Assembly: GCF_041270065.1 (NCBI RefSeq) | Contig: NZ_CP065958.1 | Span: 1,364,001 to 1,428,000 of the forward strand | DNA length: 64,000 nt | From: Streptomyces fradiae | Lineage (GTDB): Bacteria > Actinomycetota > Actinomycetes > Streptomycetales > Streptomycetaceae | Direction: 5' to 3' | Shown here: in pieces, positions 1-64,000 of the stretch | Position numbering within the stretch: position 1 is the first letter of the stretch | How the letters are laid out: every line of letters begins with the position of its first letter | Made by a program: the position numbers and the translations under genes | Notes under the pieces: generated by a model | What the model was told of the DNA's origin: nothing | Database searches by the model: none | What the model saw: only the letters and a program-made list of their open reading frames with translations

Positions 1-22
1 TCCTGACCCTCCGACAGCCGGT

Positions 23-53
23 GCCGCCCGCCAACTCCCCTCCGGTGGGCGGC
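23..53. terminator. Hairpin at left edge, probable terminator
   Basis: Arms GCCGCCCGCC and GGTGGGCGGC pair over 10 bp with one G-U and an 11-nt loop. No U-tract follows, as is usual in Streptomyces. It probably ends a gene whose 3' end lies just outside the window. Next to it GCATTCGGCCGCC occurs twice, about 20 bp apart. Confidence 0.4.
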
Positions 54-194
54 ATTCGGCCGCCCCCTCGTGCATTCGGCCGCCTCCGCACGCTCCGGTG
101 ACGCATCCGTCGCCACCCGGTTACGCTGTGGTGCCCAGCTCAGAAGGTGTGCGGGGCGCGGCAGTTGGGAACAGCCCGCACAGGAACCGTGGCG

Positions 195-1853
195 ATGGGG
201 GCGGCAGTGACGATCGGCAGTTTCGGACCCGGGGCACAGATTCCCCTCCAGGGCTCGGACGCGACTACGGCGGCGACCCATGCCCTCGCCTCCGCCGCGT
301 ACCGCGACAGCCCGGTCGAGGCGATCCTCGAAGCCAACAACGACCTCCACAAGTCGACGGTCAAGGAGGGCAAGGCCCACAAGCTCTTCCGGCCCGACCT
401 CGGCGAAGCCTTCTCCCGCGCCGTCCAGGTCCGGCTGCTCGGCGGCGCCCGCAAGCCGCTCATCCAGTCCTTCGGCGCCGACCCCCAGCCCGTCGTCGAG
501 CACTGCCTCGCCGCCAACGGCATCCGCAAGCGGCGCGACGTCCGCCTCACCCTGGTCACCCTCGTCTTCGGCGTGCTGTTCCTGCCCGGCCTGCTGATCT
601 GGCTCGGCGTCATCTGGCTGCGCCGCACCGCCGCCGGCTCCGACAACAAGCGCACCAGCGCCATCGGCACCGCCCTCCTCGTCGCGGCCGGCCTCTTCGC
701 GCTGTTCGTCCTGATCAAGCTGCCCTTCGACGGGGTGCTGCCCAACTACCTCCGCGCCATGATCGTGGCGCCCGTCGTCGGCTGGTACCTGGCCCGGCAG
801 ATCTGCGAGAACACCGCCAAGGACCTGCGCGAGCGCTGGACCACGCTGCTCAGCGGCGGCGGCCTCGGGGCCACGATCCCCGAGGCCGTGCCCAAGGACC
901 CCACCGAGAAGACCGCCGAGGACCTCCGCGTCAACCTGGAGAAGCTGGGCGCCGAGCAGCAGTCCAACGTCGTGTTCTACGCCGGCCCCAAGGGAATACT
1001 GGGCATGGGCACCCGCTGGGGCAGCTGGACCATGGCCGAGGAGCTGGTCCCGCGCGAGGGCAAGGAGATCCACGACTTCCGCGCCTGGGACGTGGTCCGC
1101 CAGATCCACACCGAGCTGACCCTCCTCGAACGCGGCTCGCTCAAGACCGGTTTCCCCAAGCCGACCGTCAAGCACTGGATCGTCTCGCCCGTCGGCGAGG
1201 GCGCCGACGAGGTCGCCCGCCCCGAGGGCGAGAACATCGTGCACTTCCAGGTGAAGCCGCACGAGATACAGCGCATCTGCAACGACCAGCAGTTCGGCAG
1301 TGGAAACCGCCACTATCTGGGGGTCCAGTTCACCCTCTGGGACGGACAGCTCGTCCTCACCATGATGGTGACCGTCACCTCCCTCCACCACACGCTGCGC
1401 GTCGAGGTCACCGGCCACGCCCTCGGCCCGGTCCACGGCCTCTTCACGACCAAGCCGAAGGCGAAGACCAAGGAGGTCTCCAAGACCGTCAGGTTCTGGG
1501 AGACCCGCGAGATCAAGCTGCCGCTGACCGACACCGACGACGTGGTCCGCCAGGCCGTGCGCGCCCCGCTCACCTGGTTCCCGCCGATCCTGGACTTCCT
1601 CGGCGGCAAGCTCGTGCTGCCCGAGCCCTTCGGCCTGCGCCACGCCTGGGCGGGCCAGCCCTGGCGCCACCGCTTCATGGCGGACGACGCCATCCGCACC
1701 GCCACCCCGGTGCTGCGCGCGGTGCACACGGCGACCCTCCGGGTCCTCGACGAGCACAACGTCGACACCGAGCGCTTCGCCGCCCGCTCGCTCGTCCTCA
1801 GCGGCGGCATCCAGGACCCGGGCCCGAAGAAGGCCGACGTCTACGACGCGTAG
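195..1853 (+). CDS. Conserved membrane protein of unknown function
   Basis: 552 aa. Not recognised as a named family. A soluble N-terminal part of about 110 residues is followed by three hydrophobic segments around residues 115-143, 155-180 and 188-208. A large C-terminal soluble domain of about 340 residues follows, rich in charged residues and beta-prone stretches, presumably cytoplasmic. I chose the ATG at 195 because AGGA lies about nine bases upstream; an in-frame GTG at 147 would add 16 residues but has no spaced Shine-Dalgarno site. The gene is convergent with the HIT gene and shares a terminator hairpin with it. Codon use is typical of the window. No catalytic motif is visible, so I assign no function. 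Confidence 0.8.
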   Translation: MGAAVTIGSFGPGAQIPLQGSDATTAATHALASAAYRDSPVEAILEANNDLHKSTVKEGKAHKLFRPDLGEAFSRAVQVRLLGGARKPLIQSFGADPQPVVEHCLAANGIRKRRDVRLTLVTLVFGVLFLPGLLIWLGVIWLRRTAAGSDNKRTSAIGTALLVAAGLFALFVLIKLPFDGVLPNYLRAMIVAPVVGWYLARQICENTAKDLRERWTTLLSGGGLGATIPEAVPKDPTEKTAEDLRVNLEKLGAEQQSNVVFYAGPKGILGMGTRWGSWTMAEELVPREGKEIHDFRAWDVVRQIHTELTLLERGSLKTGFPKPTVKHWIVSPVGEGADEVARPEGENIVHFQVKPHEIQRICNDQQFGSGNRHYLGVQFTLWDGQLVLTMMVTVTSLHHTLRVEVTGHALGPVHGLFTTKPKAKTKEVSKTVRFWETREIKLPLTDTDDVVRQAVRAPLTWFPPILDFLGGKLVLPEPFGLRHAWAGQPWRHRFMADDAIRTATPVLRAVHTATLRVLDEHNVDTERFAARSLVLSGGIQDPGPKKADVYDA

Positions 1854-1884
1854 CACCCCGGGGCCCGGCCCCGCCCCGTAACGC

Positions 1885-1922
1885 CGAAGGCCCGGCCCCG
1901 GAGATCCGGGACCGGGCCTTCG
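1885..1922. terminator. Bidirectional terminator
   Basis: Perfect 11-bp arms CGAAGGCCCGG and CCGGGCCTTCG lie between two convergent genes. The right arm ends about 16 bp before the HIT stop, so the hairpin can serve both strands. Confidence 0.75.
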
Positions 1923-1937
1923 TACCTCCCGTACGGC

Positions 1938-2489
1938 TCAGAGGCCGGCCGGCCAGGCGTCGGCCAGCATCTTCCGGGTGTCCGCGAGCAGCTGCGGCAG
2001 CACCTTGGTGTGACCGACCACCGGCATGAAGTTGGTGTCGCCGCCCCAGCGGGGCACCACGTGCTGGTGCAGATGGGCGGCGATGCCGGCGCCCGCGACC
2101 GTGCCCTGGTTCATGCCGATGTTGAAGCCGTGCGCGCCCGAGGCCGCCCGCAGCGCCACCATGGCCCGCTTGGTGAATTCGCCGAGCTCCGCCGTCTCGG
2201 CCGCGTCGAGGTCCGTGTAGTCGGCGACGTGCCGGTACGGGACCACCATCAGGTGCCCGCCGTTGTACGGGTACAGGTTGAGCACCGCGTACACGCTGGT
2301 GCCGCGCGCGATCACCAGACCGTCCTCGTCCGACTTCGCCGGGATCGTGCAGAAGGGACAGCCGTCCTCGGCACCCGGCCCGGTCGGCTTGTTCTCGCCC
2401 TGGATGTACGCCATCCGGTGAGGCGTCCACAGGCGCTGGAACGCGTCCTGCGTCCCCACTCCGATCTGCTGCTCCGGCTCAGTCGTCAT
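1938..2489 (-). CDS. HIT-family nucleotide phosphorylase/hydrolase (Ap4A phosphorylase-like)
   Basis: 183 aa. The histidine-triad motif HLHQHVV near the C-terminal third identifies the HIT superfamily, which attacks the alpha phosphate of (di)nucleotides through the middle histidine. The N-terminal CPFC pair and the overall length resemble actinobacterial diadenosine tetraphosphate (Ap4A) phosphorylases such as M. tuberculosis Rv2613c, which is encoded next to thrS. Ap4A is made by aminoacyl-tRNA synthetases, so the nearby thrS fits a clean-up role (inference). I took the ATG at 2489 (MTTEPE); in-frame ATGs further upstream extend into the divergent promoter region toward the channel gene. 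Confidence 0.9.
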   Translation of the reverse strand: MTTEPEQQIGVGTQDAFQRLWTPHRMAYIQGENKPTGPGAEDGCPFCTIPAKSDEDGLVIARGTSVYAVLNLYPYNGGHLMVVPYRHVADYTDLDAAETAELGEFTKRAMVALRAASGAHGFNIGMNQGTVAGAGIAAHLHQHVVPRWGGDTNFMPVVGHTKVLPQLLADTRKMLADAWPAGL

Positions 2490-2566
2490 GCTGTGCAGCA
2501 TATTGCTTCGCCCGTTCGGAACGTGTCGCCGGGGCGGAAGATCGCCGTGCACGCCATGCTGGTCCG

Positions 2567-3226
2567 ATGAAGGACAGGCCGCCGACTCCGCCGGGGCAGG
2601 AGCGCTGGGACCGCCGGATGGAGATCCCCCTGACGGTGACGTCCCTCGTCTACCTCGGCAGCTACGCGATGCGTGTCCTCGGCCGCGACCTGCCCACCGG
2701 CTGGCGCGACTTCTGTCTCGCCCTCACCATGGCGTCCTGGGCCGTGTTCGCCGTCGACTACGCAGTCCGGCTCAGACTCAGCGGCCTCGGCCCGCTGCGC
2801 TTCGTGCGCCGGCACTTCCTGGACACGGTGGTGCTGATCCTGCCGCTGCTGCGGCCGCTGCGGGTGGTGACCGCGTACGACCGGGCGCAGCGCCGGCAGC
2901 AGGAGCCCCGGCTCACGCTCTACGCCCGCGTCATGGCGTACGCCGGGCTCTCCGCGACCCTGCTCGGCTTCGCGGGCGCGCTCACCGTCTACGACTTCGA
3001 GTACGGCGCTCCGGGCGCGTCCATCGCCACCTTCGGCGACGCGGTGTGGTGGGCCTGCGCGACGCTGGCGACCGTGGGCTACGGGGACGTCGTGCCCGTG
3101 ACGCCGGGGGGACGGATGGTGGCGGTGGGCATGATGGCCTGCGGCCTGGCCCTGCTCGGCGCGGTGACGGGCTCGTTCTCGTCCTGGCTGATCCAGGTCT
3201 TCCGCCGGGAGGGCGACGAGGACTGA
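2567..3226 (+). CDS. Two-pore-helix K+ channel (ion transport family)
   Basis: 219 aa. The selectivity-filter sequence TVGYGD near residue 168 is the K+ channel signature and sits between hydrophobic segments around residues 130-148 and 180-208. Two or more earlier hydrophobic segments (about 20-40, 48-70, 82-100) suggest a voltage-gated-like six-segment layout, but the arginine pattern of a canonical S4 is not obvious beyond LLRPLRVV. No RCK or cyclic-nucleotide-binding domain follows, so gating is unknown. It is probably a plasma-membrane potassium-selective channel. It is divergent from the HIT gene with 77 bp between starts and is followed by a strong terminator shared with thrS. Confidence 0.88.
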   Translation: MKDRPPTPPGQERWDRRMEIPLTVTSLVYLGSYAMRVLGRDLPTGWRDFCLALTMASWAVFAVDYAVRLRLSGLGPLRFVRRHFLDTVVLILPLLRPLRVVTAYDRAQRRQQEPRLTLYARVMAYAGLSATLLGFAGALTVYDFEYGAPGASIATFGDAVWWACATLATVGYGDVVPVTPGGRMVAVGMMACGLALLGAVTGSFSSWLIQVFRREGDED

Positions 3227-3236
3227 CCGACGGGGA

Positions 3237-3263
3237 AGGCCCCCGGGGGATCCCCGGGGGCCT
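3237..3263. terminator. Bidirectional terminator between channel gene and thrS
   Basis: Arms AGGCCCCCGGGG and CCCCGGGGGCCT pair over 12 bp with a 3-nt loop. It lies 11 bp after the channel stop and 22 bp beyond the thrS stop. Confidence 0.8.
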
Positions 3264-3285
3264 CCTGACTCGCTCACTCAGGTCG

Positions 3286-5262
3286 TCAGACCTGGACGCG
3301 GCGCTCCACCACGTCGGCCAGCTTCGCAAGCGCGTCCTCGCGCGGGATGCCGTTCTCCTGCGAACCGTCGCGGTAGCGGAAGGAGACCGTGCCCGCGTTC
3401 ATGTCCTCGTCACCGACGATGATCATGAACGGCACCTTCTGGCGCTGCTGGTTGCGGATCTTCTTCTGCATGCGGTCGGACGAGGCGTCCACGTCGACCC
3501 GGAGGCCCCGCTTGCGCGCGTCCGCGGCGAACTCCTGCAGGTACTCGACGTGCGCGTCGCCGATCGGGATGCCGACCGCCTGCACCGGGGCCAGCCACGG
3601 CGGCATGGCGCCCGCGTAGTGCTCAAGGAGCACCGCGAAGAAGCGCTCGATGGAGCCGAACAGGGCGCGGTGGATCATGACCGGGCGCTGGCGCGAGCCG
3701 TCCGCCGCCGTGTACTCCAGGTCGAAGCGCTCCGGCAGGTTGAAGTCGAGCTGCACGGTCGACATCTGCCAGGTGCGGCCGATGGCGTCGCGCGCCTGCA
3801 CCGAGATCTTCGGGCCGTAGAACGCGGCGCCGCCCGGGTCGGGGGTGAGCGGGAGGCCCTGCTTCTCGGCGACCTGCTGGAGGACCGCGGTGGCCTCCTC
3901 CCACACCTCGTCCGAGCCGACGAACTTGGTCTCGTCCTTGGTCGACAGCTCCAGGTAGAAGTCGGTCAGACCGTAGTCGCGCAGCAGGTTGAGGACGAAG
4001 GTGAGCGTCTTGTCGAGCTCCTCCGCCATCTGCTCGCGGGTGCAGTAGATGTGCGCGTCGTCCTGGGTGAAGCCGCGGGCCCGGGTCAGGCCGTGCACGA
4101 CGCCCGACTTCTCGTACCGGTACACGGTGCCGAACTCGAACAGGCGCAGCGGCAGCTCACGGTAGGAGCGCCCGCGCGCGTCGAAGATCAGGTTGTGCAT
4201 CGGGCAGTTCATGGGCTTGAGGTAGTAGTCCACGCCCTCGTCGAGCTGCATGGGCGGGTACATGCCCTCGGCGTACCAGTCGAGGTGGCCGGACTTCTCG
4301 AAGAGCTTGCCCTTGGTGGCGTGCGGCGAGTAGACGAACTCGTAGCCCTCCTCCTCGTGCCGCTTGCGGCTGTAGTCCTCCATGGTCCGGCGGATGATGC
4401 CGCCCTTGGGGTGGAAGACGGCGAGGCCGGAGCCGATCTCGTCCGGGATGGAGAAGAGGTCGAGCTCGTTGCCGAGCTTGCGGTGGTCGCGCTTCTCGGC
4501 CTCGGCGAGGAAGTCGAGGTGGGCCTTCAGCTCCTCCTTCGACGGCCACGCGGTGCCGTAGATGCGCTGGAGCATCGGGTTCTTCTCGCTGCCGCGCCAG
4601 TAGGCGGCGGCGTTGCGCATGAGCTTGAAGGCCGGGATGTTGCGGGTGGTGGGCAGGTGGGGACCGCGGCAGAGGTCCTTCCAGCACAGCTCGCCGGTCT
4701 TGGCGTCCAGGTTGTCGTAGATGGTCAGCTCGCCGCCGCCCACCTCGACGTCCGCGCCGTCGTCGGTCGACGCGGAGCCCTTGATGCCGATGAGCTCCAG
4801 CTTGTACGGCTCGTCGGCGAGCTCGGCGCGGGCCGCCTCGTCGGTGACCACGCGGCGGGCGAACTTCTGCCCGCGCTTCTGGATCTCCTGCATCTTCTTC
4901 TCGATGGTCTTGAGATCCTCGGGCGTGAACGGCTTCTCGACGTCGAAGTCGTAGTAGAAGCCGTCCCGGACCGGCGGGCCGATGCCCAGCTTGGCCTCGG
5001 GGAAGATCTCCTGCACGGCCTGCGCCATGACGTGCGCGGTGGAGTGGCGCAGGATGTTGAGACCGTCCTCGGAGGAGATCTCGACGCCCTCGACGACATC
5101 GCCCTCGGCGAGCTCGTACGACAGGTCCTTCAGCTCGCCGGCCACGCGGGCGGCGATGACGGTGCGGTCGTCGGCGAACAGCGCGCCGGCCGTGGTGCCC
5201 GCGCTCACCGTCCTCTCCTCGGGCCCGGAGGCGGACTGGACGGTCACACGGACTTCAGACAC
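3286..5262 (-). CDS. thrS: Threonyl-tRNA synthetase
   Basis: 658 aa class II aminoacyl-tRNA synthetase charging tRNA-Thr. It has an N-terminal TGS domain (about 1-65), then the additional/editing domain with HSTAH at about 72. The catalytic core carries NCPMH (about 350, a Zn-binding Cys), the motif 2 arginines in GLTRARGF, and motif 3 [11 protein letters not shown] (about 527). A C-terminal anticodon-binding domain follows. I chose the GTG at 5262 because GGAG lies five bases upstream and the resulting length, 658 aa, equals what I recall for S. coelicolor ThrRS. In-frame ATGs at 5277 and 5319 would start inside or beyond the leader hairpins described separately. That leader suggests translational self-control. 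No T-box is present. Confidence 0.97.
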
Positions 5263-5263
5263 G

Positions 5264-5353
5264 GATGCTCCATACATAGGGGCGCGGGCAGACACGAGGT
5301 GCCGGCGCCAACGGTGCACGGCAGAGACGAGGTGCCGCGCGCCACCGATCCTA
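5264..5353 (-). promoter_or_regulatory. thrS leader: two anticodon-arm-like hairpins and promoter -10
   Basis: Read on the minus strand, a TAGGAT -10 element (5353-5348) would start transcription around 5344-5340. Two stem-loops follow. Hairpin 1 (5343-5313) has an 11-position stem (one G-U, one C-A mismatch) and loop CCUCGUCUC. Hairpin 2 (5309-5281) has a 10-position stem (one C-C mismatch) and loop CCUCGUGUC. Both loops hold CUCGU, which matches positions 32-36 (pyrimidine, U33, anticodon CGU) of a tRNA-Thr(CGU) anticodon loop. The Shine-Dalgarno GGAG and GTG start follow 10-19 nt downstream. E. coli ThrRS is known to repress thrS by binding leader hairpins that imitate its tRNA. Transferring that mechanism here is inference. 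Confidence 0.5.
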
Positions 5354-5400
5354 CGGGCTCGGGTCGGGCCCGGTCGCGCCCCGAGGAGCGTTCCCGCGGC

Positions 5401-6750
5401 TCACCCTTCCTCCGGATCGGTCCCCTCGTCGAAGAACCCGCGGCCCTCGCCGGGGTCGTGCAGCGACTTCATCAGCCGGTCCCGCTCGGCCTCGTCGACC
5501 TGGACCGGTACGACCCCGGTCGTGTCGGTCAGCCGGCGGAAGCCGCCGCGGCTCTCCAGGCGTCCGACGACCCGGATGGGCAGGCCGACCAGATGGGCGT
5601 GGCCGGCGGTGCGGTAGGCCTCCTCGTCGAGGGTGGCGCGGACATGGCCGACCTCGGCGCCGGCGAGGACGCGGAGCCGTACGGTGCCCTCGCCGCGCGG
5701 CCCGGAGCGGCGCATGCGGACGACGGTGCCGGTGATGCGTACGGGTACGGAGGGCTCGTCGTTCAGATAGCGCGCGCCGGCCTCGCGCAGGGCCGGCAGA
5801 TCGCCGGGCGAGAACTCGACGGGCTCGGGCCGCGCGGCGCAGCCCGCGGGGGTGCCGGCCGCCGGGGACCACTCCAGGGTGATGCCGGCGCCCTCGGTGC
5901 CGCGCACCAGGGCGACCAGGGCCTCGGTGAGCTCGCGGCTGACGCCGGCCTGGACGGCGGTGTCGAAGGCCTCCATGCCGCCGGTGGCCCGCTGGTAGTC
6001 GACGGCCTCCCGGGTGGCGTACAGCGCGTGATAGAGCCGGACGGAGACGGCGCGGCCGGGGTCGACGGGCAGGAAGGCGGTGAGGCCGCGGCCGCCGGGG
6101 GCGGCGCCGACGACGACGGACTCCAGGGAGGCCTGGGCCTGCCGCCGGTGGCGGGCGCCGTGGTAACCGGCCCGGTCGCGGACGGCGAGGGCGCCGGCGA
6201 GGAGCAGTCCGCGGGCGGCGCTGCGGAGCTGTTCCTGCACGGGCCAGGGCACGGCCCCGGCGGGTCCCGGCGGCACGTCGCGCCACCAGCGGATCTCGTC
6301 GCTGGGGACGGCGAGGCCGGTGAGCACCTCGCGGGCGGAGGGGTCGGCGCTGTGAGCGAGGGCGGTGAGCGCCTCGCCGATGAGGTCGTCGGAGTCGGGG
6401 AAGGCGCGGTTCTCGGGGACGAGCAGACTGGTGCCGCGGCCGCTCGTGCCGGGTCCGGGCGGGGACCAGCGGCTGTAGCGGCCGGCCGCGCCGCCGCGGC
6501 GGCGCCAGCCGTGGCGGGCGAGCAGCGCGCCGAGCACCCGGGGGTCGACCCTGCCCGGGTCGGGGTCCCCGCCCGCGGTTGCCCAGGGGCCGACGGGCGC
6601 GGCGGGCACCCCGGTCCAGTGGCCGGGGAGTTCGCCGGGCGCCGGGTGGGGCTGCGGCCGGAAGGGCGGGGGCGCGGTGTGGCCCGGTGGGAGCAGCGGG
6701 TCGGGGCCGTGGCCGGCCCCGTTCTCCGGTTCGTCGATCGGCCGGTGCAT
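5401..6750 (-). CDS. Unknown protein with OB-fold-like C-terminal part, coupled to DUF4365 gene
   Basis: 449 aa, family not recognised. Residues 1-90 are proline/glycine-rich and probably disordered. The middle is helical, with a basic patch GARHRRQAQ near residue 205. The last 120 residues alternate beta-prone strands (VPVRITGTVVRMRR, GTVRLRVL, GLPIRVVGRL), which looks like an OB-fold nucleic-acid-binding module (inference only). Its ATG overlaps the TGA of the upstream DUF4365 gene by one base (TGATG), so the two are translationally coupled and probably act together. It ends 47 bp before the thrS -10 element. No signal peptide or membrane segment is visible. Confidence 0.75.
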   Translation of the reverse strand: MHRPIDEPENGAGHGPDPLLPPGHTAPPPFRPQPHPAPGELPGHWTGVPAAPVGPWATAGGDPDPGRVDPRVLGALLARHGWRRRGGAAGRYSRWSPPGPGTSGRGTSLLVPENRAFPDSDDLIGEALTALAHSADPSAREVLTGLAVPSDEIRWWRDVPPGPAGAVPWPVQEQLRSAARGLLLAGALAVRDRAGYHGARHRRQAQASLESVVVGAAPGGRGLTAFLPVDPGRAVSVRLYHALYATREAVDYQRATGGMEAFDTAVQAGVSRELTEALVALVRGTEGAGITLEWSPAAGTPAGCAARPEPVEFSPGDLPALREAGARYLNDEPSVPVRITGTVVRMRRSGPRGEGTVRLRVLAGAEVGHVRATLDEEAYRTAGHAHLVGLPIRVVGRLESRGGFRRLTDTTGVVPVQVDEAERDRLMKSLHDPGEGRGFFDEGTDPEEG

Positions 6751-7325
6751 CAGGGTCTCCCTCCCACGCCGACCCGCGCCATGATCTCGCAGAGCGCCCG
6801 GTCGTCGAAGATCCGTGCCGTCGGGATGCGCACGGTGGTCCTGCGGCGTCCCGTGACCGGGTGGCCGGCCAGGTTGATCCAGTAGCAGCAGTGCCGCAGG
6901 TCGAGCCGCTCGTGCCCGGCCCGCAGCCAGTCCTCGCGGTCGCGGGGCACGAGCATCACGACCAGGATCTTGTGGACCGCGACGGGGGTGCGGGCGAGCT
7001 TCACCAGGTGCTCGTTGTCGAGCGTGAAGGAGAAGCTGCCGCTCGCGTCCCGCGGGGTGCGCGGCGGTATCTGGTAGGTGCACTTGAGCTGCACCTTGAT
7101 GGTCACCTCGTCGTCGACGGTGTGGCCGGGAGCGCTGTGGCTCACGTGCCAGTCGATGCCGTTGTCCGGAAACGGCTGCGACAGCGAGCAGCCCGCCGCC
7201 GCCGCGACCGCGTGGAGATACCCGACCTGGAGGGTCTCCATGCAGGCGGTGGTGGCGAGCGAGCCGCGCAGCGGTGCCGCCCGCTGGGGCGGCAGCCCGT
7301 CCGACGCGGGCTGGGCGAGCGCCAT
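6750..7325 (-). CDS. DUF4365 domain protein, PD-(D/E)XK-nuclease-like
   Basis: 191 aa. The stretch NGIDWHV (about residue 54) followed by TIKVQLKCT (about 75) fits the D...(E/Q)xK pattern of the restriction-endonuclease-like fold to which DUF4365 belongs. ESFSF/DN-type strands and a basic C-terminus follow. Activity is not proven, and Q in place of E is common in related nucleases. The gene is first in a two-gene operon with the 449-aa OB-like protein. It is divergent from a DEDDh exonuclease, with 120 bp between starts. The three genes therefore form a possible DNA-processing module. I recall similar neighbours in other Streptomyces, which argues for a housekeeping role rather than a mobile defence island. 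Confidence 0.8.
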   Translation of the reverse strand: MALAQPASDGLPPQRAAPLRGSLATTACMETLQVGYLHAVAAAAGCSLSQPFPDNGIDWHVSHSAPGHTVDDEVTIKVQLKCTYQIPPRTPRDASGSFSFTLDNEHLVKLARTPVAVHKILVVMLVPRDREDWLRAGHERLDLRHCCYWINLAGHPVTGRRRTTVRIPTARIFDDRALCEIMARVGVGGRP

Positions 7326-7445
7326 GTCAGTTCCCTTCCCCGTCACCTGTGTTGTCACCGGCCCGCGTACGGCGCAAACAGCCCGGGTATCAACGATTCG
7401 GGCAGGGGGCTGGCCATCTGCCGCGCACGCGCGAGGAGTTCGGGG

Positions 7446-8174
7446 ATGACGACGCACTGGTTCGACGGGCCCCTGGCCGCGTTCGACACGGAGACGACGG
7501 GAGTCGACGTCGAGGAGGACCGGATCGTGTCCGCCGCCCTCGTCGTCCAGGACGCGGCGGGCATGCGGCCGCGGGTGACCCGGTGGCTGGTGAACCCGGG
7601 GGTGCCGGTGCCGCCCGGGGCCACCGCGATACACGGCCTGACGGACGATCATCTGCAGCGGAACGGGCGCTGGCCGTCGCCCGTGATGGAGGAGCTGGCC
7701 CGGGCGATAGCCGAACAGAGCGCGGCGGGCCGCCCGTTGGTGGTGATGAACGCGCCGTTCGACCTGACGATCCTGGACCGCGAGCTGCGCCGGCACCGGG
7801 CGTCCTCGCTGGGCCGCTACACGGAGCACGTGCCGCTGTGCGTGCTCGACCCGCGGGTCCTGGACAAGCACCTGGACCGCTACCGCAAGGGCCGGCGGAC
7901 GCTGACCGATCTGTGCGAGCAGTACGAGGTGGTGCTCGACGGCGCGCACGACGCGGCGGCGGACGCGCAGGCGGCGCTCGAGGTCGTACGGGCGGTGGGG
8001 CGGCGGTTCGCGTCCCGTCTGGAGCGGCTGACGCCGGCGGAGCTGCACACCCTGCAGGCGGTGTGGCACGCGGCACAGGCCCGCGGCCTGCAGGCGTGGT
8101 TCGCCCGGCAGGGCACCCCGGAGGCGGTGGACCCGGCGTGGCCGCTGCGTCCGGAGCTGTCGACGGCGGCGTGA
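7446..8174 (+). CDS. DnaQ-like 3'-5' exonuclease (DEDDh family)
   Basis: 242 aa. It has exonuclease motif I FDTETTG (about residue 12), motif II in NAPFDLTIL (about 100) and motif III HDAAADAQ (about 176, the DEDDh histidine form). These are the acidic residues that bind two metal ions in DnaQ/epsilon proteins. The domain covers roughly residues 8-190, and a helical tail of about 50 residues follows. It is shorter than polymerase III epsilon partners and carries no polymerase or helicase domain, so it is probably a stand-alone proofreading or repair nuclease. The ATG at 7446 has GAGG upstream (gaggagttcgggg). It ends 25 bp before a strong terminator shared with a convergent tRNA-Val gene. Confidence 0.9.
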   Translation: MTTHWFDGPLAAFDTETTGVDVEEDRIVSAALVVQDAAGMRPRVTRWLVNPGVPVPPGATAIHGLTDDHLQRNGRWPSPVMEELARAIAEQSAAGRPLVVMNAPFDLTILDRELRRHRASSLGRYTEHVPLCVLDPRVLDKHLDRYRKGRRTLTDLCEQYEVVLDGAHDAAADAQAALEVVRAVGRRFASRLERLTPAELHTLQAVWHAAQARGLQAWFARQGTPEAVDPAWPLRPELSTAA

Positions 8175-8198
8175 GCGGCATGCCCCCGGAAAACAGCT

Positions 8199-8230
8199 GA
8201 GGCCGGTCCGTCTTCTGACGGACCGGCCTC
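8199..8230. terminator. Bidirectional terminator
   Basis: Perfect 14-bp arms GAGGCCGGTCCGTC and GACGGACCGGCCTC with a UUCU loop, between the exonuclease gene and the convergent tRNA-Val(CAC) gene. Confidence 0.85.
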
Positions 8231-8236
8231 TCCCGG

Positions 8237-8308
8237 TGGGCGATACTGGGATCGAACCAGTGACCCCTTCGGTGTGAACGAAGTGCTCTCCCGCTGAGCT
8301 AATCGCCC
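8237..8308 (-). tRNA. tRNA-Val(CAC), copy 1
   Basis: 72 nt. The minus-strand cloverleaf has acceptor GGGCGAT pairing with ATCGCCC, D arm GCTC/GAGC, anticodon stem CTTCG/CGAAG around loop TTCACAC (anticodon CAC), and T arm CTGGTTCGATCCCAG. CCA is not fully encoded (A73 then CCG). Identical over its whole length to the copy at 11374-11445. Confidence 0.97.
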
Positions 8309-8322
8309 GGGCAACGGGTGAA

Positions 8323-8352
8323 ACCATACAGGCCCGGACGGGCTTCGTTCAA
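8323..8352 (-). promoter_or_regulatory. Probable tRNA-Val promoter
   Basis: On the minus strand TTGAAC, 18 nt, TATGGT gives an HrdB-type promoter. The -10 ends about 14 bp before the tRNA 5' end at 8308. Confidence 0.55.
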
Positions 8353-8386
8353 ACCGGCCACGGACGGGGCGCGCACCTGGTGTGGC

Positions 8387-8830
8387 CTAGGTCCGCAGGT
8401 GGGCGGCGAGGCCGCGGCGGCCGCCGCGCATCATCAGGGCGTGGTTGGCCCGGAAGAGGGGGCGGCCGGGGACGGCGAGGGCGCGCATGAGGGGGCTGCG
8501 GACCTCGACCTCCTGCTCGTAGACGGCGCGGGTGCCGGTGCCCTCGGCGGTGAGGGTCCAGCGGGCCCAGCCGTCCAGGTCTCCGGACATGCCGACCTCC
8601 AGGACCCCGGCATCGGGGTCGCGGCGCCTGGCCTCGGCGGTGATCACCAGGTCGTACGGGAGCAGGGAGCGGAAGCGGGCGGTGCCGGTGCGGTCGTCGA
8701 GCGGGACGACCTCGCGGACCTGCGGCCACCAGAGGGGGTACTCCTCGGCCCGCTCCAGGACGCCGTAGACGGCGGCGGGCGGGGCGGCGAGACGCCAGAC
8801 GCTGCGGAAGCGGTAGCGGCACCAGTCCAT
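8387..8830 (-). CDS. SRPBCC (polyketide cyclase/START-like) family protein
   Basis: 147 aa. The N-terminal strand followed by PPAAVYGVLERAEEYPLWWPQVREV is the characteristic opening of SRPBCC 'coenzyme Q-binding/polyketide cyclase' proteins, and a long C-terminal helix (residues 118-147) closes the hydrophobic cavity. The family binds hydrophobic ligands; substrate and reaction cannot be told from sequence. It is a single gene between a tRNA promoter and a divergent large membrane protein. The start ATG at 8830 is the only one consistent with the first beta strand. No signal peptide. Confidence 0.85.
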   Translation of the reverse strand: MDWCRYRFRSVWRLAAPPAAVYGVLERAEEYPLWWPQVREVVPLDDRTGTARFRSLLPYDLVITAEARRRDPDAGVLEVGMSGDLDGWARWTLTAEGTGTRAVYEQEVEVRSPLMRALAVPGRPLFRANHALMMRGGRRGLAAHLRT

Positions 8831-8912
8831 GGGGCCAGTGTGGGGTACTCAGGGCCGGATCTGAGTATCCGCGCGCATCCCCTTTCGCTGTGTCCGGCGC
8901 CACACTCCGGCT

Positions 8913-11324
8913 ATGAACACCTCCCTGCCTCCCGCGGAAGAGCTCGCGCTCGTCGACCGCGAACTGGCCCGACTCGACGCCCACCGGGCGCAGTTGCTGC
9001 TGCGCCGGGACTGGCTGGTGCGGGTCCTGGACGCGCAGCGGGCCGCGCCGGTGCCGCCGGTGCCGCCCGTGCCGCCGGCTCTGCCCGCGGCGGCGGCCCC
9101 GCGGCCCTGGCCGGCGCCCGAGGCGACCCCGCGCAGCACGCAGAACGTGCTGCTGACCCTCGGCGGCATGCTGCTGACCGTGGCCGCGCTCGTGTTCACG
9201 CTGGTCAGCTGGGGCACGATGGGCATTGGCGGCCGGTCCGCGGTGCTCGCGGTGGTGACCTCGGCGGCCCTGTTCGCGCCGGTGGTGCTGCTGCGCCGCG
9301 GTCTGGTGTCCACGGCGGAGTCGGTCGCGGTGCTCGGTCTGGTCCTGACGGTCCTCGACGCGTACGCCCTGCACCGCGTGGCCCTGCCGGAGACCGGCGG
9401 TCTCGGCTACACGGCGGCGGCCTCGGCGATCCTGGCCGGCGCCTGGGCGGCGTACGGCTCCGCCCTGTCCCGTCTGCGCACCCCGCTCCCGGCCGCCGTG
9501 GTGGCGGCCCAACTGCCGCTGACGCTGGGGGTTCTGGCGGCGGACGGCGCGCTGACCGCGTTCGCGTGGGCGGCGCTCGGCACGGCCGCGCTGGACGTGG
9601 CGGCGGTGGTGTGGGTCAAGGCTCTGCCGGTGCGGGTGACCGCCGGAGTGGGTGCGGCGGGTCTGGGCGGCTGGGCGCTGCTTGCCGGCCTGGGTCTCTC
9701 GCTCACCTCGCCGCTGGAGGCGCTGCCGCTGCTGCTGGCCTGCGCCGCCGTGCTGCTGTTCCTCGCGGTGCGCCACGCGCCGTCGGCGCTCGCCTCCGCC
9801 GTGGTGGCCGGTCTGGCGGGGATCGCCGCGGCCGGCGGTCTGCTGCGTGCCGGGGTGCCGGAGGCGTGGATCGTCCCGGCGTACGCGCTGTGCGCGCTGG
9901 TCCTCGCGGGCGCCACTGCCTGGCACCGGGGGCCGTGGGCGGGCCCGCGGACGGAGCCGGTGAAGCTGCCGGGACTCCGGGACGGTCTGGCGTGGGCGGG
10001 CGCGGGGGTCCTCGGCCTCGCGACGCTGTGGGCGCTGCCGCCCGCCGTCTTCGGTCTGCTCGACCCGCGGGTCCGCTCGACGGAGATCTGGTCGGGCGCA
10101 CACCCGGAGCGGACGCTGACCGACTACCCGGCGACGGCCTCGCTGGTGCTGCTCATGGTGACCGCCGCACTGGTGGTGGTGCCGCGTCTGTGGACGCGTG
10201 GGGCGGCTCTCGTCCTGGGCTGGGCGCTGCTGGTCGGTCTGCCGGTGGCGTTCGGCCTGTCGTACGGGGCCTCGCTCGCCGTCCTCCTCGGCGCGACGGC
10301 CGCGGCCCTCGTGGTGGCGGTGCGCCCGGCGCCGGTGGCGCGCGGGCTCGACGGTTCGGCGGAGGTCCTTGCCTGGCTCGGGTTCGGGTGCGGCCTGGCC
10401 TCGGGGCTCGCGGCGGTGGCCCCGGCGCTGGACTCCCGGGCGGCGACGTTCGCGGTGCTCGGCGTGCTGGCGGCGCTGTTCGGCGCGGTCGCGTTGCTCG
10501 GCGGCGGGGTCCGGCGGACGGTGGCGGCCTGTGCGGGCGTCCTGGCGGTGGCGGGCCTGGTGGGGGCCGGGGCGGCGGCCGGGGGTCTGTCGGAGCCGGT
10601 GACGGGTCTGCTGCTGCTCGTGGTGCCGGCCGGGACGGCCGGTCTGGGGGCCTGGCTGCGCCGGCGTCCGGAGTCCGTGGCGGTGGAGGCCACGGGCGCG
10701 GCGGTGGGTCTCTTCGGGCTCGGCCTGACGCTCGACCGCCCGGCGCTGCTCGCGCTGGCGCTGGCGCTCGGCGGGGTGGTCGCGGCGGCGACGGCGGTAC
10801 GGCCGGAGCGCCGCCCGGTGGCCTCATGGGTGGCGGCGGTGCTGTTCCTGCTCGCGACCTGGGTGCGGCTCACGGTGTGGGAGGTCACGACCCCGGAGGC
10901 GTACACGCTGCCGGTGACGGTGCCCGCTCTGGTGGTGGGCGTGCTGCGGCGGCGCCGGGACCCGGAGGCGTCCTCGTGGACGGCGTACGGGCCGGGGCTC
11001 GCGGCCACTCTGGTGCCGAGTCTCTTCGCGGCCTGGGCCGACCCGCACGGGACGCGTCCGCTGCTGCTCGGGCTCGGGTCGCTGGCGGTGACGCTGCTCG
11101 GCGCGCGGTTCCGGCTGCAGGCGCCGCTGCTGCTCGGCGGCTCGGTGCTCGCCCTGGTCGGGCTGCACGAGCTCGCGCCATACGTGGTGCAGGCGGTGGG
11201 CGCGCTGCCGCGCTGGCTGCCGCCGGCCCTGGCCGGTCTGCTGCTGCTCGCGGTGGGCGCCACGTACGAGCAGCGGCTGCGCGACGCGCGCCGGCTGCGG
11301 GAGCGGCTGGGCAGGATGCGGTGA
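8913..11324 (+). CDS. Large polytopic membrane protein (SCO7613 C-terminal-like)
   Basis: 803 aa. A short coiled-coil-like N-terminus (ELALVDRELARLDAHRAQLLLRR, given here as positions 9-31 only in outline) leads into a Pro-rich linker near 48-75. More than 20 Ala/Leu/Val-rich transmembrane segments then run to residue 780, and the tail is charged. The first hydrophobic block (LLTLGGMLLTVAALVFTLVSW begins at about 86) resembles proteins named 'SCO7613 C-terminal domain-containing membrane protein'; I recall this name and have not checked it. Function unknown. No transporter signature is recognisable and no partner gene is adjacent. It is flanked by a divergent SRPBCC gene and a convergent tRNA-Val gene. 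Confidence 0.82.
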   Translation: MNTSLPPAEELALVDRELARLDAHRAQLLLRRDWLVRVLDAQRAAPVPPVPPVPPALPAAAAPRPWPAPEATPRSTQNVLLTLGGMLLTVAALVFTLVSWGTMGIGGRSAVLAVVTSAALFAPVVLLRRGLVSTAESVAVLGLVLTVLDAYALHRVALPETGGLGYTAAASAILAGAWAAYGSALSRLRTPLPAAVVAAQLPLTLGVLAADGALTAFAWAALGTAALDVAAVVWVKALPVRVTAGVGAAGLGGWALLAGLGLSLTSPLEALPLLLACAAVLLFLAVRHAPSALASAVVAGLAGIAAAGGLLRAGVPEAWIVPAYALCALVLAGATAWHRGPWAGPRTEPVKLPGLRDGLAWAGAGVLGLATLWALPPAVFGLLDPRVRSTEIWSGAHPERTLTDYPATASLVLLMVTAALVVVPRLWTRGAALVLGWALLVGLPVAFGLSYGASLAVLLGATAAALVVAVRPAPVARGLDGSAEVLAWLGFGCGLASGLAAVAPALDSRAATFAVLGVLAALFGAVALLGGGVRRTVAACAGVLAVAGLVGAGAAAGGLSEPVTGLLLLVVPAGTAGLGAWLRRRPESVAVEATGAAVGLFGLGLTLDRPALLALALALGGVVAAATAVRPERRPVASWVAAVLFLLATWVRLTVWEVTTPEAYTLPVTVPALVVGVLRRRRDPEASSWTAYGPGLAATLVPSLFAAWADPHGTRPLLLGLGSLAVTLLGARFRLQAPLLLGGSVLALVGLHELAPYVVQAVGALPRWLPPALAGLLLLAVGATYEQRLRDARRLRERLGRMR

Positions 11325-11328
11325 GACG

Positions 11329-11367
11329 CCGAAGGCCCGGAGACGGATTCCGTCTCCGGGCCTTCGG
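11329..11367. terminator. Bidirectional terminator
   Basis: A near-continuous 19-bp inverted repeat (CCGAAGGCCCGGAGACGGA with its complement) with almost no loop, between the 803-aa membrane protein gene and the convergent tRNA-Val copy 2. Confidence 0.85.
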
Positions 11368-11373
11368 TCCGGG

Positions 11374-11445
11374 TGGGCGATACTGGGATCGAACCAGTGA
11401 CCCCTTCGGTGTGAACGAAGTGCTCTCCCGCTGAGCTAATCGCCC
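11374..11445 (-). tRNA. tRNA-Val(CAC), copy 2
   Basis: 72 nt, identical base for base to the copy at 8237-8308, with the same anticodon loop TTCACAC and the same lack of encoded CCA. It also ends against a strong terminator shared with a convergent protein gene. Confidence 0.97.
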
Positions 11446-11458
11446 GGGTGCACCGCAA

Positions 11459-11488
11459 ACATTACCGCATGTCAGCGGTGGTTCCGAA
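11459..11488 (-). promoter_or_regulatory. Candidate promoter of tRNA-Val copy 2
   Basis: On the minus strand TTCGGA, 18 nt, TAATGT. The spacing equals that of the copy 1 promoter although the -35 is poorer. The -10 lies 14 bp before the tRNA. Confidence 0.4.
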
Positions 11489-11499
11489 CCGCTTCCGGG

Positions 11500-11988
11500 T
11501 CACTCGTCGATCTTCCACGGCATGACGAGGCCGAACTTCCACAGGTAGATGCCCAGCAGCACGCCGATGATCACCAGGCCGATGCTGGTGAGGATGATGT
11601 TCCGGCGCCGGACCTTGGGGTCGAGGGCGCGCTGGGCGGCCTCGGTGACCTTCCGCTTGGTCCAGCGCAGCACCAGCTGGGCCCAGACGAACTCGGTCGC
11701 CCAGATCGCCATGCCGGCGAAGATCACCAGCCAGCCGGGGCCCGGCAGCGGCAGCATCACGATGCCGGCGCCGACGACGGCGAGGCCGACGACGAAGACG
11801 CCGACCTGCCAGCTCAGGTGCAGGGTCCGGCGGGCCTTGATGAACTCCGGCGCCCGCGAGCCGAGCGGCGCGCCCTCGGTGTCCCCGGCCGCGCTATCCG
11901 GCGTGTCCGGCGTCGCGTTCCCCTGCTGCGCACTCTTGTCCCCGTCGGCCGCGGACTCCCCGGTGCGCTCGTCACTCTCCGCATTCAT
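11500..11988 (-). CDS. TIGR02611 family small membrane protein
   Basis: 162 aa. A polar, acidic N-terminus of about 50 residues is followed by a basic helix. A hydrophobic pair then contains the family hallmark LPLPGPGWLVIFAG (PGPGW, about residues 80-93), and a further helix at about 135-155 ends with the C-terminal tail WKIDE. The PGPGW turn is known from this actinobacterial family; its function is not. Likely an inner-membrane protein with three or four segments. Monocistronic, facing away from ssgB with 189 bp between starts. Confidence 0.88.
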   Translation of the reverse strand: MNAESDERTGESAADGDKSAQQGNATPDTPDSAAGDTEGAPLGSRAPEFIKARRTLHLSWQVGVFVVGLAVVGAGIVMLPLPGPGWLVIFAGMAIWATEFVWAQLVLRWTKRKVTEAAQRALDPKVRRRNIILTSIGLVIIGVLLGIYLWKFGLVMPWKIDE

Positions 11989-12092
11989 GACCCCAACTTA
12001 CCGGACCGTCCCCGTGTGTCGAATTGGAGGTATTACCCAAAGTTACACGCGCCCATACGAGCTACCTGAACGATCACAAAACAGACAGAGGG

Positions 12093-12116
12093 GTTTACAA
12101 CGGCACCGTAGGTGGC
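12093..12116 (+). promoter_or_regulatory. Candidate stress-sigma promoter of ssgB
   Basis: GTTT, 14 nt, GGTGGC lies about 60 bp upstream of the ssgB start and loosely fits the SigB/SigH-type pattern (GNNTN14-16GGGTAC). In S. coelicolor ssgB is known to depend on SigH. The -10 match is weak, so this is tentative. Confidence 0.25.
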
Positions 12117-12177
12117 ATGTCGATTTCGCCGACGTGCGAATCCCCGAGCGCACACTGAGCGAAAGGCCCTGGCGCTT

Positions 12178-12591
12178 ATGAACACCACGGTCAGCTGCGA
12201 GCTGCACCTGCGCCTCGTTGTGTCGAGCGAGTCCTCACTGCCTGTACCCGCGGGCCTGCGGTATGACACGGCCGATCCGTATGCCGTGCACGCCACCTTC
12301 CACACCGGAGCCGAGGAGACGGTCGAGTGGGTCTTCGCCCGCGACCTTCTCGCCGAGGGGCTGCACCGGCCCACCGGCACGGGCGACGTCCGGGTCTGGC
12401 CGTCACGCAGCCACGGTCAGGGAGTCGTCTGCATCGCCCTGAGTTCCCCCGAGGGCGAAGCCCTGCTCGAGGCCCCGGCGAGGGCCCTGGAGTCGTTCCT
12501 CAAGCGGACCGACGCTGCCGTGCCACCGGGCACCGAGCACCGCCACTTCGACCTCGACACGGAGCTCTCCCACATCCTGGCCGACAGCTGA
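12178..12591 (+). CDS. ssgB: SsgB sporulation-specific cell-division protein
   Basis: 137 aa, the full length of SsgB. The N-terminus VSCELHLRLVVSSESSLPVP and the segment TVEWVFARDLL match SsgB as I know it almost residue for residue. SsgB is the archetypal SsgA-like protein. It marks future septum sites in aerial hyphae and recruits FtsZ, with SsgA, for sporulation septation. It forms a bell-shaped beta-barrel fold and has no catalytic residues. The ATG at 12178 follows AAAGG by about 12 bases. Monocistronic, with a terminator directly downstream. Its presence is the strongest taxonomic marker in the window. Confidence 0.97.
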   Translation: MNTTVSCELHLRLVVSSESSLPVPAGLRYDTADPYAVHATFHTGAEETVEWVFARDLLAEGLHRPTGTGDVRVWPSRSHGQGVVCIALSSPEGEALLEAPARALESFLKRTDAAVPPGTEHRHFDLDTELSHILADS

Positions 12592-12610
12592 GGCCAGGCC
12601 TACAGCCGCA

Positions 12611-12641
12611 CGGCGCCGTCCGACTCGGGGAGACGGCGCCG
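12611..12641 (+). terminator. ssgB terminator
   Basis: CGGCGCCGTC and GACGGCGCCG pair over 10 bp around an 11-nt loop, 20 bp after the ssgB stop. Confidence 0.7.
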
Positions 12642-12663
12642 CGCGGACAACCGTGCACTCCCT

Positions 12664-12710
12664 CATCGGCGCTCCACACCGCGCAGCCGGCGCGGTGCGG
12701 GGCGCCGATG
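12664..12710. repeat. Long imperfect inverted repeat between ssgB and the CGNR gene
   Basis: Arms CATCGGCGCTCCACACCGCG and its near-complement (two mismatches, one of them G-U) span 21 positions with a 4-nt loop. It comes after the ssgB terminator and just before a TAGAGT -10-like element (12730-12735) of the next gene. It may be a second terminator or an insulating hairpin. Confidence 0.6.
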
Positions 12711-12784
12711 CCCGTTTCCGGGTCCGCGCTAGAGTTCAGCGCAATTCCGCGGGCACCCGCCCGCAGCCGGCCAGGGAGCGAATC

Positions 12785-13342
12785 GTGCTGATCCCCCACG
12801 ACACCCGGATCGCCCTCGACACCGTCGTCGATCTGATGAACACCGCCCCGGAGGGTGACCGCGACGACGCGCTCGGAGACATCGAGGCGCTGCAGTCCTT
12901 CGTGCACGCCCACAAGATCAGTGACGTCGGCCAGCTCGGCGCGGCCGACCTGCGCGCGGTGCGCGAGGTGCGCGACCGCTTCACGGCGGTCTTCTCCGCC
13001 CCCGACGCCCGGATCGCCGCCACCCTGATCAACCAGCTGGTCGCGGCCGCCGGCACCACACCGCAGCTGACCGACCACGACGGCTACGACTGGCACGTCC
13101 ACTACTTCGCGCCGGGCGCCTCGGTCGCCGACCACCTGGGCGCGGACTGCGGCATGGCGCTGGCCTTCATCGTCGTCGCGGGCGAGCAGGAGCGGCTGCG
13201 CCGCTGCGAGGCGCCGGACTGCGGCCGGGCCTTCGTCGACCTCTCCCGCAACCGCTCCCGCCGCTACTGCGACAGCCGCACCTGCGGCAACCGCCTGCAC
13301 GTCGCCGCCTACCGGGCCCGCCGCAAGGAAGCCGCAGGCTGA
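12785..13342 (+). CDS. CGNR zinc-finger protein, putative transcription regulator
   Basis: 185 aa. The C-terminal 45 residues carry CEAPDCGRAFVDLSRN, then RRYCDSRTCGNRLHVAAYR. This is the four-cysteine CGNR zinc finger with its eponymous motif, a presumed DNA-binding element. The N-terminal 135 residues form the ABATE-like helical domain thought to bind a ligand (family knowledge). GTG at 12785 is used; the upstream segment preceding it is the long inverted repeat, not coding. It may respond to a stress ligand, but no target gene is obvious. The next gene is convergent. Confidence 0.88.
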   Translation: MLIPHDTRIALDTVVDLMNTAPEGDRDDALGDIEALQSFVHAHKISDVGQLGAADLRAVREVRDRFTAVFSAPDARIAATLINQLVAAAGTTPQLTDHDGYDWHVHYFAPGASVADHLGADCGMALAFIVVAGEQERLRRCEAPDCGRAFVDLSRNRSRRYCDSRTCGNRLHVAAYRARRKEAAG

Positions 13343-13366
13343 TCCCGCCCCCGGGCACCGGCGCCC

Positions 13367-13585
13367 TCACAGCAGGAACAGGTCGTGCACGGCGGCCATG
13401 AGCAGCAGCGCGCCGATCACCGCCAGGAAGATCATCAGCGGCGGCTGGGACAGCGCGAACAGACAGCCGCGCGGCTCCTCGGCGACCGGCACGGACGGCG
13501 CCGCGCCGGGGGCGGGAACGCGTGCGCGGCCGGTCACGGCGGCGGGAACGGGTGCGGGGGCGGTGTCCCCCGAGGTATCGAGCAT
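13367..13585 (-). CDS. Small membrane protein
   Basis: 72 aa from the ATG at 13585 (a GTG at 13606 would add seven residues; neither start has a clear ribosome-binding site). A Pro/Ala/Val-rich first half is followed by one strong hydrophobic segment (PPLMIFLAVIGALLLMAAV, about residues 47-65) near the C-terminus. That makes it a tail-anchored protein with its N-terminus probably in the cytoplasm. Function unknown. It is convergent with the CGNR gene and only 25 bp from it. Confidence 0.6.
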   Translation of the reverse strand: MLDTSGDTAPAPVPAAVTGRARVPAPGAAPSVPVAEEPRGCLFALSQPPLMIFLAVIGALLLMAAVHDLFLL

Positions 13586-13718
13586 CTCGGGGGGATGATG
13601 CAGCACGCCCGGTCCCGAAGATCACGCAACACACCCCGCGCAGGGCCGTGTTCACCCCATCCCGTGGACCACGGGACCGAGAAGGATCAGAACCGGTCGG
13701 ACCGCGGTCCGATCCCGG

Positions 13719-14144
13719 TCATATTCCGTGCTTCTTCAGAATCGCCTCGATGTCGCTGAAGTCCTCGTCCGCCGGCTTCGCCTGCTGCTTCGCGGCCGGA
13801 GCGGAGCGCCCGGCCCCCAGCGACGGCGCCGACGCGGCGGGCGCCACGGCCGACGGGGTCTCTCCCCCGGTCGCCGCCTTCCCGGCCCTGCGCCGCTCGA
13901 CCGCGCGCGAGCTCATGAACAGCAGCCAGGACAGCCCCAGCACGCCGAAGCCGGCCCACACGGTCAGGTTGAACGTCAGGGCCTCGAAGAGCCAGTCGAT
14001 CGCGCCCGTCATCACCAGGCCCAGCGGCACCAGCGCATAGGCGGCGATCCGGGTGGCGGTCAGGAACTTCCTCCGCCAGGCCGTGATCGCGGCGATGCCC
14101 AGGCCCGCCGCGGCCACCGCGGAGCAAACGGTCTCGGCAAGCAT
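13719..14144 (-). CDS. Conserved small membrane protein
   Basis: 141 aa. ATG at 14144 with GGAGG eight bases upstream. Three hydrophobic segments occur: about 3-18, 30-50 and 62-78 (ending WLLFMSS). An arginine-rich junction and an Ala/Pro-rich cytoplasmic tail follow, and the tail ends with the amphipathic helix DEDFSDIEAILKKHGI. That terminal helix is the best-formed part of the tail and may be a docking motif (inference). Family not recognised. Divergent from the DsbA-like gene with 138 bp between starts. Confidence 0.78.
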   Translation of the reverse strand: MLAETVCSAVAAAGLGIAAITAWRRKFLTATRIAAYALVPLGLVMTGAIDWLFEALTFNLTVWAGFGVLGLSWLLFMSSRAVERRRAGKAATGGETPSAVAPAASAPSLGAGRSAPAAKQQAKPADEDFSDIEAILKKHGI

Positions 14145-14282
14145 GCGATCCTCCTGGTCGGTCCGGGTGATACGTCCCTTCCATCCTGCACCGCACCTAC
14201 CCCGCCGGGCCATGCCCAGGCCCAGGGATCAGGGGGATCTCCGGGTCGTCCCCCAGGGAGGGCCGGATGGGAGACTCTTCCC

Positions 14283-14795
14283 ATGAGTGAGTCCACCACC
14301 CCCGCCTCCCCGGTCGTCCTGGAGGCCTGGTTCGACCTGCAGTGCCCCGACTGCTTCCAGGCCCTCGACGACGTCCGCGCCCTGCGCGCCGCGTACGGCG
14401 ACCGCCTCGACGTGCTGCTGCGCCACTTCCCGCTGCCCAAGCACAAGCACGCGTACGCCGCCGCCCAGGCCGCCGAGGAGGCCTTCGCCCAGGGACAGGG
14501 CTGGCCCTACGCCGAGGCCCTCCTCGCCCGGACCGCCGAGCTGGCCGACCGCGGCGAGCCGGTCCTCCTGGAGGTGGCGGGCGAACTCGGCCTGGACGCC
14601 GAGGAGTTCGACACCGCACTGATCGACGGCCGGCACCTCCTGACGGTCGACGCCGACGAGGCCGAGGGCAAGGCGATCAAGGTCACCGGCACCCCCACGT
14701 ACGTCATCGGCGGCGAGCGTCTCGACGGCGGCCAGAGCCAGGACGGTCTGCGCGAGCGCATCACGGAGATCGCCGACCGCCTCCTCGGCGCCTGA
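14283..14795 (+). CDS. DsbA/FrnE-like thioredoxin-fold protein
   Basis: 170 aa. Thioredoxin fold with a CPDC redox motif at about residues 21-24 (FDLQCPDC) and the cis-proline TPTYVIGG near 138. The helical insert between them is typical of DsbA. There is no signal peptide or membrane anchor, so it is cytoplasmic, as are FrnE-type disulfide oxidoreductases in Streptomyces. Substrate unknown. ATG at 14283. It may reduce or isomerise disulfides under oxidative stress (family-based). It is followed by a convergent acetyltransferase gene after 25 bp. Confidence 0.88.
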   Translation: MSESTTPASPVVLEAWFDLQCPDCFQALDDVRALRAAYGDRLDVLLRHFPLPKHKHAYAAAQAAEEAFAQGQGWPYAEALLARTAELADRGEPVLLEVAGELGLDAEEFDTALIDGRHLLTVDADEAEGKAIKVTGTPTYVIGGERLDGGQSQDGLRERITEIADRLLGA

Positions 14796-14820
14796 CCCCA
14801 TCCCTCTGCCGGGGAGATCG

Positions 14821-15660
14821 TCAGCGCAGTTCCTTCGCGCTGTTCACGAAGGTCGTGCGGTAGCCCAGCGACTCGTAGAGCCGGATCGCCGGGGTGTTGC
14901 CCGCGAAGACGTGCAGTCCGATCCGGGTCTCCCCGGCCTCCCGCGCGACCCGCTCGGCGAGCAGCATCAGCGCCCGGCCGTAGCCGCGCCCGCGGTGCGC
15001 CTCGTCGACCTCGATGTCGTACACGAAAGCCGCCCACCGCCCCGGTTCGAGTTCGATCCGGCCCGTCCACAGATGGCCGGCCGGCCGCCCGTCCTTCACG
15101 ATCACGTGGAAGGCGACGCCGGGCGAGGCCAGGCCGTCCGGGAGATACCTCCGGTGACTGTCCTCGGCCTTGGCGCGGGCCTGGTCCTCGGGGACGCCCC
15201 GGTCGATCCAGTCCTGCGCGAAGACCTCCTTGGACCGCGCCGCCCACACCACGAACTCGGCCTCGGTCATCGGCCGGACCTCGACGCCCTCCGGCAGCGC
15301 GGGCGGCTCGGCCGGCACTGCCTTGACCATGTTCCGGCTTCGCTCGGCGTAGCCGAGAGAGTCCGCCATCCGGAGCGCGGCCGCCGCCTCCGCGGGCACC
15401 GATATCCGCACCTGGACGCAGCCCCAGCTCCGCAGCACCTCCTCGGCCGCGAGCGCCGCGACCGTGGCCCGGCCGCGCCCACGGTCCGGCTGGTGGACCC
15501 CGAGGCTGTCGATCACGCCCGAGGCCGCGCCGAAGGCGGGGTCCGTGGAGAGCCGGACGGAGCCGACCCGGCGGCTGTTCACGCAGATGTCGTAGCTGCG
15601 GGAACGGCTGCCGTCGGCAGACTGCTGGAGCGGCTCGGACGGCCGCAGGGTGGTGGTCAT
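14821..15660 (-). CDS. Tandem GNAT N-acetyltransferase
   Basis: 279 aa with two GNAT-like halves. The N-terminal half (about 10-120) has the degenerate acetyl-CoA loop RGRGRATVAALAA. The C-terminal half (about 130-279) has the canonical motif A HRGRGYGRALMLLAE (about 225) and motif B NTPAIRLYESLGY (about 254). Such double proteins often use the C-terminal half for catalysis, as in mycothiol synthase. The substrate here is unknown. Start ATG at 15660; an upstream ATG would add 12 residues with no ribosome-binding site. Convergent with the DsbA-like gene. Confidence 0.87.
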   Translation of the reverse strand: MTTTLRPSEPLQQSADGSRSRSYDICVNSRRVGSVRLSTDPAFGAASGVIDSLGVHQPDRGRGRATVAALAAEEVLRSWGCVQVRISVPAEAAAALRMADSLGYAERSRNMVKAVPAEPPALPEGVEVRPMTEAEFVVWAARSKEVFAQDWIDRGVPEDQARAKAEDSHRRYLPDGLASPGVAFHVIVKDGRPAGHLWTGRIELEPGRWAAFVYDIEVDEAHRGRGYGRALMLLAERVAREAGETRIGLHVFAGNTPAIRLYESLGYRTTFVNSAKELR

Positions 15661-15720
15661 CACGGGTGTTCTACCCGCGCCGCGCCCACCCGTCATCCGG
15701 ATTTCGGCCGGGATCCGGTC

Positions 15721-16551
15721 TCAGCCGATCTTCGGGTCCCGGTCCCGGGCCGCCCGCTCCTCGAAGATCCGCATCGCCTTGGCCGTGACCGGCCCCGGCG
15801 TCCCGGCAAGCTCCCGGTCGTCCACCCGGTGCACGGCCTGCACGTCGCGCAGGGTCGAGGTCAGGAAGATCTCGTCGGCGCTCTCCAGGACGTCCAGCGG
15901 CAGGTCGGTCTCCTCCGCGCCGGTCCACTCGGCGGCCAGGGCGCGGGTGATGCCCGCGAGGCAGCCGGAGGACACCGGCGGGGTGAGGATCCGGCCGTCG
16001 ACCACGACGAAGACATTGGAGCCGGTGCCCTCGCAGAGCCGCCCCACGGTGTTGGCGAAGAGCGCCTCGGAGGCGCCCCGCTCGTGCGCGCGGGCGAGCG
16101 CGACGACGTTCTCGGCGTACGAGGTGGTCTTGAGGCCGGTCAGCGCGCCGCGCTCGTTACGGGTCCAGGGCACCGTGATCACGGCGGTGGTGTCCGGGCG
16201 GCGGCGGGTCTCGCCGAGGGCCACGACCAGACCGGGGCCGGCGTCCCCGCGCTCGGAGCCGAGCGGGGAGAGCCCGCCGGTGTACGTGATGCGCAGCCGG
16301 CCGAGCTCCATCGGGTTGGCGGCGAGGACGGCGGCGACCGCGCGACGTACCTCGTCGAGGTCGGGATCGGGCAGGCCGAGGCCGCGGGCGGAGCGGGTCA
16401 GCCGCTCCAGGTGGAGGGTGAGGGCGAACGTTTCGCCGCGCTCGGCCTTGACCGTCTCGAAGATGCCGTCGCCGACGGTCAGCCCGTGGTCGAGGACCGA
16501 GACCCGCGCGCTCTCGGCGTCGTGCAGCGCGCCGTTGACCCACAGTTTCAT
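15721..16551 (-). CDS. pabC: Aminodeoxychorismate lyase-like class IV aminotransferase
   Basis: 276 aa PLP fold-type IV protein. It has VNG/VSVLDHGLTVGDGIFET (residues 4-35), the PLP lysine in LKTTSYAEN (about 138) and the C-terminal GCLAGITRAL phosphate-binding turn. The fold also serves branched-chain and D-amino-acid aminotransferases. The four-base overlap (ATGA) with the upstream chorismate-binding gene argues for PabC, which releases pyruvate from aminodeoxychorismate to give p-aminobenzoate for folate. Some Streptomyces use such pairs for specialised metabolites, but no such cluster is present here. Confidence 0.85.
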   Translation of the reverse strand: MKLWVNGALHDAESARVSVLDHGLTVGDGIFETVKAERGETFALTLHLERLTRSARGLGLPDPDLDEVRRAVAAVLAANPMELGRLRITYTGGLSPLGSERGDAGPGLVVALGETRRRPDTTAVITVPWTRNERGALTGLKTTSYAENVVALARAHERGASEALFANTVGRLCEGTGSNVFVVVDGRILTPPVSSGCLAGITRALAAEWTGAEETDLPLDVLESADEIFLTSTLRDVQAVHRVDDRELAGTPGPVTAKAMRIFEERAARDRDPKIG

Positions 16552-17600
16552 CGAGATATGGCCTTTCCAGTCGCCTCGTACGCGCCCGACGCTATCGCGA
16601 CCAGGCGGGCGGCCTTGAGCTCGGTCTCGGCCCATTCGCGCTCGGGGTCGGAGCCCCAGGTGATGCCGGCGCCGGTGCCGAAGCGCAGCACGCCCTCGGC
16701 CCGGTCGATCCAGAAGGTGCGGATGCCGACGGCCAGCTCGGCGGTGCGCCGGTCGGCGTCGACCCAGCCGATGCCGCCGCAGTAGGGGCCGCGCGGGACG
16801 GTCTCCAGGGCCTCGATGATCCGCAGGGCGCTGGACTTGGGGGCGCCGGTCACGGAGCCGGGCGGGAAGGTGGCGGCGAGCAGCTCGGGCCAGCCCGCGC
16901 CGTCGCGCAGTTCGCCGCGGACGGTGGAGACCAGATGGACCAGACCCGGGTGCGGCTCGACCGCGCACAGCTCGGGCACGGTGACGGAGCCGGTGGCGCA
17001 GACCCGGCCGAGGTCGTTGCGGACCAGGTCCACGATCATCACGTTCTCGGCGTGGTCCTTCTCCAGGAGGTCGTCGGCGGTCCGGCCGGTGCCCTTGATG
17101 GGGCCGGACTCGACGACGGGGCCGGTGCGCCGCAGATAGAGCTCGGGCGAGGCGGTGGCGATCTCCACGCCGTGCGCGGGCAGCCGGACCGTGCCGGCGT
17201 ACGGGGCGGGGTTGCCGCGCGCGAGGAGCGCGGTGAGCGCGTCGACGTCGGCGGCGGCCGGATCGGGCAGCGGCGCGGACATCACCCGGCAGAGGTTCGC
17301 CTGGTAGACCTCGCCGCGCGCGATGTGTTCGCGCACGCGGCGCACGCCCGCGGTGTACGCGGCGCGGTCGAGCGAGGACGTCCAGTCGCCGGCCGCCGGT
17401 CCGCGCCAGGCGCCCGGGACGGGCGCGGGGACGGGATCGGGCCGCACGTCGCCGAAACGCGCGCAGGTCAGCCGGCCCTCGAAGTCCGCGACGACCGCCC
17501 AGAAACCGGAGGAGTCCAGGGCCTCGGGGTCGTGGGTGACGTCCCGGAGGTCGGTGGCGAGGAGGCCGCCGAAGCGGGCCAGAGGAGCGAGGGGGTGCAC
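16548..17600 (-). CDS. pabB: Aminodeoxychorismate synthase component I-like chorismate-binding enzyme
   Basis: 350 aa. Chorismate-binding domain with the signatures ARGEVYQANLC (about 92), KDHAENVMIVDLVRND (about 180) and GSVTGAPK (about 250), which together with GIGW and RTFWIDR define the anthranilate/aminodeoxychorismate synthase fold. It is shorter than full PabB/TrpE because the N-terminal tryptophan-binding-like region is reduced. No glutamine amidotransferase (PabA) gene is nearby, so ammonia must come from a partner encoded elsewhere. GTG start at 17600. It is coupled to pabC by ATGA. Together they convert chorismate to p-aminobenzoate. Confidence 0.87.
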   Translation of the reverse strand: MHPLAPLARFGGLLATDLRDVTHDPEALDSSGFWAVVADFEGRLTCARFGDVRPDPVPAPVPGAWRGPAAGDWTSSLDRAAYTAGVRRVREHIARGEVYQANLCRVMSAPLPDPAAADVDALTALLARGNPAPYAGTVRLPAHGVEIATASPELYLRRTGPVVESGPIKGTGRTADDLLEKDHAENVMIVDLVRNDLGRVCATGSVTVPELCAVEPHPGLVHLVSTVRGELRDGAGWPELLAATFPPGSVTGAPKSSALRIIEALETVPRGPYCGGIGWVDADRRTAELAVGIRTFWIDRAEGVLRFGTGAGITWGSDPEREWAETELKAARLVAIASGAYEATGKAISR

Positions 17601-17793
17601 AGAGCGAGTCTAGGTCCGCGGGAGGGAAGCGGCCGGGGCCGTGGAAGGACTCCGGGGAAGGAGGGGCGCGTGGGGTGGGACGGGTGGGAGGGGGCGCTGG
17701 GAGCCACCTCGGGGACACGTGGAGTGAACGCCGTACGAACGCTCCCGGACGCCCTCGCGGGGCCGCAGGTCAGCACGCTGCGGAAACGCGTTT

Positions 17794-17821
17794 TTGTACT
17801 GGCCCAGGAATCCGCTAGAGT
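17794..17821 (+). promoter_or_regulatory. Promoter of the tRNA cluster
   Basis: TTGTAC, 16 nt, TAGAGT. The predicted start is near 17828, 36 bp before tRNA-Gly. This is the best HrdB-type promoter in the window. Confidence 0.65.
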
Positions 17822-17863
17822 TCAACACGTCGCCGGGACGCGCAAGCGGAACGGAAACGACAA

Positions 17864-17936
17864 GCGGACGTGGCTCAGTTGGTAGAGCATCACCTTGCCA
17901 AGGTGAGGGTCGCGAGTTCGAATCTCGTCGTCCGCT
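17864..17936 (+). tRNA. tRNA-Gly(GCC)
   Basis: 73 nt. Acceptor GCGGACG/CGTCCGC, anticodon stem TCACC/GGTGA around loop TTGCCAA (GCC), T loop TTCGAAT. No CCA encoded. First gene of a five-tRNA transcript. Confidence 0.97.
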
Positions 17937-17976
17937 CGATGTGGGGGATCTTCCCGAACCCCCGAATCACACTCCT

Positions 17977-18050
17977 GGTGGAGTGGCCGAGAGGCGAGGC
18001 AACGGCCTGCAAAGCCGTCTACACGGGTTCAAATCCCGTCTCCACCTCCA
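17977..18050 (+). tRNA. tRNA-Cys(GCA)
   Basis: Acceptor GGTGGAG/CTCCACC, anticodon stem ACGGC/GCCGT around loop CTGCAAA (GCA), T loop TTCAAAT. CCA is encoded at 18048-18050, unlike the other tRNAs here. Only one base separates it from the next tRNA. Confidence 0.96.
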
Positions 18051-18051
18051 A

Positions 18052-18123
18052 GGACGATTAGCTCAGCGGGAGAGCGCTTCCCTGACACGGAAGAGGTCAC
18101 TGGTTCAATCCCAGTATCGTCCA
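18052..18123 (+). tRNA. tRNA-Val(GAC), copy 1
   Basis: 72 nt. Acceptor GGACGAT/ATCGTCC, anticodon stem CTTCC/GGAAG around loop CTGACAC (GAC). The body is identical to the next two copies; only acceptor base pairs differ. Confidence 0.97.
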
Positions 18124-18125
18124 CT

Positions 18126-18154
18126 GGACCTTCGGGTCCCGGATCTTCGGATCC
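18126..18154. repeat. Two UUCG-capped hairpins in tRNA spacer
   Basis: GGACC-TTCG-GGTCC (18126-18139) then GGATC-TTCG-GATCC (18141-18154). These are C(UUCG)G-type stable mini-hairpins filling the spacer between tRNA-Val copies 1 and 2. They may guide 3' processing (inference). Confidence 0.8.
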
Positions 18155-18157
18155 CCC

Positions 18158-18229
18158 GCGCGATTAGCTCAGCGGGAGAGCGCTTCCCTGACACGGAAGA
18201 GGTCACTGGTTCAATCCCAGTATCGCGCA
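18158..18229 (+). tRNA. tRNA-Val(GAC), copy 2
   Basis: 72 nt. Acceptor GCGCGAT/ATCGCGC, i.e. two base pairs changed on both strands relative to copy 1. The rest is identical, anticodon GAC. Confidence 0.97.
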
Positions 18230-18231
18230 CT

Positions 18232-18260
18232 GGACCTTCGGGTCCCGGACCTTCGGGTCG
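18232..18260. repeat. Second pair of UUCG-capped hairpins
   Basis: GGACC-TTCG-GGTCC at 18232-18245 and GGACC-TTCG-GGTC at 18247-18259 repeat the arrangement of the preceding spacer, so the unit 'tRNA plus two hairpins' was duplicated. Confidence 0.8.
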
Positions 18261-18264
18261 TCCC

Positions 18265-18336
18265 GCGCGATTAGCTCAGCGGGAGAGCGCTTCCCTGACA
18301 CGGAAGAGGTCACTGGTTCAATCCCAGTATCGCGCA
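18265..18336 (+). tRNA. tRNA-Val(GAC), copy 3
   Basis: 72 nt, identical to copy 2 including acceptor GCGCGAT/ATCGCGC. Last gene of the cluster. Confidence 0.97.
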
Positions 18337-18346
18337 CCAGTCACGA

Positions 18347-18374
18347 GCCCCCGGCCGCGCAAGCGACCGGGGGC
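18347..18374. terminator. tRNA cluster terminator
   Basis: GCCCCCGG and CCGGGGGC pair around a 12-nt loop, 11 bp after the last tRNA. It also lies downstream of the convergent zinc-ribbon gene. Confidence 0.75.
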
Positions 18375-18446
18375 TTCGTCGTGCCGTGAGCGGTCCGGCG
18401 TGGGGCCGGGCCCCCGGAGGGACCGGGCCGCACGACCGGGCTCGGC

Positions 18447-18725
18447 TCAGGAGGAGAACAGCATCCGGCCGAAACCGCGGTGGCCGTGGTGCCCGTGGTG
18501 ACCGTGGTGACCGCCGTGGTGCGGGGCGCCCCAGGCCGGGGCGGCGGGCTGCGCGGGGTAGGCCTGCGGCGGCGGGGCCTGCTGGACCCACTGGGACTCC
18601 AGGCGGGTCAGGGCCTCCAGCTCGCCGTAGTCCAGGAAGATGCCGCGGCAGCCGCTGCACTGCTCAATCTGGACGCCGTTGCGGTTGTACGTGTGCATGG
18701 CCGCGTGGCACTTGGGACACTGCAT
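18447..18725 (-). CDS. Zinc-ribbon (zf-TFIIB) protein with His-rich tail
   Basis: 92 aa. The N-terminal MQCPKCHAAM and EQCSGCRGIFLDYGELEAL supply two CxxC pairs of the TFIIB-type zinc ribbon known from small bacterial proteins. Residues 48-72 are Pro/Ala/Gln-rich. The tail (about 68-85) is a His-Gly run (HHGGHHGHHGHHGHRG), able to bind Ni, Zn or Co. It may be a metal-handling or nucleic-acid-associated protein; function unknown. Start ATG at 18725. Convergent with the tRNA cluster. Confidence 0.85.
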   Translation of the reverse strand: MQCPKCHAAMHTYNRNGVQIEQCSGCRGIFLDYGELEALTRLESQWVQQAPPPQAYPAQPAAPAWGAPHHGGHHGHHGHHGHRGFGRMLFSS

Positions 18726-18764
18726 GCGGACTCAACTCCCTGCCGTTCGAATGGGGCTCTCACA

Positions 18765-19724
18765 TTACGGGGACGCCGGCGGCGGCAACTCGGTTCGGAG
18801 CGAACCGATTCGGGCGCAGGTGTCGATCATCACGTCCTCCACGTCGTCCAGCGGGCGCCCCTCGGCGGTGGACTTGGCGACGGCGAGCGCCGCGGTCTGC
18901 ACGGTGAGCGCGCGGGCCGGGACGTCGAGCCGCGCCCAAGGGTCGGCGCCGCCGGTGGCGGGGCTGCGGGTGGCGGGGCCGCCGGCCGTCTCGTACGCGG
19001 AGAGGAAGCGCGCCCACACCTCCGGCGCGAGCAGCCCGGCCGCGAACCAGGCGGCGGGCCGGGCCAGGTCCCAGGCCGGGTCGCCGACCCCGAGGTCGTC
19101 CACGTCGATCAACCGCCAGCGGGCGTCCGGACCCGGCTCCCCGAGGCGTACGAGCTGACCGAGGTGGAAGTCGCCGTGGCAGAGGATCGCCGGTACGGCG
19201 GGCTCCGGGGCGAAGTCGGGGAGGGTGAGCCAGGCGCGCAGCACCACGGGCGTTGCGGGATGGTCCGGGGCCGCGCGCCGCATCCGCTCCACGGCGAGGG
19301 CCGCCTTCACCGGGGCGCGCATCGGCGGAGTGCCCGGCGGCGCCGGGGCCTGGTGCAGCCGGGCCAGCAGCCGGCCGGCCGCCTCCCAGGGGGCGGCGCC
19401 GGGATCCTCGGGGTCGACGGGACTGCCGTACGGCCACAGGCTCAGGGGCCGGTCCGCGTGCGGTGTCCGCGGTCCGGGCAGCGGCGGCAGCAGCACCTCG
19501 GCGAGGTCCGGCAGCGCGGCGACCGATATCCGCGCCCGCAGGTCGGCCGGGTCGCCGTCGGGCCCGTGCGCCTTGAGCACGAGCCGCCCATGCCGTACGA
19601 CGGTCCCGTCGGCCCGATCGGCGAGCAGCCCGGCCCGGCACGGGCACGTCGCCCCGTCGGGCTCCCCGGGATGCGCGGCGGCGCGGGCGAGGGTGTGCAG
19701 CTGCAGCAGGGCGGTGTCGTCCAC
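18765..19724 (-). CDS. Phosphotransferase (APH-like kinase fold)
   Basis: 319 aa from the GTG at 19724. HGDFHLGQL (Brenner-type catalytic loop, about 194) and IDVDDLGVGDPAWDLA (metal-binding DxD, about 215) identify the aminoglycoside phosphotransferase/choline kinase fold. The N-terminal lobe is short and begins with two CP-containing turns (TCPCRAGLL), unusual for the family. The small-molecule substrate cannot be predicted; most chromosomal members are not resistance enzymes. It lies 39 bp downstream of, and in the same direction as, nothing obvious; the upstream DNA is repeat-rich and non-coding. Confidence 0.82.
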   Translation of the reverse strand: MDDTALLQLHTLARAAAHPGEPDGATCPCRAGLLADRADGTVVRHGRLVLKAHGPDGDPADLRARISVAALPDLAEVLLPPLPGPRTPHADRPLSLWPYGSPVDPEDPGAAPWEAAGRLLARLHQAPAPPGTPPMRAPVKAALAVERMRRAAPDHPATPVVLRAWLTLPDFAPEPAVPAILCHGDFHLGQLVRLGEPGPDARWRLIDVDDLGVGDPAWDLARPAAWFAAGLLAPEVWARFLSAYETAGGPATRSPATGGADPWARLDVPARALTVQTAALAVAKSTAEGRPLDDVEDVMIDTCARIGSLRTELPPPASP

Positions 19725-19739
19725 GGCGTGGAGCCTACG

Positions 19740-20160
19740 CGGCGGTCGTCGCGTGGCGGCCGGCCGGTGCCGGGCGGCCGCGCCGCCGGAGCCCGGGCGT
19801 CCGGCGTCGTGCTGGACGCCGGCACGCCGAGCCTCAAGGCGCCGGGCGCCGAGCCGCCAGATGCCGGTGTCGGATGCCAGGTACCGGTCTGCCAGCCTCC
19901 GGAAGCTGGATGCCGGTCTCCGGGCCAACGGGTACGGGACGGCGGACGCCGGGCCTACGGGTGCAGGCCTCAGGCCGCCATGTGCCAGCCCCCGGACGGC
20001 CGGTGCCGGTCGGCGAGTGCCGGAAGCGGGATGGCGGATTCAGGACGGCGAGTGCCGGACTTCAGGCCGCTGGGTGTCGGACGGGAGGCTGCCCGTGGCC
20101 GGGCCGCCGGCCCCCGGGCGCCGGGAGCCGGGAGCCGCGCTGCCAGACGCACGAGTGATT
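19740..20160. repeat. Non-coding degenerate GC-rich repeat tract
   Basis: The 19725-20356 interval holds no convincing gene. Between about 19740 and 20160 short motifs recur with changes: GATGCCGG, GAGTGCCGGA, TGCCAGCC(T/C)CCGGA, TTCAGGCCGC. The units look about 100 bp long. Open frames through it on both strands have repetitive, low-complexity products. It is probably decayed duplicated sequence. No inverted repeat or promoter is evident. Confidence 0.5.
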
Positions 20161-20318
20161 CGCGGTGCCGGCCCCGGGTGCCGGTGGGCGGATGAGCTGC
20201 GCCAAGCAGCCGGGCGCCCCGGGCCCGGGAAGCGCGAGGGCCGGTCAGCTCCCCAGCTGACCGGCCGCACGCTGCCGTCCGCCGCACCCCCGTCCCCACG
20301 GGGCTGATGGCCGGATGT

Positions 20319-20350
20319 CCCCGACCCGGGCCGCTCTCCCGGGTCCGGGG
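20319..20350 (-). terminator. Terminator of the 56-aa membrane protein gene
   Basis: CCCCGACCCGGG and CCCGGGTCCGGGG pair (one bulged G) around a 7-nt loop, 7 bp beyond the small gene's stop on the minus strand. Confidence 0.7.
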
Positions 20351-20356
20351 CGCTGT

Positions 20357-20527
20357 TCAGCGCCCCAGCATCACGCCCACGGACGACGCCTGAGTGACCA
20401 CCGCGTCCCAGCCGCCGAAGACGACTACGAGCAGGGCCGCGAGAGGGAGGACCATGGCGGTCGCCACCAGCGGGTGACGGCGGCTCGAAGGGCGGGTGGT
20501 GGTCATCCGCGGGGCCGGGTACGCCAT
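20357..20527 (-). CDS. 56-residue single-pass membrane protein
   Basis: A small gene with ATG at 20527, AGGAGAGG eight bases upstream, stop TGA at 20357-20359 and a terminator directly after. The product begins MAYPAPRMTTTRPSSRRHP (basic N-terminus), has one hydrophobic helix at about residues 20-38 (LVATAMVLPLAALLVVVFGGW) and ends SVGVMLGR. The positive-inside rule puts the C-terminus outside. A -10 like TAGATT lies upstream at 20611-20606. The ribosome-binding site, helix, terminator and promoter together support a real gene. Function unknown. Confidence 0.65.
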   Translation of the reverse strand: MAYPAPRMTTTRPSSRRHPLVATAMVLPLAALLVVVFGGWDAVVTQASSVGVMLGR

Positions 20528-20990
20528 GGGTCCTCTCCTGTCGTGTCGGACGCGGCGGGTGCGGTGACCTCGGGGGACGAGTGCTGCACCCGCCGCTCGA
20601 CAACCAATCTAGGCAGCGGGCGCGCCCCGGGCGTCATGCCCGCGTACCGACTTCCGGGCCTCCCGGAGGATGACGGGCCTCCGAACGGCGTACTCCCCTG
20701 GGTGGAGACGGATCGTCCGGACTGGGGGTCATCCCGGAGGGGACGCCCCGGGCACCCCTCCGGGACGGCCGTGTGACCTGCCCCACGTTCGGCCCGGGCC
20801 GTCGGGGTGTCGCACCGCCCCGGAGTCAACGCCCTTGATATGAGGGAGTGTTGGCGAGTGGCACGGCTGACCCCGTCTCAAGTGTCCCCCTCAGCACTGA
20901 CAATCGATGCGGCCCTGAGGGCGCGGCCTGTGAGCGGGCCGGGGCAGGGGTACGTAAGCTGTGCCACGTCGAACGGACGAGGGGACGGAC
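20528..20990. other. Intergenic region between small membrane gene and kinase gene
   Basis: 463 bp between divergent starts. A minus-strand -10 (TAGATT, 20611-20606) probably serves the 56-aa gene. The segment 20655-20780 is rich in short GC palindromes (for example GGGGACGCCCCGGG). No convincing ORF or RNA gene seen. Confidence 0.4.
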
Positions 20991-22220
20991 ATGGCGATGA
21001 TGCGGCTCCGGCGCGAGGACCCGCGGATCGTCGGGTCGTTCCGGCTGCACCGCCGGCTGGGCGCCGGCGGGATGGGGGTCGTGTACCTAGGTTCGGACCG
21101 GCGCGGCCAGCGCGTGGCGCTCAAGGTGATCCGCCCCGACCTCGCCGAGGACCAGGAGTTCCGCTCGCGCTTCGCCCGCGAGGTGTCCGCCGCCCGGCGC
21201 ATCCGCGGCGGCTGCACCGCCCGGCTCGTCGCCGCCGACCTGGAGGCCGAGCGCCCCTGGTTCGCCACCCAGTACGTGCCCGGCCCCTCCCTGCACGACC
21301 GGGTCGCCGAGGAGGGTCCGCTGCGGGCCGCGGACGTGGCCTCGATCGGCGCCGCCCTGTCCGAGGGCCTGGTCGCCGTGCACGAGGCCGGCGTCGTCCA
21401 CCGCGACCTCAAGCCGTCCAACATCCTGCTCTCGCCCAAGGGCCCCCGGATCATCGACTTCGGCATCGCCTGGGCGACCGGCGCCAGCACCCTCACCCAC
21501 GTCGGCACCGCCGTCGGCTCCCCCGGCTTCCTCGCGCCCGAGCAGGTGCGGGGTGCGCCCGTCACCGCCGCGACCGACGTCTTCTCGCTCGGCGCCACCC
21601 TCGCGTACGCCGCGATGGGCGACTCCCCCTTCGGGCACGGCAGCTCAGAGGTCATGCTCTACCGGGTCGTGCACGAGGAGCCCCAGCTGCACGGCGTGCC
21701 CGACGCGCTCGCGCCGCTGGTGCGGGCCTGCCTCGCGAAGGACCCGGAGGAGCGGCCCAGCACCCTCCAGCTGTCCATGCGGCTCAAGGAGATCGCCGCG
21801 CGGGAGGCGCAGGGGCTGCCCGCCGCCGCCCGGCCGCCCGGCCAGCGCGAGCGGGCCGAGGAGCGCAGCCCCGTCCGGCCCACGGAGCGGTACACCGAGC
21901 GCACCACCGAGCGGTCGCTCGACCGCGGCGGGGAGGGGGGCGGCGAACGGCCGGCCACCGACCGGCCCACCGGCGGGCGCCCCTCCACGGCGGCGCGCCC
22001 CTCGGCCTCCCGGCCGTCCGCGTCCCGTACGGGTGCCGGTGCGCGGGGCGGTCAGTCCCGGCCCGGTACGCGCCCGGGCACCCGCACCGGGGCCCGCGGC
22101 ACCTCCACCGGGCGCCGGCCCGCCAACCCGCGGCTGCTGCGTCAGCGGCTGTTCGTCTTCGTCGTCGTCACGCTGATCGTGGCGCTGGGGATCGCGGCCG
22201 CGCAGGCGCTGCAGGGGTGA
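20991..22220 (+). CDS. Membrane-anchored Ser/Thr protein kinase (PknB-type)
   Basis: 409 aa. The kinase domain (about 13-270) has the glycine loop GAGGMGVVYLG, the VALKVI lysine, catalytic HRDLKPSNI (about 145), DFGIA (about 163), the GSPGFLAPEQ activation segment and DVFSLG. The linker (about 275-385) is Arg/Pro/Thr-rich and disordered. A single transmembrane helix (FVFVVVTLIVALGIAAAQAL) lies within the last 25 residues, with only a few residues outside the cell. It therefore lacks PASTA or other sensor domains, and its signal is unknown. ATG at 20991 with GAGGGG upstream. Divergent from the 56-aa membrane protein gene. Confidence 0.93.
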   Translation: MAMMRLRREDPRIVGSFRLHRRLGAGGMGVVYLGSDRRGQRVALKVIRPDLAEDQEFRSRFAREVSAARRIRGGCTARLVAADLEAERPWFATQYVPGPSLHDRVAEEGPLRAADVASIGAALSEGLVAVHEAGVVHRDLKPSNILLSPKGPRIIDFGIAWATGASTLTHVGTAVGSPGFLAPEQVRGAPVTAATDVFSLGATLAYAAMGDSPFGHGSSEVMLYRVVHEEPQLHGVPDALAPLVRACLAKDPEERPSTLQLSMRLKEIAAREAQGLPAAARPPGQRERAEERSPVRPTERYTERTTERSLDRGGEGGGERPATDRPTGGRPSTAARPSASRPSASRTGAGARGGQSRPGTRPGTRTGARGTSTGRRPANPRLLRQRLFVFVVVTLIVALGIAAAQALQG

Positions 22221-22513
22221 GCCCCGGGGTGGGTCGCCGAGGTGGGTCGCCCCGAGGGCTGCGCCTCGGGGGCGTGGCCTGGGGGTGCGTCCGAGGCCGG
22301 GGCCCGGGGTTGTGTCCCGAGGGCTGCGCCTCGGGGCCTTGGGCCCGGGGCCGTCCTGGGGTTGCGGCCGGGGCCGTGGCCCGAGGTTGTGGCCCGAAGG
22401 CTGCGCCTCAGGCCGTGACCCAGTGGTGCGGTCTGGGGTTGTGACCCGGGGTGCGGTCCGGGCCGTGGCCCGGGTTGCGGCCGAGACCGTGGCCCCGAGG
22501 TGCGGCCCGCCTG
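22221..22513. repeat. Intergenic repeats with recurring GC hairpin
   Basis: The self-complementary motif CCCGAGGGCTGCGCCTCGGG occurs at 22251-22270 and 22316-22335, with a third, compensated version (CCCGAAGGCTGCGCCTCAGG) near 22393. Between them GGCC(G)TGGCC and GGTTGTG(G/A)CCC units recur. No ORF is convincing. It separates the kinase gene from the convergent methylase gene and may act as a terminator zone. Confidence 0.55.
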
Positions 22514-23332
22514 TTAGGGCTGCGGGCGGCCGCTCGTCACCGCGTAGAAGGCCACCGCCGCCGCCGCGCCCACGTTCAGCGAGTCCACGCCGTGGGCCAT
22601 CGGGATCCGGACCCACTCGTCCGCCGCGCGCAGCGCCTGCGTCGACAGGCCCTCGCCCTCCGCGCCCAGCATCAGGGCCACCCGGTCCAGCTTGTGCGGG
22701 GCCGCGGCGTCGATCGACGCCGCCCGGTCCGCCGGGGTCAGCGCGAGGAGCTTGAAGCCCGCCACCCGTACCGCCTCCAGACCGCGCGGCCAGGTGTCCA
22801 GGCGGGCGTACGGGACCGAGAACACCGCGCCCATCGACACCTTCACCGAGCGGCGGTACAGCGGGTCCGCGCAGTCCGGCGACAGGAGCACCGCGTCCAT
22901 GCCGAGCGCGGCCGCGCTGCGGAAGATCGCGCCGATGTTGGTGTGGTCGTTCACCGCCTCCATCACCGCCACCCGGCGGGCGCCCGCGAGCAGCTCCGCC
23001 GCGGACGGCAGCGGCTTGCGCTGCATCGACGCCAGCGCGCCGCGGTGCACGTGGTAGCCCGTCACGCGTTCGGCGAGGTCCGGGCTCACCGCGTACACCG
23101 GAGCCGGGAGCTCGTCGATGACGTCGCGCATGACGTCCACCCACTTGGCCGAGAGCAGCATAGAGCGCATCTCGTAGCCGGCGTCCTTGGCGCGGCGGAT
23201 CACCTTCTCGCCCTCGGCGATGAACAGGCCCTCGGCCGGCTCGCGTCTGCGGCGCAGCTCGACGTCGGTCAGTCCGGTGTAGTCCCGCAGGCGCGGGTCG
23301 TCGGGGTCGTCGATCGTGATGAGTTCGGCCAC
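22514..23332 (-). CDS. TrmH/SpoU-family RNA 2'-O-methyltransferase
   Basis: 272 aa. It has an N-terminal RNA-binding-like domain (about 1-100, starting VELRRRREPAEGLFIAEG) and a SPOUT domain with NDHTNIGAIFRSAAALGMDAVLLSP (motif 1), LMLGAEGEGLS (motif 2) and IPMAHGVDSLNVGAAAAVAFY (motif 3). These form the deep-knot SAM site of TrmH-like enzymes that methylate ribose in tRNA or 23S rRNA. The exact nucleotide target cannot be told. GTG start at 23332. It lies 93 bp from the downstream end of nothing; the cobA-like gene is upstream in the same direction. Confidence 0.92.
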   Translation of the reverse strand: MAELITIDDPDDPRLRDYTGLTDVELRRRREPAEGLFIAEGEKVIRRAKDAGYEMRSMLLSAKWVDVMRDVIDELPAPVYAVSPDLAERVTGYHVHRGALASMQRKPLPSAAELLAGARRVAVMEAVNDHTNIGAIFRSAAALGMDAVLLSPDCADPLYRRSVKVSMGAVFSVPYARLDTWPRGLEAVRVAGFKLLALTPADRAASIDAAAPHKLDRVALMLGAEGEGLSTQALRAADEWVRIPMAHGVDSLNVGAAAAVAFYAVTSGRPQP

Positions 23333-23390
23333 GGGGTGATACTGCCTTGTCCGGTGGGTGGTGCCAATGCGTGCGGGTGGTGACGTCCGA

Positions 23391-23423
23391 CGTCGGTCGG
23401 GCGTCGGTCGGGCGTCGGTCGGG
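23391..23423. repeat. Three perfect 11-bp tandem repeats
   Basis: CGTCGGTCGGG x3 (23391-23401, 23402-23412, 23413-23423) sits between the TrmH start and the cobA-like stop. A fourth partial copy precedes it. Confidence 0.9.
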
Positions 23424-23425
23424 CC

Positions 23426-24673
23426 TCAGTGGGTGGGCTTGGCGGTGGGGTTCTTGGCCGGGGACTCGTGGACCACGTCGCCGATGACGATGACCGCCGG
23501 CGGGCGCACGTCCTGCGTCGTGACGGTCTCGGCGACCGTCGCCAGCGTCGCGTCCACCCGGCGCTGGGCGGCCGTCGTGCCCTCCTGGATCAGCGCCAGC
23601 GGGGTCTCCGGCGCCTTGCCGTTCGCCATCAGCGCCTCCGCGATCTTGCCGATCTTGTCGACGCCCATGAGGATGACGAGCGTTCCGGTGAGCCGCGCCA
23701 GCGACGCCCAGTCGACCAGCGAGCGCGGGTCGTCCGGTGCCACGTGGCCGCTGACCACCGTGAACTCGTGGGCCACCCCGCGATGGGTGACCGGGATGCC
23801 GGCTGCGCCGGGCACCGAGATCGAGCTGGAGATGCCCGGGACCACCGTGCAGGCGATGCCCTCGGCGGCCAGCGCCTGGGCCTCCTCCATGCCGCGGCCG
23901 AAGACGAAGGGGTCGCCGCCCTTCAGGCGGACGACGGACTTCCCGGCCTTGGCGTGCTCGATCAGCGCGTTGTTGATGGCCTCCTGGGCCATGAACCGGC
24001 CGTACGGGATCTTCGCCGCGTCGATCACCTCGACGTGCGGGGGCAGCTCCGAGAGCAGGTCGCGCGGGCCGAGGCGGTCCGCGATCACCACGTCCGCCTC
24101 CGCGAGGAGGCGGCGGCCGCGGACCGTGATCAGGTCCGGGTCACCCGGGCCGCCGCCGACGAGCGCGACGAACGGGGTGCGGGCGCGCTGCCCCGGAGCC
24201 GCGATCGAACCGTCCCGCAGGCCCTCGACGATCGCGTCCCGCACGGCCGCCGAGCGGCGCGGGTCGCGGCCGGTGAGCACCGCGACCGTCACGCCCTCGC
24301 TGGCGCCCGTCGCCGGGGTCCACGCGGTGGCCGCCTCGGCGTCGTCGGAGCGGACGCACCAGGTCTTCGTGCGCTCGGCCTCGGCGGAGATGGCGGCGTT
24401 CGCCGCCGGGTCGGTGGTGGCGACCAGGGCGTACCAGGCGTCGGCGAGGTCGCCTTCCTCGTAGCGCCGCTTGATCCAGGTGATCTCGCCGGTCTCGGCC
24501 ATCGCGTCCACGGACGGGGTCGCGGAGGGCGAGATCAGGGTCACCCGGGCGCCGGCCGCGATCAGTGCGGGCAGCCGGCGCTGGGCCACCTGGCCACCGC
24601 CGAACACGACGACGCGGCGGCCGGCGAGGCGCAGTCCGACGGGGTAGGCGGGGTGCTCGGCGTGGTCGCTCAT
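23426..24673 (-). CDS. cobA: Uroporphyrinogen-III C-methyltransferase with siroheme-synthase-like N-domain
   Basis: 415 aa. The N-terminal Rossmann domain (about 8-160, GGGQVAQRRL) resembles the precorrin-2 dehydrogenase/ferrochelatase part of CysG. The C-terminal tetrapyrrole methylase (about 165-405) has VGGGPGDPDLITVRG, VVRLKGGDPFVFGRG and the GISSS / GIPVTHRG motifs of SUMT. It converts uroporphyrinogen III to precorrin-2, the branch point to siroheme and cobalamin. ATG at 24673 with GAGGAG upstream. A fused dehydrogenase domain suggests siroheme synthesis as well. It lies downstream of cobL and bluB-cobT in the same direction but behind a terminator. Confidence 0.92.
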   Translation of the reverse strand: MSDHAEHPAYPVGLRLAGRRVVVFGGGQVAQRRLPALIAAGARVTLISPSATPSVDAMAETGEITWIKRRYEEGDLADAWYALVATTDPAANAAISAEAERTKTWCVRSDDAEAATAWTPATGASEGVTVAVLTGRDPRRSAAVRDAIVEGLRDGSIAAPGQRARTPFVALVGGGPGDPDLITVRGRRLLAEADVVIADRLGPRDLLSELPPHVEVIDAAKIPYGRFMAQEAINNALIEHAKAGKSVVRLKGGDPFVFGRGMEEAQALAAEGIACTVVPGISSSISVPGAAGIPVTHRGVAHEFTVVSGHVAPDDPRSLVDWASLARLTGTLVILMGVDKIGKIAEALMANGKAPETPLALIQEGTTAAQRRVDATLATVAETVTTQDVRPPAVIVIGDVVHESPAKNPTAKPTH

Positions 24674-24908
24674 GGTGCGGGCGGCTCCTCTGGAGGGGCG
24701 GTGCTTGCGCACCAAATCGTATCGGTGACCTGCGGGGATCTCGCTGTGATGGACATCCCTTGCCGAGCGCCGTCGGTCGGTGCGTGCGGGACGCTCCGGG
24801 CACCGCATTCGGGACTGCATGATTTACGGCGCGGTCAGGTGCGACCAGTGCGGAACGTCCTTGTTCCGCGCCACAAATCACGCTTTACGTCCCGAACGTC
24901 GGTGCCCT

Positions 24909-24948
24909 GCACGTCCCCCACTCCCCTGGGTGGGCGGTGGGGGCGTGC
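24909..24948. terminator. Terminator after bluB-cobT
   Basis: Arms GCACGTCCCCCAC and GTGGGGGCGTGC (12 pairs, one bulged T) around a 15-nt loop, 10 bp beyond the cobT stop on the minus strand. Confidence 0.7.
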
Positions 24949-24957
24949 GGCGCTTCC

Positions 24958-27900
24958 CTACTTTTCGGTGACGCCCGCCGAGTCGAACGTCGCCACCTCG
25001 TGCATCGCCCGAGCGGCGCTCTGGACCACCGGGAGGGCGAGCAGGGCGCCGGTGCCCTCGCCGAGGCGGAGGTCCAGGTCGACCAGGGGGCGCAGGCCCA
25101 GCTTGTTGAGGGCCGCGACGTGGCCCGGCTCGGCGCTGCGGTGGCCCGCGATGCAGGCCGCGAGGGATTCGGGCGCGATGGCGCGGGCGACGAGGGCCGC
25201 CGCGCCGGTGGAGACGCCGTCGAGGATGACCGGGGTACGGAGCGAGGACGCGCCCAGGATCAGGCCGACGAGCGCCGCGTGCTCCAGGCCGCCGATCGCC
25301 GCGAGGACACCGATCGGGTCCGCCGGGTCCGGCTTGTGGAGGTCGAGCGCCCGGCGGACCACGTCCACCTTGCGGGCGTGCATCTCGTCGTTGATGCCGG
25401 TGCCGCGGCCGGTGACCTCGACCGGGTCGACGCCGGTGTAGACCGAGATGAGCGCGGCGGACGCGGTGGTGTTCGCGATGCCCATCTCGCCGGTGAGCAG
25501 CGCCTTGTTGCCGGCCGCCACCAGGTCGCGGGCGGTCTCGATGCCGACCTCGATCGCGGCGATCGCCTCTTCGCGGGTCATCGCCTGACCGATGGTGAAG
25601 TCGGCGGTGCCGGCCTTGACCTTGCGCGGGAGCAGACCGGGCGTGGAGGGCAGGTCGGAGGCCACGCCGACGTCGATGACGCAGACCTCGGCGCCCACCT
25701 GGTTGGCGAAGGCGTTGCAGACGGCGCCGCCGCCGAGGAAGTTCGCGACCATCTGGCCGGTCACCTCCTGGGGCCAGGCGGTGACGCCCTGGGCGTGCAC
25801 CCCGTGGTCGCCGGCGAAGATCGCGACGGCGGCCGGCTCGGGGATCGGCGGCGGGCAGACCCGGGACAGGCCGCAGAGCTGCGCGGAGATGATCTCCAGC
25901 ATGCCGAGCGCCCCCGCGGGCTTCGTCATGCGCTTCTGGCGCTCCCAGGCCTCGCCGAGCGCCTTGGCGTCCAGCGGGCGGATGTTGGCGACGGTCTCCT
26001 GGAGCAGGTCGTGCGGCTCCTCGCCGGGCAGCGCGCGGCGGCCGTACGTCTCCTCGTGGACGACCCAGGACAGCGGGCGGCGCTTGGACCAGCCCGCCTG
26101 CATCAGCTCGGGCTCCTCGGGGAACTCGTCGACGTAGCCGACGCAGAGGTACGCGACCACTTCGAGGTGCTCGGGCAGGCCGAGGGCGCGGACCATCTCG
26201 CGCTCGTCGAAGAAGCTGACCCAGCCGACGCCGAGGCCCTCGGCGCGGGCGGCGAGCCACAGGTTCTCGACGGCGAGCGCCGAGGAGTACGGGGCCATCT
26301 GCGGCTGCGTGTAGCGGCCGAGGGTGTGCCGGCCGCCGCGGGTCGGGTCCGCGGTGACGACGATGTTCACCGGGGTGTCGAGGATGGCCTCGATCTTCAG
26401 TTCCTTGAACTGCTTCGCCCGGCCCTTGGGCAGCGACTTGGCGTACGCGTCGCGCTGGGTCTGGGCCAGCTCGTGCATCGTCCGGCGGGTCTCCGCGGAC
26501 CGGATGACGACGAAGTCCCAGGGCTGCGAGTGGCCGACGGAAGGCGCCGTGTGGGCCGCCTCAAGGACGCGGAGCAGCACCTCGTGCGGGATCGGGTCGG
26601 GGCGGAAGCCGTTGCGGATGTCGCGGCGCTCGCGCATCACGCGGAGGACTGCCTCGCGCTCGGCCTCGTCGTAACCGGGGGCGCGGTCGCCGGCCGGTGC
26701 CGTCTCGGGTGCCGTCTCGGCTGCTGTCTCGGGTGCCGTCTCGGCTGCTGCTTCCGGGGCGGCCTGGGCCTGCGCTTCGACCTCGGCCCCAGCCTCGGCC
26801 TGGGCCTCCGGCTCGGGGGCTGCGGAGGGCTCGATCACGGGCTCGGCGGCGGGGGTGGGTACGGCCTCCGGCTCCGCCGGGGCCTCCGCGACGGGCTCGG
26901 GCTGGGGCTCGGGGGCGGCCTCGACGACGGCCTCTGCCGGGAGTTCGGGCTCCGCGGCGACCTCGACGACGGGTTCCGGGGCGACCTCAATCGGGACCTC
27001 GGGCTGCGCCTCGGCCACGACCGGGATCTCCTCCGCGGCGACCTCGACGGGGGCCGGGGCCGGCTGCTCCTCGGGGGCGACGACCGGGGCCTCGGTCACG
27101 ACCGGCTCGACCATGATCGGCTCGGCGGGAGCCTCGACCGCGACCGGCGCCTCGGGCTGCGGCTCCGGTTCGGCCTCGCGCGGTGCGGGGACCGGGGCCT
27201 CCTGTGCGACCGGCTCCGCGGCGGGCGGCTCGGCGGCCGGCGGTTCCACGACGGCGGGTTCGGCGACGACGGGCTCGGCCACGGCCTGCGGCTGCTCCGG
27301 CTGCGGGTCCTGGACCGGGAGGACCGGCTCCGGGGCGGGCGTCGGGGCCAGGTGCGGGGCGGTCGGGACGGAGCCCTCGACCGGGACGAACTGCACGGCC
27401 TGCGGGGCGACCGGCTCCGCCGGGGCGGGGGTCTGCGGCTCCTGGGGCTGCGCGGTCCACGGCACGGCGCCCTGCGGGGCCGTCTGCTGGTCCTGCGGCG
27501 GCACGTCCAGGTACTCGGGGCCGGTGGTCGGCGGGCCCGGGGTGCGGACCGGCATCGGCGTGGGCGCCGCGGCCGCGGCCGGGGCCGCGACGGGCGCGGG
27601 CTGCGCGGCGGGGGCGGCGGCCGGGCCGCGGTCGGCGAGGGAGCGCACCACGCCGCCGGTGGCGTCCGGCATCGGCGGGCCCATGTGCAGCGGGCGGCGC
27701 GCGGGCTGCGGGGCCTGCGCGGGCGCCGGGGCGGGCATCCGGACGCCGCTCAGGTCGACGGAGCCGGAGTCGCGGCCGGCCGCCTCGTGGGCGCCGGTGT
27801 CGAGGATGCCGGGCTCGTAGCCGTGGTCGGTGAGGACCGGCTCGTGCGGTACGCCGTGCGCCGGGGTGGCCTGCGGGGGCACCGGCACGCCCTGCGGCGG

Positions 27901-28170
27901 GGTGGCGGTGACCTGCTCGATGGGGGCGGTCAGCGGATCGACGACCGGGCCCGGGGCGGGCACGGTGACCGGCGGCGCGGGCACGACGCCCGGCTGCAGC
28001 TCGCTCCAGGCGCCCTGGGCGCCCGGCATCAGCAGTACCTCGTCGTCCTCGGCTGCGTTCTCGGAGGGGTCCAGGTAGGCGTACGCGCCCGGGGCGGGGA
28101 TGCCCGGCTGCTCGCCCGTGCCTGCGTTCTCCGGCAGCCCCTCAGCCGGGACCTGGCCGGTGTCCGTCAT
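24958..28170 (-). CDS. cobT: BluB-CobT fusion: DMB synthase plus nicotinate-nucleotide:DMB phosphoribosyltransferase
   Basis: 1070 aa with three parts. Residues 1 to about 495 are a Pro/Ala/Val/Glu-rich, low-complexity and surely disordered region. About 500-715 is a BluB-type flavin 'destructase' (RERRDIRNGF with the family's conserved Arg/Asp, SVGHSQPWDFVVI, GVGWVSFFDE), which cleaves FMNH2 with O2 to 5,6-dimethylbenzimidazole. About 720-1070 is CobT (AGDHGVHAQGV, GEMGIANTTASAA with catalytic Glu, GTGINDEMHARK), which makes alpha-ribazole phosphate. The fusion would hand DMB straight to CobT (inference). Upstream cobL is in the same direction but 282 bp away. No cobalamin riboswitch core is visible in that gap. 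Confidence 0.93.
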   Translation of the reverse strand: MTDTGQVPAEGLPENAGTGEQPGIPAPGAYAYLDPSENAAEDDEVLLMPGAQGAWSELQPGVVPAPPVTVPAPGPVVDPLTAPIEQVTATPPQGVPVPPQATPAHGVPHEPVLTDHGYEPGILDTGAHEAAGRDSGSVDLSGVRMPAPAPAQAPQPARRPLHMGPPMPDATGGVVRSLADRGPAAAPAAQPAPVAAPAAAAAPTPMPVRTPGPPTTGPEYLDVPPQDQQTAPQGAVPWTAQPQEPQTPAPAEPVAPQAVQFVPVEGSVPTAPHLAPTPAPEPVLPVQDPQPEQPQAVAEPVVAEPAVVEPPAAEPPAAEPVAQEAPVPAPREAEPEPQPEAPVAVEAPAEPIMVEPVVTEAPVVAPEEQPAPAPVEVAAEEIPVVAEAQPEVPIEVAPEPVVEVAAEPELPAEAVVEAAPEPQPEPVAEAPAEPEAVPTPAAEPVIEPSAAPEPEAQAEAGAEVEAQAQAAPEAAAETAPETAAETAPETAPAGDRAPGYDEAEREAVLRVMRERRDIRNGFRPDPIPHEVLLRVLEAAHTAPSVGHSQPWDFVVIRSAETRRTMHELAQTQRDAYAKSLPKGRAKQFKELKIEAILDTPVNIVVTADPTRGGRHTLGRYTQPQMAPYSSALAVENLWLAARAEGLGVGWVSFFDEREMVRALGLPEHLEVVAYLCVGYVDEFPEEPELMQAGWSKRRPLSWVVHEETYGRRALPGEEPHDLLQETVANIRPLDAKALGEAWERQKRMTKPAGALGMLEIISAQLCGLSRVCPPPIPEPAAVAIFAGDHGVHAQGVTAWPQEVTGQMVANFLGGGAVCNAFANQVGAEVCVIDVGVASDLPSTPGLLPRKVKAGTADFTIGQAMTREEAIAAIEVGIETARDLVAAGNKALLTGEMGIANTTASAALISVYTGVDPVEVTGRGTGINDEMHARKVDVVRRALDLHKPDPADPIGVLAAIGGLEHAALVGLILGASSLRTPVILDGVSTGAAALVARAIAPESLAACIAGHRSAEPGHVAALNKLGLRPLVDLDLRLGEGTGALLALPVVQSAARAMHEVATFDSAGVTEK

Positions 28171-28190
28171 GCTGCGTACCCCTCGCCCAT
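28167..28190 (-). other. Seven-codon mini-ORF overlapping the cobT start
   Basis: ATG at 28190 preceded by AAGGAG with eight-base spacing, encoding MGEGYAA. Its TGA overlaps the cobT ATG as ATGA. Translation of the mini-ORF could deliver ribosomes to cobT. Alternatively GAGGGG inside it is simply the cobT ribosome-binding site. Confidence 0.3.
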
Positions 28191-28373
28191 CGGTTGTGCT
28201 CCTTCAGACCTTCGCCCGTCAACAAGAACGAGCTCGCGCGCCGCGCGGCACGAAGCACGCGCGGACACCCATGCATTGTCGCGGCCTTCGGCCATCCTGG
28301 CAGGCGGATCCGCCACCCTTGGCTGTGGACTGCGCCACGTCGCGCCGTCCCCCCGTCGTCCCGCACCCTGTGA

Positions 28374-28390
28374 GGGGGCAAGAAGGCCCC
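28374..28390 (-). terminator. Weak hairpin after cobL
   Basis: GGGGC-AAGAAG-GCCCC in the cobL-cobT gap. Only five pairs, so termination there may be incomplete. Confidence 0.3.
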
Positions 28391-28452
28391 AGGTCCAGGA
28401 CATTGACGAACAACACGCCGAACGTCCGGGTGCGGTACAACAATCGGCCAGC

Positions 28453-29667
28453 CTACCTTCCCCGATGACCCCCGCGATCACGGGGAGCATCCGTCCGGTT
28501 GCCGGACAGGAGGAAGACCACGGAGCGCCCGCGCTCGGTCCATTCGGCCGGGTCGAGGCCCACGGTCTGCAGCAGCGCGCACTCCACGGCGTAGCCGCCG
28601 TCGGCCAGTGCCGCGCCGATCGCCTCGGCCTCGTCGCGGGTGGCGGCGTGGGTGACGATCCGCTCGGGCCTGCGGTCGGTGACAGCGGTGACGACCGGGA
28701 CTCCCCCGGCCCCGATGCGTACGACATCGGGTTCGGGAAGGCTCTCCAGGACGTGCGGGGCGCGGCCGGTGACGGTCTGGAGGTGGCGGCCGGCGGCGCG
28801 GGCGGCGGCCTCGGTGCGGGCGCAGGCGGCGGGGTCGGCGTCGACGGCGATGACGGCGGCGCCGAAGCGGGCGGCGTCGACGGCGAAGGCTCCGTCGGCG
28901 CAGCCGATGTCCCAGACCAGGTCGCCCTCGCGGGGGCCGAGCCGGGCGAGCTGGGCGGCGCGCAGGGTGGGGTCCTGGCCGGTGCGGCCGCCGGTGTCCT
29001 CGGTGGGCAGGGCCCAGCCGCGTACCGCCGGGGTGTCGTGGCCCATGAGCCAGCCGCCGGTGGAGCCGCCGCCGATGACGAGGACGACGTTGGGGTCGCG
29101 CCAGGCGTGGTCGGCGGCCTTGTCGGAGGTGACGACGGTGACCTGTTCGCGGTCCGTGCCGAGTTCCTCGCAGATGACGAAGGTGCGGTGGACTCCGTCG
29201 AGGAGCAGGGCGAGTTCGGCGGGGCCGGCGCCGGGTGAGGTGAGGACGGCGACCTTGGGGTGGGCGCGGCAGACGTTGACGGCGCGGCGCAGGGTGCGCT
29301 GGTGGGCGACGACGACGCGGGCGTCGTCCCAGGGCATGCCGGCCCGGGCGAAGGCGGCGGCGACGCTGGAGACGGCGGGTACGACCTCGACCTCCAGGCC
29401 GTGTTCGGGGGCGCGCAGGGTGCGGACGACGCCGAAGAAGCCGGGGTCGCCGTCGGCGAGGACGACGGCGGTGCCGCGGTGGCCGGCGATGCGGCGGGCG
29501 GCGAGGTCGACGCTGCCGAGGCGGATGCGTTCGGCGGCGGCCGGGACCTCCGGGAGGGCGAGGTGGTGGGCGGCGCCGGCCACCAGGGTGGCGGCGGCGA
29601 GCGCGGACCGGGCCGCCGCGGTGAGGGGCGAGCCGTCCCAGCCGATCACCGTGACCCGGTCGGCCAT
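28453..29667 (-). CDS. cobL: Precorrin-6Y C5,15-methyltransferase/decarboxylase (CbiE-CbiT)
   Basis: 404 aa. The N-terminal CbiE-type tetrapyrrole methylase (about 1-205) has VTVIGWDGSPL, ADGDPGFFGVV and the PAVSSVAAAFARAG motif. The C-terminal CbiT Rossmann methylase/decarboxylase (about 225-395) has VWDIGCADGAFAVDAA. It methylates precorrin-6B at C5 and C15 and removes the C12 acetate carboxyl group in cobalamin synthesis. The SAM motif reads DIGCADG where many homologues have DIGAGTG. ATG at 29667. It precedes bluB-cobT in the same direction, probably in one pathway regulon. Confidence 0.93.
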   Translation of the reverse strand: MADRVTVIGWDGSPLTAAARSALAAATLVAGAAHHLALPEVPAAAERIRLGSVDLAARRIAGHRGTAVVLADGDPGFFGVVRTLRAPEHGLEVEVVPAVSSVAAAFARAGMPWDDARVVVAHQRTLRRAVNVCRAHPKVAVLTSPGAGPAELALLLDGVHRTFVICEELGTDREQVTVVTSDKAADHAWRDPNVVLVIGGGSTGGWLMGHDTPAVRGWALPTEDTGGRTGQDPTLRAAQLARLGPREGDLVWDIGCADGAFAVDAARFGAAVIAVDADPAACARTEAAARAAGRHLQTVTGRAPHVLESLPEPDVVRIGAGGVPVVTAVTDRRPERIVTHAATRDEAEAIGAALADGGYAVECALLQTVGLDPAEWTERGRSVVFLLSGNRTDAPRDRGGHRGR

Positions 29668-29732
29668 CTGTGTCTGTCTCCCTGAGGGGTGTGTGCAGGT
29701 CGGGGGCGGGTCGAGCCTACCTGGGCCGGGCC

Positions 29733-29788
29733 AGGGCCTGTCCGACGGATCAGGGTCGGACCCGGCCATGATCCGCCGGACAGGCCCT
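29733..29788. repeat. 56-bp REP-like palindrome overlapping a stop codon
   Basis: 20-bp arms (AGGGCCTGTCCGACGGATCA and its complement with one mismatch) around a 16-bp centre. It lies between the GNAT gene and cobL and includes part of the GNAT stop codon (29787-29789). I recall very similar 'GGGCCTGTCCG...GGATCA' palindromes scattered through Streptomyces chromosomes (not checked). It probably acts as a terminator here. Confidence 0.7.
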
Positions 29789-30416
29789 AGCTCCAGTCGG
29801 CGTAGGTGGAGAGGCCGGCCTCGGCCATCTGGTCGGCGTCGAGGTCCTCGGGGAGGAGGCTCCACACGATGAGGTCGGTGCGGATGTCGGTCCAGGCGCC
29901 TGTCTCGGTCTGGCTGCGCGCTATCCAGGCGTTGCGCAGGACGCCTTCGCTGATGCAGCCGATCTTCTGGGCGACCTGCTGGGAGGCGGTGTTGTCGGCG
30001 GCGGTGCGCAGTTCGAGGCGTTCGAAGCCGCGGTCGCCGAAGAGCCATTGGGCGACGGCGAGGACGGATTCGGTGGCGTAGCCCTCGCCGCGGGCCCAGG
30101 GGGCGGTGACGTAGGCGACCTCGGTGGCGCGGGTGCGCCAGTTGGTGCTGTGGAGGTGGACGATGCCGACGAGGCGCTGGGTGAGGAACTCGGTGACGGC
30201 GAAGACGATGCCGCGGCCCTCGGTGCGTTCCGCAGGAGCGATCCTGCGGACCCAGTCCTCGGCGTCGCGCGGGGTGTAGGGGTGCGGGACGGAGGTCCAG
30301 GCGACGACGAGTTCGTCGTTCATCATCTCCACGAAGGCGGGGATGTCGGCCTCTTCGAACGCGCGCAGCACCAACCGGTCCGTGCTGATGGAGATGGACG
30401 GGAAGGTCGTAGTCAT
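29787..30416 (-). CDS. GNAT acetyltransferase (RimJ/RimL type)
   Basis: 209 aa. RimJ/RimL-like architecture: TDRLVLRAFEEADIPAFVEMMND at the start, the acetyl-CoA loop ARGEGYATESV (about 108) and AADNTASQQVAQKIGCISEG (about 138). Such enzymes acetylate N-terminal amines of proteins or small molecules; the target is unknown. ATG at 30416 with GGAG six bases upstream; an ATG four codons earlier is possible. It ends inside a REP-like palindrome. Confidence 0.88.
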   Translation of the reverse strand: MTTTFPSISISTDRLVLRAFEEADIPAFVEMMNDELVVAWTSVPHPYTPRDAEDWVRRIAPAERTEGRGIVFAVTEFLTQRLVGIVHLHSTNWRTRATEVAYVTAPWARGEGYATESVLAVAQWLFGDRGFERLELRTAADNTASQQVAQKIGCISEGVLRNAWIARSQTETGAWTDIRTDLIVWSLLPEDLDADQMAEAGLSTYADWS

Positions 30417-30490
30417 GCGCAACTCCATACGTGAAGACCGTGAAGGCACAGCATGCAGCATGCGGTGGTCGCGCGCATGCGCGGGGTGAA

Positions 30491-30535
30491 CCCGAAGGCC
30501 CCGCGCGCCGGTACGGGGCGGGCGGGGCCTTCGGG
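30491..30535. terminator. Terminator after metQ
   Basis: Perfect 14-bp arms CCCGAAGGCCCCGC and GCGGGGCCTTCGGG around a 17-nt loop, 34 bp beyond the metQ stop and upstream of the GNAT gene. Confidence 0.8.
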
Positions 30536-30568
30536 ACGGGGACGGCGCCAAGGGGCGTGCCGCGGGCC

Positions 30569-31426
30569 TTACTTGGCGGGGGCGCCGAAGGCCGGGACGA
30601 CGGAGCCCTTGTAGGTGTCCTCGATGTACTTCTTCACCTCGGGGGAGTTGAGCAGCTTGACGAGCTTCTGCACCCGGGCGTCGTTCTCGTTGCCGGCCTT
30701 GACGGCGAGGAAGTTGGCGTAGGGGTTGCCCTCCGCCTTCTCCAGGACGAGGGCGTCCTTCGCCGGGGAGAGCTTGGCCTCGATCGCGTAGTTGCCGTTG
30801 ACGACGGCGGCGTCGACGTCGTTCAGGGCGCGGGGCACGGTGGCGGCCTCCAGCTCCTTGAACTCCAGGCCCTTCTTGTCGGTGATGTCGGAGAGCTTGG
30901 CGTCGGTGCCGACGCCCGCCTTGAGGGTGATGAGCCCGTTGTCGGCGAGCAGGTGGAGCGCGCGGCCCTCGTTGGTGGTGTCGTTGGGGACGGCGACGGT
31001 CTGGCCGGCCTTGATGTCCTTCACCGACGTGACCTTCTTGGAGTAGAGGCCGAGCGGCTCCAGGTGCACGTTCACCACGGGGACGATGTGGGTGTTGTTC
31101 TTCTTGTTGAAGTCGTCGAGGTACGGCTTGTGCTGGAAGTAGTTGGCGTCGACCTGGCCGGACTCGGTGGCGGTGTTCGGCAGGACGTAGTCCGTGAACT
31201 CCTTCACCTCCAGCTTCAGGCCCTCCTTGGCGGCGAGCTTGTCCTTGACGAAGTTGAGGATGTCGGCGTGCGGCGTCGGGGACGCGGCGACGACGAGCGG
31301 CTTGTCGGCGGAGCCGGCCGCGTCCTTGGTGGAGGTCGGGTCGGAGGAGGTGCCGCACGCGGTCAGGCCGAGGGCGAGGGCGGCGGTGGCGGCGATGCCG
31401 GCGGAGAGCTTGATGTTCTTGCGCAC
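30569..31426 (-). CDS. metQ: Methionine-binding lipoprotein MetQ
   Basis: 285 aa. Lipoprotein signal with lipobox LTAC (Cys24). The mature part is NlpA/MetQ family: VAASPTPHADIL, VKEFTDYVLPN, ANYFQHKPYLDDFN and PNDTTNEGRALHLL are classical. The protein is anchored outside the membrane and delivers D/L-methionine to MetI-MetN. GTG start at 31426. Last gene of metN-metI-metQ, with a 106-bp gap after metI and a strong terminator behind. It is expressed from the same leader-controlled transcript (inference). Confidence 0.96.
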   Translation of the reverse strand: MRKNIKLSAGIAATAALALGLTACGTSSDPTSTKDAAGSADKPLVVAASPTPHADILNFVKDKLAAKEGLKLEVKEFTDYVLPNTATESGQVDANYFQHKPYLDDFNKKNNTHIVPVVNVHLEPLGLYSKKVTSVKDIKAGQTVAVPNDTTNEGRALHLLADNGLITLKAGVGTDAKLSDITDKKGLEFKELEAATVPRALNDVDAAVVNGNYAIEAKLSPAKDALVLEKAEGNPYANFLAVKAGNENDARVQKLVKLLNSPEVKKYIEDTYKGSVVPAFGAPAK

Positions 31427-31532
31427 GAAGAGTGCCTCTTTCCGGTGGTGCGGTTGCTGCGCCTGGACAACAAGTCCGGGCTGTTCTTCGGGGGTACGAA
31501 GTCGGGGGTGCCCTGCGGTTACGCGGTGCGGG

Positions 31533-32201
31533 TCACGCGGTGCGGCCGCGGCGGGCGAGGAGGCGGACGACGCCGTCGCCGATGAGCTGGACGACGGTGA
31601 CGATCACGACCAGGACGACGACGGTGACCAGCATGAAGGTGGTGTCGAAGCGCTGGTATCCGTACGTGATGGCCTTGGAGCCGAGTCCTTCGCCGCCGAC
31701 CGCGCCGGCCATGGCGGAGTAGCCGATGAGCACGATGACGGTGGTGGTGACGGCGGAGACCAGGGAGGGCAGGGCCTGCGGGAGCAGGACCTTGCGGACG
31801 ATGGTGGGGATGCCGCCGCCCATGGACTGGACGGCTTCGACGAGTCCGTGGTCGACCTCGCGGATCGCGGTCTCGACGAGCCGGGCGAAGAAGGGGATGG
31901 CGCCGATGGCGAGCGGCACGATCATCGCGGTGGGGCCGATGAAGGTGCCGACGACGAGGGTGGTGAAGGGGATCAGGGCGATCAGCAGGATGATGAACGG
32001 GAGCGAGCGGCCCACGTTCACGATCGCGCCGACGACCTTGTTCACCGGGCGGTTCTGCAGCAGTCCGCCCTTGTCGGTGAGGACGAGCAGGATGCCGAGC
32101 GGGAGGCCGCCGGCGATGGTGACGACGGTGGCCCACAGGACCATGTAGAGGGTGTCGACGGTGCCCTGCTCGAGCAGCGGCTGCATCTCGGACCAGGTCA
32201 C
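31533..32201 (-). CDS. metI: Methionine ABC transporter permease MetI
   Basis: 222 aa. Five transmembrane segments (about 18-42, 58-85, 90-115, 145-175, 188-210). The EAA loop ETAIREVDHGLVEAVQSMGGG contacts MetN. GRSLPFIILLIALIPFTT and GSKAITYGYQRFD are family landmarks. GTG start at 32201 overlaps the metN stop by four bases (GTGA), giving translational coupling. Confidence 0.95.
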   Translation of the reverse strand: MTWSEMQPLLEQGTVDTLYMVLWATVVTIAGGLPLGILLVLTDKGGLLQNRPVNKVVGAIVNVGRSLPFIILLIALIPFTTLVVGTFIGPTAMIVPLAIGAIPFFARLVETAIREVDHGLVEAVQSMGGGIPTIVRKVLLPQALPSLVSAVTTTVIVLIGYSAMAGAVGGEGLGSKAITYGYQRFDTTFMLVTVVVLVVIVTVVQLIGDGVVRLLARRGRTA

Positions 32202-33319
32202 TTGGCACCTTCCTTCACCAGGACGGGCGCGGCGGCGGTGGCCGGTCCGGCGTCCTGCGGTTCGACGATCTCGACCTGGAGGCCCTGCTCGCGCAGGAAG
32301 CCGACCGGGACGACGTTCTCCTCGTAACGGCCGGGGAGTTCGATCCGCATGCGGCCGATCTGGCGTCCGCCGACGGTGTCCATGGCGGCGCCGAGGATCG
32401 AGATGTCGATGTTGTACGTACGGGCGAGCTGCGAGATCACCGGCTGTCCGGCGGTCTCGCCGTGGAAGGTGACGTCCACGACGGTGCGGTCGAGTCCGGT
32501 GGCGGCGCCGCTGACCGGGAAGAGTTCGGCGGCGAGCTGGGAGCCGGGGGTGGCGAGGAGTTCGCCGACGGTGCCGGACTCGACGACCCGGCCGTGCTGC
32601 ATGAGGGCGGCCGAGTCGCAGATGGTCTTGACGACGTCCATCTCGTGGGTGATGAGGAGGACGGTGAGGCCGAGCTGCCGGTTGAGGTCGCGCAGCAGCT
32701 GGAGGATGGAGCGGGTGGTCTCGGGGTCGAGGGCGCTGGTGGCCTCGTCCGAGAGCAGCACCTTGGGCTTGCCGGCGAGGGCGCGCGCGATGCCGACGCG
32801 CTGCTTCTGGCCGCCGGAGAGCTGGCCGGGGTAGGCCTTGGCCTTGTCGGCGAGGCCGACGAGGTCGAGGAGTTCCAGGGCGCGGCGGGAGCGTTCGGCG
32901 CCGGAGACGCCGAGGATCTCCAGGGGCAGCTCGATGTTGTCCTTGACGGTGCGCGAGGACAGCAGGTTGAAGTGCTGGAAGACCATGCCGATGCTGCTGC
33001 GGGCGCGGCGCAGTTCCTTGCCGGCGCGGCGGCCCTTTCCGGCGAGGGCGGTGAGGTCGACGCCGTCGACGGTCACGGTGCCGGAGGTGGGGCGCTCCAG
33101 GAGGTTGACGCAGCGGATGAGCGAGGACTTGCCGGCGCCGCTCTGGCCGATCACGCCGAAGACCTCGCCTTCGCGAACGTGGAGGTCGACGCCGTCCAGA
33201 GCGGTGACCTGGCGGCCTCGCGACTCGTAGACCTTGGTCAGGCCCGAAGTGGTGATCACAGGGTTTCCGTCACTGTCGAGTGCGCGGCGCTGGGTCCGCC
33301 GTGCACGGGCATTCGTCAT
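32198..33319 (-). CDS. metN: Methionine ABC transporter ATPase MetN
   Basis: 373 aa. Walker A GQSGAGKSS (about 58), Q-loop FQHFNLL, signature LSGGQKQR (about 165), Walker B VLLSDEATSALD. The C-terminal NIL domain (about 270-345, HGETAGQPVISQLARTYNIDISIL) binds methionine and inhibits transport in MetN proteins. It energises methionine import through MetI. It is the first structural gene after a 150-nt leader that contains a Cys/Met-rich ORF, so expression is probably tied to sulfur amino-acid supply (inference). Confidence 0.96.
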   Translation of the reverse strand: MTNARARRTQRRALDSDGNPVITTSGLTKVYESRGRQVTALDGVDLHVREGEVFGVIGQSGAGKSSLIRCVNLLERPTSGTVTVDGVDLTALAGKGRRAGKELRRARSSIGMVFQHFNLLSSRTVKDNIELPLEILGVSGAERSRRALELLDLVGLADKAKAYPGQLSGGQKQRVGIARALAGKPKVLLSDEATSALDPETTRSILQLLRDLNRQLGLTVLLITHEMDVVKTICDSAALMQHGRVVESGTVGELLATPGSQLAAELFPVSGAATGLDRTVVDVTFHGETAGQPVISQLARTYNIDISILGAAMDTVGGRQIGRMRIELPGRYEENVVPVGFLREQGLQVEIVEPQDAGPATAAAPVLVKEGAK

Positions 33320-33469
33320 TTCGGACAGTCAGGCGCAGGGCGGCTGGTCACGGCGGTGGCCGGGAGGCAGCGCGTGCGCGCGGGGCGGGCTCGGTCCGGT
33401 GCCGGAAGGGGCGGCGGATCGGCTCGGCCGTGGGGCTCGCTTCGGGGCGCGAGTCTCAGGCGGGGGCCC

Positions 33470-33556
33470 TCAGTTGGCGCACATTCGACACATACAGCGA
33501 GCACCGGGCGTCTGGTTCGCCTCGGTCGCAAGGGTGCGGCTGCTCGTCGTGGTCAT
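33470..33556 (-). CDS. Putative Cys/Met-rich leader peptide of metNIQ
   Basis: 28 codons, ATG at 33556, TGA at 33470-33472, ending 150 nt before metN. The peptide begins MTTTSSRTLATEA and ends CMCRMCAN, i.e. three Cys and two Met in six codons right before the stop. That is the layout expected of a ribosome-sensing leader for sulfur amino acids. There is no good Shine-Dalgarno site. A -10-like TACTTA ends 6 bp before the ATG, so the mRNA may be leaderless. The G/C-rich 150 nt that follow can form several hairpins. Comparable leader peptides precede sulfur genes in other actinobacteria (family knowledge). The regulation here is inferred. Confidence 0.55.
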   Translation of the reverse strand: MTTTSSRTLATEANQTPGARCMCRMCAN

Positions 33557-33866
33557 GTCGGTAAGTAAAGCATGCAAATGTGCGAACGGAAGGGAGCTGT
33601 CCGTATAGCGGACAGCGGTGAGACGGCATGCGGACGGACCGGGTCCGCGGCGGGGACGGCGGCGGGCGCTGCTCCCCCGGGCGTGGCCTGGGCGGGGAGC
33701 GGTCACGGACCCGGTCGGCACGGGGGTCCGCCGCGGGGCGGCCGGGGGCGGGGGTGTGGCCAAGGCCACGGTCCAGGGCTCCGCCATGCGTACGGCGGGG
33801 GCCGGGCGGGCGCGGTCGCGGGGGCCGGGCGCATCGGGGCGTTCGGGCCGTAATACCCTCGGGCGC
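33557..33866. other. Divergent promoter region metN leader / membrane protein pair
   Basis: 310 bp between the leader peptide and the next gene. The metN side holds TACTTA (33567-33562) and, on its upstream flank, the perfect palindrome described separately. The remaining 33620-33866 is GC-rich with no ORF, repeat or RNA that I can support. A plus-strand promoter for the membrane protein gene is not evident. Confidence 0.4.
33596..33616. promoter_or_regulatory. Perfect 21-bp palindrome, candidate operator of metNIQ
   Basis: GCTGTCCG, TATAG, CGGACAGC: two 8-bp arms with a 5-bp centre, 40 bp upstream of the leader-peptide ATG and thus at or just above the -35 region. The size and symmetry suit a dimeric repressor or activator. 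I do not recognise the regulator. Confidence 0.6.
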
Positions 33867-34229
33867 ATGCTTGACGCCCTGACGGTCGCGGTCTCGGTGG
33901 CCGCGCTCGCCCTCGCCGCCTGGTGCGGCTTCGCCGCCTATCGCAACCAGCCCACCAAGGACTGGCACTTCATCGGCATGGCCGTGGTGACCTTCCTCGC
34001 CCTGGTGCAGCTGGTGGTCGGCATCGTGCAGCTGGTGCGCGGCGAGAGCGCGGAGGAGGGCACCACGATCTTCATCGCCTATCTCCTCGGCGCGCTGTGC
34101 GCGGTGCCCGCCGCCGGACTGCTCTCGCTGACCGAGCGCAGCAAGTGGGGCTCGACGACGGTGGCGGCGGGCGCGGTCGTGCTCGCGGTGCTCGAAGTGC
34201 GTCTCTACGACATCTGGACGGTGGGCTGA
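33867..34229 (+). CDS. Small polytopic membrane protein
   Basis: 120 aa, four hydrophobic segments (about 3-22, 34-56, 68-86, 96-112) with short loops (YRNQPTKDWH and RGESAEEG are the main polar ones). Family not recognised. The next gene starts 3 bp after its stop and is also membrane-embedded, so the two probably form an operon and perhaps one complex. ATG at 33867; no clear Shine-Dalgarno site is visible. Confidence 0.78.
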   Translation: MLDALTVAVSVAALALAAWCGFAAYRNQPTKDWHFIGMAVVTFLALVQLVVGIVQLVRGESAEEGTTIFIAYLLGALCAVPAAGLLSLTERSKWGSTTVAAGAVVLAVLEVRLYDIWTVG

Positions 34230-34231
34230 TC

Positions 34232-34672
34232 ATGACCGCGACCGAGACCGGGACCGGGAACGAGGCCGGGAACGCGCGGAAGCCCGGCCGTCTGGTGCAG
34301 GGCCCGGGCGTGCTGCTCGTCTGGCTGTACGGCGTGATGTCGGTCGGCGCGGTGTCCCGCTCGATCTACCAGATCGCCACCGAGTTCGACCGGGCGCCGC
34401 TGGCGTACGGCCTGTCGGCGGTGGCCGCGGTCGTGTACGCCTTCATCACGTACACGCTGGTACGGGGCGGCGAGACGGCCCGCAGGGCGGCGCTGGTGTG
34501 CTGCGCCGCCGAGCTCGCGGGCGTGCTGATCGTCGGCACCTGGACGCTGGTCGAGCCCTCGGCCTTCCCGGACGCGACGGTCTGGTCGGACTACGGCTAC
34601 GGCTACCTCTTCATCCCGGTGCTGCTGCCGCTGAGCGGCATCTGGTGGCTGCGGCGGTCCAAGGCCGCCTAG
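34232..34672 (+). CDS. Small polytopic membrane protein, partner of the preceding gene
   Basis: 146 aa. A Thr/Gly/Asn-rich N-terminus of about 25 residues precedes four hydrophobic segments (about 27-50, 58-78, 84-104, 122-140), with the last loop carrying aromatic residues (WSDYGYGYLF). It looks like a DUF-type integral membrane protein; not recognised. ATG at 34232, two bases after the stop of the upstream gene. Its stop codon overlaps by four bases the stop of the convergent GNAT gene (TAG/CTA in CCTAGG). Confidence 0.78.
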   Translation: MTATETGTGNEAGNARKPGRLVQGPGVLLVWLYGVMSVGAVSRSIYQIATEFDRAPLAYGLSAVAAVVYAFITYTLVRGGETARRAALVCCAAELAGVLIVGTWTLVEPSAFPDATVWSDYGYGYLFIPVLLPLSGIWWLRRSKAA

Positions 34673-35154
34673 GCGGCCTTCTCCAGGGTGACGAGGGTGA
34701 GCCGGGGCCCGACCTCGCGGGTGGAGACCTGGGCGTACCCCTTGCTGCGGTACAGCCGCAGGTTGCCCTCGCTGCGGTGGCCGGTGAACAGCTGGAAGCG
34801 CTTGGCGGCCGGGGCGGGCTCCGCCGCGTAGTGGCGCTCGATGGCGTCGAGGAGCCGGCCGCCGATGCCGTGGCGCTGCATCCGCGGGTGGACGACGAGC
34901 TTGGCGATGCGCACCGTGCCGTCCTCGTCGAGCCGGCCGCGCACGGAGGCGACGATCTCCTCGCCCAGCTTCGCGACGAAGGCGCGGCCCTCGGTGAGTT
35001 CGGCGCGCAGGGCGTCGAGCGACTGGGTCAGCGGCTCGATCGACCAGTCCTGGTAGATCTCGGCCTCGCGCTGGTAGCAGAGGTACTGGAGCTTCAGAAT
35101 GCTCTCCGCGTCCTCGGCCGCGTCCGCCGCTGAGATGGTCACGCTCATGCCCAT
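34669..35154 (-). CDS. GNAT N-acetyltransferase
   Basis: 161 aa from the ATG at 35154 (GGGAGG nine bases upstream; an ATG two codons later is equally in frame). GNAT core with VVHPRMQRHGIGGRLLDAIE (acetyl-CoA loop Q/RxxGxG/A, about 92) and EGNLRLYRSKGY (about 135). The aromatic N-terminus LKLQYLCYQREAEIYQDW is unusual. Substrate unknown. It is tail-to-tail with the membrane pair, sharing four bases. Confidence 0.87.
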   Translation of the reverse strand: MGMSVTISAADAAEDAESILKLQYLCYQREAEIYQDWSIEPLTQSLDALRAELTEGRAFVAKLGEEIVASVRGRLDEDGTVRIAKLVVHPRMQRHGIGGRLLDAIERHYAAEPAPAAKRFQLFTGHRSEGNLRLYRSKGYAQVSTREVGPRLTLVTLEKAA

Positions 35155-35191
35155 GTGCGCATGCCTCCCGCTCGTCTGATCCACCGTGGGT

Positions 35192-35749
35192 CTACGGCAC
35201 CTTTCCCCGCGCACCGGCACCGGGAACCTCCGCAGCCAGCATTCTGCGCAGGCATCCCAGGCACCGGGAACGCATCGGCCCCAGACTGCCCTGTGAGATA
35301 CCCAACGCTCCTGCGATTTCGCGGTAGGTGGGGTCGTCGGGGTGGAGCATCGCGGTGAGCAGCCGCGGGCAGTGGCCGGGGGTGCGGCGGACGGCGGCGC
35401 GCAGCGTCCTACGCCGCTCGGCGTGCAGGGCGTGGCTCTCGGGCGAGCCGTGCGCCGGGGACTCGTGCGCGGGCTCGTGGCCCGGCTCGCCGTGGAAGGA
35501 CCGCTCGTGGGCGCTGGCGCGCCGGGCCCTGCGCGCCTCGGCCCGGACGGCGCGGCGGAGCCAGTCGGCGGGCCGTTCGGGTGCGTCGTCGTCCCGGATC
35601 CGTTCGAGCAGGCGCAGCAGCACCGCCTGTTCGAGATCGTCGGCCTCGACGCCCGCGCCGGGCGCCTCGGCCTGCGACTCGGCGGCGAGCAGCGGGGTGA
35701 GGGCGGTGAGCAGGGCGTCGGGGGTGCCGGGGGCGCTGGGGGAGGTCAT
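35192..35749 (-). CDS. Sigma-70-like small protein
   Basis: 185 aa. The C-terminal half PTYREIAGALGISQGSLGPMRSRCLGCLRRML (about 140-170) is a region-4-like helix-turn-helix as in ECF sigma factors. Residues 35-75 (DDLEQAVLLRLLERIR...ADWLRRAVRAEARRARR) resemble a shortened region 2. A His/Pro/Glu-rich linker separates them. The aromatic region 2.3 and recognisable 2.4 are poor, so promoter opening may be weak or need a partner. Known in Streptomyces as 'putative RNA polymerase sigma factor'. Targets unknown. Monocistronic. Confidence 0.75.
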   Translation of the reverse strand: MTSPSAPGTPDALLTALTPLLAAESQAEAPGAGVEADDLEQAVLLRLLERIRDDDAPERPADWLRRAVRAEARRARRASAHERSFHGEPGHEPAHESPAHGSPESHALHAERRRTLRAAVRRTPGHCPRLLTAMLHPDDPTYREIAGALGISQGSLGPMRSRCLGCLRRMLAAEVPGAGARGKVP

Positions 35750-35861
35750 GCCCGCGACGATGCGACCGGCCCCCGGCCCGGTTGCGCCCCCGGCCCGAAA
35801 CCACCCGGTCGGGCGTACGGGCCGGGGACCGCGCTCGTACGGACGCCTCGCGTACGGACGC

Positions 35862-37061
35862 CTAGCGGTCGCGGAAGTCCGCGGCGGCCAGCAGGGCCGT
35901 GTCGGCGTTGTCGGAGAAGATGCCGTCGATGCCCGTCTCGAAGAAGCGCTTGAGCGCGCCGAAGGCGTCGCCGTACGCGTTGGGGTCGGTGCCCCGGCGG
36001 TACTCGGCCGGCAGGAAGGTGTTCTCGTTGCGCTGGGTGTACGGGTGGAGGATCAGGCCCTGGGCGTGGGCGTCGCGGACCAGGGTGGTCTCGGCGCCGA
36101 GCCGGCCGCTCGCGTCGCGCGGCAGGATCAGGTCGAGGGTGGGGCCGATGCCCTGCGCGTACGAGGCGATCCAGCGCAGGCCCGCGGGCGTGACCAGGTC
36201 GGCGACGGTGCGCGGGTCGCCGGCCTCGACGAAGTCCCAGGGGCGGGTGTTAGCCCCGGAGAGCAGCACGACGCGCGGGGAGTCGACCAGGCGGGCCAGC
36301 CGCTGGATGCTGCCGGGCTCGAAGGACTGGAGGAAGACCGGGGAGTCGGCGCGGTGGCGGCCGTAGCGGCGGAGCAGCTTCGCGAGCCGCTCTTCGAGGG
36401 GCAGGCCGATCGAGCGGAAGTAGGTGGGGTGCTTGGTCTCGACGTGCAGCCACACCGGGCGGCCGCGGCGGCGGCCCTCCTGCTCGGCCCAGCGCAGCAC
36501 CTCCTCGAAGGTGGGGACGGCCCAGCGTCCGTCGTAGAGGGTGTTCTCCTGGCGGGTGGCGGGGATGCGCTCCTTGGCCCGCAGGGTCTTGAGTTCGGCG
36601 AGCGTGAAGTCCTCGGTGAACCAGCCGGTGAGGGCGGCCCCGTCGACGGTCTTGGTGGTCTTCCGGGAGGCGAACTCGGGGTGGTCGGCGACATCGGTGG
36701 TGCCGGTGATGTCGTTCTCGTGGCGGCAGACCAGGTGCCCGTCCTTGGTGGGGACGAGGTCCTGCTCGACGACGTCGGCGCCCAGGGTGAGCGCAAGCTG
36801 GTAGGAGCCGAGGGTGTGCTCGGGGCGGTAGCCGCTGGCGCCGCGGTGGCCGATGACGGTGGGGACGGGCAGCGAGCGGTAGCCCCCGCGGCCGTGGCCC
36901 CGGTCGCGGGCGCCCGGCTCGCCGTCGGCGGTGGCGGCGACGGCGGACTGGACGGCCTGGGCGGTGCCGCCGGCGAGGACGGTGGACCCGCCGAGGACGG
37001 CGGCGCCGGCCGCGCCGAGGACCGCGCGTCGGTCCGGGGTCGGGCGCTCGGGCTGTGTCAT
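35862..37061 (-). CDS. glpQ1: Secreted glycerophosphodiester phosphodiesterase (GlpQ1-like)
   Basis: 399 aa. Twin-arginine signal DRRAVLGAAGAAVLGG near residues 10-25, then the GP-PDE barrel. IGHRGASGYRPEHT (about 70, catalytic His and Glu), DVVEQDLVPTKDGHLVCRHE (about 95, metal ligands and second His), HVETKHP and a late DNADTALL complete the site. It hydrolyses glycerophosphodiesters outside the membrane to glycerol-3-phosphate, a phosphate-scavenging role. By position it matches S. coelicolor glpQ1, a known PhoP target. Candidate PHO-type repeats lie upstream. ATG at 37061. Confidence 0.92.
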   Translation of the reverse strand: MTQPERPTPDRRAVLGAAGAAVLGGSTVLAGGTAQAVQSAVAATADGEPGARDRGHGRGGYRSLPVPTVIGHRGASGYRPEHTLGSYQLALTLGADVVEQDLVPTKDGHLVCRHENDITGTTDVADHPEFASRKTTKTVDGAALTGWFTEDFTLAELKTLRAKERIPATRQENTLYDGRWAVPTFEEVLRWAEQEGRRRGRPVWLHVETKHPTYFRSIGLPLEERLAKLLRRYGRHRADSPVFLQSFEPGSIQRLARLVDSPRVVLLSGANTRPWDFVEAGDPRTVADLVTPAGLRWIASYAQGIGPTLDLILPRDASGRLGAETTLVRDAHAQGLILHPYTQRNENTFLPAEYRRGTDPNAYGDAFGALKRFFETGIDGIFSDNADTALLAAADFRDR

Positions 37062-37177
37062 GAACACTCCTTCGGTGTGATCTCCGTGTGATGTCCCGCA
37101 CCTGTCAACTGCGCCCCCGACGCTAGGCATTGCGGCCCTACGGGCGGCAGACCTGCGCGGAACATGGCGGAAACACA

Positions 37178-37228
37178 CGTCAACACGCCGTATCCGTTGC
37201 GTGAACCCGATGTGCGGAGCGTGGTGAC
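37178..37228 (-). promoter_or_regulatory. Candidate PHO box of glpQ1
   Basis: On the minus strand GTCACCA (from 37228), GTTCACG (from 37206) and GTTGACG (from 37184) are spaced exactly 22 bp apart, i.e. every second 11-bp repeat unit of the Streptomyces PHO box (GTTCACC-type). The intervening units are degenerate. It sits about 120-170 bp upstream of the glpQ1 start. Confidence 0.4.
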
Positions 37229-37299
37229 CCGCGAGTATCGTCGCCATCTGCACCGTCGGCTCGACGAGCCGCAGCCGCCCGCCCGACACGGAGGAACCG

Positions 37300-37974
37300 T
37301 TGTCCCGTCTCGCGATCATGAAGGCCATCCTCGGACCGGTCCTGCGCCTCATGTTCCGTCCCCGCGTCGAGGGCGCCGAGAACATCCCGGGCACCGGTCC
37401 GGTGATCCTCGCGGGCAACCATCTGACCTTCATCGACTCGATGATCATGCCGATCTGCCTGGACCGCCCGGCCTACTTCATCGGCAAGGACGAGTACGTG
37501 AAGGGCACCGGCCTCAAGGGCCGGCTGATGGCCTGGTTCTTCACCAGTGTCGGCATGATCCCGGTGGACCGGGACGGCGGCCGCGGCGGTGTGGCCGCGC
37601 TGATGACCGGCCGCCGGGTCCTGGAGGAGGGCAAGATCTTCTCCATCTACCCGGAGGGCACCCGCTCCCCTGACGGCCGGCTCTACCGCGGCCGCACCGG
37701 CATCGCCCGGCTCACCCTGATGACCGGCGCGCCGGTGGTGCCGTTCGCGATGATCGGCACCGACAAGGTCCAGCCGGGCGGCGCGGGCATCCCGCGCCCG
37801 GGCCGGGTGACGGTCCGCTTCGGCGAGCCGATGGAGTTCTCCCGCTACGACGGCATGGACCGCGACCGGTACGTGCTGCGCGCGGTGACGGACTCGGTGA
37901 TGGCGGAGGTCATGCGGCTGTCCGGCCAGGAGTACGTGGACATGTACGCGACCAAGGCGAAGGAAGCCGCGTAA
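37300..37974 (+). CDS. 1-acyl-sn-glycerol-3-phosphate acyltransferase (PlsC-like)
   Basis: 224 aa. PlsC motifs: NHLTFIDS (HX4D, about 41), the GMIPVDRDGGRGG arginine block, YPEGTRSPDGRLYRGRTG (about 120) and VPFAMIG. It transfers an acyl chain to lysophosphatidate in membrane phospholipid synthesis. An N-terminal amphipathic helix (residues 1-20) likely tethers it to the membrane. I use TTG at 37300 because GGAGG lies five bases upstream; the internal ATG at 37318 has none. Divergent from glpQ1, with both genes concerned with glycerophospholipids. Confidence 0.9.
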   Translation: MSRLAIMKAILGPVLRLMFRPRVEGAENIPGTGPVILAGNHLTFIDSMIMPICLDRPAYFIGKDEYVKGTGLKGRLMAWFFTSVGMIPVDRDGGRGGVAALMTGRRVLEEGKIFSIYPEGTRSPDGRLYRGRTGIARLTLMTGAPVVPFAMIGTDKVQPGGAGIPRPGRVTVRFGEPMEFSRYDGMDRDRYVLRAVTDSVMAEVMRLSGQEYVDMYATKAKEAA

Positions 37975-38012
37975 GGCTGCGCGTAGGTACGCGTAGGGCT
38001 GCTCGTACGTAC

Positions 38013-38050
38013 GAGGAGGGCGCCCCCGGGATTCCGGGGGCGCCCTCCTC
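38013..38050. terminator. Strong bidirectional terminator
   Basis: 17-bp perfect arms (GAGGAGGGCGCCCCCGG and complement) with a 4-nt loop between the acyltransferase and MFS genes. The right arm ends 12 bp from the MFS stop. Confidence 0.88.
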
Positions 38051-38062
38051 GTGTGCCGGGCG

Positions 38063-39622
38063 TCAGTGCTCGACGGGGCCGTCCGCCAGCTTCTGGCCCT
38101 TCAGCAGGAACCAGGCCGCGACGGCGGTCGCCAGGAGCACCGCCGCGCCGACGCCGGAGGCGATGCGCAGGCCGTCGACGAAGGCGTCCTGGGCGGCGGT
38201 GACGAGCGCGCCGCCCTGGTCCGGGCCGAGGCCCGCCGCGGCCTCGACGGCGCCGCCCAGCGAGTCGTGGGCCGCGGCGGCGGTGTCCGACGGGATGCCC
38301 GCCGGGGTGGTGAAGCTCCGGTAGACGCCGGTCACGATGGAGCCGAGGACCGCGATGCCGAGGGCCGCGCCCAGCTCGTAGGCCGTCTCGGAGACCGCGG
38401 AGGCGGCGCCGGCCTGCTCCTTGGGGACGCCGGAGAGGATCACGTCGGCGGTGACGGTGAAGGCGAAGCCCGCGCCGACGCCGACGACGAGCAGGCTGGC
38501 GCCGAGCAGCGGGTAGCCGGTGGACCGGCCGATGGCGGTGAGCACCGCGAGGGCGAGTCCGATGGCGGCGAGGCCGCCGGCGACGACCGAGCGCACCGAG
38601 AACCGGCGGGCGACCCGGCCCGCGACCAGACCGGCCGTCACCGCGCCGATGGCGGCGGGCAGTTCGGCGAGCCCGGCCTCCAGGGGTGCCCGGCCCTGGA
38701 CCAGCTGGAAGAACTGGGACAGGAAGAACACCAGGCCGGAGAGGCCGAGGATGGTCAGCAGGTCGGCGACCACGGCGGCGGAGAAGCCGCGGTTGCGGAA
38801 CAGGCGCATGTCCAGGAGCGGGGCCGGCAGGGTGAGCTGACGGCGTACGAACCAGGTCAGACCGCCGATGCCGACGGCCAGCGCGGCCACCACGTCCAGG
38901 GTGAGGCCGTGGGCGGCCAGTTCCTTGATCGCGTAGACGACGCCGATCATGCCGGCGAGGGAGAGCAGGACGCTCGGCAGGTCCCAGGGGCCCGGGTTCG
39001 GGTTCTTCGACTCGGGGATCAGCTTGGCGCCGACGAGGACCAGGACGGCCATCACGGGCAGGTTGATGAGGAAGACCGAGCCCCACCAGAAGTGTTCGAG
39101 CAGGAATCCGCCGACGACCGGGCCCACGGCGGCACCGGCCGAGGCCATGGCGCCCCAGATGCCGATGGCGAGGCTGCGCTCGCGCGGGTCGTGGAAGAGG
39201 TTGCGGATCAGGGCGAGCGTGGACGGCATCAGGGTGGCGCCGGCGACGCCGAGCAGGGCGCGGGCCGCGATCATCATCTCGGGGCTGCTCGCGTAGGCGT
39301 TCAGGACGGAGACCGCGCCGAACGCGACGGCTCCGGTGAGCAGCAGCTTCTTGCGGCCGATGCGGTCGCCGAGGCTGCCCATGGAGACGAGCAGGCCGGC
39401 GATGACGAAGGAGTAGACGTCGCCGATCCAGAGCAGCTGGGTGCCGGACGGCTTCAGGTCCTCGGAGAGGAAGGGGGTCGCCAGGCCGAGTACCGTGGCG
39501 TCGACCGCCACGAGCAGTACGGCCAGGACGAGCACGGCGAGGGCGAGCCACCGGCCGGGACGGCGCACGCCCTCGGTATGGCTCTCGGGCGTCTGCGCCT
39601 TCGTGAGGCTGTCGCTGGTCAC
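38063..39622 (-). CDS. MFS drug efflux transporter (DHA2, 14 segments)
   Basis: 519 aa. Fourteen hydrophobic segments. Motif A GSLGDRIGRKKLLL follows the second segment, LAVDATVLGLATPFLSEDL-like motif D1 lies in the first, and GPVVGGFLLEHFWWGSVFLINLP is motif C, typical of H+-coupled drug antiporters of the QacA/EmrB type. Substrate unknown. GTG at 39622 overlaps the TetR stop by four bases (GTGA), so it is translationally coupled to its likely regulator. Confidence 0.93.
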   Translation of the reverse strand: MTSDSLTKAQTPESHTEGVRRPGRWLALAVLVLAVLLVAVDATVLGLATPFLSEDLKPSGTQLLWIGDVYSFVIAGLLVSMGSLGDRIGRKKLLLTGAVAFGAVSVLNAYASSPEMMIAARALLGVAGATLMPSTLALIRNLFHDPRERSLAIGIWGAMASAGAAVGPVVGGFLLEHFWWGSVFLINLPVMAVLVLVGAKLIPESKNPNPGPWDLPSVLLSLAGMIGVVYAIKELAAHGLTLDVVAALAVGIGGLTWFVRRQLTLPAPLLDMRLFRNRGFSAAVVADLLTILGLSGLVFFLSQFFQLVQGRAPLEAGLAELPAAIGAVTAGLVAGRVARRFSVRSVVAGGLAAIGLALAVLTAIGRSTGYPLLGASLLVVGVGAGFAFTVTADVILSGVPKEQAGAASAVSETAYELGAALGIAVLGSIVTGVYRSFTTPAGIPSDTAAAAHDSLGGAVEAAAGLGPDQGGALVTAAQDAFVDGLRIASGVGAAVLLATAVAAWFLLKGQKLADGPVEH

Positions 39623-40170
39623 TTCTCCACGCTCCTGCGTGCTCCGCCGAGCATCAGCTCGGTGATCATGTACTGGTAGTCCTTGGCGGCGACCCGGCCG
39701 TCCATCACGGCCCAGGCGCCGGAGCCGACGAGGCCGTAGAAGGCCTCGCACAGCCAGGCGGGGGTCAGGTCGATCCGGAAGACGCCCTGCTCCTGGCCGC
39801 GCCGGAAGAGCGCGGCGATCCGGGCGTCGAGCCGGGCCCAGCCCTCGTGCTGCTCCTCCCCCTCGAACAGCTGGTTCTCGGTGACGAGGAAGGACAGCAG
39901 CGGGGCGACGGGCTCCACGGCGCCGACGAGCCGGCGCAGCACCTCGTCGGCGGGCCCCTCGTCGAGCCGCGCGCCGTCGAGGGCGGCCTCCAGCTCCGCG
40001 ATCGCCATCTCCTCCAGCGCGCGGATCAGTGCCTCCCGCCCGGCGAACAGCCGGTGCAGCGTGGCGCGCCCGATCCCGGCGGCCCGGGCGACCTCGTCCA
40101 TGGTGGCGGTCGCCTTCACGGAGAGCGTGGCGGCGGCGGAGCGGAGGACATGGGTGCGATCGACGGCCAT
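39619..40170 (-). CDS. TetR-family repressor of the MFS pump
   Basis: 183 aa. N-terminal TetR helix-turn-helix (ATMDEVARAAGIGRATLHRLFAGREAL, about 24-50) and an all-helical ligand domain. ATG at 40170; longer in-frame starts run into the operator palindrome. It lies upstream of the MFS gene in one operon and directly downstream of a 24-bp palindrome containing TGAGACA/TGTCTCA half-sites, so autorepression of the pair with release by a pump substrate is likely (inference from family behaviour). Confidence 0.92.
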   Translation of the reverse strand: MAVDRTHVLRSAAATLSVKATATMDEVARAAGIGRATLHRLFAGREALIRALEEMAIAELEAALDGARLDEGPADEVLRRLVGAVEPVAPLLSFLVTENQLFEGEEQHEGWARLDARIAALFRRGQEQGVFRIDLTPAWLCEAFYGLVGSGAWAVMDGRVAAKDYQYMITELMLGGARRSVEK

Positions 40171-40186
40171 GAGACAACCATACACC

Positions 40187-40210
40187 GAATGAGACATCAA
40201 TGTCTCATTC
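40187..40210. promoter_or_regulatory. TetR operator
   Basis: GAATGAGACAT, CA, ATGTCTCATTC: a perfect 11+2+11 palindrome 17 bp before the tetR start. A further half-site TGAGACA lies across the start codon (about 40169-40175). Confidence 0.75.
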
Positions 40211-40248
40211 AATAAATCGACGCCTCACGAGGCGTGGGAGGGAATCCT

Positions 40249-40795
40249 GTGCGCATGACAAGACCGCTGCTGCTGATCGACGTCGACGGGCCGCTGAATC
40301 CGTACGCGGCGCAGCGCGAGCGCCGCCCGGAGGGGTATACGACGCACCGGATGAGCCCCACCGGCTGGGTCGGGGCAAGGCCGCTGCGGGTGTGGCTGAA
40401 CCACGGGCACGGCGCGGAGCTGCTGGCGCTCGCGGAGGCGTACGAGCTGGTCTGGGCGACGACCTGGAAGGACGAGGCGAACTGGGGGTCCCCCCACGCC
40501 CTCAGGGCGTAGGGGGCGGATCGGGCCGCATCTGGGGCTGCCGGAGCTGCCGTTCATCGACTGGCCGAAAATGCACGGGGCCGCCCCGCGCGGGACGTTC
40601 TGGAAGACCCAGTACATCCTGGAGTACGCGCAGGGGCGGCCGTTCGCGTGGGTGGACGACGACATCACGTCGTACGACCACGAGTATGTGGAGCAGAACC
40701 ACCTCGCCGCCGCCCTGTTGCTGCGCGTCGACGAACGGATCGGACTGCTCCGGCCGGACTTCGACGCGCTCGCGGAGTGGGCGGCGGCGCTGTGA
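40249..40795 (+). pseudogene. HAD-like hydrolase gene split by a 34-bp palindrome
   Basis: The first part (GTG 40249 or ATG 40255) encodes LLLIDVDGPLNPYAA, the HAD motif I, up to WATTWKDEAN (motif II region). A 34-bp insert (40483-40516) then adds WGSPHALRA and a stop at about 40512. Reading resumes exactly in frame after the insert with RIGPHLGLPELPFIDWP and continues with AWVDDDIT (motif IV acidic residues) to the stop at 40795. Without the insert the product would be about 168 aa, a normal small HAD hydrolase. The insertion is in the middle of the fold, so the gene is most likely dead unless read through or frameshifted. Confidence 0.8.
40483..40516. repeat. 34-bp palindromic insertion element
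   Basis: TGGGGGTCCCCCC followed by ACGCCC-TCA-GGGCGT and AGGGGG. The inner 6-bp stem extends by five more pairs past one C-A mismatch (CCCCC against GGGGG). Removing precisely these 34 bp restores the HAD reading frame. No target duplication is visible and no second copy occurs in the window. It resembles short interspersed hairpin elements of Streptomyces. Confidence 0.7.
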
Positions 40796-40807
40796 CGTGC
40801 TGAGTGG

Positions 40808-43530
<2,723 letters not shown>

Positions 43531-43556
43531 GGGGTTCTCCTTACCTTGCAACCACT

Positions 43557-43574
43557 GATGGGTATAACTATGCA
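43557..43574 (-). promoter_or_regulatory. Candidate ARG box of argG
   Basis: Minus strand TGCATAGTTATACCCATC. The 12-mer GCATAGTTATAC aligns with GTATAGTCATGC in the argC promoter with three transitions (consensus GYATAGTYATRC). The distance to the argG start is about 27 bp. Confidence 0.45.
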
Positions 43575-43658
43575 GTCCTCCGTATGTTTTGTCAACGCGT
43601 CTCCGTGGCGGCGGAAAATCCCAGGCCGGAGCGGGTGCGTGCGCTCTAGGCTCCGTGC

Positions 43659-45023
43659 ATGACGAGCGAGGAGATGCCGCTGGACGCGGCGATACGGGGG
43701 CTCGCGCGGGGGCGCGCGCTTGACGAGGTCATCGACGTGGGACGGCCGGCGGTGTGGCTCGCCCTCGACGAGCGGATCCGGTCCGTGTACGGATGGAGGG
43801 GCCCGGAGCGCCCGACCCACACGTGGCTGGCCAAGAGCGTGCGCCCCACGGTCCTGCGGGAGCTCCTCGGCGACCCGGCGCCGACCGAGGCGGAGCTCGT
43901 CCTCGCCCTGTGCGACGGCGACGGCCGCATCCGCGAGGCTGCCCTCCCGCACGCCGCCCGCCGTCCGGCCGTCCTTCCCCTGATCGCCGTCCGCACCACC
44001 GACTGGGTTCCGGCGGTACGGGACAGGGCGCGGGAAGTCCTGGCCGCCACCCTGCCCGGGGCCGACGAGCGGACCCTCGCCGTCACCGCCCCCGTGATCC
44101 TCCGGCTCCGCGACCGGGTGCGCGGTGGCCGGGCGACCGACCTGCTCCAGGAGCTGCTGCGCGCCGCACCGGACGCGAGCCTCACCCGCCTGTTCCGCAA
44201 CCGGGACCGGCCCACCCGGCGGATCGCCTTCGGCCTCGCCGTCGAGCGCGGGCTGCTCTCCCCCACCGACCTGGCACGCATCGCCGCGTACGACGAGGAT
44301 GTCGCCCTTCGGGGCCGGGCCGCGAACGCCGCGCTCGCGGCCGGCGTCCCTGACGAGACACTGCCGCTGCTGCTCGGCGCACGGTCCGGCGCGGTCCGCT
44401 CGGCCGGGGTCACCGCCCTGCGGAAGGCCGGGCGGGCCGCGGAGGCGGAGCCGTACCTCTTCGACCGGTCGGGGCTTGTCCGGGCCTGCGCCCGCTGGGT
44501 GCTCCGGAAGGACGGCCACGACGCGCTCGCGCGCTACCGGGCCGCCTGCGCGGATCCGGCGACCGTGCCCGGGTGGGCGCCGCTCGGACTCGCCGAGTGC
44601 GGCGAACAGAAGGCGGACATGGAGACGCTGTGGGACCTGACCGGGCACCCGGACCCGCTGGTGCGGTCCTCCTCCGTCGCGGGTCTGCGGATGCTCGAGG
44701 TCGCGGACTTCGCCCGGCTGCTGCCGCTGCTCGACGACCCGGCGCCCGGTGTCGTACGGGAGACGGCCCGGACCCTGCTGCCCTGGGCGGACCGGGTGCG
44801 GGAGGAGGAGTTCCTGCGCCGCACCGGGCCGGGCCGGCCGGTGCACGTCCGCGTCCGGGCCCTGCTCCTGCTGCGGGAGCACGCCTCCGCCGTGTACCGG
44901 GAGGCGGCCGAGCGGCTCGTCGCGGACCCCGACCCGGTGCTGCGGCTGCACGTCCGCCGCGCGCTCGGCAGGGAGGAGCCCGTACCGCGACCGCTGGGCA
45001 CCCTGCCCCGGTGGCGCGCCTGA
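43659..45023 (+). CDS. HEAT-repeat protein
   Basis: 454 aa made almost wholly of helical hairpins with HEAT-type spacing. Clear examples are [14 protein letters not shown] (about 115), [20 protein letters not shown] (about 245), [20 protein letters not shown] (about 330), [21 protein letters not shown] (about 355) and [20 protein letters not shown] (about 390). Such solenoids act as protein scaffolds; some relatives assist phycobilin or DNA-glycosylase-type reactions. No catalytic motif is visible. Divergent from argG, 128 bp between starts. Function unknown. Confidence 0.85.
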
Positions 45024-45091
45024 GGGCGGGTGGGCGACCGCATGGCGAAACACCCGTTCGAGCGTGGCCGCCCGCACCCAGAATGAGCACC

Positions 45092-45688
45092 ATGGGGAAA
45101 ACATATGAACGCATCGACGGACGGCTCCGCGCCTTCATCCAGGCCCAGCCCGTCTTCTTCACCGCCACCGCGCCGCTCTCGGGGGACGGCACGGTCAACC
45201 TCTCACCGAAGGGCCTGAGCGGCTCCTTCGCCGTCCTCGACGAACACACCGTCGCTTACCTGGACTTCGCCGGGTCCAACGCCGAGACGGTGGCGCATCT
45301 GCGGGAGAACGGGCGGATCACGCTGATGTGGTGCGCCTTCCAGGGGCCGCCGAACATCGTGCGGATCCACGGGCGCGGCGAGCCGGTGTTCCGGGACGAT
45401 CCGCGCTGGGGCGAGCTGCTCGGGCACTTTCCCGGGATCGACCCGGAGCCGCACGGGCTGCGCGCGGTGATCGTGGTGCGGGCCGAGCTGGTGCGGGACA
45501 CCTGTGGGTACGGCGTGCCGTTCATGTCGTACGACGAGGACCGCGATCTGCACCAGAGGCGCTTCGGCCGGGAGGACAACGCCTCCCTGGACGCGTACTT
45601 CGCCAAGAAGGAGCACATCGCGACGAGCATCGACGGCCTGCCGGGGCTGCCCCTGCCGCTGCCGCCGCTCCCCCGCACGGGTGAGTAG
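45092..45688 (+). CDS. Pyridoxamine 5'-phosphate oxidase-like FMN-binding protein
   Basis: 198 aa split-barrel protein. The order AFIQAQPVFFTATAPL, VNLSPKGLSGSFAVLD, TVAYLDFAGSNAETVAHLRENGRITLMWCAF and IVRIHGRGEPV follows the PNPOx-like/general-stress FMN-binding fold. Cofactor (FMN or F420) and substrate cannot be decided. Start taken at the ATG 45092; an ATG three codons upstream (45083) is equally possible because neither has a good Shine-Dalgarno site. It follows the HEAT gene after 68 bp in the same direction, but functional linkage is unclear. Confidence 0.85.
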   Translation: MGKTYERIDGRLRAFIQAQPVFFTATAPLSGDGTVNLSPKGLSGSFAVLDEHTVAYLDFAGSNAETVAHLRENGRITLMWCAFQGPPNIVRIHGRGEPVFRDDPRWGELLGHFPGIDPEPHGLRAVIVVRAELVRDTCGYGVPFMSYDEDRDLHQRRFGREDNASLDAYFAKKEHIATSIDGLPGLPLPLPPLPRTGE

Positions 45689-45725
45689 CCGGGCGGCGGG
45701 CCCGGGCGCGCTCTAGCCTCGCGCC

Positions 45726-46412
45726 ATGCGCACCCTTCTCGTACTCGGGGCCCTGGTCACGGCGCTCGCCTCGCCCAGGCCGCCGGTGCCCCTGCCGGAG
45801 CTGATGGCGGACACCGGCGGCGGCTCGCAGCTGATCACGGCGGAGGCCGCCGGCCCGTCGGCCACCACCGGGACCGTCACCTGGTGGGACCGGCGCGGCG
45901 GCCGGTGGGTGCGGGCGGGGGCGGCGGAGGCGCGGTTCGGGGCCAACGGCCTTGCCGAGGGGGCGGAGCGGCGGCAGGGCACCAGCACCACGCCGACCGG
46001 GCTTTACGGCCTGCCGTTCGCCTTCGGGACCGAGCCGGCACCGGCCGGGACGGCGTACGGCTACGCGCGGGTGACCGACCGGTCCTGGTGGTGCCAGGAC
46101 AACGAGTCGGCCGCGTACAACCGCTGGGTGGAGGGGCTGCCGGAGGACTGCCGGGCCGCCGAGTCGGAGCATCTGGCGGACTACGGCACGCAGTACGCGC
46201 ACGCGCTCGTCATCGGCTTCAACTACGCGCGCCCGGTGCGCGGGCGCGGGGCCGGGATCTTTCTGCACGTCAACGGGCGTGGGGCGACCGCCGGTTGTGT
46301 GTCGGTGCCGGCGGACGCGATGCGCCGGATCCTGGCCTGGGCGGATCCGGACCGCCGGCCGCACATCGCCGTCGGCACGCGGGGCGGGCCGACGGCGATC
46401 ACGCGCTACTAG
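45726..46412 (+). CDS. Secreted L,D-transpeptidase (YkuD-like)
   Basis: 228 aa. An N-terminal hydrophobic signal (MRTLLVLGALVTALA) is followed by a mature domain with FLHVNGRGATAGCVSVP (about 176-192). This is the HxN...SxxC-type L,D-transpeptidase active site, here with H-V-N-G-R and catalytic Cys in AGCVSVP. It likely makes 3-3 cross-links in peptidoglycan or attaches proteins to it outside the membrane. The signal peptide is short, with Ala-Ser-Pro after the core. Convergent with argR, 10 bp apart. Confidence 0.87.
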   Translation: MRTLLVLGALVTALASPRPPVPLPELMADTGGGSQLITAEAAGPSATTGTVTWWDRRGGRWVRAGAAEARFGANGLAEGAERRQGTSTTPTGLYGLPFAFGTEPAPAGTAYGYARVTDRSWWCQDNESAAYNRWVEGLPEDCRAAESEHLADYGTQYAHALVIGFNYARPVRGRGAGIFLHVNGRGATAGCVSVPADAMRRILAWADPDRRPHIAVGTRGGPTAITRY

Positions 46413-46422
46413 CTCTGGGTGT

Positions 46423-46959
46423 CTAGCGTTCCTTCTGCGCGAGTCGCAGCAGGTGGTCGGCGAGCGCCTGGCCGCCGGCCGGGTCGCGGGAGATGAGCAG
46501 CAGGGTGTCGTCGCCCGCGATCGTGCCGAGGATCGCGTGGAGTTCGGCCTGGTCGATGGCCGACGCGAGGAACTGGGCGGCGCCCGGCGGGGTGCGGAGC
46601 ACCACCAGGTTGGCCGAGGCCTCGGCGGAGATCAGCAGTTCGCCGGAGAGGCGCCGCATGCGCTCCTCCTTGGCGGACTCGCCGAGCGGTGCCTGCGGGG
46701 TGCGGAAGCCGCCCTCGCTGGGCACCGCGTAGATGAGTTCGCCTCCGGTGTTGCGGATCTTCACCGCGCCGAGCTCGTCGAGGTCGCGGCTGAGCGTCGC
46801 CTGGGTGACGCTCAGTCCGTCGTCGGCGAGGAGCTTGGCGAGCTGGCTCTGCGAGCGCACCGGCTGCCGGTTGAGGATGTCGACGATCCTGCGGTGGCGT
46901 GCGGTGCGGGTCTGCGGAACGGACGGCCCGCCGTGCTCGGGTTCCTGCGCGTCGGTCAT
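46423..46959 (-). CDS. argR: Arginine repressor ArgR
   Basis: 178 aa. Winged-helix N-domain ([28 protein letters not shown], with [15 protein letters not shown] recognition helix at about 50-64) and a C-terminal oligomerisation/arginine-binding domain ([30 protein letters not shown] motif at about 150). It represses arg genes when arginine is bound. ATG at 46959 is used; the longer frame runs through argD. It is the last gene of argC-J-B-D-R, starting 7 bp after argD, so the repressor is produced from its own target operon. Confidence 0.96.
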
Positions 46960-46966
46960 CGTCGTC

Positions 46967-48166
46967 TCATTCTCCGGTTCGTCCTTGCCCGTTCGCCTCG
47001 TCCAGGACGCCGGGCAGGGCCCGGAGGAAGGCGTCCACCTCCGCGTCTGCGATGACGAGCGCCGGCATGAGCCGTACGACATCGGGGGCGGGCGCGTTCA
47101 CCAGGAGGCCGGCGTCCTGAGCCGCCTGCTGCACCTGGGGTGCGAGGGACTCGGTGAGCACGATACCCAGCAGGAGGCCGGAGCCACGGACATGGGAGAC
47201 CAGCGGGTGGCCCAGGCCCTCGATTCCGTCGCGCAGCTTCTCGCCGAGCCGCTTCACCTCGTCGAGGGCGCCGTCGGCGCCGAGGGTGTCCAGGACCGCG
47301 AGTCCGGCGGCGCAGGCGACCGGGTTGCCGCCGAAGGTGGTGCCGTGGTGGCCGGGCGCGAAGAGCTCCGCGGCCTTGCCGAAGGCAACGGTGGCGCCGA
47401 TCGGGAGGCCGCCGCCGAGGCCCTTGGCGAGGGTCACGACATCGGGCTCGACGGCGGCGTGGGCCTGGTGCTCGAACCAGGTGCCGCACCGGCCGATGCC
47501 GGTCTGGACCTCGTCGAGGACGAGCAGGGTGCCGGTGGCGCGGGTGATCTCACGGGCGGCGGTCAGATAGCCGGCGGGCGGCACGACGACGCCGTTCTCG
47601 CCCTGGATGGGCTCGATGATCACGAACGCCGTCTCCTCGGTGACGGCGGCCCGCAGGGCCTCCACGTCGCCGTACGGGACGTGGGTGACGTCGCCGGGCA
47701 GCGGCAGGAACGGGGTCTGCTTGCCGGGCTGGCCGGTGAGCGCGAGGGAGCCCATGGTGCGGCCGTGGAAGCCGCCGGTGGTGGCGACCATGTGGGACCG
47801 GCCGGTGAGCCGGCCGATCTTGAAGGCGGCCTCGTTGGCCTCGGCGCCGGAGTTGCAGAAGAAGACCTTGCCGGGCCGGCCGAAGAGCTGGAGGAGCCGC
47901 TCGGCGAGGGCGACCGGGGGTTCGGCGACGAAGAGGTTGGAGACGTGGCCGAGGGACGCGATCTGCTGCGACACGGCCTCGACGATGGCCGGGTGGGCGT
48001 GGCCGAGGGCGTTGACGGCGATGCCGCCGACGAAGTCGAGGTACTCCTTGCCGTCGGCGTCCCAGACCTTGGCGCCCTCGCCGCGGACCAGCGGCAGCCG
48101 GGGGGTGCCGTAGTTGTCCATCAGCGAGCCCTGCCACCGCTGGGTCAGGTCCTGGTTGCCGCTCAT
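46967..48166 (-). CDS. argD: Acetylornithine aminotransferase
   Basis: 399 aa fold-type I class III aminotransferase. It has [14 protein letters not shown] (PLP phosphate, about 103), GGFHGRTMG (about 132), [14 protein letters not shown] (about 218), the PLP lysine in [14 protein letters not shown] (about 248) and [13 protein letters not shown]. It converts N-acetylglutamate semialdehyde to N-acetylornithine. ATG at 48166 overlaps argB's stop by four bases. Confidence 0.97.
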
Positions 48167-49091
48167 GCTTCCCCCTTGGCCGTGTCCGTGGTGTCGTCCG
48201 TGGTCTTGTCCGGCACGACCATGGTGCCGATGCCCTCGTCGGTGAAGATCTCGAGCAGGATGGAGTGCTGGACCCGCCCGTCGATCACGCGGGCCGTGGT
48301 GACGCCGTTGCGGACGGCGTGCAGGCAGCCCTCCATCTTGGGGACCATGCCGCTGGAGAGGTCGGGCAGCAGCTTCTCCAGCTGGCTCGCGGTGAGCCGG
48401 CTGATGACCTCGTCGCTGTGCGGCCAGTCCTCGTACAGGCCCTCGACGTCGGTGAGGACCATCAGCGTCTCGGCGCCCAGCGCCGCAGCGAGTGCCGCAG
48501 CCGCCGTATCAGCATTGACGTTGTAGACATGTCCGTCGTCCTGGGAGCGGGCGATCGAGGAGACGACGGGGATGCGCCCGTCGGCGAGCAGGGCCTCGAT
48601 CGCGCCGGTGTCGATGTGGGTGATCTCGCCGACCCGCCCGATGTCGACGGGCTCGCCGTCGATCTCCGGCAGGTGCTTGGTGGCGGTGATGGTGTGGGCG
48701 TCCTCGCCGGTGAGTCCGACGGCGAGCGGGCCGTGCTCGTTGAGCAGGTTGACGAGCTCGCGCTGGACCTGGCCGGCGAGCACCATCCGTACGACGTCCA
48801 TGGCGTCCTCGGTGGTGACCCTGAGGCCCGCCTTGAACTCGCTGACGATGCCGTGCTTGTCGAGGGCGGCGCTGATCTGCGGGCCGCCGCCGTGCACGAC
48901 GACCGGCCGGAGGCCGGCGTGGTGCAGGAAGACGACGTCCTGGGCGAAGGCGGCCTTCAGCTCCTCGTCGATCATGGCGTTGCCGCCGAACTTGATGACG
49001 ACGGTCTTGCCGCGGTGGCGGGTGAGCCAGGGCAGGGCCTCGATGAGGATCTGGGCCTTGGGGAGCGCGGTGTGCTTCCGCGTGCCGTTGC

Positions 49092-49095
<4 letters not shown>
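48163..49095 (-). CDS. argB: Acetylglutamate kinase
   Basis: 310 aa amino-acid kinase fold: [10 protein letters not shown] (about 32), [11 protein letters not shown] (about 67), [11 protein letters not shown] (about 145), [20 protein letters not shown] (about 208) and GGMVPKM-like [11 protein letters not shown] (about 256). It phosphorylates N-acetylglutamate, the usual arginine-inhibited step. An N-terminal helix ([19 protein letters not shown]) of the kind linked to hexamerisation and arginine sensing is present. ATG at 49095 overlaps argJ's stop by four bases. Confidence 0.97.
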
Positions 49096-52101
<3,006 letters not shown>

Positions 52102-52216
52102 GACGGCGATCCTAGGCGCGTGTGCGTGTCGTGGATCGGAGGCGGACGGCCTGGGGCGGGTGGCGCTCGGGAGGCCTCCGATCCTGCGGGGGGGGCGGAG
52201 GGGGTGGGGTGTCCCC

Positions 52217-52390
52217 TGGCCCGGCCGGGCCAGGGCGTCGGGGCCTCCCCAGGCCTGGCGGGGCCGAGGGCGTCGGGGCTACAACTGCCGCCAGAGCCGA
52301 GGGGGGCAGGGCTCTCCAGGCCCGGCAGGGCCGAAGGTATCGAGGCTCCGCACTGCCGCCAGAGCCGAGGAGGCGGGCCTCCCCGGGCCG
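52217..52390. repeat. 68-bp degenerate tandem repeats
   Basis: The segment CTGCCGCCAGAGCCGAGG starts at 52285 and again at 52353 (period 68). Each is preceded by CC(A/T)GGCC(C/T)GGC(A/G)GGGCCGA. Partial copies lie at 52215 and 52381. The repeats directly abut the epimerase remnant. The 556-bp interval 52102-52657 holds no intact gene. Confidence 0.65.
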
Positions 52391-52396
52391 GCAGGG

Positions 52397-52590
52397 TTCG
52401 TCGGGGAGATGGCCTGGGACCTCGCTCGCGCGTACAGCGGACCGCTGCCTGTCACCACCGGCGAGCACCGGCTTGGGACGTACGCCATGTGACGGCGGAC
52501 TCGTCCCGCCTGCGCCGGGAGCTCGGCTGGAAGCCGGAGCGTACGCCGGGCTGCGCCAGCGGCCGGGCCGGGTCCGTACGGTACGGGCGG
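52397..52590 (+). pseudogene. Remnant of an NAD-dependent epimerase/dehydratase gene (3' end)
   Basis: Frame 1 reads FVGEMAWDLARAYSGPLPVTTGEHRLG and hits TGA at about 52490. Shifting by one base continues DVRHVTADSSRLRRELGWKPE. Together these match the C-terminal end of NAD-dependent sugar epimerases (GEMA...ARAY.GP.PV.TGE.RLGDVRHV.ADSSR.R.ELGW.P). A single G deletion in a G run near 52477 (GGGAC for GGGGAC) explains the break. The 5' nine-tenths of the gene is missing, replaced by the 68-bp repeats. No promoter or start is visible. Confidence 0.6.
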
Positions 52591-52657
52591 CTCCGCCGGT
52601 GGCGCCCCTGCCCTGGCGAAACTCCGGGGAGTCGCCGACCGGGGCCGACCCGGGGAC

Positions 52658-53596
52658 TCAGTCCAGCTGCGGCGCGGCCGCGAGCCGGCGCAGGGCGGCT
52701 CGGGCGGGCGGGCCCCAGGTGGGTTTGCCGCCGGGGCGGCCCAGGTCGCCGGCCTCGCCGACGAAGACGCCGCCGAGGGCGCGGTGCACCGCCCAGCCGC
52801 GGGCGCGGCGGAGGGTGGCGGTGTCCGGGGCCGGGCGGTAGGCGGCGTGGCAGCGGTCGGCGGCGCCGTCCGGCAGCAGGTTCCACGCGGCGGCGAGGTC
52901 GCAGGCCGGATCGCCCGCGCAGAGGTCGCCGAAGTCGATGACGCCGCAGAGGGTGCCGTCGGCGGTGAGGACGTTGGCCGGGTGCAGGTCGCCGTGGATC
53001 CACATCGGCGGACCGTCCCACGCGGGCGCGGCCACGGCGTCCTCCCAGACCGCGCGAACGGCGTCCGGGTCGGGGATCAGCCCCCGCTCAGTGGCCGCGG
53101 CGAGCCCTTCGGCGACCTGCTCGGCGATCCCGGCCAGCGGGCCGCCACGGCCCCGCCCGGCCGGCGCCTCGGCAGGAGCGGGCCGGTGAAGCGCCGTCAG
53201 GAACGCCGCCAGGGCCTGGGCCGGGTCCGCACCGCGCGTGACCGTAACGGGGACGCGGTCGGCCGGCTCCCCCGGCACCCATGTGGTGACGATCCACGGC
53301 CGCGGGAACCGCCCGGAGGGCTCCCCGATCCGCTGCGGCACGGGCACCGGCAGCGGGAGCCCCGGCGCGAGTTCGGGCAGCCAGGCGTGCTCCTTGCGCA
53401 GCAGCGCGTCCGCCGACTCCGTCGCCCACGGCAGCCGTACCGCCAGATCATCGCCGAGCCGCCAGAGTTGGTTGTCCCAGCCCCGTGCGCCGAGGCGTAA
53501 CGGACGGTCGGCCAGGTCGGGATGCTGCTCGCGCAGCAGCTCGCGGATCAGCTCCGCGGTGATCTCGATCTCGGGCTCGGTCTCGGCGTGGGTCAT
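52658..53596 (-). CDS. Aminoglycoside phosphotransferase family protein
   Basis: 312 aa APH fold. The N-lobe has GWDNQLWRLGDDLAVRLPW (about 46). The catalytic loop is WIHGDLHPANVL (about 207) and the metal site VIDFGDLCAGDPACDLAAAW (about 227). It belongs to the MPH/APH-like group common in actinomycete chromosomes. It may phosphorylate a macrolide, aminoglycoside or metabolite, but resistance cannot be assumed. ATG at 53596. Divergent from the sigma-like gene with 108 bp between starts. Confidence 0.88.
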   Translation of the reverse strand: MTHAETEPEIEITAELIRELLREQHPDLADRPLRLGARGWDNQLWRLGDDLAVRLPWATESADALLRKEHAWLPELAPGLPLPVPVPQRIGEPSGRFPRPWIVTTWVPGEPADRVPVTVTRGADPAQALAAFLTALHRPAPAEAPAGRGRGGPLAGIAEQVAEGLAAATERGLIPDPDAVRAVWEDAVAAPAWDGPPMWIHGDLHPANVLTADGTLCGVIDFGDLCAGDPACDLAAAWNLLPDGAADRCHAAYRPAPDTATLRRARGWAVHRALGGVFVGEAGDLGRPGGKPTWGPPARAALRRLAAAPQLD

Positions 53597-53704
53597 GGGG
53601 AGCCACCGTAGCCGCGCGGCGGGCGCGGAAGGTCCGCCTCTTGTCACAACCGGGCGTCCCGCCTCGTCACCCCTGTGCCCCTGCACTTGAAGCGAGGACG
53701 GACG

Positions 53705-54292
53705 ATGGACGAGGAGACCTTCCTGAGCGCGTGCTTCGACGCGTACGAGGAGCGGCTGCGCGAGGTCGCCCGAGGGGTGCTCGGGCCGTACGGGGACGTG
53801 GACGGCGCGCTCGCCGAGGCGCGGGGGCGGATCGGGGAGGCCGGGGCCGGGGTCGAGGCGTGGCTGACGACCCTGGTGGCGCACACCTGCGCGCGGCGCA
53901 CGGCCGGGGGTGGTGGGCCGCGCCGGGCCGGGGACGGGGATCCGGCCCGGGAACGGAACGTGGTCGAGGTCTTCCTGGCCGCGCTGCGAATGCGCGATCC
54001 GCGGGCGCTCGCCGCCGTACTCGACCCGGAGGCGGTGGCCCGCTCGGCGCACGGCACCGTGCGCGGCGCGCCGGCCGTCGCCGAGGGAGCCGCCGCCGCG
54101 TTCGCCCGGCGGACCGGCCAGGTGGTGCGGCCCGCACTGGTCGGCGGGTCGCTCGGCGCGGTCGCCATGACCGGCGGCCGAGCGGTGGCGGCGGTGGCGT
54201 TCACCGTACGCGCGGGACGGATCGCCGCCCTCGACATCACCCTCGGCGAGGAGCGAGTCCGGGACCTGACCCTGATCTACCCGGACCGCTGA
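53705..54292 (+). CDS. SnoaL-like protein with vestigial sigma-factor N-terminus
   Basis: 195 aa. Residues 1-80 (FLSACFDAYEERLREVARGVLGPYGDVDGALAEA...EAWLTTLVAHTCARR) look like a degenerate ECF sigma region 2. Residues 92-195 (RNVVEVFLAALRMRDPRALAAVLDPEAVARS through LIYPDR) match the SnoaL/NTF2-like domain that follows region 4 in ECF41-type sigma factors. The region 4 helix-turn-helix is absent, so it cannot act as a normal sigma factor. ATG at 53705 with GAGG. It may be a decayed ECF41 gene or a regulator; I cannot decide. Confidence 0.65.
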   Translation: MDEETFLSACFDAYEERLREVARGVLGPYGDVDGALAEARGRIGEAGAGVEAWLTTLVAHTCARRTAGGGGPRRAGDGDPARERNVVEVFLAALRMRDPRALAAVLDPEAVARSAHGTVRGAPAVAEGAAAAFARRTGQVVRPALVGGSLGAVAMTGGRAVAAVAFTVRAGRIAALDITLGEERVRDLTLIYPDR

Positions 54293-54299
54293 GCGGCGG

Positions 54300-54830
54300 C
54301 GCGATCGCCGCGCCGGTCCGGGACCGGCCAGGCCGACCAACGCGCCGGGCCCGCGCCGCCAAGGCGGAGGCCGCTAGGCCGGGGGCCTCCGGACCGCGGC
54401 TACCGGACCGGGGCCACCGACACGTGCAACGACTAGCGCGAGCCGAGCCCGCACCGCCACGACCCGGACCGCCAAGGCCAGGGCTGCCAGCCCGGGCGAC
54501 GGCCCGCGTGCGCCGGACCCTCACCACCGGGCTGGGGCCCCGCCCCGGGCGCCTGACGGACCCCGCGATGCCTCGCGTGCGCCCGGCCAGGGCCGCCAGG
54601 CCCGCACCGCCAAGCCGGGCCACCGGACTGGGGACCGCCAACCCGCACGACGACTCACGCGCGCCGGCCCCGCACCGCCAAGACCCGCACCACCGACCCG
54701 GGGCCCCGCACCGGACCCTGGCGAACCGCCCGACGCCTCGCGGGCGCCCGGCCAGGGCCGCCGGGCCCGCCGCCCGCCCGCTTCGCCGCGCCCGCCGCGA
54801 TATTCAGGTGCGGCCGCCCGCCCCCTCCCG
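54300..54830. repeat. Non-coding tract with 165-bp degenerate duplication
   Basis: The 644-bp gap before the ABC-F gene contains no convincing ORF except a seven-codon one at 54844. CACCACCG...GGGGCCCCGC (from 54523) followed by CCTCGCGTGCGCCCGGCCAGG (from 54571) recurs 165 bp later (54688 and 54736) with substitutions. A weaker third copy (GAGCCCGCACCGCCACGACCC) precedes it. Confidence 0.6.
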
Positions 54831-54843
54831 TACCGTCATCGAC

Positions 54844-54867
54844 ATGTCTACGCCCCGCATCTCCTAG
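54844..54867 (+). other. Seven-residue upstream ORF MSTPRIS before the ABC-F gene
   Basis: ATG TCT ACG CCC CGC ATC TCC TAG, ending 69 nt before the ABC-F start. There is no Shine-Dalgarno site. TACCGT (54830-54835) could be a -10, making the mRNA leaderless. Antibiotic-resistance ABC-F genes are often controlled by short leader ORFs through ribosome stalling (established for several). That this is one is inference. Confidence 0.4.
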
Positions 54868-54936
54868 CCCCAGGACCCGCTTCCACGCCACCCGTGTGTC
54901 CTTGAGCCAGTTGAGCTTGTTCGGAGCGTATTTCCC

Positions 54937-56538
54937 ATGATCACCGTTCGTGGTGTCGACGTGCGCGTCGGCGCCCGTCTTCTCCTGTCCGGCGTCTCCT
55001 GCCACATCGCGCCCGGCGACCGCGTCGGGCTCGTCGGCCGCAATGGCGCCGGCAAGACGACCCTTCTCCACACCCTGGCCGGGCTGCGCGCACCGGCCGC
55101 CGGCAGCGTGCTGCGTACCGGCCCGGTGGCGCATCTGGCGCAGGATTCCCGCGCCGCCGACCCCGCCGTGAGCGTCACCGACCGGATCCTGTCGGCGCGG
55201 GGCATGGACGTGGCCGTGCGGCGGCTGCGTGCGGCGGCCGATGGGCTCGCCGAGCGGGCCGATGAGCGGGCCATGGAGGCGTACGTGCGCGCCGAGGCCG
55301 CGTTCGAGGCGTGTGGCGGGTACGCGGCGGAGGCCGAGGCGGCGCGGGTCGCGGCCGGGCTGGGGCTGCCCGGGGACGTGCTGGCGCGGCCGGTCGGCAC
55401 GCTGTCCGGTGGGCAGAAGCGGCGGGTCGAGCTGGCGCGGATCCTGTTCGCCGGGCACGGCCGCGAGGGCACTCTGCTGCTGGACGAGCCGACCAATCAC
55501 CTCGACGCGGACTCGGTCGGCTGGCTGCGCGGTCATCTCGCCGCCCACCAGGGCGGTCTGGTGGTCATCAGCCACGACCTCGAACTGATCGAGGCGACCG
55601 TGAACCGGGTGTTCCACGTCGACCCGCAGCGCGCCACGATCGACGTCCACAACACCGGCTGGGCCGCCTATCTGGTCCAGCGCGCCGCCGACGAGCGGCG
55701 CCGCACCCGCGAGCGGGCCAACGCCGAACGCAAGGCGGCGGCGCTGCACGCGCAGGCGGACAAGATGAAGGCCCGGACCTCGACCTCGGTCACCGCGCGC
55801 AGCATGGCGCGCCGCGCCGACCGGCTCCTGGACGGCCTGGAGACCGCGCGGCGCACCGAGCAGGTGGCGCGGATCCGGCTGCCGGAGCCCGCGCCCTGCG
55901 GCCGTACGCCGCTCGGCGCGATCTCCCTCGCCAAGGGGTACGGGGAAGGGCGGCGGGTGCTCGACGGGGTGGACCTCGCCGTGGACCGGGGCAGCCGCAT
56001 GGTCGTGCTCGGGCTGAACGGCGCGGGCAAGACGACGCTGCTGCGGCTGCTCGCGGGGCGGGAGGCGCCGGACGCGGGCCGTGTCGTGCACGGACACGGG
56101 CTGCGGATCGGCTACTTCGCGCAGGAGCACGAGACCCTCGACCCGGACCGCACGGTCCGGGAGAACCTGGCCGCGGCCGCCCCGCACCTCACCGACGGCG
56201 AGGTGCGCCGGGTGCTCGGCGCGTTCCTGTTCCGCGGCGACGACGCCGACAAGCCGGCCGGGGTCCTCTCGGGCGGCGAGAAGACCCGGCTCGCGCTCGC
56301 GGGCCTGGTCCACTCGGGTGCGAACGTGCTGCTGCTCGACGAGCCGACGAACAACCTCGACCCGGCCTCCCGCGACGAGGTGCTCGCCGCCGTCGGCACG
56401 TACCCGGGCGCGATCGTCATGGTGACCCACGACGAGGGCGCGATCGACGCGCTGCGCCCGGAGCGGGTGCTGCTCCTGCCGGACGCGGAAGAGGACCTGT
56501 GGAACGACGGCTACCGGGAGCTGGTGTCCCTCGCCTGA
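54937..56538 (+). CDS. ABC-F family ribosome-associated ATPase
   Basis: 533 aa, two ABC domains and no membrane segments. First domain: Walker A GRNGAGKTT (about 35), signature LSGGQKRR (about 157), Walker B LLLDEPTNHLD. An inter-domain linker (about 245-295, basic, ERRRTRERANAERKAAALHAQADKMKAR from about 250) forms the P-site tRNA interaction motif. Second domain: GLNGAGKTT (about 361), LSGGEKTR (about 445), LLLDEPTNNLD. Such proteins enter the ribosomal E site and either relieve antibiotic stalling or assist translation. Length and linker do not decide between a resistance and a housekeeping role. ATG at 54937 with GGAG ten bases upstream. Confidence 0.93.
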   Translation: MITVRGVDVRVGARLLLSGVSCHIAPGDRVGLVGRNGAGKTTLLHTLAGLRAPAAGSVLRTGPVAHLAQDSRAADPAVSVTDRILSARGMDVAVRRLRAAADGLAERADERAMEAYVRAEAAFEACGGYAAEAEAARVAAGLGLPGDVLARPVGTLSGGQKRRVELARILFAGHGREGTLLLDEPTNHLDADSVGWLRGHLAAHQGGLVVISHDLELIEATVNRVFHVDPQRATIDVHNTGWAAYLVQRAADERRRTRERANAERKAAALHAQADKMKARTSTSVTARSMARRADRLLDGLETARRTEQVARIRLPEPAPCGRTPLGAISLAKGYGEGRRVLDGVDLAVDRGSRMVVLGLNGAGKTTLLRLLAGREAPDAGRVVHGHGLRIGYFAQEHETLDPDRTVRENLAAAAPHLTDGEVRRVLGAFLFRGDDADKPAGVLSGGEKTRLALAGLVHSGANVLLLDEPTNNLDPASRDEVLAAVGTYPGAIVMVTHDEGAIDALRPERVLLLPDAEEDLWNDGYRELVSLA

Positions 56539-57746
56539 CCCTCCCGCTTCACGGCCCTCAGGACCACGAACTTCGGGTCGCTCGCGACCAGTTCGCTGTT
56601 GCCGAAGATCCGGCGCAGGGCGACGTGGTAGCCGAGGTGCCGGTTGCCCACCACCCACAGCTCCCCGCCGGGCCGCAGCGCCCGGCGGGCGTCGGCGAAC
56701 ATCCGGCGGGCGGTGCGGTCGGTGGTGGCCTGGTGGCTGTGGAACGGCGGGTTGTTGAGCACCAGGTCCACCGAACCGGGGGCGGCCTCGGCGAGCCCGT
56801 CGCCCACGGCGAACTCCGCCTTGCGGTCCTCGCCCGCGTGGGTGCGGAAGTTCTCCTCGGCGGAGGCCACGGCCTGGTACGACTCGTCGGTGAAGAGGAG
56901 CTCGGCCTCGGGCTCGGCCAGCGCGACGGCGAGCCCGACGACGCCGTTGCCGCAGCCGAGGTCGACCACGCGGGCGGCGCCGAGGCCGGTCGGCAGGTGC
57001 TGGAGGAAGAAGCGGGTGCCGATGTCGAGGCGGTCGGCGCAGAAGACGCCGGCCTGGTTGACGACGGTGCGGCCCGCGAGCCCGGCGGGGGCGTCGGCGG
57101 GCAGCGCGTAGCGGTACGGCCAGGGGTTCGCGTCCCGTACGGGATCCGCGCCCGCCTCGCCCGTGCCCACCGCGTGCGCGTCCGGCACGTGCACGTCCGG
57201 CGTCGTGTGGATGAGCCGGGCCTTCTTCACCGCAAGCGAGGTCCGGGTGGTCCCCAGGATCCGCTCGAACAGCGCGAGCGTCGAGGTGTGGATCTCCTTC
57301 ACCATGCCGGTGCCGACGATCACCGTGTGCTCGTGCACCGCGGGCGCGAGCCGGTGCAGCTGGTCCTCCAGGAGCGCGAGGCTCTTCGGGACGCGGACGA
57401 GCAGCACGTCGATCCGCTCGGGCGGCGGGTCCTGGGTGGTGAGCAGGGTGACCGCGTCGGGCGCGGCCCCGGAGCGGGCCAGGTTCTCGGCGGTGGCGGT
57501 GCGCCCCAGGTACGAGTCGGAGATCTGCACCAGTGCGCCGGTGCCGGGACGGGCGGCAAGCGCGGTCACCAGGGCGCCCCACCGGTCGCCGACGACGGCG
57601 ACGGTCCCGGACAGGTCGGTGCCCGTCTCGGCGAGGTGGCCGAGCAGATACTCGTCGGCGGCGTCCCAGGCGCGCAGCGGGTCGCGCGGGTCGGCGGGGA
57701 ATCGGGTGAGCGGGAAGGTGCCCCAGGACGTGGTCAGACGGTTCAT
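56511..57746 (-). CDS. RlmG/RsmC-type rRNA (guanine-N2) methyltransferase
   Basis: 411 aa. The C-terminal SAM methylase has VVDLGCGNGVVGLAVA (about 244) and the catalytic NPPFHS (about 317), preceded by a second, degenerate methylase-like N-domain (about 30-190). This doubled architecture is typical of RlmG (23S m2G1835) and RsmC (16S m2G1207). YALPADAPAGLAGRTVVNQAGVFCADRLDIGTRF favours RlmG-like. ATG at 57746. Its 3' end overlaps the ABC-F gene's 3' end by 28 bp on the opposite strand. Confidence 0.88.
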   Translation of the reverse strand: MNRLTTSWGTFPLTRFPADPRDPLRAWDAADEYLLGHLAETGTDLSGTVAVVGDRWGALVTALAARPGTGALVQISDSYLGRTATAENLARSGAAPDAVTLLTTQDPPPERIDVLLVRVPKSLALLEDQLHRLAPAVHEHTVIVGTGMVKEIHTSTLALFERILGTTRTSLAVKKARLIHTTPDVHVPDAHAVGTGEAGADPVRDANPWPYRYALPADAPAGLAGRTVVNQAGVFCADRLDIGTRFFLQHLPTGLGAARVVDLGCGNGVVGLAVALAEPEAELLFTDESYQAVASAEENFRTHAGEDRKAEFAVGDGLAEAAPGSVDLVLNNPPFHSHQATTDRTARRMFADARRALRPGGELWVVGNRHLGYHVALRRIFGNSELVASDPKFVVLRAVKREGQARDTSSR

Positions 57747-57832
57747 CGTGCCCACCAGGCTAGCCGGTCGCGCCCGCGCTCCCTTCCCGACGACCTCCCC
57801 GACGACTTCCCCGACAGCCTTCCCGGCGGCGG

Positions 57833-58408
57833 CTACGACATCGCGGCCGCCAGCTCCAGGTGCCAGGCCCCGGGGCGCCCGGTCAGGGTGACCGTCGACA
57901 GGGGCCGGACGTCGACGTTCCAGTACGTCGGGGGCGGGGCCTTCAGGGCGTAGACGAGAGCGGCCCGTACGACGGCGGGTTCGGCGACGGCGACGATCTC
58001 GCCGTCGGCGGCCGGGCGGGTGTCGAGCCAGCCGCCGACGCGTGTGATGAAGGACAGCAGGGTCTCGCCGCCGTGCGGGGCGGTGTGCGGGTCGGTGAGC
58101 CAGGCGTCGACGGCGGCCGGTTCGAGGGCGGCGACCTCGGCGAGGGTGAGTCCGCGCCAGCGGCCCATGTCGCAGTCGCGCAGGGCGGGCTGGGCGAGCG
58201 GGGCGTAGCCGAGGGCGGTGCCGGTGGCCCGGCTGCGGGCGGTGGGCGAGCAGTAGCGCAGCTCCGCCGCACCGAGCGGAACCAGCCGGGGCGCGGCGAG
58301 CTGCACCTCGTACCAGCCGGCCTCGTCGAGGGGCCGGTCGTCGTCGAAGCGTTCGGCGAGCAGTGAGGAGCTGCGTGCCGCCGCGACCAGCGTGACCCGA
58401 AGACCCAT
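57833..58408 (-). CDS. Degenerate histidine-phosphatase-fold protein
   Basis: 191 aa. The order of conserved blocks follows the phosphoglycerate-mutase/histidine-phosphatase family: CSPTARSRATG (about 53), DCDMGRWRGLT (about 78), PHGGETLLSFITRVGGW (about 112). However, the RHG motif that carries the phospho-accepting histidine is AARSSS (about 9-14), and the distal 'SHGG'-type histidine is AEPAVV (about 142). Both catalytic histidines are thus missing. It is likely a non-enzymatic binding protein. ATG at 58408. Same direction as the RlmG-like gene, 86 bp upstream of it. Confidence 0.78.
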   Translation of the reverse strand: MGLRVTLVAAARSSSLLAERFDDDRPLDEAGWYEVQLAAPRLVPLGAAELRYCSPTARSRATGTALGYAPLAQPALRDCDMGRWRGLTLAEVAALEPAAVDAWLTDPHTAPHGGETLLSFITRVGGWLDTRPAADGEIVAVAEPAVVRAALVYALKAPPPTYWNVDVRPLSTVTLTGRPGAWHLELAAAMS

Positions 58409-58661
58409 GGCCGCGATCGTGAGGCCGGTGGGCCCGCAGGTCAAGAGGTGGGTGTCCGGCCGCCGCGGGGGCCGGCGCCCGCCGCTGTCCGAGAGCCTGC
58501 CACTTGTCAGGATTCCGCGATGGCGGGAAACCGCCCTGCCAGGCAGGGGTGACGGCGACGGACCGGGCCGGGGGCCGCGCAGGACACCGGGCGCGTCCGG
58601 GGCATGTGCCGGTGGTCTGCCCATGGCCCGGGCGCGGGCGGCCCCAGGTGGTGTCCGGCCC

Positions 58662-60116
58662 TCACGCTCCCGACAGTTCCCGCCCGTCGGCCTCGTCGAC
58701 GGCGGCGCGCAGCCGGCGCACCCCCTCGACGATCTCCGTCGGGCCCGCGACACCCGCGAAACTCAGCCGGATGTGCCCGGCGGGCGGCTCGGCGCAGAAG
58801 TACGGGCGGCCGGGGGCGACCGCGACCCCGGCGCGCAGCGCGGCGGGCAGCAGGGCGGTCTCGGGGAGGGTGTCGGGCAGCCGGAGCCACAGGTGGTAGC
58901 CGCCGGACGGGACGTGCGGCAGGGCGAGTTCGGGCAGGTGCAGCCCGAGCGCGCCGGTCATGGTGTCCCGGCGGTGCTTCAGCTCCTCGGAGACGGCGCG
59001 CAGATGCCGGTTCCAGGCCGGGGAGCCGACGAGTTCGAGCGCCGCCTCCTGCAGCGGCCGGGGTACGAAGAAGCTGTCGACGACCTGGATGGCGCGGAGG
59101 CGTTCGAGGACCGGGCCGCGCGCGGCGAGGGCGCCCACCCGGAGGCTGGCCGAGGTGACCTTGGTGAGCGAGCAGACATGGACGACGACGCCGTCGGGGT
59201 CGTCGGCGGCGAGCGTGGGCGGCAGCGGCGCGGCGTCGGCGTGGACCAGGCGGCGGGCGAAGTCGTCCTCGATCACGAAGGCGCCGGCGGCCCGGGCGGT
59301 CCGGACGACGGCGGTGCGGCGTTCGGCGGACAGGGCGGCCCCGGTGGGGTTCTGGAACAGCGGCTGGCAGACCAGGACGCGGGCGCCGGTGGCGCCGAAG
59401 GCGGCTTCGAGGAGGTCGGGGCGGATGCCGTCGGCGTCGGTGGGCACCGGGACCGGGCGCAGTCCGGCGGCGCGGGCGGCGGCCAGCATGCCGGGGTAGG
59501 TGGGTGATTCGACGAGTACGGGGGTGCCGGGTGCGGCGAGGGCGCGCAGCGCGGTGGTGAGGGCGGACTGGCCGCCGGCGGTGACCAGGACCTCGGCGGC
59601 GGTGACGCCGCCGCCGATCTCGCGGGCGAACCAGGCGCGCAGTTCGGGCAGTCCGTCGGTGGGCGGGCGGCCCCAGGCGCCGGGGCGGCGGCCGGCCCGG
59701 GCGAGGGCGCCGGCGAGGGCCCGCTCGGGCTGGAGGGCGGGGTGGAGGTAGCCGCCGTTGAACTCGACGACGCCGGGTGGGGGCGCGGCGAGGGTGACGA
59801 GGACGCCGGAGGCGTCGACGGCGCGCGGCACGAGGTCGGTGGCGCCGTCGGCGCTGAGCGCGAGCTCCTGCCAGGAGGTGTCGCCGGTGGCGGGGGCGGC
59901 GGGGCGCGGCTCGGCGCGGTAGGCGCCGGCGCCGGGCCGGGTGACGACGAGGCCCTCGGCGGCGAGCTGGGCGAGGGCGCGGGTGACGGTCACCGGGGAG
60001 ACGCGGTAGCGCTCGACGAGAGCGCGGCTCGACGGCAGCTTCTCTCCGGGTGAGTAGCGGTTCAGCTCCGCTTTCAGGGATCCCGCCAGTTCGGTGACAC
60101 TGCTACGCTCGTGCAT
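58662..60116 (-). CDS. MocR-type GntR regulator with aminotransferase domain
   Basis: 484 aa. The N-terminal GntR winged helix (about 8-72: KLPSSRALVERYRVSPVTVTRALAQLAAEGL) is joined to a fold-type I aminotransferase-like domain (about 105-480). The latter has the PLP lysine in SLTKVTSASLRVG (about 318), FQNPTGAALS (about 248) and DDFARRL. MocR proteins use PLP or an amino acid adduct as effector, not for catalysis, and usually control a divergent gene. Here that is an EamA exporter whose start codon overlaps its own. ATG at 60116. Confidence 0.92.
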   Translation of the reverse strand: MHERSSVTELAGSLKAELNRYSPGEKLPSSRALVERYRVSPVTVTRALAQLAAEGLVVTRPGAGAYRAEPRPAAPATGDTSWQELALSADGATDLVPRAVDASGVLVTLAAPPPGVVEFNGGYLHPALQPERALAGALARAGRRPGAWGRPPTDGLPELRAWFAREIGGGVTAAEVLVTAGGQSALTTALRALAAPGTPVLVESPTYPGMLAAARAAGLRPVPVPTDADGIRPDLLEAAFGATGARVLVCQPLFQNPTGAALSAERRTAVVRTARAAGAFVIEDDFARRLVHADAAPLPPTLAADDPDGVVVHVCSLTKVTSASLRVGALAARGPVLERLRAIQVVDSFFVPRPLQEAALELVGSPAWNRHLRAVSEELKHRRDTMTGALGLHLPELALPHVPSGGYHLWLRLPDTLPETALLPAALRAGVAVAPGRPYFCAEPPAGHIRLSFAGVAGPTEIVEGVRRLRAAVDEADGRELSGA

Positions 60117-61092
60117 GAGAGCACAGAATAGCGCTACTGGATCGAGCACGATAGCGGTCACCGCTTCCGGACCGGCCGCCTCCGGGACCGCCACCCGACC
60201 GGCCGCTTCCGGCACCGGAGCCGCGGCCGGCCCCGACTCCCGCACCGGCACCCTCCTCGCCGCGCTCGGCGTGCTCGCCTTCTCGCTCACCTTCCCGTCC
60301 ACCGTGTGGGGCCTGGAGAGCTTCGGCCCCTGGTCGCTCGTCACCGTCCGCTCGGTGCTCGCCGCGCTGATCGCGGGGGCCTTCCTGCTCGCCGGCCGGG
60401 TGCCGCTGCCGGACCGGCGCCACTGGGCCGGGCTCGCGGTCGTCGCGGGCGGTGTGGTCGTCGGCTTCCCGCTGCTCACCACGCTGGCCCTGCGGACCTC
60501 CACCACCTCGCACGCCGCCGTGGTGGTGGGGCTGCTGCCGCTGACCACCGCGACGTTCGCCGCGATCCGTACCGGCCGCCGCCCGTCCCGTACCTTCTGG
60601 ATCGCGGCCGTCGCCGGAGCCGTCGTCGTCCTCGCCTTCACCGTGCAGCAGAGCGGCGGCGCCCTGTCCGCCGGCGACCTCTACCTCTTCGGCGCGCTGC
60701 TCGTGTGCGCCGCCGGATACACCGAGGGCGGACGGCTCGCCGGGCTCATGCCGGGCTGGCAGGTGGTCGGCTGGGCGCTGGTCCTCTGCCTGCCGCTGAT
60801 GACGGCCGGAGCGGCCGTGGCGCTCGCGTACGAGCCGGTGCGTCTCACCGCGCACGGCGTCGCGGGTCTCGTCTGGGTGGCGGCCGGCTCGACCTTCTTC
60901 GGCCTGTACGTCTGGTACCGCGGCATGGCCCGGATCGGCATCCCGCGCGCCAGCCAGCTCCAGCTCGCCCAGCCGCTGCTCACCCTTTTCTGGTCGGTGA
61001 CCGTGCTCGGCGAGGACCTGGCCCCGGCCGCCCCGATCGCCGCCGTCGGCGTGCTGGTCTGCATCGCCGTGACCCAGCGGGCGAAGAGCTGA
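60115..61092 (+). CDS. EamA/DMT-family exporter
   Basis: 325 aa. A polar Ala/Gly/Thr-rich leader of about 45 residues precedes ten hydrophobic segments in two EamA repeats (about 46-180 and 195-322). YTEGGRLAG and YVWYRGMARIGIPRASQLQLAQPLLTLFWS are typical of drug/metabolite exporters such as YdcZ/RhtA-like proteins. The substrate is perhaps an amino acid or vitamin B6 compound given the MocR partner (inference). The ATG at 60115 overlaps the divergent mocR ATG; no Shine-Dalgarno site exists, so translation may be leaderless. A GTG at 60094 is an alternative. Confidence 0.88.
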   Translation: MRAQNSATGSSTIAVTASGPAASGTATRPAASGTGAAAGPDSRTGTLLAALGVLAFSLTFPSTVWGLESFGPWSLVTVRSVLAALIAGAFLLAGRVPLPDRRHWAGLAVVAGGVVVGFPLLTTLALRTSTTSHAAVVVGLLPLTTATFAAIRTGRRPSRTFWIAAVAGAVVVLAFTVQQSGGALSAGDLYLFGALLVCAAGYTEGGRLAGLMPGWQVVGWALVLCLPLMTAGAAVALAYEPVRLTAHGVAGLVWVAAGSTFFGLYVWYRGMARIGIPRASQLQLAQPLLTLFWSVTVLGEDLAPAAPIAAVGVLVCIAVTQRAKS

Positions 61093-61161
61093 GACGCAGG
61101 TCACAATGGCAGACGTAGACTCTGAGTAGGGCAGCCCAGTCGCGAACGCCAGGAGGAACCG

Positions 61162-61365
61162 ATGCGTGCGTCCAAGGGCGACAAGCTGGTCATGCACGGC
61201 CGTACGGTCGGACAGCACGACCGGACGGCCGAAGTCGTTCAGGTCATGGGCGAGAACGGCAACCCCCCGTTCCGCGTGAAGTTCGACGACGACGGCCACG
61301 AGGCCGTGATGTCGCCGGGCCCCGACACCACCGTCCGCCACCGCCCGGAGCCCGGGGGCCAGTGA
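61162..61365 (+). CDS. DUF1918 protein
   Basis: 67 aa. MRASKGDKLVMHGRTVGQHDRTAEVVQV...NPPFRVKFDDDGHEAVMSPGPDTTV is the complete DUF1918 domain, a small SH3-like beta barrel widespread in actinomycetes. Function is unknown; the domain also occurs beside heat-shock or cystathionine-beta-synthase genes in relatives. AGGAGGAACCG precedes the ATG, the strongest ribosome-binding site in this part of the window. It follows the EamA gene after 69 bp. Confidence 0.92.
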   Translation: MRASKGDKLVMHGRTVGQHDRTAEVVQVMGENGNPPFRVKFDDDGHEAVMSPGPDTTVRHRPEPGGQ

Positions 61366-61373
61366 GCCCCCGG
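61352..61373. terminator. Hairpin overlapping the DUF1918 stop
   Basis: CCGGGGGC and GCCCCCGG pair around a 6-nt loop. The stop codon is in the loop. It is positioned to terminate both DUF1918 and the convergent glycosidase gene. Confidence 0.55.
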
Positions 61374-61401
61374 CCCCGGGGCCACGGGGAGGCAGTGCGG
61401 T

Positions 61402-62664
61402 TCAGGGTGAGGCGTCGAGGACGGCGGTGAGCGCGCCCAGCGGGTCCTTGGCTGCCTCGCGGGCCGCGAAGTAGACATGCCCGGCGACGTTCTCGTACGA
61501 GCGGGCGAGCTGCACGTGCCGGACCAGCTCGCGCGGGTCCCGCCAGGCCTCCGGGTGCGCCGGGTCCCCCACCTTGTACAGCGCCTCGCCGAGGTACAGC
61601 CGCACGCCGGTGCCGCGTACGGCCCCGTCCCACCAGCGCACCAGCTCGGCGTAGTCGGCGGACGGGAAGCCGATGTTCCAGTAGAGCTGCGGGACCACGT
61701 AGTCGATCCAGCGCTCCTGGATCCAGCGCCGGGTGTCCGCGTACAGGTCGTCGTAGGTCTGCACGCCCCCGCGGGTGGCGGAGCCGGCCGGGTCGGTCGA
61801 CGCGTGCCGCCAGATGCCGAACGGGCTGATGCCGAAGGCCACCTCCGGTTTGACCGCCCTGATCCGGGCCGCCATCTCGGAGACCAGGAGATCGGTGTTG
61901 TCGCGCCGCCAGGCCGCCCGGTCGGCGAAGCCCGTCCCGTACCGCGCGAAGGCCGCGTCGTCGTCGACGGCCTGCCCGGCCACCGGATACGGATAGAAGT
62001 AGTCGTCCCAGTGCAGCGCGTCGATGTCGTAGCGGCGTACGGCGTCCAGCATGGCGTCCTGCACGTGCCGCCGGACCTCGGGCAGGCCCGGGTTGTAGAG
62101 CATCCGCCCGTCGTGGACGAGCGCCCACTCGGGGTGCCGGCGCACCGGGTGGTCCGGGGCGAGCTTCCGCGGGTCGGCGTGGCCGGCCACCCGGTACGGA
62201 TTGCACCAGGCGTGCAGCTCCAGGCCGCGCGCGTGCGCCTCGTCCACCGCCGTGCCGAGCGGGTCCCAGCCGGGGTCCCGGCCCTGCACACCGGTGAGGC
62301 ACTGCGCCCAGGGCTCGTACGGCGAGGGCCACAGGGCGTCGGCCGAGGGCCGGACCTGGAGCATGACCGCGGTCATCCGGCGCCGTACCGCGAGGTCGAG
62401 CCAGCCGACGAGCTCGGCGCGCTGCTCGGCGGCGGTGAGGCCGGGGCGGGACGGGAAGTCGCGGTTGGTGACGGTGGCGATCCACATGCCGCGGAATTCG
62501 TCGCCCTGCCTCCGCGACCGCGCGGGGCGGCCGACGGCCTCCGCCGCCGTGGAGACGTCCCCGCCCCCGTCCCCGCCCCCGTCCCCGTCCCCGTCCCCGG
62601 ACTGGAGACCGAGCGCGGTCAGGGCCGCACCCGCCATGAACCCTCTTCTACCGATCGGCGGCAT
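61402..62664 (-). CDS. Secreted GHL10-type glycoside hydrolase (DUF187)
   Basis: 420 aa. Twin-arginine signal (GRRGFMAGAALTALGL, residues 5-20). A short Gly/Asp repeat (about 22-36) coded by a GTCCCC repeat follows, then a TIM-barrel glycosidase: EFRGMWIATVTNRDFPSRPG, HAWCNPYRVAGHAD, DALHWDDYFYPYP (candidate catalytic Asp) and YVVPQLYWNIGF. It belongs to the glycosyl-hydrolase-like 10 family, thought to act on exported polysaccharide or peptidoglycan. No lipobox Cys follows the signal. GTG/ATG start at 62664. Convergent with DUF1918. Confidence 0.9.
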   Translation of the reverse strand: MPPIGRRGFMAGAALTALGLQSGDGDGDGGGDGGGDVSTAAEAVGRPARSRRQGDEFRGMWIATVTNRDFPSRPGLTAAEQRAELVGWLDLAVRRRMTAVMLQVRPSADALWPSPYEPWAQCLTGVQGRDPGWDPLGTAVDEAHARGLELHAWCNPYRVAGHADPRKLAPDHPVRRHPEWALVHDGRMLYNPGLPEVRRHVQDAMLDAVRRYDIDALHWDDYFYPYPVAGQAVDDDAAFARYGTGFADRAAWRRDNTDLLVSEMAARIRAVKPEVAFGISPFGIWRHASTDPAGSATRGGVQTYDDLYADTRRWIQERWIDYVVPQLYWNIGFPSADYAELVRWWDGAVRGTGVRLYLGEALYKVGDPAHPEAWRDPRELVRHVQLARSYENVAGHVYFAAREAAKDPLGALTAVLDASP

Positions 62665-62828
62665 TTGTCACCCCTGGCTATCGGATACGTCACAGCCCAT
62701 CGGACAGCATGCCCACCCCAGAACGATCGATCATCGCGCGTGTCGGGAGTAACGTCGTGGAGTCGAGGCGGACGCGCACCGGAATCACACGGGCCCACCG
62801 CCGCCAGCAGAGAAGCGAAAGGCACGAG

Positions 62829-63701
62829 GTGACGGACTCCATGGCCGACATTGAGCGCATCGGAGTGGTCGGCTGCGGCCAGATGGGCGCGGGCATCGCC
62901 GAGGTGTGCGCCCGCAGCGGACTCGACGTGAAGGTCGCCGAGACCACCGGCGAGGCGCTGGAGATCGGCCGCACGCGGCTCTACAACTCGCTCGCGAAGG
63001 CCGCCGAACGCGGCAAGATCAGCGAGGAGGAGCGCGACGCGACGCTCGCGCGGCTCAGCTTCACGACCGACCTGGGCGAATTCGCGGACCGCGATCTCGT
63101 CATCGAGGCCGTCGTCGAGAACGAGCAGGTCAAGACCGAGATCTTCCAGGTGCTCGACCAGGTGGTGACCCGGCCCGACGCCATCCTGGCCTCCAACACC
63201 TCCTCCATCCCGCTGGTGAAGCTGGCCGTGGCGACCTCCCGCCCCGACCACGTCATCGGCATCCACTTCTTCAACCCGGCTCCGGTGCAGAAGCTGGTCG
63301 AGCTGATCCCCGCCCTCACCACCTCCGAGGGCACGATCAGCCGGGCCCAGCTGTTCGCCGAGAAGACCCTCGGCAAGCACGCGATCCGCGCGCAGGACCG
63401 CTCCGGCTTCGTGGTGAACGCCCTGCTCGTGCCATATCTGCTCTCCGCGATCCGGATGTTCGAGTCGGGCATCGCGAGCCGCGAGGACATCGACAACGGC
63501 ATGGAGTTCGGCTGCGCCCACCCGATGGGCCCGCTGAAGCTGTCGGACCTGATCGGTCTGGACACGATCGCCTCGATCGCCGACTCGATGTACGCCGAGT
63601 ACAAGGAGCCGCTGTACGCCGCTCCCCCGCTGCTGCAGCGCATGGTGGACGCGGGCCGCCTGGGCCGGAAGACCGGCTCGGGCTTCTATCCGTACTCCTG
63701 A
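62829..63701 (+). CDS. hbd: 3-hydroxybutyryl-CoA dehydrogenase
   Basis: 290 aa from the GTG at 62829 (GAAAGG six bases upstream; the ATG four codons later is an alternative). N-terminal NAD(P) domain IGVVGCGQMGAGIAEVCARSG, then ASNTSSIPLVKLA, the catalytic dyad region HFFNPAPVQKLVELI and C-terminal GCAHPMGPLKLSDLIGLDT. It oxidises 3-hydroxybutyryl-CoA to acetoacetyl-CoA, or the reverse, in butyrate/fatty-acid and ethylmalonyl-CoA-linked metabolism. Monocistronic with a strong terminator. Confidence 0.96.
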   Translation: MTDSMADIERIGVVGCGQMGAGIAEVCARSGLDVKVAETTGEALEIGRTRLYNSLAKAAERGKISEEERDATLARLSFTTDLGEFADRDLVIEAVVENEQVKTEIFQVLDQVVTRPDAILASNTSSIPLVKLAVATSRPDHVIGIHFFNPAPVQKLVELIPALTTSEGTISRAQLFAEKTLGKHAIRAQDRSGFVVNALLVPYLLSAIRMFESGIASREDIDNGMEFGCAHPMGPLKLSDLIGLDTIASIADSMYAEYKEPLYAAPPLLQRMVDAGRLGRKTGSGFYPYS

Positions 63702-63718
63702 GACCCCGGGAGTGCTCT

Positions 63719-63766
63719 GCCGGACGGCTCGTACACCGCACAGGTACGGGCCGTCCGGCGTTTTTT
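63719..63766 (+). terminator. Canonical terminator after hbd
   Basis: GCCGGACGG and CCGTCCGGC (9 bp perfect) around a 23-nt loop, followed by a G and six T residues, the only classical U-tract terminator in the window. Confidence 0.88.
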
Positions 63767-63815
63767 CGCGGGCTCGTCCCGGCCTCGGCCGGGCCCGCCC
63801 CTGCCTCGGCCGGGC

Positions 63816-64000
63816 TCACCCCAGCCGCAGGTGGTGCAGGAGCAGCAGCCCGGCGGCCATGCCGGCGGCCGGGACCTCGCCGCGGGCGATCATGTCGGGC
63901 ACGAGCTTGAGCGGCACCCATTCCAGGCGTGAGGACTCGAAGGCGTCCTGCGGCGGACCGGTCCAGGTGGCCTCCTCGCTCCAGTAGAGGTGGTGGCGGG
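63816..64000 (-). CDS. NUDIX hydrolase, C-terminal fragment (runs off the window)
   Basis: The last 61 codons are present, ending with TGA at 63816-63818. HHLYWSEEATWTGPPQDAFESS and EWVPLKLVPDMIARGEVPAAGMAAGLLLLHHLRLG match the C-terminal part of actinomycete NUDIX (MutT-like) proteins. The NUDIX box itself lies beyond the window edge, so activity cannot be judged. It is convergent with hbd. Confidence 0.75.
   Translation of the reverse strand, partial: RHHLYWSEEATWTGPPQDAFESSRLEWVPLKLVPDMIARGEVPAAGMAAGLLLLHHLRLG

Follow-up and report, generated by a model that had tools for sequence, protein, structure and literature searches.

Tandem hairpins resembling the tRNA-Thr(CGU) anticodon arm in the thrS leader of a Streptomyces clade: a candidate translational operator

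The window analysed here is the whole stretch of 64,000 nucleotides from Streptomyces fradiae. On its minus strand it carries thrS, the gene for threonyl-tRNA synthetase (ThrRS), with a GTG start codon at 5262, preceded by two hairpins whose loops contain a threonine anticodon (Table 1). The encoded protein has the Pfam class II core, anticodon-binding and second additional domains, and its TGS domain scores 19.9 bits, below the cut-off of 22.2. It aligns with E. coli ThrRS (1qf6_A, residues 34-652, E 9.1e-148). By hand count on this alignment, the E. coli residues N575, R583, R589, E600 and R609, which we take to be anticodon contacts, align with S, R, K, D and R of the window protein: R583 and R609 are kept, and N575, R589 and E600 differ. 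Seven tRNA genes are also found in the window (8235-8308 and 11372-11445 on the minus strand, 17864-18339 on the plus strand), of which five code for valine tRNAs, with a pair of tRNA-Val(CAC) genes 3.1 kb apart and three tRNA-Val(GAC) genes clustered with Gly and Cys tRNA genes. tRNAs are the sole Rfam matches in the whole window; the thrS leader gave no Rfam match even at E up to 5.

Table 1. Features of the thrS leader region in the window
Feature	Positions	Strand	Basis
-10 element TAGGAT, presumed thrS promoter	5348..5353	-	read from sequence
Distal anticodon-arm-like hairpin 1, loop CUCGUCU	5313..5343	-	sequence, folding, kept in 33 loci
Proximal anticodon-arm-like hairpin 2, loop CUCGUGU	5281..5309	-	sequence, folding, kept in 33 loci
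thrS Shine-Dalgarno GGAG	5268..5271	-	sequence
thrS, threonyl-tRNA synthetase (658 aa), presumed repressor and target	3286..5262	-	Pfam, 1qf6_A match

Judging from the presumed -10 element, the thrS transcript is expected to start near 5342-5340. A scan with the sigma-70 consensus detected no promoter at this -10; in relatives the same place is mostly occupied by TACGAT, TAGGAT or TAAGAT. An in-frame GTG at 5319 (minus strand) lies upstream of the conserved thrS start, and an automatic gene caller could extend the protein from it through hairpin 2.

Direct reading confirmed what an earlier note on this DNA had described: two minus-strand hairpins in front of the thrS Shine-Dalgarno site, CUCGU in both loops, 10-11 stem positions, and G-U and C-A in one stem against C-C in the other. 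Hairpin 1 is GGC-GCGCGGCA [C CUCGUCU C] UGCCGUGC-ACC (11 stem positions, one G-U, one C-A), and hairpin 2 is GGCGC-C-GGCA [C CUCGUGU C] UGCC-C-GCGCC (10 stem positions, one C-C). Both have GGCA/UGCC as the upper stem, topped by a C-C mismatch and a loop of 7 bases. Numbered as a tRNA anticodon arm, the loops present a pyrimidine at 32, U33 and C34-G35-U36; the CGU triplets are at 5329-5327 (distal) and 5296-5294 (proximal), with C34 at -67 and -34 relative to the thrS start codon. As drawn, only 3 bases (5312-5310) separate the hairpins. The earlier note had also taken the difference between the stems as a sign of more than a simple duplication. The lower stems do differ, but the window arms are identical in 16 out of 17 core letters, the entire upper stem included, and differ only in the lower stems and at loop position 37. 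The two 17-letter cores within one leader show 1 to 4 differences across the 33 loci collected below, and an old duplication would be the simplest origin of the two arms.

The arms resemble the anticodon arm of tRNA-Thr(CGU) of the host genome (ACGCA-CUCGUAA-UGCGU): in the leader arms (GCA-C-CUCGU..C-UGC) the three upper pairs and the first five loop bases are identical to it, with one C-C mismatch inserted. When loop letters are compared, no other tRNA fits the loops CUCGUCU, CUCGUGU, CUCGUAC and CUCGUGC as well as Thr-CGU does; Thr is not favoured in this comparison for the rarer UUCGU loops nor for a loop with G32. The comparison is a weak test, because the domain 2 loop of the E. coli thrS operator fails it too. 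In a gapped alignment to whole anticodon arms Thr-CGU scores third-best for the window arms, and among the tandem leaders Thr alone is best in one out of 14 (shuffled 0 of 14), perhaps owing to the C-C mismatch. Position 37 in the tandem arms is C, G or A, unlike the A37 of the tRNA; in E. coli domain 2 this base is G.

Only two places in the 7.88 Mb genome match the arm pattern GGCACYTCGTNNCTGCC exactly, both in the thrS leader; two further sites match it with one mismatch. A covariance model (R1) built from 15 distinct tandem leaders likewise gave one match in the host genome. With search filters that can lose weak matches, R1 matched 29 out of 392 Streptomyces genomes (E of 6.3e-16 or better) and, among 249 genomes drawn from the family, five genomes confined to one of 17 genera (Streptomyces), with no match in the 16 other genera of that draw. 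There is one site per matching genome, except for a genome with sites on two contigs (G185: C9 and C31, loci L318 and L343); these share the thrS start and the leader, and may reflect either a genuine second copy or a duplication introduced in assembly. The R1 matches, both contigs of this genome included, together with S. roseicoloratus make up the 33 loci. Plain DNA similarity to the leader is strong (E of 5.5e-34 or better) in eight out of 150 Streptomyces genomes, the window's own included.

As R1 was itself built from such arms, an unbiased conservation figure comes from a ranking that is independent of the leader, in which 295 genomes were ordered by the first 80 ThrRS residues. The top 16 (E of 1.5e-34 or better; the next genome has E 6.6e-32) all carry the tandem arms, and the earlier note's expectation that CGU loops would be conserved in close relatives thus holds in both surveys. 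In a thrS tree of 108 genes all 31 tandem tips group in one clade (support 100), whose sister group is without such a loop.

The anticodon letters are the part of the element that does not vary. U33-C34-G35-U36 is found in 66 out of 66 arms of the 33 loci, and in all 31 rows of an alignment built without any letter pattern; the arm spacing is 33 bases in 33 out of 33 loci. On the 31-tip thrS tree the eight UCGU columns have no changes. Around them, position 32 has 0 and 2 changes in the two arms (it is C or U, with one G in L338), position 37 has 1 and 2, and position 38 has 1 and 3 (it is U or C). The linker has 2.62 changes per column and the 27 upstream columns 6.96 (small indels included); in two stretches of thrS the third codon positions have 1.50 and 1.16 changes, and 55 and 61 per cent of them did not change. 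By this count, the loop positions that stay fixed are those that an anticodon mimic would need.

The GGCA/UGCC upper stems have changed eight times, each time by a C/U exchange on the 3' side that leaves a G-C or G-U pair in place, and the 5' half is unchanged; such one-sided exchanges would favour an RNA structure over a DNA dyad. The earlier note had named covarying stems as support, and in the core stems this support did not appear: no compensatory change was found at any of the 16 core pairs of R1 (27 distinct rows). Pair-breaking cells in these 27 rows number 5, 1 and 1 at three lower-stem pairs of arm 2, and one in the arm 1 stem. At its base, hairpin 1 pairs better within sequences than between them (98 pairs, against a mean of 92.8; 32 out of 2000 shuffles as high), a weak signal from a test that used permissive registers and made no correction for relatedness.

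Folded alone, hairpins 1 and 2 each adopt the drawn shape, with three and six out of 200 shuffles as good, respectively. The whole 82-base window leader is not outstanding (24 out of 200 shuffles as good), and for three whole leaders 25, 139 and 206 out of 300 shuffles were as good; whole-leader folding energy is uninformative in such G+C-rich sequence. In the minimum-energy fold of the 82-base leader, arm pairs with arm, which the arms are able to do because they are repeats. For the window this cross-paired fold is nearly even with the two-arm fold (probability 0.47 vs 0.39). Both arms attain a probability of 0.5 in 17 out of 29 unique leaders, and the cross-paired fold reaches 0.5 or more in three out of 29 (L320, L340 and L341). 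This predicted cross-paired fold may have come about as a side effect of duplicating the arm, or may represent a closed form of the leader.

A wider survey covered 209 thrS leaders, nearly all from Streptomyces, of which 173 are unique in their last 62 bases. Among these 173, 14 are tandem leaders, 71 have a single hairpin whose captured loop contains NGU (three are looser cases), and 88 show neither. Many other leaders (L003, L011, L041, L044 and more) have a short predicted tetraloop hairpin (GACC, GUUC, AAUC) just behind the -10, without a Thr anticodon. On the 108-gene thrS tree the three leader types need five changes. Anticodon mimicry is not a genus-wide property, because only part of the Streptomyces leaders show a Thr anticodon. 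The earlier note had proposed that Streptomyces ThrRS uses a two-arm operator: a conserved two-arm CGU element does exist, but the wording was too broad, the element being that of one clade and about half of the unique leaders lacking a Thr anticodon.

The main single-hairpin clade, a large one, has the form UGCG-C-GCGCU [..GGUA.] GGCGC-CGCA, and it resembles the anticodon arm of tRNA-Thr(GGU) of the window's genome. GGUA has no changes in 29 tips, the preceding base has six and the following base five; the thirtieth tip (L125) has CGUA, also a Thr anticodon, so that GGU or CGU followed by A37 is found in 30 out of 30 tips. The triplets are at -37 to -41 before thrS (e.g. L034 of S. tricolor, L007 and L020). 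The gapped arm alignment supports this clade: Thr alone is best in 31 out of 67 unique leaders (shuffled 3 out of 67), against 5 out of 92 for other leaders (shuffled 2 out of 92). U33 is not kept, which weakens the case for mimicry in this clade. A model of the single GGU hairpin (R2) gave strong matches (E of 8e-14 or better) in 103 out of 291 genomes by hand count, R2 includes the Shine-Dalgarno site, and its weaker matches, where their places were compared, are thrS leaders of other types; no compensatory changes were found in R2. The single GGU hairpin and the tandem element thus share the gene, a similar position and a Thr anticodon in the loop, and differ in that the former is one hairpin with another stem, without a kept U33, in another clade.

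What is observed at thrS is a pair of conserved arms with an invariant U33-C34-G35-U36, at a fixed spacing and a set place relative to the start codon, restricted to this gene. The reading we think probable, with a good deal of doubt left, is that the leader is an anticodon-mimic translational operator bound by ThrRS, its arms being two copies of the tRNA-Thr(CGU) arm. When ThrRS is in excess over its tRNA, the two anticodon-binding domains of the dimer (one per subunit) would grip the two CGU loops; the bound enzyme, sitting beside the Shine-Dalgarno site and the start codon, would keep the 30S subunit off, and ThrRS synthesis would fall. Uncharged tRNA-Thr would compete for the enzyme with the arms and so relieve the repression. 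Binding by ThrRS, the occupation of both arms by one dimer and the effect on translation are what we infer here; two near-identical arms at a fixed 33 bases would suit a dimer.

Other explanations of the arms have to be weighed. The hairpins may do no more than lend stability to the thrS mRNA at its 5' end or serve its processing there, or else fix the basal level of translation, with CGU loops that are inherited and go unrecognized by ThrRS. In favour of this, most folded Streptomyces thrS leaders have a predicted hairpin at about the same place whatever its loop, those with GACC, GUUC and AAUC tetraloops included; a stabilizing hairpin, however, could do without an invariant asymmetric loop, change within the loops is confined to positions outside U33-U36, and the loop reads as a Thr anticodon in two clades. 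We regard it as unlikely, though deserving of some weight. A reader of the same loops other than ThrRS, namely an RNase or modification enzyme that recognizes the anticodon loops of tRNAs, could also be imagined, as mimicry by itself would not name its reader; that the mimicked anticodon belongs to the gene's own product, and that the element is found solely before thrS in the host genome, make such a binder very improbable.

The element could also act as DNA. Its two GGCA-N9-TGCC dyads, separated by 33 bp or some three helical turns and lying downstream of the -10, would then be operators of a transcription factor, and their dyad symmetry, the site just behind the promoter and the fixed tandem spacing are in keeping with this. 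The symmetry is limited to GGCA/TGCC, however, around a conserved asymmetric centre (YTCGT); the stem changes are all C/T on the 3' half with the RNA pair kept and no mirror G/A on the 5' half; and the genome holds no third exact site, so that we consider DNA operators improbable. Least credible to us, and given almost no weight, is a leader peptide with Thr codons (GGC ACC TCG occurs twice in one frame, with a GTG at 5345) that acts by attenuation or translational coupling. The window does have a frame of this kind (5244-5345, minus strand), which begins with a GTG near the presumed transcript start, contains three ACC codons and ends at +16 in thrS, and its stop is at +16 in 27 out of 33 loci; but a start codon is in frame in only 12 out of 33 loci, the frame shifts relative to thrS in the five loci where 42 or 43 bases follow the start of the arm, and no terminator-like site was detected.

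If the preferred reading, an operator bound by ThrRS, is extended beyond this clade, anticodon-mimic operators of ThrRS would have arisen more than once: apart from that of E. coli there would be two Streptomyces designs, a compact tandem of tRNA-Thr(CGU) arms that serves both subunits of the dimer, and a single tRNA-Thr(GGU) arm. Since the tandem arms can pair with each other, the leader may also switch between two states, with both loops concealed until the open form is captured by ThrRS. This extended picture is tentative, and we would not bet on it. The natural series of tandem CGU, single GGU and no anticodon, mostly within one genus, makes it possible to ask how many arms a dimeric repressor requires.

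In the literature we could search, mostly without subscription papers and partly as excerpts, no such element is described for Streptomyces thrS. The only thrS RNA mentioned in the accessible parts of PMC10126417 is the B. subtilis leader as a substrate of RNase J, and the main text of PMC4681348 does not mention thrS. A survey of Actinobacteria that included synthetase operons reports, in the portions available to us, translational T-boxes at ileS, and ahead of threonine operons no RNA structure that is conserved (PMC1262725). A T-box reading was rejected for the present leader, which has no match to the T-box family in Rfam. The tandem T-boxes of Bacillota thrS, as the accessible text of PMC12452182 describes them, resemble the candidate operator of Streptomyces in that RNA controls a synthetase gene, and many thrS genes have them in tandem; T-boxes bind tRNA, whereas the tandem thrS leader copies it. 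Also related are two yeast elements, known to us from excerpts, in which a synthetase binds an mRNA hairpin that imitates its cognate anticodon arm: the HisRS self-binding element (PMC6542539) and the ThrRS-RPC10 element (PMC9956033), the latter reported to activate. Both differ from the present case in being eukaryotic and in not involving a Shine-Dalgarno site.

The comparison that matters most is with E. coli thrS, the well-worked bacterial case of synthetase control by tRNA mimicry. E. coli ThrRS binds the leader hairpins as it binds anticodon arms and blocks the 30S subunit, and an anticodon swap in the operator lets MetRS replace ThrRS (excerpts of PMC9976931, PMC11088916, PMC7373986 and PMC3858243). 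In both species the element precedes thrS and adjoins the ribosome-binding site, and consists of two hairpins (domains 2 and 4 in E. coli) with Thr anticodons in their loops. A hairpin with a 7-base loop and U33 occurs in both, the 7-base core in the window being flanked by a C-C mismatch. The proximal arms are close in letters and in place. In the MG1655 genome (NC_000913.3) GUGAUCU-UUCGUGU-GGGUCAC (domain 2) folds with a 7-base loop and C34 at -33; its loop (UUCGUGU) compares with CUCGUGU at -34 in the window, and in the tandem leaders the proximal C34 is at -34 in 28 out of 33 loci, at -35 in two and at -36 in three, with the thrS start 41-43 bases past the start of the proximal arm core in all 33. 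The architectures differ: E. coli has a UGU and a CGU arm 63 bases apart, the distal UGU at -96, with a long single-stranded ribosome-binding linker, whereas the Streptomyces arms are both CGU with near-equal cores 33 bases apart, the distal CGU at -67 to -69, and the linker is absent from the tandem leaders. E. coli also belongs to another phylum, and the Streptomyces element, a candidate operator, is found in one genus. Shared ancestry is unsupported, with R1 matches limited to one clade in one of the 17 family genera searched; most likely the element arose separately, within Streptomyces. If so, a near-equal loop that evolved separately at a near-equal distance from the start codon would mark a solution that is easily reached, and would show which parts are essential. 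The place and loop letters of the proximal arm suggest that the Streptomyces element follows the same logic as the E. coli operator, with a separate origin and a different architecture.
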